Assembly (NCBI GenBank): GCA_030590165.1
Contig: JAUUZA010000006.1
Coordinates: forward strand, 1 to 26,232
Direction of reading: 5' to 3'
DNA from: Candidatus Altarchaeota archaeon
GTDB taxonomy: Archaea; SpSt-1190
Length of the DNA stretch: 26,232 nucleotides
A program made the position numbers and the translations under genes. Positions 1 through 26,232 of this stretch are shown here, in pieces. The notes beneath the pieces are model-generated. The model had not been told where the DNA came from. It was given only the letters and a program-made list of their open reading frames with translations, and did no database searches. Within the stretch, counting starts at the first letter, position 1. Every line of letters begins with the position of its first letter.

Positions 1-357
1 ATAACTCCAGTTGAAGGCGCTTCAAAGGGATTAAAAGAACTTTCAGAAGTTGATAGTTTAGTTCTCCTAACAAATAGTGCATGTCGAAGAGTAATTCCAA
101 TTATTGAAAAATTCAAACTTAATGATATTTTTTCCCAAATTATCTGTCTTGGAGGAACGGGTCAACACAAGAATCAAGGAGATTTATTCAAAAAAATGAA
201 AAACCTTGGAGCGTGGGTTATAATTGGTGACAACCCAAGAAAAGACGGTAAAGCTGAAGAATTTGACATCACTTTTATTGATGTTCGTGTTGGTTGGGGA
301 ACAACTGTAAACCTTGTAAAAGGACTAACGGAAGAAAAATTCCGACTGAAGGCATGA
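1..357 (+). CDS. HAD-family hydrolase, 3' part only
   Basis: Open from the first base of the window to TGA at 355-357, giving 118 residues of the C-terminal half of a haloacid-dehalogenase-type hydrolase, probably a small-molecule phosphatase. The HAD motif II pattern is visible as LLTNS (residues 22-26 of the fragment) and the motif IV metal-binding pattern as IIGDNPRKDGKAE near residue 74. The nucleophile motif DxDxT and the true start lie before the window. The stop is followed by a T-rich stretch (381-389) that overlaps the leader region of the next gene. The substrate cannot be deduced. Confidence 0.75.
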   Translation: MTPVEGASKGLKELSEVDSLVLLTNSACRRVIPIIEKFKLNDIFSQIICLGGTGQHKNQGDLFKKMKNLGAWVIIGDNPRKDGKAEEFDITFIDVRVGWGTTVNLVKGLTEEKFRLKA

Positions 358-365
358 AGGAATAA

Positions 366-373
366 TATTTAAA
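366..373 (+). promoter_or_regulatory. TATA box for the YhbY-like gene
   Basis: TATTTAAA lies 20 nt before the GTG at 394, so the transcript should begin at or next to the start codon. There is no Shine-Dalgarno motif between them. Confidence 0.6.
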
Positions 374-393
374 TTCCCTTCTTTTTTTTATCA

Positions 394-618
394 GTGGAAG
401 CAACCATAAAAATTGGCAAGTCCGGTGTCGACAAAATTGTTGAAGAAACAAAACTTCAATTAAAAGTTCGAAAAGAAATTAAGATTAAAGTAAATCGACC
501 AATGGTTGAAGGTCGGATGAGTGTTTTCACAAAAGAAATCGCCGAAGATTTAGCAAAGAAAACAGATTCAAAAATTCTTTGGATAAAAGGGCGAACTTTC
601 ATATTAAGAAGAGATTAA
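394..618 (+). CDS. YhbY/CRM-domain RNA-binding protein
   Basis: 74 residues, starting at GTG. The whole protein matches the CRS1/YhbY (CRM) fold: an N-terminal KIGKSGV segment in the place of the conserved IGKnGlt, a basic KVRKEIKIKV strand, and a C-terminal IKGRTFILRR that corresponds to the family's iGrtfvLyr. CRM proteins bind RNA and are linked to ribosome assembly; an rRNA-related role is inferred from the family only. The GTG start is supported by the TATA box 20 nt upstream, which implies a leaderless mRNA. The aminopeptidase gene starts one base after the stop, so the two are probably cotranscribed. Confidence 0.75.
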   Translation: MEATIKIGKSGVDKIVEETKLQLKVRKEIKIKVNRPMVEGRMSVFTKEIAEDLAKKTDSKILWIKGRTFILRRD

Positions 619-619
619 A

Positions 620-1996
620 ATGGAATGGACAAATTTTCCAAAATTAGAATTAGGTAAAGGGACAGAGGGTAGAATTTTAGCTCTACCTCTAGCAAAAGAC
701 AAGGGAATTGCAAAAACAATGATTGGAACTACTCCCATAGATAATGATTTCTATAAAGGTGGTTCAAGACTCCTTGAATATAAAAATAAAATTATAATCG
801 CAATTGGAGTTGAAAGTGATAAAGATTCAAGAAAATTTGGTAATGCAGCTTGGAAGGCCGCAGAAGCATTTTTAGGACCTGTAAAATTTCACCTCGTTCC
901 TGACTTTTTAGATGAAGAGAAAACTCTTGAAGGTGCACTTCTTGGGAGTTATAAATTTTCAAAATATCTTACTGAAAAAAAAGAACGCCCTTGGATAGTT
1001 TTTCACGGGAGTGAACAAAATATGAATAATGCCCTTCTCAAAGCGAGAGCTACTTTTATTACTCGAGATTTAGTAAATGAACCTACAAATAAATTATATC
1101 CAGAAAGTTTTGCTGAAATGGTACGTGAACTTTTTAGTGGAAGTAAAGTAGAAGTAAAAGTTTATCCATATAGTTGGCTTAAGGAAAATGGATTTGGTGG
1201 AATTGTTTCAGTTGGTAAAGGTTCAGAAAATAAACCTCGATTAATTGTAATGAAATATTGTCCAACAAAAACAAAACCAATTTTAATAATTGGTAAAGGA
1301 ATTTCATTCGACTCAGGGGGAATTCATCTGAAGCCAACAGGGTATATTGAAGACATGAAAATGGATATGGCTGGTGCCGCAACTGCAACAGGTATAATCT
1401 ATGGAATTAGTAAACTTGGACTTCAGAAAGATGTAATTGTAATTACCCCAATGGCTGAAAATATGCCAAGTGGAAACGCAGCCAAACCAGGTGATGTCAT
1501 TACTATGTATAATAAAAAAAATGTCGAAATTTGGAATACTGACGCTGAAGGCAGAGTAGTTATGGCTGATGCACTCGCATATGGGATTGAGAAATTTAAA
1601 CCAGAAATCTCAATTGATTTAGCAACCCTAACGGGGGCTTGTGTAATAGCATTAGGTGAAAGAATTGCGGGACTAATGGGGACTGACCAAAAAACAATGA
1701 ATGAAATTAAAAAAGCAGGAGAGGAAACTGAAGAAGACTTCTGGCAATTACCAATGGCAAAACATTTTGCAAAAAAATTAGATAGTGATGTTGCTGATTT
1801 TCGTAATTCTGCAAGTAAAGGATATGGTGGGGCTTCAATTGCTGCAGCATTTCTTAAAAATTTTATTAAAGGAAACTGGGTCCATATAGATATAGCTGGA
1901 CCTGCTACTTCAAAAACAGGGTGGCTTTGGAATCCAAAAGAAGGAACAGGATTTGGAACAAGAACAATAATTGAATGGTTAATGAATAGGAAGTGA
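620..1996 (+). CDS. pepA: Leucyl aminopeptidase (M17 family)
   Basis: 458 residues. A cytosolic two-metal aminopeptidase that releases N-terminal residues from peptides. The M17 signature NTDAEGR is at residues 306-312. The metal and catalytic residues can be placed by family pattern: K226 and D231 in GKGISFDSGG, K238, D249 in MKMDMAG, D308, E310 and R312. The N-terminal regulatory domain is present but short, and the total is slightly below the usual 480-500 residues. It begins one base after the YhbY-like gene and its TGA stop forms part of the ribosome binding site of the epimerase gene that follows, so the three genes look like one operon. Function in peptide turnover is family knowledge. 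Confidence 0.93.
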   Translation: MEWTNFPKLELGKGTEGRILALPLAKDKGIAKTMIGTTPIDNDFYKGGSRLLEYKNKIIIAIGVESDKDSRKFGNAAWKAAEAFLGPVKFHLVPDFLDEEKTLEGALLGSYKFSKYLTEKKERPWIVFHGSEQNMNNALLKARATFITRDLVNEPTNKLYPESFAEMVRELFSGSKVEVKVYPYSWLKENGFGGIVSVGKGSENKPRLIVMKYCPTKTKPILIIGKGISFDSGGIHLKPTGYIEDMKMDMAGAATATGIIYGISKLGLQKDVIVITPMAENMPSGNAAKPGDVITMYNKKNVEIWNTDAEGRVVMADALAYGIEKFKPEISIDLATLTGACVIALGERIAGLMGTDQKTMNEIKKAGEETEEDFWQLPMAKHFAKKLDSDVADFRNSASKGYGGASIAAAFLKNFIKGNWVHIDIAGPATSKTGWLWNPKEGTGFGTRTIIEWLMNRK

Positions 1997-2000
1997 ATGA

Positions 2001-3080
2001 ATGTCTAAAATAGCTTTTTCAATAGGAACGCGCGCTGAATTAATTAAAGTTTTTCCAGTTTTAAAACGATTGAAAGATTATACTTTAATTCACACCGGAC
2101 AACACAATATAAGTGAATTACTACAACGATTTAAATTACGTGAACCAGATGTTGTATTAAGTGAACCTCCAAAAGATTCAACAAAATTTTATTTCAATAC
2201 AACTCAAGCAATAAAGTGGTCACTGCAAATGACAAAGAAAATTGGAAACGCCGCAAAAGAACAGGGGGCAAAAGTCTTAGTTTATCACGGTGACACCATG
2301 ACAACTGCAGCATCAGCAATTGCAGCTAAACGTTCAAAATTAATAGGGGTTCACCTTGAAGCAGGTCTTAGGTCAGGTTCAATTCTTGAACCTTTTCCAG
2401 AAGAAATCTCAAGAATAATTTCTGATAATTTTTCTAAAATTAGTTTTGCAGTATCTAATCAAACAAAAAAGAATTTAAAAAATTCCTTCTTTTTTACAGG
2501 AAAAGCAATCAAAACAGGAAACACTATAGTAGATTCTGCCCTCGAGGCCTATAAACTGGCAAGGAAAGACATTAAACCACCGAAAGGAGACTATGCAATT
2601 GTAACTGCACACCGTCAAGAAAATCTTAGAAGTTATGACAGAATGCTTAGGTTAGTTCGTATAGTAAAAAGTGTCCCAATTGACACTTATTTCTTTGCTC
2701 ACGATAACACAATAAAAGCTTTGAAAAAATTCAGGTTGTTTAAACCTCTAGCAAAACATGCAAAAATTGCAAAAATAAGTAATTATCTTGCATTCATTCC
2801 TTGGCTTGCGAAAAGTAAACTTGTTCTGACTGATGGAGGAAGTATCCAAGAAGAAAGTTTAGTATTCAAAAAACCTTGTCTAATTTTAAGAAATAGAACT
2901 GAACGCCAAGAAGGACTGGAAACTGGAATTAATTTTTTAACAAAACTTAATATTGAAGAATCAAAGAAAAAAATAAATGAATATCTTTCCAGTGAATTCA
3001 AAATTCCAATATTTGTAAATCCTTATGGAAGACCTGGCGTCAGCACAAAAGTAGTGAATGAATTAAAAAGATTGATTTGA
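2001..3080 (+). CDS. wecB: UDP-N-acetylglucosamine 2-epimerase (non-hydrolysing)
   Basis: 359 residues. Interconverts UDP-GlcNAc and UDP-ManNAc, supplying ManNAc for surface glycans. Family landmarks: GTRAELIK at residues 9-16, TGQH at 32-35, GDTMTT with D98, HLEAGLRSG with E120, PFPEEISR with E134/E135, TAHRQEN with H204, LTDGGSIQEE at 276-285 and RNRTERQE at 298-305. All positions expected for the catalytic acid/base groups are kept. The ATG at 2001 follows AAGTGA, which contains the stop of the aminopeptidase gene and serves as the Shine-Dalgarno site. The 3' end overlaps the convergent helicase gene by 18 bases. No other glycan genes are next to it here. Confidence 0.93.
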   Translation: MSKIAFSIGTRAELIKVFPVLKRLKDYTLIHTGQHNISELLQRFKLREPDVVLSEPPKDSTKFYFNTTQAIKWSLQMTKKIGNAAKEQGAKVLVYHGDTMTTAASAIAAKRSKLIGVHLEAGLRSGSILEPFPEEISRIISDNFSKISFAVSNQTKKNLKNSFFFTGKAIKTGNTIVDSALEAYKLARKDIKPPKGDYAIVTAHRQENLRSYDRMLRLVRIVKSVPIDTYFFAHDNTIKALKKFRLFKPLAKHAKIAKISNYLAFIPWLAKSKLVLTDGGSIQEESLVFKKPCLILRNRTERQEGLETGINFLTKLNIEESKKKINEYLSSEFKIPIFVNPYGRPGVSTKVVNELKRLI

Positions 3081-4820
3081 AAATTGTTGAAATAAAAGAG
3101 CGGCATTTGAATAATGCACTCTTTTAAGATTTCTTTCAACATAATCAGGAAGAAGCTCAGTATATTGATTAAATCTTTCATCGGCTAAAATAAAAAGCCC
3201 AAAGTCTTGTGGGCTTCTAATTGCTCTACCCAAAGCTTGTGATGCCCTTCTTATTGCTGGAACTACATATGAATGATGTCTTCCTTTTTTTCCAAATTTT
3301 TCAGTATAATAATCTATCATAAGTCTTGCTTTGAGGGAATATCTTTCAAAAGGTATTCCAAGTAGCATAATAGCCTCAAGTGCACTCCCAGGAAAATCTG
3401 TTCCTTCAGCAAATCTACCACCCATAGGCGCAATTAAAACAGCAGAACGATTAGCCTTAAAATTTTCCAAAATTTCATGAGCTTCATCCCCAGAAATTCC
3501 CTTCCTTTCAACAAAAAGCGTTTTATCATTAAACTCTGCAATCTCTCTTATTTTTTCAATAAATTCTTTTTGAATTCTGTACGACGCAGAAAAAATTGCA
3601 GAATTTCCTTCATATCTAAGAAAATGACCAAGTAAAAAGTTATACCTTTTCTTTTGTAATTCACTTAAGACTACGCCACGAGTAGTCACACCATTAATTA
3701 TGAATGGATGAACACTCGATGCAAAACTTGGAACTTCCATAACGCCATATTCACGCAATCCCATAATTTCTGAAAACGAACTGATGGGTTTGAGCGTTCC
3801 TGAAATAAAAATAGTTGAACTAAATCTTTCCCATAAGGGTATAAGAATTTCTTCAACACGCATATCCAAAAGTTCAAATCTATCACGACTCACAAGAAAT
3901 ATTACCCCTTTCTTTCCCTTTGATTGAGTTGCTGTAATCCAAAATCTCGCAAAACTCCGAATAAAGCTCCTTAGAGGCTTACCTGCCTCTTTTTGTTTAT
4001 GATAAACTTTCAGTGAATACTTTAGTAAATATTCCATATCATCAATACTCAAACCAACTTTTTCCAAAATCTCATCTGGATTAATACATTCTTCTTCTTT
4101 AGTTTGGAGAAGTAAATGTTCAAGCCGTCTCATGCTAGCTGTTAATGTAAAAAGTCGCCTGTCATTGAAACGTCTTGCCTCAAATATTGCACGTTCTATA
4201 ACAAATTTAGTAAGTTTAGAAGAATTCAAATCACCAGCAGCTTTTTGCATATTATGTGCTTCATCAACTACAAGAATGGTGTCTTCAGTTTTTATCATAG
4301 TATTAAGAAAATTAATCAAGTCAGTTAGAACATAATTATAACTCATTGAAATTAATTTAGCAGATTTTGCTAAGTTGTATTGAAGTTTATATGGGCACAT
4401 ATTTTTTTCTTGACCAATTTTTATAATCTCAGAAAAAGTCAATGCTCGATTAATAGTAAGTCCTCCTTTTTCCATTGGACAAGCTTCACAAAAATCTATC
4501 ATGGCGTCGTAGTCCTTAATTTTTCCGCCCCAAGCAAAAGGACACATATCCATTTTTCCCCTAAAACTCAAACCCAAAAAATCCTTATTAAATTTCTTAT
4601 TTATTTTATCAAGTTCCTCAATAGGGCGATTTGATTCATTTCCTGTCCGTGTAATCCATAAAATTCGTTTATCCAAGGGTAAAAGTGCTGCAAGAATAAC
4701 AGGCGTCTTTCCAAACCCTGTAGGTGCTTGAAAAAGAAAATTTCTTCCCTTTTCTGCTGCTGTAGCTATTTTTTCAATGGATTCTCGTTGGAAGGGTCGT
4801 GAGGAGTAAGGAAATAACAC
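3063..4820 (-). CDS. xpd: XPD/Rad3-family ATP-dependent DNA helicase
   Basis: 585 residues, GTG start. A superfamily 2 helicase expected to unwind DNA 5'-3' with a 4Fe-4S cluster. Walker A is APTGFGKT (32-39), the DEAH box VVDEAHN is at 184-190, and motif VI is QALGRAIRS near the C-terminus. Four cysteines lie between motifs I and II, at C93, C111, C114 and C142, which is the XPD/FancJ-type Fe-S domain. Archaeal XPD acts in DNA repair and is not shown to be part of TFIIH. The start is set by a TATA octamer 20 nt upstream (4841-4848), so the mRNA should be leaderless. Its promoter is back-to-back with that of the gene at 4888. Confidence 0.93.
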   Translation of the reverse strand: MLFPYSSRPFQRESIEKIATAAEKGRNFLFQAPTGFGKTPVILAALLPLDKRILWITRTGNESNRPIEELDKINKKFNKDFLGLSFRGKMDMCPFAWGGKIKDYDAMIDFCEACPMEKGGLTINRALTFSEIIKIGQEKNMCPYKLQYNLAKSAKLISMSYNYVLTDLINFLNTMIKTEDTILVVDEAHNMQKAAGDLNSSKLTKFVIERAIFEARRFNDRRLFTLTASMRRLEHLLLQTKEEECINPDEILEKVGLSIDDMEYLLKYSLKVYHKQKEAGKPLRSFIRSFARFWITATQSKGKKGVIFLVSRDRFELLDMRVEEILIPLWERFSSTIFISGTLKPISSFSEIMGLREYGVMEVPSFASSVHPFIINGVTTRGVVLSELQKKRYNFLLGHFLRYEGNSAIFSASYRIQKEFIEKIREIAEFNDKTLFVERKGISGDEAHEILENFKANRSAVLIAPMGGRFAEGTDFPGSALEAIMLLGIPFERYSLKARLMIDYYTEKFGKKGRHHSYVVPAIRRASQALGRAIRSPQDFGLFILADERFNQYTELLPDYVERNLKRVHYSNAALLFQQFSNQSF

Positions 4821-4840
4821 TTCTAACTGACAAGTATGGG

Positions 4841-4848
4841 TTTATATT
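4841..4848 (-). promoter_or_regulatory. TATA box for the XPD helicase
   Basis: AATATAAA on the minus strand, with 20 nt between it and the GTG start at 4820. It lies ten bases from the divergent promoter at 4859-4866. Confidence 0.6.
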
Positions 4849-4858
4849 GATGAAAAGA

Positions 4859-4866
4859 TTTATAAT
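4859..4866 (+). promoter_or_regulatory. TATA box for the repeat protein gene at 4888
   Basis: TTTATAAT preceded by a purine run (GAAAAGA) that could be a BRE. There are 21 nt to the ATG at 4888. An ATG at 4875 opens only a two-codon frame and is not used. Confidence 0.6.
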
Positions 4867-4887
4867 TCGAAACTATGAAGTAATAAC

Positions 4888-5538
4888 ATGAACTTTGATG
4901 ATGTTTTGTATAATGTTTTTGATGGAATTGATAAAAGTTTAGAAAACATGTTTGGGATAATTTCAAAAGAGACTCATGAAAAAGTAATAAAAAATATGTT
5001 AGAAGCTTATCAAGACGAAATTTCAACAATCAATAAATATTTATCTCAATTAGATGTAGGAGTAATTGAAAATAAAAATGATTTAAACAAAATATTTAGG
5101 GAAATAATCTATGAAAAATTTCCAGAAACAGACCTTGATTATATCCAACACGAAATAGTAAATAATTTTTATAAGAAAATTACATCTTCAGATGAAAAGC
5201 CAAAAGTTAAACAAGAAACAGAACAACCAGAAACTCAAAACCAAGAACCAACTTCACCTGAAAGTTTTTATGATTCACAATTTAAACAAGCCTCTGAAAA
5301 AGAACAATATAACTTTGTTGAAAACTATGTGAATGCAATATCTAAACAAGCCGAAGGCACTGACATAGCTAAACAAATAGGATCGCCAGAACAATTTTAT
5401 AACTCAATAAAACAATCTCCAGAAGCTGAACAACGTAAATTTATCAATGAAATATATATGCAAATTGTTAACGCACAAAATGCCAATAAACAATATTCAC
5501 AAGCAGCAGCCAAACAAAAAGCAGCAGCAAAAGCATAA
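4888..5538 (+). CDS. Unrecognised protein with a duplicated helical motif
   Basis: 216 residues, no family recognised. The N-terminal half looks helical and acidic. A Pro/Gln/Glu-rich linker follows at about 103-124. The C-terminal half holds two related segments, one beginning SPESFYDSQFKQASEKEQY and one beginning SPEQFYNSIKQSPEAEQRK, about 43 residues apart and each continuing into a similar F-x-N-E-x-Y/I helix; they look like a degenerate tandem duplication. The protein ends in an Ala/Lys/Gln-rich tail. There is no signal peptide or membrane segment, so it is probably cytosolic. It has its own promoter and occupies the place next to L14e where cbf5/truB is often found in archaea, but it does not resemble that enzyme. 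Confidence 0.75.
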   Translation: MNFDDVLYNVFDGIDKSLENMFGIISKETHEKVIKNMLEAYQDEISTINKYLSQLDVGVIENKNDLNKIFREIIYEKFPETDLDYIQHEIVNNFYKKITSSDEKPKVKQETEQPETQNQEPTSPESFYDSQFKQASEKEQYNFVENYVNAISKQAEGTDIAKQIGSPEQFYNSIKQSPEAEQRKFINEIYMQIVNAQNANKQYSQAAAKQKAAAKA

Positions 5539-5582
5539 TAAGATTATTAAACTAAAAATTTCTCGCTGAGGGAACTAAAAAA

Positions 5583-5864
5583 TTATTTCAGGAGCTTTGC
5601 TTTCAATGACCTTAATGTCAAGAAATCTGGTTCAGATGCATCATATTCATTCTGAACTTTTTTCAATTTCTCCATGAGTTTTGCTTCATCAAGTTTCTTC
5701 ACATCTAAAACTTCTTTCAAAGGTTCAAGATGTCTTGTGCTCACAAATCGCTTCCTAACATTTGGGCCAAAAATCTGAACCCTTCCTTTTTTCTCATTGA
5801 GAACAACACAAACTCCGTGGTCACGACCAGCAATTTTCACAGCCATTCTTCCTTTATTGAACAT
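5583..5864 (-). CDS. rpl14e: 50S ribosomal protein L14e
   Basis: 93 residues. An archaeal/eukaryotic large-subunit protein with an SH3-like KOW fold. The N-terminal GRMAVKIAGRDHGVCVVL is the typical L14e start (GR.AVKiaGRdaGk.cVVv), followed by a GPNVRKRFVSTRHLEPL block corresponding to the conserved HLEPL end of the domain. The start at 5864 has GGTGA six bases upstream, inside the end of L34e, and overlaps that gene by 11 bases, so the pair is translationally coupled. Many archaea place cytidylate kinase between L34e and L14e; it is absent here. Confidence 0.88.
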   Translation of the reverse strand: MFNKGRMAVKIAGRDHGVCVVLNEKKGRVQIFGPNVRKRFVSTRHLEPLKEVLDVKKLDEAKLMEKLKKVQNEYDASEPDFLTLRSLKAKLLK

Positions 5865-6066
5865 ATGATTTCACCTTTAGTTTTAATATTTCTCTAGAGC
5901 AAACTGAACATAAATTTCCATGCGCTCTATCTCTCCTCTTTCCAAGAAGGTCGGTTCCACAAACCCCACAAGTATCCTTACTTGTCTTAGCAACCCTATG
6001 CCAATTAACCCTTCCTCCAGGTGTATTAACCCTTTTTATTTTAGCAAATCTAAGAGACGGACGCAT
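5854..6066 (-). CDS. rpl34e: 50S ribosomal protein L34e
   Basis: 70 residues, shorter than the usual 85-90. Recognised by the N-terminal RPSLRFAKIKRVNTPGGR, matching R.Rs.rrv.vkTPGGr, and by two zinc-binding CxxC pairs at C33/C36 and C53/C56. The missing length is mostly between the N-terminal motif and the first CxxC and at the C-terminus. A TATA octamer (6087-6094) sits 20 nt before the ATG, so L34e heads its own L34e-L14e unit. AGGT just before the ATG could act as a weak ribosome binding site on readthrough mRNA. Confidence 0.85.
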   Translation of the reverse strand: MRPSLRFAKIKRVNTPGGRVNWHRVAKTSKDTCGVCGTDLLGKRRDRAHGNLCSVCSREILKLKVKSYVQ

Positions 6067-6086
6067 ACCTTAACCTCAATTCATGT

Positions 6087-6094
6087 GTTTTAAA
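6087..6094 (-). promoter_or_regulatory. TATA box for L34e-L14e
   Basis: TTTAAAAC on the minus strand with exactly 20 nt to the ATG at 6066. It lies just after the EMC3-like gene. Confidence 0.55.
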
Positions 6095-6096
6095 GT

Positions 6097-6486
6097 CTAA
6101 CTATATTTCAAGATTTTCTTTACTACTCTATCAGCAATCATGCTCGCTGGTATCCCTAAAAGGAAGAAAGTCCATAACCAGCCAAATGTTTTTCCAAACA
6201 TAGTCCATTCAATTACTCCAAAATATCTCTTTTTTATGAAATAAAGTGCAGGAAGAACTATCGGCATCAAGAATAACTGAGCCTTCATGGCCAATTTCAT
6301 TCTCTTTGAATTAAGACCTTTCATCTTACCCATGGCACCCTCATCGCCCTTCCTCGCCTTTGCCATAAGCTTCTTTATATCGGCTTCAAGAACCTTAAGT
6401 TCAGCTCCACCTACTTTTTTCATCACAAAATTTATGATGAACATATATCCAATTGTAACCAACGCAAATTCAATAAACATATTCAT
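6097..6486 (-). CDS. EMC3/TMCO1-like membrane protein (DUF106, Oxa1 superfamily)
   Basis: 129 residues. The archaeal DUF106 family is related to YidC/Oxa1, Get1 and EMC3 and assists insertion of membrane proteins. Three hydrophobic segments are visible, at about residues 4-20, 68-84 and 99-115, with a charged helical region between the first two (KVLEADIKKLMAKARKGDEG) that corresponds to the family's cytosolic coiled coil. The ATG shares TAATG with the secY stop and has GGTGG six bases upstream, so it is translated from the secY mRNA. The link to SecY is conserved in archaea and supports a co-insertase role. Adenylate kinase, often found between them, is missing. Confidence 0.85.
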   Translation of the reverse strand: MNMFIEFALVTIGYMFIINFVMKKVGGAELKVLEADIKKLMAKARKGDEGAMGKMKGLNSKRMKLAMKAQLFLMPIVLPALYFIKKRYFGVIEWTMFGKTFGWLWTFFLLGIPASMIADRVVKKILKYS

Positions 6487-7898
6487 TAGTTTCCACCCTT
6501 CAAGAACTTTCGAATAGCAGGATTCATATCCATTGCATACTGCTGAACGACAGTCTCATATAATTTATAGATTATCATTACTGAAAGTAAGATTCCAGTA
6601 CCACGCGACAAGGCATTTGTAAAATCAGCAGTAGCTGCTAAAATTCCAACTGCTACTGCACCCAAGTCTGTTAAGAAAGGAATATACCTATCCAACACCT
6701 TTGTTAAAATTCTTGGGTCACGCCTAAAACCAGGTATACCAAATCCACCACCTTGAATTTGTTTAGCAACATCCCTTGAAGTCATATTAGATGTCACTAC
6801 CCAAAATCTCGCAAACATTACTGAACCACCAATCATAGCAAGCATATAAACCAAGGCTCGTGCAATCATTATCAAATATGCTCCTCCAGAGAACACCCCT
6901 TGGAAAAATTGTATTGGATTGAAAATTAAATAATAAATTAAATCGCGTGGAGGTGAAAGAAATAGTGCTAACCCACCAATCGCATTTCCAGCGGAGTCAA
7001 ATACTCCAAAGAAACTCAAACCCCGCCCAGATAAAAATTTAGTAAGCATGCCAATATTTGCAATCAAGGCAGCAGTAAATATAACTGGAATATTTGAAGT
7101 ATAAAATAAACTAAGAGGCCAACGAGTTACAGCACCTCTAACTCTAGCAAAGGCTAAAGGAATTTCAATTTTTATCCCACTAGCATATACAGTCATCAAG
7201 AATATTACAACTGTGAAAATTACAGGTAAAATTATTGTCATTGCCGCACTTGGGTCTCCTCCCATTAAGTATGAAATCGCAGCAAAAAGACGTCCAGCTG
7301 GAACTCCGGGATTCTGAGGATTTGCCATTGGATTAAATATTCCAGTAACAATCCCCTCACTCACACCAGCAGCAATAAACAAACTGATTCCGCTTATGAA
7401 TCCCCAACGTGAACAAATTTGGTCAAGTAAAATTAAGAAAAATGTTCCTGCAAAAAGTTGGAGCATAATAAATAATTTGTTAGAAAGTGCAGGTGTTGCA
7501 GCGGGTAACCCACCCATGAATACATAAATTGCCGCTTCAAGCAGAGCAATAAATACGACCATAAGTTTTTCTAAGGAGTCGTATTTCTTTTTTCCTTCTG
7601 GCGTACTTCTGTCAATTGGAATAATTTCCGCACCTGATAAAAGTTGTAAGATAATACTTGCAGTAACGATTGGTCCTATACCTAAAGTAATAACCGAACC
7701 AAAACTTCCAGCCATAATAGCCCTAATACTCTGGAACTGGTCAACAGCTGCTAAACTCAGCCCGTATAGTGGGATATTTGATAATAAAAAATATAAGAAC
7801 AATCCAATTCCAGTCCACTTCAATCTTTCATTAAAACTTAAGCGTCTAATTGGATTACGGATTTCTGGAATTAAACTACTAAAATTTTCCCATCCCAC
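6486..7898 (-). CDS. secY: Preprotein translocase subunit SecY
   Basis: 470 residues, the usual archaeal length, with about ten membrane segments. It forms the protein-conducting channel with SecE and Sec61-beta. The N-terminus PEIRNPIRRLSFNERLKWTG leads into TM1, and the plug region and RSTPEGKKKYDSLEK loop follow; the cytosolic loop with VTRWPLSLFYTSNIPVIF and the MTSRDVAKQIQGGGFGIPGFR segment with its conserved glycines are clear. The start is GTG at 7898, set by a TATA octamer 21 nt upstream. In most archaea SecY follows L15 directly; here an unrelated gene separates them and secY has its own promoter. Confidence 0.96.
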   Translation of the reverse strand: MGWENFSSLIPEIRNPIRRLSFNERLKWTGIGLFLYFLLSNIPLYGLSLAAVDQFQSIRAIMAGSFGSVITLGIGPIVTASIILQLLSGAEIIPIDRSTPEGKKKYDSLEKLMVVFIALLEAAIYVFMGGLPAATPALSNKLFIMLQLFAGTFFLILLDQICSRWGFISGISLFIAAGVSEGIVTGIFNPMANPQNPGVPAGRLFAAISYLMGGDPSAAMTIILPVIFTVVIFLMTVYASGIKIEIPLAFARVRGAVTRWPLSLFYTSNIPVIFTAALIANIGMLTKFLSGRGLSFFGVFDSAGNAIGGLALFLSPPRDLIYYLIFNPIQFFQGVFSGGAYLIMIARALVYMLAMIGGSVMFARFWVVTSNMTSRDVAKQIQGGGFGIPGFRRDPRILTKVLDRYIPFLTDLGAVAVGILAATADFTNALSRGTGILLSVMIIYKLYETVVQQYAMDMNPAIRKFLKGGN

Positions 7899-7919
7899 AA
7901 TTTAAATTAAAAAAAGAAG

Positions 7920-7927
7920 TTTAAAAA
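7920..7927 (-). promoter_or_regulatory. TATA box for secY
   Basis: TTTTTAAA on the minus strand with 21 nt to the GTG start at 7898, in the 47-base gap after the unrecognised gene. Confidence 0.55.
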
Positions 7928-7945
7928 GATAAGCCTTCTAAACTC

Positions 7946-8359
7946 TCATTTGGTTAAATTCATGTGATAATGACTATTAAATAAATTATCAACCTGTTTA
8001 AAATAATCTTTCAAATCACCACTAATGTTTTGTTTTAAACTTTCAATAACTCCACTTTCTTTTATTTCATTTGCCTTAGTCTTAATTTCACTTAAATATG
8101 TTTGAAATTTAGTTTCAGTTTCAGCCATACTTTCAGCAAATTTTGCAGAAATCATTTGATAAGCTACATCTAAAATGTAATAAGCAGGATCATCGCGAAC
8201 TCCTAATCTTTTAATCTTTTCTTTTAACATATATTGAAGTTCAAGCATTCCTGCCTGTGCATTTATCAATTCACCATCATTCAATTGTTTATGAATTACG
8301 CCTATTTTTTTAACTTCTTCATTATATTTACCAAACACTTCAACATTATCACTAGACAT
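7946..8359 (-). CDS. Unrecognised helical protein between L15 and SecY
   Basis: 137 residues from ATG 8359. A TTG at 8368 would add three residues, but a TATA octamer (8380-8387) lies exactly 20 nt before the ATG, matching the leaderless pattern used throughout. The sequence is predicted almost wholly alpha-helical and charged, with no signal peptide, membrane segment or cysteine motif. It begins with SSDNVEVFGKYNEEVKK and ends with a helix containing DLKDYFKQVDNLFNSHYH. I cannot assign a family. Its position inside the ribosomal/Sec cluster with separate promoters on both sides suggests a later insertion; a role in translation or secretion would be a guess. Confidence 0.75.
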   Translation of the reverse strand: MSSDNVEVFGKYNEEVKKIGVIHKQLNDGELINAQAGMLELQYMLKEKIKRLGVRDDPAYYILDVAYQMISAKFAESMAETETKFQTYLSEIKTKANEIKESGVIESLKQNISGDLKDYFKQVDNLFNSHYHMNLTK

Positions 8360-8379
8360 CCGATCCAATAATTTAGAGA

Positions 8380-8387
8380 TTTAAAAA
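8380..8387 (-). promoter_or_regulatory. TATA box for the gene at 7946-8359
   Basis: ATTTTTAA/TTTTTAAA on the minus strand with 20 nt to ATG 8359. It favours that ATG over the upstream TTG. Confidence 0.5.
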
Positions 8388-8411
8388 TCTTACTATTCTG
8401 GAATAACAATC

Positions 8412-8810
8412 TTAATTCTCGAGTTTTCCCTTGGCCGCCTTCACTTTTTCTTCTGCCTTAGCACTCCAAGAAGACACTTTAATTGTAAGAGGTTGAGTAA
8501 GCTTACCTGAACCAAGTAATTTCTCAATTCCCAATTCAGTAAGATTTGCTACCTTATCAAAGTGCAAATCAACCCAAGAAAGATTTACTGTAGTCGGAAC
8601 TTGTGAAAGTCTTCCTCTACTAAACCCAAATTTACCAAAATGACCTATTTTTCCGGGACTTCCCTTTCCATCAAGGAGTTTTCCACCCTTAATAGTCCTA
8701 ATCCAGTTTTGCTTGTAAACGCCAGCGTAACCCTTTCCACCCTTTCTTCCTTTTCCACGTCGGTGGGTTCCGTGCCCATGAGTATTAGTTCCTATGCCTC
8801 GTTTGGCCAT
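8412..8810 (-). CDS. rpl15: 50S ribosomal protein uL15
   Basis: 132 residues. The Gly/Lys-rich start, GTNTHGHGTHRRGKGRKGGKG, is typical of archaeal L15 and binds 23S rRNA, and the C-terminal half has the GSGKLTQPLTIKVSSWSAKAEEKV domain. It is slightly short for the archaeal family. A TATA octamer 21 nt before the ATG (8832-8839) indicates its own leaderless transcript rather than translation from the L30 mRNA, and a T-rich tract lies between L30 and this promoter. Confidence 0.92.
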   Translation of the reverse strand: MAKRGIGTNTHGHGTHRRGKGRKGGKGYAGVYKQNWIRTIKGGKLLDGKGSPGKIGHFGKFGFSRGRLSQVPTTVNLSWVDLHFDKVANLTELGIEKLLGSGKLTQPLTIKVSSWSAKAEEKVKAAKGKLEN

Positions 8811-8831
8811 AACTTAGGGAATGGATATGAG

Positions 8832-8839
8832 TTTAAAAG
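8832..8839 (-). promoter_or_regulatory. TATA box for L15
   Basis: CTTTTAAA on the minus strand with 21 nt to the ATG at 8810. Confidence 0.55.
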
Positions 8840-8877
8840 ATTTTTCAAATATATAATTCAAAAATTAAAAGAATAAA

Positions 8878-8900
8878 AGACCAAAAAATAAAAAAATAAT
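8878..8900 (-). terminator. T-rich terminator after L30
   Basis: On the minus strand the L30 stop is followed by T-runs (TTATTATTTTTTTATTTTTTGG). Archaeal RNA polymerase stops at such oligo-T tracts without a hairpin. It separates the long S17-L30 unit from the L15 promoter. Confidence 0.5.
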
Positions 8901-8903
8901 AAA

Positions 8904-9263
8904 TCAGACGCCCTCAGGGAGCATCCTCATTATAAATTTATTAATATCTTCTCCGCGATAACCAAGTTCACCTTGAGGGAAAGGTCGTTTTGTAGATTTT
9001 TTGAATCCTCCCCTCGGTGGATGTAATCTATATGAATTTACACTTCCCTCATCACATTTGAGTTTCTTTAATACTTCTAAAGTCTCTTTAGAGATTTCTC
9101 CCCATATAATGAAATCTTTTATGAGTTGAAGTTGTCCTCGCACACTTGGTTGGTCCTTCATAACAGCCAAAGTGAATTTATTTGTCAACTTCAAAATATT
9201 AAGTGTTAACTTTTTATCATGTCTTACATGAATTGTTCCACGAATTCTTATAACCCCTAACAT
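8904..9263 (-). CDS. rpl30: 50S ribosomal protein uL30
   Basis: 119 residues, shorter than the roughly 150 of most archaeal L30. The N-terminal LGVIRIRGTIHVRHDKKLTLNIL matches the family's start (RIRG...v...i..TL..LrL), and the C-terminal part keeps RLHPPRGGFKKSTKRPFPQGELGYRG, the archaeal/eukaryotic extension. The loss is mainly in the middle. Its ATG shares TAATG with the S5 stop. It is the last gene of the S17-L30 operon. Confidence 0.88.
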   Translation of the reverse strand: MLGVIRIRGTIHVRHDKKLTLNILKLTNKFTLAVMKDQPSVRGQLQLIKDFIIWGEISKETLEVLKKLKCDEGSVNSYRLHPPRGGFKKSTKRPFPQGELGYRGEDINKFIMRMLPEGV

Positions 9264-9943
9264 TATGCGACGCCTCCATGTTTAATGTATTTTTCCTGAA
9301 CCTTAGTTTTCCTTATATTCTTAAGAGCATCAAGAACCGCATAAGCATAATTCATTCTTGTTCTACTTTCCCCATAGGTCTGAGCCCAAGCATCAGAAAT
9401 CCCTGCAAGCTTAAGAATCCTCTTTCCTTCATCACTAATTACAAGCCCCGTACCTCTTGGTGCTGGTTTTAACACTATTCTAACTGAACCGGATTTTCCT
9501 TCAACAGTAAAAGGCAGACTGTGCGTAGTTTTACAACCACATTCCCAATCTCCACATCCTCTTGAAATCTTCATAATATTTCGCTTAGCATTAATTAATG
9601 CAGTTTGTCTTGCCATAAAACTTTCACGATTACTTCCCTTTCCAATTCCAATGTAACCCTTTCCATCTCCAATTACAATAAGGTAAGTATAGGTGTTTCT
9701 TGAACCTTCCCTAACTTTCTTCTGCGTTCTCTTGAAGGGTCTTCTTTGACCTCCACCAAATTTTCCTTTAGCTTGACCAATATTCATCAATTCACTCTTC
9801 AAATCAGGAAGAAGAAAATCAACAATTTCAGGCTCAATAATTTTGAGTCCCTTACTTATGATTTCATCAATATTCTTAATTTCGCCATCCTTAACCATTC
9901 TACCTAAACGAGTTTTAGGAGTCCATACTTCCTTCTTAATCAT
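9263..9943 (-). CDS. rps5: 30S ribosomal protein uS5
   Basis: 226 residues. The S5 double-stranded-RNA-binding fold is seen in TYTYLIVIGDGKGYIGIGKG, followed by CGCKTTHSLPFTVEGKSGSV and the LKPAPRGTGLV motif typical of archaeal S5. An upstream GTG at 9952 is open, but the ATG at 9943 has GGTGA five bases before it, and that GTG is part of the Shine-Dalgarno site itself, so 9943 is the better start. The ATG overlaps the L18 stop by eight bases, which suggests coupled translation. Confidence 0.94.
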   Translation of the reverse strand: MIKKEVWTPKTRLGRMVKDGEIKNIDEIISKGLKIIEPEIVDFLLPDLKSELMNIGQAKGKFGGGQRRPFKRTQKKVREGSRNTYTYLIVIGDGKGYIGIGKGSNRESFMARQTALINAKRNIMKISRGCGDWECGCKTTHSLPFTVEGKSGSVRIVLKPAPRGTGLVISDEGKRILKLAGISDAWAQTYGESRTRMNYAYAVLDALKNIRKTKVQEKYIKHGGVA

Positions 9944-10475
9944 CTTTTTCACCTTTTAATTTAGCGAGAACTTCTTTGAAATTTTTTTCAACAGAAATTT
10001 TTTCACTTTTATATTTTGAAAATTGATGTCCCTTAGCATTTTTCATATATGAATCAATATGTTTTCCTTCAATACGACTTTGAGAAGGAAAGACATCAAC
10101 AGAATGAGGAATCTCAAATCCTGCATCAAGTGCACCCTTCACTACTGCAAAAGTTTTAGATGAATGAGTAAGTCTACCCATATCTAAAATTGCCATTTCA
10201 ATTTTCAGTTTCTTTGCGCGTTTACCTAATTCATAACCAATTAAATATGCTGCAGGCACATTAGCCGAACATTTCCAACCTTGTTTACGAAGGAAAACCA
10301 CATCCACCGTTGTCAAAACTTTATCTCCACTTGGCACATAATCCACAAGTTGAGCCGTAATATTATTTATTGTATTTCTAACAACTAAACGAGTCTTACC
10401 CGATTTTAAGAGATTCAACCTCTTTCTATAATCAGTAACACCCTCAGCCCTTCGCCTAAAATTAGTTCTTTTCAT
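9936..10475 (-). CDS. rpl18: 50S ribosomal protein uL18
   Basis: 179 residues. Binds 5S rRNA in the central protuberance with L5. The start RTNFRRRAEGVTDYRKRLNLL and the following KTRLVVRNTINNITAQLVDY are the 5S-binding arm and first strands of archaeal L18 (RRR.eGkTdYr.Rl.lL); the AAYLIGYELGKRAKK and GALDAGFEIPHS blocks match the core. It overlaps the L19e stop in ATGA and has an AGGAGAG Shine-Dalgarno-like motif upstream. Confidence 0.94.
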   Translation of the reverse strand: MKRTNFRRRAEGVTDYRKRLNLLKSGKTRLVVRNTINNITAQLVDYVPSGDKVLTTVDVVFLRKQGWKCSANVPAAYLIGYELGKRAKKLKIEMAILDMGRLTHSSKTFAVVKGALDAGFEIPHSVDVFPSQSRIEGKHIDSYMKNAKGHQFSKYKSEKISVEKNFKEVLAKLKGEKDD

Positions 10476-10921
10476 TTGCTTCTCTCCTTAAGTTGTTCTA
10501 TGAAGTTTTTGATATGAGCTTTACTTCTGAATACTCCCCCTTTTGCCTTAAGATAAAGCTGACGATAAAGTGAACGAGTCACTTCTTCAGTTTCTCTTAA
10601 AGTTTTAAGGAATCTTCTTTGAGCTCTAATCTTAATTGACCATCTCTTCTTCTTTGATAATATAGCGTGTTTCGTACCCTTCCTACTTCCAGGTCCACGA
10701 CGCCTTCCTTTCTTTTTCTTTATTGCAACTTCACGCGCGCGTCCTCTACTAACGCCTTTCACTTGTTTCTTTTTTACAAAACCTTTTTTGATTAGGCGTC
10801 TTAAATCTTCACGAGTTATTGCTCTTGAAATTTCTGCTTCTCTCTCAGGGTCAAACCAAACACGCCCTCTTCCACATTTGAGTATTTCACTTGCTATCCT
10901 TTTTTGAACGTTTAGGTTCAT
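10472..10921 (-). CDS. rpl19e: 50S ribosomal protein L19e
   Basis: 149 residues, basic. The N-terminal globular part has NLNVQKRIASEILKCGRGRVWFDP, the L19e signature (.l..QkRlAa.il..G..rvw.dP), and the central RRGPGSRKGTKHA hinge is followed by the long C-terminal helix with RRFLKTLRETEEVTRSLYR. The ATG lies inside the end of L32e, giving a 35-base overlap; a GGGTGATT Shine-Dalgarno motif just upstream supports this start. It belongs to the S17-L30 operon. Confidence 0.94.
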   Translation of the reverse strand: MNLNVQKRIASEILKCGRGRVWFDPEREAEISRAITREDLRRLIKKGFVKKKQVKGVSRGRAREVAIKKKKGRRRGPGSRKGTKHAILSKKKRWSIKIRAQRRFLKTLRETEEVTRSLYRQLYLKAKGGVFRSKAHIKNFIEQLKERSK

Positions 10922-11243
10922 TTTGAATCACCCTTAATTTTAGCTCTTTTGCTTTTGTCCATATAAGTAATTTTTTTCGCCCACCGACAGAGCCTCCAAT
11001 GCGCACTATTATTTTTTTATTATCCAGACCTTCAAGTTCACTTGGAGTAAAAACTCTAACTTCTCTTAATCCTGAAGGGTGAAGACCTCTAATTGCGGGA
11101 GGTTTTCCATATCCATCACGTGGTATGGCTGGTTTTCCTGCACTTGGTCTTGTATACGGATTCTTAGCACCGCGTGCCTTTCTCCATCTATCATCAAGAC
11201 GCTTATACTTCCAACTTTCTTGTCTCTTGAAATTTTTACTCAT
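10887..11243 (-). CDS. rpl32e: 50S ribosomal protein L32e
   Basis: 118 residues. Recognised from FKRQESWKYKRLDDRWRKARG (family: F.RqeshrykRL...WRkPrG), then GKPAIPRDGYGKPPAIRGLHPSG and the REVRVFTPSELEGL strand. The N-terminal extension seen in some archaeal homologues is absent. The ATG overlaps the end of L6 by eight bases. The last 12 codons are shared, in another frame, with the start of L19e, which constrains both sequences. Confidence 0.94.
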   Translation of the reverse strand: MSKNFKRQESWKYKRLDDRWRKARGAKNPYTRPSAGKPAIPRDGYGKPPAIRGLHPSGLREVRVFTPSELEGLDNKKIIVRIGGSVGGRKKLLIWTKAKELKLRVIQNEPKRSKKDSK

Positions 11244-11769
11244 TCATATTACCTCTTTCAACACGATAAATACCATCACGGAAAACCCTACGGTCTTTTC
11301 CTTTTATTTTAGTGAGTTGTTCTAAATTAGCTGAAGTTTGACCAACTTCTTCTTTGTTGAGCCCTTCAACAATAACTTCTTTTCCCTTCACTTTGACTGT
11401 AACATCTGGATATTTCCAAGTTTTTCTTTGAACCTTTGAACCAAGAAAATTTTCAAGCGTCAGGTCATCCCCTTTAACATTGAGACGCATAGGGAAATGA
11501 ACATGAACAATTTCCAATTTGTAACGATATCCCTTTGTCACACCTTCAATTAAATTAGTAACATGAGACAAAGCAGTATTCAAAAACATTTTATCTTCTT
11601 TTCTTTCACGAGGAGTTGTAATTGTAAACACTTTTCCAGTTGATGTAAATTGTACAAGTGGCATAAATGCAAAATTACGTTTCAGAGTTCCGAGTGAACC
11701 TGTAACTTCAACAGCTTTTCTTTCCACTTTAATGGAAACCCCTTCAGGAATCTTTATTTCTTTTTTCAT
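11236..11769 (-). CDS. rpl6: 50S ribosomal protein uL6
   Basis: 177 residues, standard length. Two copies of the L6 fold: the N-terminal one starts with IKIPEGVSIKVERKAVEVTGSLG and the C-terminal one contains VTVKVKGKEVIVEGLNKEEVGQTSANLEQ, the archaeal L6 signature region, ending with DRRVFRDGIYRVER. It sits near the factor-binding site of the large subunit. A GAGGGATT motif, which includes the S8 stop, precedes the ATG. Confidence 0.95.
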   Translation of the reverse strand: MKKEIKIPEGVSIKVERKAVEVTGSLGTLKRNFAFMPLVQFTSTGKVFTITTPRERKEDKMFLNTALSHVTNLIEGVTKGYRYKLEIVHVHFPMRLNVKGDDLTLENFLGSKVQRKTWKYPDVTVKVKGKEVIVEGLNKEEVGQTSANLEQLTKIKGKDRRVFRDGIYRVERGNMNE

Positions 11770-11778
11770 TTCAATCCC

Positions 11779-12168
11779 TCAATAAACGTAAGCAATAAGC
11801 CTACCTCCTAATTTTTTCTTTTTTGCTTCACTATGAATTAACATGCCTTTTGGAGTACTAACTATGAGTATACCAAATCCTTCTGCAGGAAGAAAACGTC
11901 TTTCCCACCTAACAAAATCATCCTTTGTCACAGGAAAACGTGGTTTAATTACATTACAATCATTAATTTTCTTTGAAAGAAGAATTCTATAAATTCCTCC
12001 CTTTCCATTCTCAATAGCCTCAAAATCCCGAAGGTAACCATTATCTTTCATTATTCTCATAATAGTTGTCCCAAGCTTACTCACCGGACCAAATATTACT
12101 TCATTCTTTCCAGCTTTCTCTGAATTTTTTATTGAGCTCAACATATTTGCAAGTACATCATTTAACAT
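11779..12168 (-). CDS. rps8: 30S ribosomal protein uS8
   Basis: 129 residues. Binds helix 21 of 16S rRNA early in assembly. The start MLNDVLANMLSSIKNSEKAGK matches archaeal S8, and the C-terminal RRFLPAEGFGILIVSTPKGMLIHSEAKKKKLGGRLIAYVY is diagnostic. A GTG at 12177 is also open, but the S14 stop TGA is part of a GGGTGA Shine-Dalgarno motif that lies five bases before ATG 12168, the same geometry as S5. I therefore place the start at 12168, two or three codons shorter than the maximal frame. Confidence 0.94.
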   Translation of the reverse strand: MLNDVLANMLSSIKNSEKAGKNEVIFGPVSKLGTTIMRIMKDNGYLRDFEAIENGKGGIYRILLSKKINDCNVIKPRFPVTKDDFVRWERRFLPAEGFGILIVSTPKGMLIHSEAKKKKLGGRLIAYVY

Positions 12169-12173
12169 TTCAT

Positions 12174-12410
12174 TCACCCATATTTTTTAAAACCGAGTTT
12201 AACGGCTTTCTCCCTAAAACATTGTCTACACAAATTTAATCCGTAAGTTCTGATGTGACTCCCATAACTTCCACAAAGTGAACAACGTCTTGCACCCACA
12301 CCAAACTTTCTTTTCACTCTTTGAATGGGGGTTGTTTTTTTCACATGTTTAGGACCATATATTTTTCTTAATTCCACAAGCCTTGATTTTCCTGCTACTG
12401 ATTTTTTCAT
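12174..12410 (-). CDS. rps14: 30S ribosomal protein uS14, zinc-binding, N-terminally extended
   Basis: 78 residues, against about 50-56 for archaeal S14. The core starts near residue 31 ([17 protein letters not shown]) and carries the zinc ligands C43, C46, C61 and C64, then [19 protein letters not shown], which is typical. The first 30 residues, [20 protein letters not shown] and beyond, are extra and basic. The ATG at 12410 overlaps the L5 stop as ATGA and has AGGTAA upstream; no internal ATG or GTG lies at the usual start of the family, so the extension appears genuine. Confidence 0.92.
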
Positions 12411-12907
12411 ACTATTACCTCTACACCAAACTTTTCCTTAATGAAATTCATTGAATCTTCTCGTTTCAACAAATGAGCTGAACCAATTGAACTTGCCTTA
12501 ACTCTTCGTCTCTTAACACGGAATCCCTTTCTCCCAACAGTCACACAAACATCCATACCAAAAACCCCAATTCCAGGGTCATATCGCACATTCGGAATAT
12601 CTATGTATTCTTTTATACCAAAAGAAAAATTTCCATATTTGTCAAATGAACTGGTTTTAATTTTATTTGATAATGAAGCCAATCCTTGTTTCAAAAAAGT
12701 TTCTGCACTCTTTCCTCTTAGTGTTACCATTGTTCCTACAAACATTTTTGGTCGAATACCAAAGGCCGGAATACGCTTCATTGTTTTAGTTCTAATTGGT
12801 TTTCCACCAGTAAGTTTCATTAACAACTTCACTGCTTTCTCGAGGCGATCTCCACCTTCACCAACCCCAATATTTACAGTTACTTTTTCAATCATTGGTT
12901 GTTTCAT
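12407..12907 (-). CDS. rpl5: 50S ribosomal protein uL5
   Basis: 166 residues. Binds 5S rRNA and contacts the small subunit and P-site tRNA. The archaeal L5 pattern is clear: [46 protein letters not shown], then [27 protein letters not shown] and [24 protein letters not shown]. The ATG overlaps the S4e 3' end by 20 bases and has GGTGA six bases upstream. Confidence 0.95.
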
Positions 12908-13571
12908 ATAATTTCACCACCGGAGTTTTTTCACCAATTACCATAATATAATCAATAGGAACTTCAAAAATTTCTTTATTACCTTCAAGCTGAACTACAT
13001 CACCAAGTTTGAGAAGCTTTCCCATGCGTCCTGCTTGTCTACCTCTAAATACTAAACATAAAGCACCTTTAACCATTTCCAGAACTTTATTCACTTTTCC
13101 ACTTTTAAGAATAAGTGAATCCTTTACCTTGGCTTTAACTTCCAAAAAGTTTGAACCATCATGTGTAGTTATCTGAATTTTTCCTTTTGATATAACTTGT
13201 TTTGAAATAATTTTCAAAATCTTTGTATTTGCTTCCTTTGCCTCAATTTCTATTAATTTAAGCCCATTATGATAAGGAACAACCCTGAAATTTTTCTTAA
13301 TAGCTGGAACTGAAATAACATCCATAAATCCAACTCCAAATTTATAATCGCGCCTTACTACACCATCAACTAAAATCTTTCCTTGTTTAATTACTGCCCT
13401 TGCTTCGCGTCCAGTATCAACCAAATTCAAAACATCTCTCAATAAAACTTGGAGAGGAATTGCTTGATTTTTACTATGTGAACCGGGATTCACTGATGTA
13501 ATCCAAACATGATTTTTTCTTCCAGCCTTCCAAAAAATTGGGCTCGTAACTCGTTTAGTATGTCTAATCAT
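12888..13571 (-). CDS. rps4e: 30S ribosomal protein S4e
   Basis: 227 residues from ATG 13571. The N-terminus MIRHTKRVTSPIFWKAGRKNHVWI equals the family's start (hlKRlaaPk.W...rk...w), and S4-type and KOW-like segments follow (GREARAVIKQGKILVDGVVRRDYKFGVGFMDVI; later VVQLEGNKEIFEVP). The frame is open to an ATG at 13604, which would add 11 residues, but GGTAAG lies five bases before 13571, and the longer form would overlap L24. I choose the shorter form. Confidence 0.93.
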   Translation of the reverse strand: MIRHTKRVTSPIFWKAGRKNHVWITSVNPGSHSKNQAIPLQVLLRDVLNLVDTGREARAVIKQGKILVDGVVRRDYKFGVGFMDVISVPAIKKNFRVVPYHNGLKLIEIEAKEANTKILKIISKQVISKGKIQITTHDGSNFLEVKAKVKDSLILKSGKVNKVLEMVKGALCLVFRGRQAGRMGKLLKLGDVVQLEGNKEIFEVPIDYIMVIGEKTPVVKLYETTND

Positions 13572-13576
13572 TTTTC

Positions 13577-13861
13577 TTACCTCTTTAATATTTTTTTTCT
13601 CCATTTATCTGAAGCATCAATTTCAATGAGCTCAGTATTACTAGCATTAATTGGTGCCTTGACCTTACTTCCGTCTGCCTTACTTCGTTCAACACCATCA
13701 ATTTCAAGAATATTTTTTTTGTGATTCACTAAGAGAACTTTTCCAGTAGTTCCTCTAAATGACCCTCTAAGAATTTTTACCTTATCTCCTTTCTTTACTG
13801 AAAAGGCTCTTTTTTTATGAACCTTTCTCAATTCTTCCGTTAAATGAACTTTTATTACCAT
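13577..13861 (-). CDS. rpl24: 50S ribosomal protein uL24
   Basis: 94 residues from ATG 13861. The KOW motif is evident in KKGDKVKILRGSFRGTTGKVLLVNHKKNILEIDGVE, preceded by LTEELRKVHKKRAFSV, the archaeal L24 signature. An ATG at 13900 is open in frame but lies within L14, and its extra 13 residues do not look like L24. The ATG at 13861 shares TAATG with the L14 stop and has GGTGG four bases upstream. The protein is shorter than the usual 115-120 residues because the basic N-terminal arm is missing. Confidence 0.9.
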   Translation of the reverse strand: MVIKVHLTEELRKVHKKRAFSVKKGDKVKILRGSFRGTTGKVLLVNHKKNILEIDGVERSKADGSKVKAPINASNTELIEIDASDKWRKKILKR

Positions 13862-14286
13862 TATACCACCATACTCGCTACTTTTCCTAAACCTGGCCAT
13901 CTATCAATTGCCTCTCTTGCAACTGGACCTTTGATTTCTGTTCCCTTTGGATTTCCATCCTCATCAACAACAACTGCACCGTTACCTTCAAAGTGAAGAT
14001 AAGTCCCATCAGCTCTTCTTATTTTTTGTTTCATTTGAACTATGATTGCTCTCACAACTTTTTTTCTCATTTCGGGATTTCCTTTCACTACACTGGCAAC
14101 TATCATATCACCAATTGCAGCAGCATCATATCTTCTTCTTGAAGATTTGTAACCTATAACTGAAATTAATTGAAGTTTTTTTGCACCTGAATTTCCAACT
14201 GCTAAAATAACAGCACCATTAGGCAATCCCCTAATGGTCCGCATCACAGGAGGGTGTTTCTGAGTAGTCTTAAGCCTACTTACCAT
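13861..14286 (-). CDS. rpl14: 50S ribosomal protein uL14
   Basis: 141 residues. Lies at the subunit interface next to L19/L24e-type proteins. Archaeal L14 landmarks: RGLPNGAVILAVGNSGAKKLQLISV, RRYDAAAIGDMIVASVVKGNPEMRKKVVRAIIV, RRADGTYLHFEGNGAVVVDEDGNPKGTEIKGPVAREA. The canonical DNSGA is GNSGA here. The ATG at 14286 has GAGGTG about seven bases upstream and overlaps the S17 stop by 11 bases. Confidence 0.95.
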   Translation of the reverse strand: MVSRLKTTQKHPPVMRTIRGLPNGAVILAVGNSGAKKLQLISVIGYKSSRRRYDAAAIGDMIVASVVKGNPEMRKKVVRAIIVQMKQKIRRADGTYLHFEGNGAVVVDEDGNPKGTEIKGPVAREAIDRWPGLGKVASMVV

Positions 14287-14569
14287 TCTTTAACACCTCT
14301 ATGACTACGAATGATTTATTTCTGGAGAGTTTTCTTGTCTCCTGAATTTTAACCATATCCCCTTCGTGAACTCGAAGACAGGCTGGCACATGAGCGAGAA
14401 CTTTGCTGCTTGCTTTGTAAACCCTATCATATTTTGGAACTTTAATTAATCTAGGCCATTCTACAACTGCAGTCTTATCCGCTCTAAACTTAATCACCTT
14501 ACCCATAACAACTTGACCTCTTACGCTAAGACCACCATGTTTTGGACAATTTTTATCAGAGCATTCCAT
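14276..14569 (-). CDS. rps17: 30S ribosomal protein uS17
   Basis: 97 residues. The OB-fold protein that binds the 5' domain of 16S rRNA. The start CSDKNCPKHGG (C3, C8) followed by LSVRGQVVMGKVIKF is typical of archaeal S17 (C.d..CP.HG.l.vRG), and VPKYDRVYKASSKVLAHVPACLRVHEGDMVKI confirms it. It heads the long minus-strand operon that runs to L30, with AT-rich promoter sequence 21-33 bases upstream. In the usual archaeal order S17 directly follows Rpp29; here a deaminase gene intervenes. Confidence 0.94.
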   Translation of the reverse strand: MECSDKNCPKHGGLSVRGQVVMGKVIKFRADKTAVVEWPRLIKVPKYDRVYKASSKVLAHVPACLRVHEGDMVKIQETRKLSRNKSFVVIEVLKNGK

Positions 14570-14590
14570 ACTTCTTTAGTCCAAAATGGC

Positions 14591-14602
14591 TTATTATAAA
14601 TA
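14591..14602 (-). promoter_or_regulatory. TATA region for the S17-L30 operon
   Basis: On the minus strand ATTTATAATAA, with TTTATAAT 23 nt and ATAATAAG 20 nt before ATG 14569. No Shine-Dalgarno motif is present, so a leaderless or nearly leaderless start is expected. A 5-bp inverted repeat (GTTAC/GTAAC, 14614-14628) lies just upstream, between this and the deaminase promoter. Confidence 0.5.
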
Positions 14603-14686
14603 TTTCGCAAAAGGTTACTACAGGTAACTAAAAGCATCTAAAAATCAAAAAATTCACGTAAAATCAATTAAATTCAAAACCGAATT

Positions 14687-14694
14687 GTATATTA
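14687..14694 (+). promoter_or_regulatory. TATA box for the deaminase gene
   Basis: GTATATTA with 21 nt to GTG 14716. It selects this GTG over TTG 14710 and ATG 14728. Confidence 0.5.
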
Positions 14695-14715
14695 GCCAAC
14701 AAACACCTCTTGGTT

Positions 14716-15177
14716 GTGGAAAAATTCATGCGACTCGCTTTTGACTCTGCTATTGAAGGAATAAGAAATCAAGAGGGAGGTCCATTTGGTGCGGCAATAA
14801 TTTGTAAAAATAAAATTTTAGCCGTTGCACACAATACGGTGTTGTTAGACAAAGACCCAACCGCTCACGCAGAAATAAATGCAATAAGGAAAGCAACAGC
14901 AATAAAGGGAATTGACTTGAGTAACTGTATTATTTACTCAACAACAGAGCCTTGTCCAATGTGTTTTTCTGCAATTCACTGGGCAAAGATTCCTAAAATT
15001 GTATTTGGAACAAGAGTTGAGGACGCAGCTAAATATGGATTCAACGAACTACGCGTTTCAAATGAAAGACTTAGACTCATAGGAAGATTAAAAACAGAAA
15101 TAGTCGGAGACTTTAAACGAGATGAATGTCTAAAACTATTTGAAGAATATGAAAGGCTCAAAGGTAAAACATATTAA
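14716..15177 (+). CDS. Guanine deaminase-like zinc nucleoside/base deaminase
   Basis: 153 residues from GTG 14716. A cytidine-deaminase-superfamily enzyme: the zinc ligands and proton donor are H51 and E53 in TAHAEINAIRKA and C80/C83 in TTEPCPMC. The N-terminal EGIRNQEGGPFGAAI and the later DAAKYGF segment resemble bacterial guanine deaminase GuaD more than tRNA adenosine deaminase TadA, so hydrolysis of guanine to xanthine is the best guess, though cytosine or a tRNA base cannot be excluded. The frame is open to a TTG at 14710, but promoter spacing favours 14716. The stop directly abuts the stop of the convergent Rpp29 gene. It interrupts the conserved L29-aIF1-Rpp29-S17 order. Confidence 0.85.
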   Translation: MEKFMRLAFDSAIEGIRNQEGGPFGAAIICKNKILAVAHNTVLLDKDPTAHAEINAIRKATAIKGIDLSNCIIYSTTEPCPMCFSAIHWAKIPKIVFGTRVEDAAKYGFNELRVSNERLRLIGRLKTEIVGDFKRDECLKLFEEYERLKGKTY

Positions 15178-15483
15178 TTATTTTTTCTTGAAGAAAAATT
15201 TTGGAAGTCTCCATTTTCTTGAAAGATGTCTGGCTTTTTTTATGCGATTCTCAGGTCGAGACTGGAGCATTTTACCCTCAACATAAATTGCTTGTTTTTT
15301 ATAATCAAAACAAAATATACAGTCTTTCTTTGCAATTGTTTTATTTCCTCGCTCAGTCTCAAGGACTAAAGTTTTCAAAGTTTCATCAATAACTTTACCC
15401 TGGATTCCAATTTTAGTAGAATCAGAACATTCAACAACTTCAACCTCAAGCCCAATCAATTCATCAGATAGAATCTCTTTCAT
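15178..15483 (-). CDS. rnp1: RNase P protein component 1 (Rpp29/Pop4)
   Basis: 101 residues. A protein subunit of archaeal RNase P, which trims the 5' leader of tRNA precursors. The Sm-like barrel is seen in LIGLEVEVVECSDSTKIGIQGKVIDETLKTLVLETERGNKTIAKKDCIFCF, matching the Rpp29 pattern (LiG..v.vv.s...s..Gi.G.vv.ET...l.i....k...i.K....f). The C-terminus is basic (RPENRIKKARHLSRKW). ATGA overlap with the aIF1 stop and a GAGGT motif three bases upstream show coupling. This place after aIF1 is conserved in archaea. Confidence 0.9.
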   Translation of the reverse strand: MKEILSDELIGLEVEVVECSDSTKIGIQGKVIDETLKTLVLETERGNKTIAKKDCIFCFDYKKQAIYVEGKMLQSRPENRIKKARHLSRKWRLPKFFFKKK

Positions 15484-15782
15484 TTTACCTCAATGCTCCC
15501 CTTAGGAAAGCCCAATCCAATCAATACTTTTTTAGTGTTCTTCAAGTGATTTCCTTGAAGCTCAACTCGCCCCTTCTTAAAAGTTCCACCACAAGCTAAT
15601 TTTTGCTTCAAGTCTTTTGCAACTTTTTTACCATCAACACTCTTATCAAAACCTTCGACAATTGTAACGAACTTCCCCCATCTACGTTTTTCTGTTCGAA
15701 CAACAATAATCTGAGCTTCCTTCGCAATAGTTTCCCACAATTCTTCAGGTAACCCAGTAGATTTTAGAAAATCATCTGCCAC
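15480..15782 (-). CDS. Translation initiation factor aIF1 (SUI1)
   Basis: 100 residues, GTG start. Promotes accurate start-codon selection on the small subunit. SUI1 signatures: RRWGKFVTIVEGFD, then LKQKLACGGTFKKGRVELQGNH and the C-terminal VLIGLGFPKGSI. The N-terminal part is short, as in other archaea. GGTGA six bases before GTG 15782 fixes the start, which lies within the last codons of L29. It is the second gene of the L29-aIF1-Rpp29 unit. Confidence 0.93.
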   Translation of the reverse strand: MADDFLKSTGLPEELWETIAKEAQIIVVRTEKRRWGKFVTIVEGFDKSVDGKKVAKDLKQKLACGGTFKKGRVELQGNHLKNTKKVLIGLGFPKGSIEVK

Positions 15783-15975
15783 TCTTTTTCACCTTTTTTT
15801 CGTTGAGAATGGTTAAAATCCGTGCAACATTCTTACGTGCAGTCCTCACTAATGTTGGTTTCTCAACGGTCCCTAAAGCCCGTTTTCCCTTAAATTTCAT
15901 AAGTTCAAGTCTGGAGTTTTTCAACTCAGTTTTAAGTTTATCTCCGGATAAAGCTCTAAGTTCTTTGGTTTTCAC
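15772..15975 (-). CDS. rpl29: 50S ribosomal protein uL29
   Basis: 67 residues, GTG start. A two-helix protein at the exit of the peptide tunnel. The L29 pattern KTKELRALSGDKLKTELKNSRLELMKFKGKRALGTVEKPTLVRTARKNVARILTILNE matches (R.ls..el...l.el..el..lr......g...np..ir..Rk.iARi.Tvl.E). GTG at 15975 lies 20 nt after a TATA octamer, so it heads a leaderless transcript. L22, S3 and S19, its usual upstream partners, are not in this window; the next gene upstream is divergent. Confidence 0.92.
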   Translation of the reverse strand: MKTKELRALSGDKLKTELKNSRLELMKFKGKRALGTVEKPTLVRTARKNVARILTILNEKKVKKSGR

Positions 15976-15995
15976 TCTCTAACTACTCACCTTAG

Positions 15996-16003
15996 TTTAA
16001 AAT
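15996..16003 (-). promoter_or_regulatory. TATA box for L29-aIF1-Rpp29
   Basis: ATTTTAAA on the minus strand with 20 nt to GTG 15975; divergent from the promoter at 16017-16024. Confidence 0.6.
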
Positions 16004-16016
16004 ATTTCCTTATTAG

Positions 16017-16024
16017 CTTAAAAA
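16017..16024 (+). promoter_or_regulatory. TATA box for the gene at 16046
   Basis: CTTAAAAA with 21 nt to ATG 16046. Confidence 0.5.
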
Positions 16025-16045
16025 TAACTTAATAATCTTTATTTC

Positions 16046-16507
16046 ATGGAAGAATGTTGTCCAAAATTTAACCCAAAAGAATGGGATTTTAGACGTATAG
16101 TTTGGAAAGATAAATTATTTGTGAAGTCTCATGTCACAAGTTTTTTTCATATTCCCTTAAACTTTGGCGGTATAATGAAAAATTCAATGAAAAAAATTGA
16201 AATTTCACTAGCAAAAGACCCCGAAATGCTCGTATTGTCTGATGAAACTTCGTTTTGGGGAACGGATATTTTCATTTCAGTCACAGACAAAGTATCTAAA
16301 ATGGAAATGACTAAACTTTCAGGAGTTTTTTTAACGCGTGTTTTTGAAGGTTCTTTCAAAAATATGGGAAAATGGATTAAAGAAATGAAAACCTATGTTA
16401 AAACTCAGGGACAATCCCTTGAAAAACTTTATTTCTGGCGCACAACTTGTCCAAAATGTTCAAAAAAATATGGAGTAAATTATGTAGTTATTTTTGCAAA
16501 AGTATAG
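16046..16507 (+). CDS. Conserved protein of unknown function, often labelled 'hydrolase'
   Basis: 153 residues. The sequence resembles a family seen in many bacteria and some archaea and often annotated only as a hydrolase. Landmarks are the start CCPKFNPKEWD, the segment VTSFFHIPLNFGG, LVLSDETSFWGTDIFI, LSGVFLTRVFEGSFKNMGKWIKEM, and the C-terminal TTCPKCSKKYG with a CxxC that might bind metal. I know of no proven activity. It has its own leaderless promoter, and its stop TAG overlaps the GGTGA that serves the following alpha/beta hydrolase, so the two are probably cotranscribed. Confidence 0.8.
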   Translation: MEECCPKFNPKEWDFRRIVWKDKLFVKSHVTSFFHIPLNFGGIMKNSMKKIEISLAKDPEMLVLSDETSFWGTDIFISVTDKVSKMEMTKLSGVFLTRVFEGSFKNMGKWIKEMKTYVKTQGQSLEKLYFWRTTCPKCSKKYGVNYVVIFAKV

Positions 16508-16515
16508 GTGAATAA

Positions 16516-17289
16516 ATGTCCTTTATCAGAACAAATGAAGTAAAAACTTATTATGAAATGACAGGAGATGGCCCTCCTCTTATTTTCATTCATGGCCTAG
16601 CCAACTGTACTGAAGCGTGGGAACCACAAGTAAAAGCCTTTTCAAAAAAGTTTACTGTAATTACATACGATTTACGTGGTCACGGAAAAACAAAGGGACA
16701 CGGTGACAAATATACCATTAATACCTTTGTAAAAGATTTACGCGAACTTATTATGGGCTTACGAATTCGCAACCCAAGAATTTGTGGGCTTTCTCTCGGA
16801 GGAATGATTGCTCAAAAATATGCATCAAAATATAAGGTTCATTCACTTATTTTATCAGACACTTTTAGAACTGGAAAACTAACTGTTTTACTTCACTACT
16901 TACCTTCAGAACTAGCTGAAAATATTACTCAAAAGCTCCCAAAGCGGCTTTTCACAGAGTTTGGGATTATGATAATGGCCACAACAAAGAAAGAAATTAG
17001 AACAAGTCTTGAAAAGTGGTTTAAAAAAATAACTGAAGTTGAATTAAAAAAATCTTTATTAGCTGCATATAATTTTGATAAAGTTGATTTATCTAAAATT
17101 AATGTTCCAACGCTTATTTTAGTCGGTGAAAAAGAAAACCCAATTGTAAAAGTTGGTTCAAAAAAAATCCACAATGGAATAAGAGGTTCGCGTAGAGTTG
17201 TAATTAATGATGCCATTCATTTGTCTAACTTAGAAAATTCAGAACAATTTAATTGGATTTTAAATCTCTTTCTCACTGAGAATCCATAA
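16516..17289 (+). CDS. Alpha/beta-fold hydrolase
   Basis: 257 residues. The HG oxyanion motif (26-27, in IFIHGLANCTEAW), YDLRGHGKT (51-59) and the nucleophile elbow GLSLGG with S93 define a serine hydrolase of the MhpC/esterase type. The catalytic histidine is H235 (AIHLSN). Where most members have GxxD as the acid, this one has GEKENP (204-209), so E207 would have to take the acid role. Substrate unknown. GGTGA lies four bases before the ATG. The stop codon overlaps the TATA box of the next gene. Confidence 0.88.
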   Translation: MSFIRTNEVKTYYEMTGDGPPLIFIHGLANCTEAWEPQVKAFSKKFTVITYDLRGHGKTKGHGDKYTINTFVKDLRELIMGLRIRNPRICGLSLGGMIAQKYASKYKVHSLILSDTFRTGKLTVLLHYLPSELAENITQKLPKRLFTEFGIMIMATTKKEIRTSLEKWFKKITEVELKKSLLAAYNFDKVDLSKINVPTLILVGEKENPIVKVGSKKIHNGIRGSRRVVINDAIHLSNLENSEQFNWILNLFLTENP

Positions 17290-17293
17290 ATAA
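17286..17293 (+). promoter_or_regulatory. TATA box for the 2TM protein gene
   Basis: ATAAATAA with 21 nt to ATG 17315; it includes the stop codon of the upstream gene (17287-17289). Confidence 0.5.
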
Positions 17294-17314
17294 CTGAATA
17301 ACTCAAGATTATTG

Positions 17315-17632
17315 ATGGCAGACATTATTTCTTGGAGTGGATTCAAACAATCTCTTGAAGAGGTCATAAAGGGGGAAGAAAAAAGGAAATTTATTACACA
17401 TTTAGTATTCTATGGGGCGTCTAATCTTTTATTTATTATACTAAACATAATTTATACGCCAAGCGTGCTTTGGTTCTTTTATCCCTTAATAGGTTGGGGT
17501 GTTATGTTGGTTTTACATTATCTCAATTCAATTCATTGGATTGATTCTAAAATTGAAGAAACAGAAGCAAAAATTGAATATAGTGCTAAACTTTTCAAAA
17601 AAAGAGTGAATCGTTCACTGAAAAAAAAATGA
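17315..17632 (+). CDS. 2TM-domain membrane protein
   Basis: 105 residues from ATG 17315. A TTG three bases earlier is also open, but the TATA spacing of 21 nt points to the ATG. Two membrane helices are visible, at about 28-46 and 50-67, with the conserved THLVFYGASNLLFI and WFFYPLIGWGVMLVLHYLN patterns of the 2TM domain family. The ends are charged, and the C-terminus (KKRVNRSLKKK) is strongly basic, so it is probably cytosolic. Function unknown; in other organisms the domain often accompanies sensor kinases, of which none is here. The MFS gene starts nine bases after the stop. Confidence 0.82.
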   Translation: MADIISWSGFKQSLEEVIKGEEKRKFITHLVFYGASNLLFIILNIIYTPSVLWFFYPLIGWGVMLVLHYLNSIHWIDSKIEETEAKIEYSAKLFKKRVNRSLKKK

Positions 17633-17641
17633 GTTGAAGCT

Positions 17642-18823
17642 ATGAGGGAACTCAACAAATTAGAAGTGAATATTCTTAAATATTTTCTTTATTGTTTTGT
17701 GGGAAGTTTCTTTATAACAGGACCAATAACTTTTGTTTACTTTCAAAATGAACTTGGTTTAACTCTCACACAACTTATGCTTACTGCTTCTTTCTTTTCA
17801 ATTGTAACTGCAATACTGGAAATTCCTGCAGGTTTAATTGGAGATAAATTTTCATACAAACACAATTTAGTTATTGGAGATATTGGAATTATCTTTGGTT
17901 CTCTTGGATACGCTCTCTCATCAAGATTTAGCCATATTTTAATTTCTGAGATTTTCTGGGGAATTGGATATGCCTTTGTAATCTCTGCACTTAATGCCTT
18001 CTTATATCAAACCCTTCATAATCTCAATTGGGAACATAAATACACAGAAATTAAAGGAAAAGGAACTGCTTTTGCTTTAGCAGGACTCTCAATTAGTGCA
18101 ATTATTGGAGGATTTTTAGCAAAGATTAGTATACGACTTCCCTTAATCTTGAGTCCACTTATTCTTATTTTACCCCTCATAGTTTCAATAAGTTATACAG
18201 AACCAATAAGACTTAAACCCAAAAAAGAAGAGAAAGTTTCACTTATTGACGCTTTAAGTTATATCGCATCTCACAAAAATTTATTGTTTTTACTCTTATT
18301 CACTCTTTTTGTTTCAGTTGCTTCAGTAATAACTTATAGTTTCTTTCAACCTTTTTTATTATCTTTAGGGGTTGATATACGATTTTTTGGAATTATCTTA
18401 TCTATAAGTTATATCTTTTCTGGGGTTGGCTCAATTATAAGTCATAAATTAAATCGCAAATTCAAACCAAAACAACTCCTATTTGCAGTAGCAGTTATTT
18501 CATTTATCTCAATTTCAATATTAGGGTATATTCATTCACTCTTTTCCCTTCTTGGTATTCTTTCTCTTTGGGCTATTGACGGAGTACGATATCCACTCCT
18601 TTCTGATTATATCAATAGAAAATTAAAAAGTTATAATCGCGCAACAATAAATTCTCTTGTTGATATGACCCGAAGAATTGTTATTGCTTTTGTCCTCCCA
18701 ATCATGGGAAGAATTGGCGACACAGTAGGACTCAATCGAGTTTTCATTATCAATTCTTTAATCCTCCTTTTTGGTCTTCTCTTACTCTATCCAATTCAAG
18801 AAACCGCATTCCAAACTATATAA
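17642..18823 (+). CDS. MFS transporter
   Basis: 393 residues with about 11-12 hydrophobic segments. The major facilitator loop between TM2 and TM3 appears as AGLIGDKFSYKHNLVIGD (61-78), and a matching second half begins near residue 205 with SLIDALSYIASHKNLLFLL; the late loop IMGRIGDTVGLNRVF repeats the first-half motif. The substrate cannot be told. Only a degenerate GTTGA precedes the ATG, so it may rely on coupling to the 2TM gene. Its stop lies within the TATA box of ksgA. Confidence 0.88.
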   Translation: MRELNKLEVNILKYFLYCFVGSFFITGPITFVYFQNELGLTLTQLMLTASFFSIVTAILEIPAGLIGDKFSYKHNLVIGDIGIIFGSLGYALSSRFSHILISEIFWGIGYAFVISALNAFLYQTLHNLNWEHKYTEIKGKGTAFALAGLSISAIIGGFLAKISIRLPLILSPLILILPLIVSISYTEPIRLKPKKEEKVSLIDALSYIASHKNLLFLLLFTLFVSVASVITYSFFQPFLLSLGVDIRFFGIILSISYIFSGVGSIISHKLNRKFKPKQLLFAVAVISFISISILGYIHSLFSLLGILSLWAIDGVRYPLLSDYINRKLKSYNRATINSLVDMTRRIVIAFVLPIMGRIGDTVGLNRVFIINSLILLFGLLLLYPIQETAFQTI

Positions 18824-18824
18824 A
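18817..18824 (+). promoter_or_regulatory. TATA box for ksgA
   Basis: TATATAAA, a textbook archaeal TATA box, with 20 nt to ATG 18845. It contains the TAA stop of the MFS gene (18821-18823). Confidence 0.7.
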
Positions 18825-18844
18825 TTTCCAATTAAATCAATTAA

Positions 18845-19537
18845 ATGGGACAAAAGCTTGGTCAACACTTCCTAAAAGATGTGCGTGTTGCTAAATTTAT
18901 TGTTGATTCGGCTCAAATAAAGGAAAACGAAATTGTTCTTGAAGTCGGACCAGGAAAAGGTATAATTACACATTTAATTGCAAAAAAAGCCAAAAAAGTC
19001 ATAGTAGTTGAAAAAGATAAAAGACTAAAACCCTTTCTTGACAAATTACCTAAAAATGTTGAAGTATTATATGGAGACATACTTCAAATGAATTTTCCAA
19101 AAGTTGATAAAATTATTTCAAATCTTCCCTTCTACATTTCATCACAATTCATATTCACTATGCCTGCCATTCCAGCAATTCTTGGACTACAAAAAGAATT
19201 TGCTGAAAAAATGGTTGCTACACCAGGTTCAAAAAATTATGGAAGATTAAGTGTGAGTTCACAAATTAAATTCAAAATGAAATTATTGAAAAGTTTTCCC
19301 TCTACTGTTTTTAGTCCACAACCAAAAGTTGCATTATCAATAATCCAAATTGAACCTAATGATTTTTCAGCTTGGAAAACTTGTGAAGAATTTATTCGAA
19401 AAATCTTCCCTTATCCTAATAAAAAAGTTGATAATGCATTAAAATTTGGAGGATACTCCCCACTTGGAATCGAGAAAAAAGTTCGCGAACTAAGTCCTGA
19501 AGAAGTAATTAAGCTTGCCAAAATTTCTTGCCCTTAA
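18845..19537 (+). CDS. ksgA: rRNA adenine dimethyltransferase KsgA/Dim1
   Basis: 230 residues, shorter than the usual 260-270. Dimethylates two adjacent adenines in the 3'-terminal hairpin of 16S rRNA. The N-terminal GQKLGQHFL is the family signature, the SAM-binding motif I is EVGPGKG (33-39), and the catalytic motif IV is NLPF (93-96). The PQPKVALSIIQIEP block starts the small C-terminal domain, which is reduced. In many archaea ksgA follows DUF655; here it is about 4 kb away with its own leaderless promoter. The 3' end overlaps a convergent gene by 29 bases. Confidence 0.93.
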   Translation: MGQKLGQHFLKDVRVAKFIVDSAQIKENEIVLEVGPGKGIITHLIAKKAKKVIVVEKDKRLKPFLDKLPKNVEVLYGDILQMNFPKVDKIISNLPFYISSQFIFTMPAIPAILGLQKEFAEKMVATPGSKNYGRLSVSSQIKFKMKLLKSFPSTVFSPQPKVALSIIQIEPNDFSAWKTCEEFIRKIFPYPNKKVDNALKFGGYSPLGIEKKVRELSPEEVIKLAKISCP

Positions 19538-19739
19538 TTTCCAATATTCCTTTATTACCAGTTATACTCGGAACAACATAAATTATTTCATCTGTTTTGT
19601 TTTCTTCCCCAATCTTATCGACTTCTTTTTGGACATTAAACCCCTTCATTGCCTTATTAAAATCAATTTTAACGGAGTTTTCAGCCTTACAATAAGAATA
19701 ATACTCAAAAAAAGCACCCATGTCAAATAAAACAGACAT
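19509..19739 (-). CDS. Small unrecognised protein
   Basis: 76 residues. The composition is protein-like: a hydrophobic start SVLFDMGAFFEYYSYCK, a charged middle and a C-terminal ITGNKGILEIKGKKFW. The first strand with FDMG faintly recalls the first acidic strand of NYN/PIN nucleases, but the remaining catalytic acids cannot be placed and the length is half of such a domain, so I do not call it one. An AT-rich TATA candidate lies 22 nt before the ATG. It overlaps the ksgA 3' end. Confidence 0.55.
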   Translation of the reverse strand: MSVLFDMGAFFEYYSYCKAENSVKIDFNKAMKGFNVQKEVDKIGEENKTDEIIYVVPSITGNKGILEIKGKKFWQA

Positions 19740-19761
19740 AGTATATTGGAATGAAAGTTAC

Positions 19762-19769
19762 ATTTATTT
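19762..19769 (-). promoter_or_regulatory. Possible TATA box for the gene at 19509-19739
   Basis: AAATAAAT on the minus strand with 22 nt to ATG 19739. Weaker than the other examples. Confidence 0.35.
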
Positions 19770-19796
19770 ATTTGCAATAACTTCCGTTCAAACAAT

Positions 19797-20714
19797 TCAC
19801 TTACCAAAAAGATAATTTTCAAAAACATCCGCACATTCCTTCATGACACCTATGCAAACTTCGTTTTTTGATTTTTTCATAAATTCAAACAATCCAGTTT
19901 TATCCTTTAATTTTCTTTGTTTTCTTAACTCTTTTTTAACCATAGCAAAATATGCCCCAACTTGAAGGTCGTGACCAAACTTACAAAATTCCATATTAAT
20001 AATATCTGAAAGATATTTTGGACCTAATTTAAATGCCGGCTCCAATACCAAATCAATATAGTTTTCGGAAAACTCTTTTTTTCCAAGTTTTGGATAAGGA
20101 TTATGTTCATAATGCCCCCTATATGCATTTTTAAGGGCTGTTTCAAATAAGACCTTTACATCTTTTGACTGCAATACTTTTGTGTTTTCTTTAAATGTCT
20201 TCAAAACGGGAGCCATGTATCCTAAAAATTCTTTAAAACTTGATTTATAACAAGAAGAATCCAAAGTTTTAAGTTCCAGATTCCACACATCATCAAAAAC
20301 ATCAACAAAATTAAAAATTGAAAGCCCAATAGCATCCAAACTCACTGACAAATCTCGAATATTACTCTCACCTTTGGCGCCCAAACCATAAAACTCAAAT
20401 TGAGTCATATATCTAGAATACTTTGATTTATCACCAAACAAATGTGATTTCGGGTCTATGACTCCTGGCCATTTAGAGGCTTGCTCCAAATAAGTATCAA
20501 TTTGATTTTCTAAATCTCCAAAAAATTCTTCTTTTGTTTTTTTTGAATCAATATAATTTTCATATTGTTCCTCTATTTCAGTCGGAGGAAATTCATTTTT
20601 GTTAACACAATAAACAATAAACTTTTCAGAAAAATCCTCAAATTGTGTCTTGAAGTTGTTATTTCCCTCACTAAAAATCATTTCAAAAAACTCAAGTTCA
20701 GATGCCTTTTTCAC
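19797..20714 (-). CDS. Unrecognised 305-residue protein
   Basis: No family recognised. Starts at GTG 20714, placed by a TATA octamer 21 nt upstream. The sequence is rich in Phe, Lys, Glu and Asp and appears mostly alpha-helical, with no signal peptide, membrane segment or nucleotide-binding motif. The N-terminal third is acidic (ENQIDTYLEQASKWPGV), the middle has VDVFDDVWNLELKTL, and the C-terminal third has a conserved-looking NAYRGHYEHNPYPKLG followed by helices. The His/Tyr-rich segment could be an active site, but this is only an impression. It lies between two other unrecognised genes on the same strand. Confidence 0.78.
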   Translation of the reverse strand: MKKASELEFFEMIFSEGNNNFKTQFEDFSEKFIVYCVNKNEFPPTEIEEQYENYIDSKKTKEEFFGDLENQIDTYLEQASKWPGVIDPKSHLFGDKSKYSRYMTQFEFYGLGAKGESNIRDLSVSLDAIGLSIFNFVDVFDDVWNLELKTLDSSCYKSSFKEFLGYMAPVLKTFKENTKVLQSKDVKVLFETALKNAYRGHYEHNPYPKLGKKEFSENYIDLVLEPAFKLGPKYLSDIINMEFCKFGHDLQVGAYFAMVKKELRKQRKLKDKTGLFEFMKKSKNEVCIGVMKECADVFENYLFGK

Positions 20715-20735
20715 AAATATCTTTGTTACTTTTTA

Positions 20736-20743
20736 GTTTATAA
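20736..20743 (-). promoter_or_regulatory. TATA box for the 305-residue protein gene
   Basis: TTATAAAC on the minus strand with 21 nt to GTG 20714. It lies in the 43-base gap after the upstream unrecognised gene. Confidence 0.6.
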
Positions 20744-20757
20744 TAATTCTCACATTT

Positions 20758-21375
20758 TTAAACATACATTTGTCTTTCGGTTTCTTTTCTTATGGCATCA
20801 GGACCTCTAATTAGTCCAGCCTTTGAATTTAATTCGCAAATTCTTTTTATGTCATGTTTTCTAATTAAAAAAAATTTCTCATAATTAAAATTTAATCCTT
20901 CAGAAGCTTCGGTTTGATCTTTCGTTTTTTTAGGCAGGATATTGGGCCCTTTAGCCATCCCATACTCTGGACTTAGTTCAGAAAACCTTTTTATATCAAA
21001 TTCACTATTTGAAAACACTGGGAAATCATTATAATATATTTTTTTATGTGGTTTCTCTGATTCGAATAAACTAATTTTGTAAGACTCAACAAACTCCCCA
21101 AGATTCGCAATCACACTCTTAGGTTCAGATTTTCTGAAGTTTTCATAAACATCATTTAAAAATTCTTCTTGTTTGTTAAAAGAAAGATAACAACTTAACC
21201 TCGCTATATATTGAACAACCTCATTAAAATCTAAATCTGCTTCATTAATTTCAGTTGAAAATGGAGCATAAAGTTCTTTAACTATTTTAAAAAATTCTTG
21301 ATAAAAATCATCACCCCCGTCTCTTTCTGAATGGTTCTTTGACTTTTCTTTTACTTTGGTACTCTTTTCAGACAT
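20758..21375 (-). CDS. Unrecognised protein with a duplicated DIKR-EL-G-GP motif
   Basis: 205 residues from ATG 21375. The frame stays open to 21420, but a TATA octamer (21397-21404) is 21 nt before this ATG and lies inside the longer form. The first 22 residues are charged and probably disordered (SEKSTKVKEKSKNHSERDGG). A helical region follows. The C-terminal half contains two related 29-residue segments, at about 126-154 and 174-202, sharing DIKR..EL....G...GP....K.T..Q with an offset of 48 residues. No known domain is recognised. The repeat suggests two equivalent binding sites or a pseudo-dimer. Confidence 0.75.
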   Translation of the reverse strand: MSEKSTKVKEKSKNHSERDGGDDFYQEFFKIVKELYAPFSTEINEADLDFNEVVQYIARLSCYLSFNKQEEFLNDVYENFRKSEPKSVIANLGEFVESYKISLFESEKPHKKIYYNDFPVFSNSEFDIKRFSELSPEYGMAKGPNILPKKTKDQTEASEGLNFNYEKFFLIRKHDIKRICELNSKAGLIRGPDAIRKETERQMYV

Positions 21376-21396
21376 AATAACTGTTACCATTCTTAG

Positions 21397-21404
21397 ATTA
21401 AAAA
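21397..21404 (-). promoter_or_regulatory. TATA box for the duplicated-motif protein gene
   Basis: TTTTTAAT on the minus strand with 21 nt to ATG 21375. Confidence 0.5.
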
Positions 21405-21430
21405 TGTTTTCAATTAACAATTAAAATAAA

Positions 21431-21438
21431 GTTAAAAT
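21431..21438 (+). promoter_or_regulatory. Possible TATA box for the hairpin RNA
   Basis: GTTAAAAT; with the spacing used by other promoters here, transcription would begin at 21458-21460, at the base of the hairpin. Confidence 0.35.
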
Positions 21439-21456
21439 GTCAAAACCTTATTTGGT

Positions 21457-21527
21457 GAAGGTTTTTCGACTGAGCCCGAATCCCGCGTAGAGTAGGAGCG
21501 GGAGAAAGGCGAAGGAGAAAAAGCTTC
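21457..21527 (+). ncRNA. Candidate structured RNA hairpin beside tRNA-Gly
   Basis: A GC-rich island that folds into one long hairpin. From the base: 21457-21460 pairs with 21524-21527, one G.G mismatch, 21462-21467 with 21517-21522, a tandem G.A/A.G pair (21468-21469 with 21515-21516), two Watson-Crick pairs, a second tandem G.A/A.G pair (21472-21473 with 21511-21512), GCC/GGC (21474-21476 with 21508-21510), a 4x4 purine-rich internal loop, then a perfect 6-bp stem (21481-21486 with 21498-21503) and an 11-nt loop. The mismatches are stabilising G.A pairs only if the plus strand is transcribed. A TATA-like GTTAAAAT (21431-21438) is about 20 nt upstream. On the other strand it would be the tRNA 3' trailer. 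No family recognised. Confidence 0.5.
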
Positions 21528-21601
21528 TGCGACTGGCGGGATTTGAACCCGCGTTACCAGCTTGGGAAGCTGGAATCCTAACCAGACTGAACGACAATCG
21601 C
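21528..21601 (-). tRNA. tRNA-Gly (anticodon CCC)
   Basis: A complete 74-nt cloverleaf on the minus strand. Acceptor GCGATTG pairs with CAGTCGC (one G.T pair), followed by discriminator A. The D arm is GTTC/GGAT with GG in the loop, the anticodon arm CCAGC-TTCCCAA-GCTGG with CCC at 21564-21566, the variable loop 4 nt, and the T arm GCGGG-TTCAAAT-CCCGC. CCA is not encoded and there is no intron. CCC reads the glycine codon GGG. A TATA octamer (21626-21633) is 24 nt upstream, which predicts a 5' leader of only a few bases, and a TTTTT run follows the 3' end. Confidence 0.95.
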
Positions 21602-21625
21602 TACAAACTCAATAATTATTCATTT

Positions 21626-21633
21626 CTTAAAAA
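21626..21633 (-). promoter_or_regulatory. TATA box for tRNA-Gly
   Basis: TTTTTAAG on the minus strand, 24 nt before the mature tRNA 5' end, between the C/D sRNA and the tRNA. Confidence 0.5.
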
Positions 21634-21643
21634 CTTACCTTTT

Positions 21644-21664
21644 GCTAAAAATAAAAAAACAAAA
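21644..21664 (-). terminator. T-rich terminator after the C/D box sRNA
   Basis: Immediately after box D the minus strand reads ATTTTGTTTTTTTATTTTT, an oligo-T tract that would stop archaeal RNA polymerase before the tRNA promoter. Confidence 0.5.
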
Positions 21665-21720
21665 TTCAGATTGCCCATCATTCATCACACCGAAGTCAGA
21701 ATTGGATGTTATCATCACAA
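21664..21720 (-). ncRNA. C/D box guide sRNA (2'-O-methylation)
   Basis: On the minus strand the order is box C GTGATGA (21718-21712), a 12-nt spacer TAACATCCAATT, box D' CTGA (21699-21696), a 7-nt linker, box C' GTGATGA (21688-21682), a 12-nt spacer ATGATGGGCAAT, and box D CTGA (21669-21666). All four boxes match the archaeal consensus and both spacers have the optimal 12 nt that L7Ae, Nop5 and fibrillarin complexes require. By the five-base rule, the D' guide would methylate the G in AATTG(GATGTTA) and the D guide the C in ATTGC(CCATCAT) of their targets, probably rRNA or tRNA; I could not identify them. TTATTTAA at 21741-21748 is a fitting TATA box. Confidence 0.85.
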
Positions 21721-21740
21721 AAAATGAAAAACCGGGAAAT

Positions 21741-21748
21741 TAAATAAT
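21741..21748 (-). promoter_or_regulatory. Possible TATA box for the C/D box sRNA
   Basis: TTATTTAA on the minus strand. The usual 20-21 nt spacing places the transcript start at 21719-21720, one or two bases before box C. Confidence 0.4.
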
Positions 21749-21770
21749 TCCTTATTTTTTCTTCAAAATG

Positions 21771-21778
21771 GTTTAATA
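21771..21778 (+). promoter_or_regulatory. TATA box for the phosphodiesterase operon
   Basis: GTTTAATA with 20 nt to ATG 21799. Confidence 0.5.
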
Positions 21779-21798
21779 AACATAAATACTAAGCTAAT

Positions 21799-22320
21799 AT
21801 GCGACTGCTCATAATGGGGGACACACACATCCCAAATAGGGCCAAAACTATTTCTCAACACGTCCTTAATTTTATTGATGATTTCTCACCTCACGCCATT
21901 CTTTTCACTGGAGACGCCTGCGAACCAGGAGTTTTGATGTTTCTTGAAAAACTGGCTCCCCTTCACGCAGTTCGCGGTAATATGGACCATATGGATTTAC
22001 CTAAAATGTTAAGCCTTGATTTTGGACAAAAAATACTTTTAATACACGGTCATCAATTCGGCAGAGGAAATTATGAAGAACTCACTCGTTATGCCTCTGG
22101 CCACAATATTTTAATTTGTGGTCACACTCACAAACAAGAACATTTTGAAAAAAATGGGCTACTTGTAATAAATCCAGGAAGTATCACTGGAGCTGAAACT
22201 AAGGGGCTTAAACCTCCCGCCACATTTACAACAATTATTATAAAAGCAGGTGTAGAAATTCAAGAGTACGAGGTGAAAGAAGATGGCATACAAAAACAAG
22301 GGTCCAAGGTCGGGAACTAG
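21799..22320 (+). CDS. YfcE/MJ0936-type metallophosphodiesterase
   Basis: 173 residues. A small calcineurin-fold phosphodiesterase with two metal ions. Ligand motifs: GDTH with D8 and H10, GDAC with D39, GNMD with N61, H83 or H85 in IHGHQFG, and GHTH with H109 and H111, then NPGS. All expected ligands are present. The physiological substrate of this family is unsettled; activity on bis-pNPP-like diesters is known for MJ0936. It starts leaderless at 21799, and its last 38 bases overlap the start of L21e, so it is the lead gene of the L21e-RpoF-DUF655 unit, an unusual association. Confidence 0.9.
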   Translation: MRLLIMGDTHIPNRAKTISQHVLNFIDDFSPHAILFTGDACEPGVLMFLEKLAPLHAVRGNMDHMDLPKMLSLDFGQKILLIHGHQFGRGNYEELTRYASGHNILICGHTHKQEHFEKNGLLVINPGSITGAETKGLKPPATFTTIIIKAGVEIQEYEVKEDGIQKQGSKVGN

Positions 22321-22570
22321 GTATAAATTCCAAAAAAAAGTTAGGGGAATGCCTAAAGTAAATAATATGATGAAAACTTTCAATGTTGGCGACAAAGTTG
22401 TCGTAAAACCAGATTCGGGAGTTCATATTGGTCTACCTTATCATAGATTTCAAGGAAATATAGGTTCAATCATATGTAAACGAGGAAGATCTTATCTCGT
22501 AAGTATAAAAGATGGAAAGAAATTGAAAACTCTTATTAGCCATCCAGTTCATTTGAAGAAGGTGTTATGA
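22283..22570 (+). CDS. rpl21e: 50S ribosomal protein L21e
   Basis: 95 residues. The SH3-like L21e fold: YKNKGPRSGTRYKFQKKVR (family: r.s.G.R.ktr.k..k..r), then FNVGDKVVVKPDSGVHIGLPYHRFQGNIGSIICKRGRSYLV, which is diagnostic. GGTGA six bases before ATG 22283 lies inside the phosphodiesterase gene. L21e followed by RpoF and DUF655 is a conserved archaeal arrangement. Confidence 0.95.
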   Translation: MAYKNKGPRSGTRYKFQKKVRGMPKVNNMMKTFNVGDKVVVKPDSGVHIGLPYHRFQGNIGSIICKRGRSYLVSIKDGKKLKTLISHPVHLKKVL

Positions 22571-22899
22571 TGTTTGGAAATGTAATTGAAAAAAGGGAGG
22601 TTTCTATTGCCAAGGCAAAGGAAATTTTGGCAAAAGTTAAAAATCAAAATTATGAACAAAAGCACGCATTTGAATATGCATCAAAATTTGCAAAAACTTC
22701 TTCAGAAGATGCAATAAAAATACTTGAAGAACTAAGAGAATCTGGAATTCCCAGAATAAAAAATAGACATCTAAAAAAGATTGTAGACTTAATGCCAAAA
22801 AAAGCGGACGAGATTAAAGTTATTTTGGCAAAAGAAGATTTAACCCTGAGTAAGGGAGACATAGAAACTATTTTAGATATACTAGCTAAATATAGGTGA
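22567..22899 (+). CDS. rpoF: RNA polymerase subunit RpoF (Rpb4)
   Basis: 109-110 residues. Forms the stalk of RNA polymerase with RpoE (Rpb7). The HRDC-like fold is indicated by VSIAKAKEILAKV near the start, the helix HAFEYASKFAKTSSEDAIKILEEL and the C-terminal IVDLMPKKADEIKVILAKEDLTLSKGDIETILDIL, which matches archaeal RpoF. Two ATGs in tandem (22567, overlapping the L21e stop as ATGA, and 22570) are possible; spacing from GGTGT slightly favours 22570. RpoE is not in the window. Confidence 0.92.
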   Translation: MMFGNVIEKREVSIAKAKEILAKVKNQNYEQKHAFEYASKFAKTSSEDAIKILEELRESGIPRIKNRHLKKIVDLMPKKADEIKVILAKEDLTLSKGDIETILDILAKYR

Positions 22900-22903
22900 T
22901 CAC

Positions 22904-23491
22904 ATGGGAAAAGCAATAATTCTTGATATGTTACCAACTGGAGCACCATTTGTACTTTCTCAAAATGCAGACAGTCAATTGAGAAGACGAGGAGTACGAC
23001 CAGTGAGAGGTGGATACTTAACACTCCCACTTGTTTTTGCATTGGTTAAGGACCGTTTCTTCTTGATTGTGGCAACTTCTTCACTAGATGAAGAACTAGA
23101 AATTGGAAATGAAATTGATCTCAATGATAAAGCAACAATTCCAGCTTGGGCGAGAATTGATTACTCGGACTTGAGCTCTGCAGGAAAATCTGAACTTGAA
23201 GATGTTCTTGATAAAATAATTGAAGAAAATGATGATATTTTTACACACTTTTTCAATAAAGCATCTCCAATAACAACTCGTTTACACTCATTAGAATTAA
23301 TTCCGGGAATTGGAAAAAAACATATGTGGGAAATTATTGAACAACGCCGAAAACCGTTCACAAGTTTAAATGACCTAAAAGAAAGATTACCTCTCGTACC
23401 AAACCCAAAACGTGGTGTAAAAGGGAGAATTTTAAAAGAACTTCAAGAAGATGAAAAATACAATCTCTTTGTTCTGCCAAAAAGAAGGTAG
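22904..23491 (+). CDS. DUF655 protein, helix-hairpin-helix nucleic-acid binding
   Basis: 195 residues. An archaea-specific conserved protein that accompanies rpoF. The N-terminal half is an OB-like barrel (KAIILDMLPTGAPF, YLTLPLVFALVKDRFFLIV) and the C-terminal half has a helix-hairpin-helix at 130-145, LELIPGIGKKHMWEII, followed by RRKPFTSLNDLKERLP, which suggests nucleic-acid binding. The exact role is unknown; gene order suggests transcription or rRNA maturation. The AGGTGATC Shine-Dalgarno site four bases before the ATG contains the rpoF stop codon. In other archaea ksgA usually comes next, but not here. Confidence 0.9.
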   Translation: MGKAIILDMLPTGAPFVLSQNADSQLRRRGVRPVRGGYLTLPLVFALVKDRFFLIVATSSLDEELEIGNEIDLNDKATIPAWARIDYSDLSSAGKSELEDVLDKIIEENDDIFTHFFNKASPITTRLHSLELIPGIGKKHMWEIIEQRRKPFTSLNDLKERLPLVPNPKRGVKGRILKELQEDEKYNLFVLPKRR

Positions 23492-23510
23492 ATTTAAAGT
23501 GACCACAATA

Positions 23511-23518
23511 TTTATATT
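23511..23518 (+). promoter_or_regulatory. TATA box for the S13-S4-S11-RpoD operon
   Basis: TTTATATT with 20 nt to GTG 23539. It sits within a near-palindrome, CAATATTTATATTG. Confidence 0.65.
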
Positions 23519-23538
23519 GGCATATCGGAGATTTAGAA

Positions 23539-23982
23539 GTGGAATTTAGACACATCGTTCGCTTGGCAGCTACTGAATTAAAAGGTAAAATGCCAGTTAA
23601 ATTAGCTCTTACAAAAGTCAAAGGGATTGGACCAGTAATGGCAAATGCAACAATTAAAGTTCTTAATTTAGATCCAAATAAAAAAATAGGTGAATTTGAA
23701 GATTTAGAACTAAGCAAACTTGAAAATTTCCTTGAAAATATTGAAAACATTCCTGGATGGCTTATGAATCGTAAAAAAGATCCAGTAACAGGAGGAACTC
23801 ATCATTTAGTAAGCACAAATTTGAGACTTTCACTAAAACACGATACTGATTTCATGAAAAAAATAAAATGTTATAGGGGAATGAGACACGCTTTCGGCCT
23901 TAAAGTTCGTGGTCAAAGAACTAAAAGTACTGGACGACGCGGTAAAACAGTGGGAGTCCACAGGAAAAAAATTAAGAAGTGA
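23539..23982 (+). CDS. rps13: 30S ribosomal protein uS13
   Basis: 147 residues, GTG start set by the TATA box 20 nt upstream. S13 sits in the head of the small subunit. Signatures: the start FRHIVRLAATELKGKMPVKLALTKVKGIG with the helix-two-turn-helix, IPGWLMNRKKDPVTGGTHHLVSTNLR, and the C-terminal RGMRHAFGLKVRGQRTKSTGRRGKTVGV. It heads the archaeal alpha-type operon S13-S4-S11-RpoD. Its TGA is part of the Shine-Dalgarno site of S4. Confidence 0.95.
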   Translation: MEFRHIVRLAATELKGKMPVKLALTKVKGIGPVMANATIKVLNLDPNKKIGEFEDLELSKLENFLENIENIPGWLMNRKKDPVTGGTHHLVSTNLRLSLKHDTDFMKKIKCYRGMRHAFGLKVRGQRTKSTGRRGKTVGVHRKKIKK

Positions 23983-23987
23983 TTATC

Positions 23988-24809
23988 ATGAGAAGATTAA
24001 AAAAATTATTTACAAGACCATTCAAGAGATGGGATGCGGCAAGAATTAAAGAAGAAAAAGCATTACTTCAAGAGTTTGGTTTAAAGAATAAACGTGAACT
24101 TTGGAGAGCTAAAACTAAATTAAAACGATTCAGAAGTCGTGCAAGAGAATTGTTCGTGGATGATTCTGGAAAAGAAGCCCTCTTTAATAATCTAAAAAAA
24201 AGGGGAATATTCACTGGTGATACTACTATTGATGATGTTCTTGGAATGCGAATTCAAGATATTCTTGAAAGACGCCTCCAAACTAAAGTATTAAGAAAAA
24301 AAATGGCTCAAACCATAGGACAGGCACGCCAATTAATAACTCACCGTCACATCACAGTCAATGGAAAAATTGTAGATATTCCAAGTTTTGTTGTGACCCT
24401 CGAGAATGAAAATAAAATTGGTTTTGCAGATGGTTCTCCAATTAAAGACATAAAACATCCAATAAGACAAAAAGTTATTGAAAAAGATGAAAAGAAAGGA
24501 AAAAAAACTCAAACTAAAAAGGAAGATGTGAAAATAGATGCTAAGAAGGAAGAGCCAGCAAAAGTAACAGATTCTAAGAAAGAAGTTGAAGTAAAAACTG
24601 ATACTAAAAAAGAAGTGAAACCTGAAACTAAAAAGGAAGAGCCAGCAAAAGTAACAGAGCCTAAGAAAGAAGTTGAAGTAAAAACTGATACTAAAAAAGA
24701 AGTGAAACCTGAAACTAAAAAAGAAGTTGAAGTAAAAACTGATGTTAAAAAAGAAGCTGAGGTAAAAACTGAAAAAGTTGAAGCTAAAGCAGAAGAAAAG
24801 AAAAAGTGA
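23988..24809 (+). CDS. rps4: 30S ribosomal protein uS4 with a long Lys/Glu repeat tail
   Basis: 273 residues from ATG 23988, against about 160-180 for archaeal S4. The core (1-160) is normal: [33 protein letters not shown], the S4 RNA-binding domain with [11 protein letters not shown] and [23 protein letters not shown]. From about residue 162 the protein is almost wholly Lys, Glu, Val, Thr and Pro, with a 29-residue unit starting KKEEPAKVT at 186 and again at 215, then a decayed third part. A GTG at 23979 is open, but it belongs to the S13 stop/Shine-Dalgarno AAGTGA, five bases before the ATG. Confidence 0.93.
24541..24780 (+). repeat. 87-bp tandem repeat in the S4 tail
   Basis: Two nearly identical 87-base copies in register with the codons (the marker AAGAGCCAGC is at 24549 and again 87 bases later), followed by a shorter degenerate copy from about 24715. 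Within each unit a shorter KKEV.VKTD pattern recurs. Likely expanded by slippage or unequal recombination. Confidence 0.85.
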
Positions 24810-24814
24810 TTATT

Positions 24815-25510
24815 ATGGCTGAAACTAAAACAAAAAAGAAAGAAAAAGTGAAAGAGCAAGTTGAAAAAATAAAAAAACCAGTGAAAACTCCAAAAGTGAA
24901 AGAAACTGTAAAAGCTCCTAAAACTGAAAAGAAAACATCAAGTGAAAAGAAAACAACAAAAGCTAAAGAAACAAAAAATGTTAAAGCTGCAAAAAAAATT
25001 AAAAGTGTAGAAAAAGTTGTTAAAGTTGAAGAACCTATTTTAGAAAAAAGTAGAACAGAAGCAGATCTTGAAAAAGTTAAAAATGAAACGGCAGCTGAAC
25101 CTGAAGTAAGAAAAATTAAAAAAGAAAAACTTCGTTGGGGAATAGCTCACGTACTTTCAACAAAGAATAATACTCTTGTTCACATAACTGATATTACAAA
25201 TTCCGAAAGCATTGCTCGTTGGAGCGGTGGAAGAGTAGTTAAAGCCGACCGTATGGAAGGTACTCCCTTTGCATCAATGGAAGCTTCAAGAAAAGCAGCA
25301 GAAGAAGCAAGAGAAAAAGGAATTAATGCAGTTCATATTCATGTCAGGGCTAGAGGTGGACATAATTCCAAAAACCCCGGAGCAGGGGCACAACCTGCAA
25401 TAAGGGCATTGGCAAGAGCTGGAATGAAAATTGGAAAAATTGAGGATGTTACTCCAATTCCACACGACACCACAAGAAAACCCGGAGGAAGAAGAGGTAG
25501 AAGATTATGA
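24815..25510 (+). CDS. rps11: 30S ribosomal protein uS11 with a Lys-rich N-terminal extension
   Basis: 231 residues from ATG 24815; normal archaeal S11 has about 130. The core begins near residue 105: [34 protein letters not shown], then [13 protein letters not shown], and the C-terminal [23 protein letters not shown], which is diagnostic of archaeal S11. The first 100 residues are a low-complexity Lys/Glu/Thr/Val segment resembling the S4 tail. The start is supported by AAGTGA, containing the S4 stop, five bases before the ATG. S11 binds the platform of the small subunit. Confidence 0.93.
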
Positions 25511-26091
25511 TTGAAATACTTAAGCAAGGAAATAAACCATGGGATTGGATTAAATTTAAAATTAAAGCACCCACAAGTTTTGTGAATGCTTTGAGGCGTA
25601 CAATCATTAGTGATGTACCAGTCCTTGCAATCGAAGATATTAATATGTTAAGAAATAATTCTGTAACTTATGATGAGATGTTAGGACTCAGACTTGGATT
25701 AATTCCAATTAAAGCAAATCCCATAACATACTGGGATGAACCTGATTTCAAAGTTGCATTTGTTCTAAAAATTGAAGGACCTGGAACCGTTTTTAGTGGA
25801 GACTTACAACCAATGGATCCTGAAATCATTCCAGCATTTCCAAATATTCCTATCGCAAAAATGGTAGAAGGTCAGGGAATTGAACTTGAAGCTTGGGCAA
25901 CAGTCGGAACTGGAAAAGAACACTCAAAATGGCAGGCAGGTCATGCATTCTACAAAGAAATTGAAAATGGTGTTTATGAAATGACGGTTGAAAGTTATGG
26001 TGCTATGCCCGTTAAAGAATTACTAAGACGAGCAGCTCAAATCTTAAAACAAAAAGGGGAACTTTTCGGGGATTGGGTAGGAAAACAATAA
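25507..26091 (+). CDS. rpoD: RNA polymerase subunit RpoD (Rpb3/alpha-like), lacking the Fe-S domain
   Basis: 194 residues, against about 260 in many archaea. Forms the RpoD/RpoL platform for RNA polymerase assembly. The alpha-type motif [21 protein letters not shown] (25-45) and the [14 protein letters not shown] block (55-68) are typical, and [18 protein letters not shown] (135-151) marks the end of the first part. The C-terminal dimerisation part restarts at [24 protein letters not shown]. The Cys-rich ferredoxin-like domain normally inserted between these is absent, and there is no CxxC. ATGA overlap with S11 indicates coupling. Confidence 0.93.
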
Positions 26092-26097
26092 ATCACT

Positions 26098-26116
26098 TTT
26101 TGGTTTTTTAAACTTA
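26098..26116 (+). terminator. T-rich terminator after rpoD
   Basis: CTTTTTGGTTTTTTA follows the rpoD stop within ten bases; a second T-run lies at 26149-26157. L18e, L13 and S9, which commonly continue this operon, do not follow. Confidence 0.5.
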
Positions 26117-26154
26117 AATTATTATTAATAAATTTTTTATGTAATTTTGTTTTT

Positions 26155-26232
26155 TTATTTTAAAGATACACCCAGTCTTCTTGCAACTGAAGCAAGTTTT
26201 GGTTTGTATGAACCCGTCGCTTTATTATAAAC
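26155..26232 (-). CDS. 3' end of an unidentified convergent gene
   Basis: The minus strand is open from the window edge to TAA at 26155-26157 and would encode 25 residues ending VARRLGVSLK. The fragment looks like the end of a basic or helix-turn-helix protein, but it is too short to assign, and one other minus frame is also open for a similar length. Confidence 0.35.
   Translation of the reverse strand, partial: VYNKATGSYKPKLASVARRLGVSLK

Follow-up and report, generated by a model that had tools for sequence, protein, structure and literature searches.

The question raised by this locus, a short minus-strand segment upstream of a tRNA-Gly gene in a 26,232-nucleotide stretch of DNA from a Candidatus Altarchaeota archaeon (hereafter, the window), was whether it encodes a genuine archaeal C/D box sRNA and, if so, which nucleotides its two guides address. 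The original prediction was of a dual-guide sRNA with four consensus boxes and spacers of exactly 12 nt, preceded by a TATA box, followed by a T-rich terminator and lying upstream of tRNA-Gly. Parsing of the minus strand bore out both boxes and spacers, positions 21718-21666 reading as a complete C/D box sRNA in the order GTGATGA-TAACATCCAATT-CTGA-CTTCGGT-GTGATGA-ATGATGGGCAAT-CTGA, and the complements given for the D' and D guides, AATTGGATGTTA and ATTGCCCATCAT, proved correct. A TATA-like element was found on the upstream side and tRNA-Gly(CCC) on the downstream side of the same strand (Table 1). The terminator stood in part: a T-rich run does follow the sRNA, but a generic terminator scan returned no rho-independent terminator. 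The terminal stem formed by the bases flanking the boxes is nearly absent. With C and C' boxes conforming to RUGAUGA and D and D' boxes to CUGA in the order C-D'-C'-D, guides of 12 and 12 nt beside the D' and D boxes (about 10-12 nt being the defining length), and a fibrillarin gene in the same MAG (G000:C8:9646-10254, E 3.7e-74), the sRNA shows, together with the conservation and rRNA complementarity described below, all the hallmarks of archaeal C/D box sRNAs that sequence analysis could address. Fibrillarin is encoded in all 7 family genomes.

Table 1. Elements of the sRNA gene and its flanks, in positions of the window.
Feature	Position	Strand	Remark
TATA-like element TTATTTAAT	21739..21747	-	starts 29 nt upstream of C box; position fits archaeal box A; putative
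C box GTGATGA	21712..21718	-	kept in G002, G005, G006
D' guide TAACATCCAATT, 12 nt	21700..21711	-	core TCCAAT identical in four genomes
D' box CTGA	21696..21699	-	pattern match
D'-C' linker CTTCGGT	21689..21695	-	hairpins instead in relatives G006, G005
C' box GTGATGA	21682..21688	-	pattern match
D guide ATGATGGGCAAT, 12 nt	21670..21681	-	core TGATGGGC archaea-wide; own-16S test in 11 genomes
D box CTGA	21666..21669	-	pattern match
T-rich stretch, possible transcription end	21647..21664	-	sequence only
tRNA-Gly(CCC), downstream neighbour outside sRNA	21528..21601	-	64 nt past sRNA, same strand

The full C/D pattern was absent from 400 Markov-1 simulated windows sharing the dinucleotide statistics of the window, and half motifs, expected at 0.03 per simulated window, were observed twice. 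Throughout the MAG (G000; 0.72 Mb in 64 contigs), the exact full pattern occurs once, at this sRNA, against none for the reversed-pattern control. Membership of an Rfam family was considered and rejected, the only matches being below-threshold ones to Pyrococcus C/D families; the best of these, RF01139 (Pyrococcus sR2), scored 29.7 bits against a gathering score of 42, the likeness being driven by the boxes while the guide sequences differ.

A related guide is present in six further genomes, and the expectation that boxes and 12-nt spacers would recur beside tRNA-Gly in relatives held for three of them. A 301-base query matched the sRNA in G006, G005 and G002, as well as tRNA-Gly, and in all three the whole sRNA is kept upstream of tRNA-Gly(CCC) on the same strand, at gaps of 1386, 458 and 610 nt, respectively. 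The C, D', C' and D boxes are recognisable and the guides are 12 nt long, the box changes amounting to a single substitution in C' of each of the three genomes and a D' box reading CGGA in G002. The D' guides are TAACATCCAATT in G000, CAACTTCCAATG in G006, CAGAATCCAATA in G005 and TTGAATCCAATT in G002, and the corresponding D guides ATGATGGGCAAT, ATGATGGGCAGT, ATGATGGGCTGT and ATGATGGGCGAT. Across the four, TCCAAT (D') and ATGATGGGC (D) are invariant, changes in the three relatives being confined to positions outside the cores TCCAAT and TGATGGGC; the linker, in turn, is replaced by hairpins in G006 (CCCCG-CUUCG-CGGGG) and G005 (CCC-CACC-GGG). Searching with the D half retrieved three more genomes: G001 and G004, which carry the D guide CTGATGGGCGAT with different D' guides, and, more weakly, G007, which has a one-mismatch form of the D guide.

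The sRNA adjoins a divergent metallophosphoesterase gene in G000, G006, G002, G001 and G004. This gene (21799-22320 in the window) is followed in these genomes by the genes for eL21 (named by position and size rather than by a Pfam match), RpoF and DUF655. The tRNA-Gly neighbourhood is partly conserved and not essential; since the gap spans 64-1386 nt and only the operon neighbour is retained in two orthologues, proximity to tRNA-Gly seems incidental. The eL21-RpoF-DUF655 genes occupy 22283-23491 (+) on the other side of the sRNA, and a KsgA/Dim1 (RrnaAD) gene, encoding the enzyme responsible for the adjacent P-site dimethyladenosines of 16S rRNA, lies about 2 kb from it at 18845-19537 (+). 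At the syntenic locus, the D' guide has been swapped out in L097 (G004) and L101 (G001); that of G004, TGCCATCCTAGT, shows by eye a 9 bp match to 16S CTAGGATGG near helix 11 (h11), as read on the G001 16S.

The original prediction left the targets to a search of rRNA and tRNA. Among the 44 tRNAs of the MAG, either guide found poor matches only; matches to rRNA in the N+5 register were found in relatives, on whose rRNA pairing had to be judged because the MAG contains no 16S or 23S gene. The D guide ATGATGGGCAAT fits 16S ACCGCCCGUCA and pairs with 16S GCCCGUCA, its N+5 nucleotide being C1402 (E. coli numbering throughout). Against the usual 16S, the window guide (..GGGCAAT) is mismatched at C1399 and C1400 and forms an uninterrupted run of 8 bp that includes one U-G pair. 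The D-guide pattern TGANGANTGATGGGCNNTCTGA had 106 matching stretches in a collection of 84,980 species genomes, where chance alone would give about 7 by our own arithmetic, and 78 of the 80 matches listed were archaeal. When one mismatch was tolerated and the variable base set to Y, 117 of the 394 archaeal genomes sampled had the core TGATGGGC flanked by C' and D boxes, compared with 1 for the reversed pattern. Pairing was then scanned along the 16S locus of 11 other genomes carrying the D guide, using the 16S genes of those same genomes. The best or tied-best site was AC(C/U)GCCCGUC, with C1402 at N+5, in 10 of the 11 and the second-best in the remaining one, and the summed pairing score was reached once in 20,000 permutations of the guide letters. 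In the Bathyarchaeota genome, the 16S reads ACUGCCC, with U in place of C1400, and the guide has A opposite, a compensating change that leaves the pairing unbroken. An arbitrarily scored scan of the 23S in two genomes gave one site that ties with C1402 (G010) or outscores it (G001). The C1402 equivalent is Cm1376 in Pyrococcus abyssi (PMC7005279), Cm1639 in yeast and Cm1703 in human (PMC11542601); in E. coli the nucleotide is m4Cm, and it is located at the P site (PMC7005279, PMC11542601). Judging from the pairing, the D guide most likely directs methylation of C1402 in 16S rRNA.

The fit between guide and target is imperfect in a recurrent way: the target is nearly invariant, and the guide sets U against G1405 and has a single mismatch at either C1399 or C1400. 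Among the 80 listed loci, guide positions 10-11 are mostly GA or AG, which produces that mismatch, and the fully pairing GG is rare; guides with C opposite G1405 are present in other archaea, some of them fully complementary. The idea that the guide U tracks a G1405A change was not supported, as all eleven genomes tested that have the guide U, G001 included, have G1405. In G005, the 16S (ACACACCGCCCATCAAGCC, L049:2838-2864) carries A at position 1405, where G is nearly invariant; the contig ends within 20 bases of it, and the A may reflect misassembly or a genuine substitution, which would strengthen guide pairing.

For the D' guide, the candidate target is AAUUGGAUUCAA in the 5' strand of 16S helix 31 (h31), present in all family 16S examined and in most others. 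Pairing to h31 amounts to 8 bp for the window guide (AAUUGGAU), 12/12 for G002 on relatives' 16S, 9 bp for G005 on its own 16S and 6 bp for G006, the N+5 nucleotide being G962 in all four cases. Some Thermoplasmata with the same D guide share the D' core as well (AAGAATCCAAAG and similar), with 8 bp in the same register. In two Thermoplasmata (L208:1440, reverse strand; L212:1447, plus strand), the D' guide pairs, besides h31, over 9 bp with the pre-16S leader at TTTGGATTC, about 55-60 nt upstream of the mature 16S. G962 is absent from the 44 modifications of P. abyssi 16S rRNA (PMC7005279), and it is a less certain target than C1402. A real sRNA whose D' guide is drifting, with another rRNA target or none here and the D guide alone functional, would account for the short pairing in the window and in G006 and for the unrelated D' guides of G001 and G004. 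We regard this as an unlikely reading that nevertheless deserves weight: positions 2-7 of the D' guide, identical in four genomes, coincide exactly with the stretch that base-pairs to 16S AUUGGA, the G002 guide is fully complementary, and the tRNAs of the MAG offer the D' guide no better site.

A second alternative concerns the D guide, which might, in an otherwise real C/D sRNA, be directed at 16S h11 (GGCYYAUCAG, about position 240) instead of C1402. The guide core does pair with h11 in the 16S of G005 (GCGGCCUAUCAG) and G003 (GCGGCCCAUCAG), and in G001 the two sites come close, with scores of 15 (h11) and 16 (C1402). This site, however, varies among genomes while the guide core is constant, and it falls outside the top three sites in most genomes tested, whereas C1402 ranks first or joint first in nearly all of them and is backed by the compensating change. 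As the D target, h11 was thus set aside as weaker and more variable than C1402, and we consider it very improbable. A chance match or a decayed, untranscribed copy, to which the weak terminal stem might point, is scarcely credible given the empty simulated windows, the intact boxes and conservation with synteny in several genera.

Boxes, conservation, in-register complementarity and the fibrillarin gene, taken together, make it highly probable that the locus specifies a dual-guide C/D sRNA that, once expressed, would assemble with L7Ae, Nop5 and fibrillarin into a methylation RNP directed at C1402 by its D guide and at G962 by its D' guide. L7Ae would bind the C/D and C'/D' kink-turns and Nop5 would bridge to fibrillarin, each guide presenting its own N+5 ribose. 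The D guide is predicted to pair with 16S A1398-A1408, placing the C1402 ribose at the fibrillarin active site, and the D' guide to pair with the 5' side of h31, placing G962. Dual guides tend to link sites that are near each other in folded rRNA, according to Dennis et al. 2015 (PMC4644070) and Breuer et al. 2021 (PMC7994747), and the location of both C1402 and G962 at the P site fits this tendency. Since both sites lie there, the sRNA may also act as a chaperone, holding the two 16S segments together during assembly.

The likeness to the eukaryotic snoRNAs SNORD43/U43 and snR70, which we take to be the guides for 18S Cm1703/Cm1639, the equivalent of C1402, lies in the target nucleotide, here a predicted one; eukaryotic snoRNAs are longer than the archaeal sRNA. 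In Arabidopsis, AtU43 guides methylation at the C1402-equivalent nucleotide (PMC11542601). Bacterial RsmI/RsmH likewise yield a ribose methyl on the same nucleotide, as m4Cm1402, but are protein-only enzymes that add an extra N4 methyl (PMC5053481). With archaeal C/D box sRNAs, as portrayed in PMC4644070 and PMC7994747, the sRNA has in common the box consensus, two 12-nt guides, the N+5 rule, structurally close (here predicted) rRNA targets, an optional promoter of its own and proximity to a tRNA gene. The same review text (PMC4644070/PMC7994747) reports no single site common to all seven species studied, whereas the present D guide recurs over many phyla. Neither C1402 nor G962 is named in the text of these two sources covered here, and the literature examined, supplementary tables aside in both cases, did not mention an archaeal guide directed at C1402. 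While the sRNA itself is ordinary in kind, the archaea-wide C1402 guide may be undescribed.

The partner guide has been exchanged, since in Methanobacteria, Hydrothermarchaeum and archaeon 354-166 the C1402 guide is accompanied by one similar to those of sR41 and sR-tMet. At L121, L112, L134, L149 and other Methanobacteria and Hydrothermarchaeum loci, this partner, carried on the same sRNA, reads ACCCTATGAGC and is similar to Rfam sR41 and to sR-tMet, which serves tRNA-Met; L134 and L149 have the two guides in swapped order. It is conceivable, and we offer it tentatively, that one ancestral D guide, kept across much of Archaea while its partner was exchanged many times, makes Cm1402, that U43/snR70 is its counterpart inherited from a common ancestor, and that the recurrently imperfect pairing (U facing G1405, plus a mismatch at either C1399 or C1400) was selected to tune turnover.

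Bacteria and eukaryotes carry a ribose methyl at C1402, as does at least P. abyssi among the archaea, and the position is universally important in the ribosome. Archaeal guides are said to evolve fast, and the D guide is unexpectedly well conserved; among them, a guide for C1402 with a range covering Altiarchaeota, Thermoplasmata, Archaeoglobi, Methanobacteria, Micrarchaeota and Bathyarchaeota would stand out as a rare fixed point. Its signature, a C' box followed by NTGATGGGC and a D box, could serve to annotate an RNA gene that is unlisted in many genomes of archaea, and provides a testable link between the archaeal C1402 guide and eukaryotic U43/snR70.
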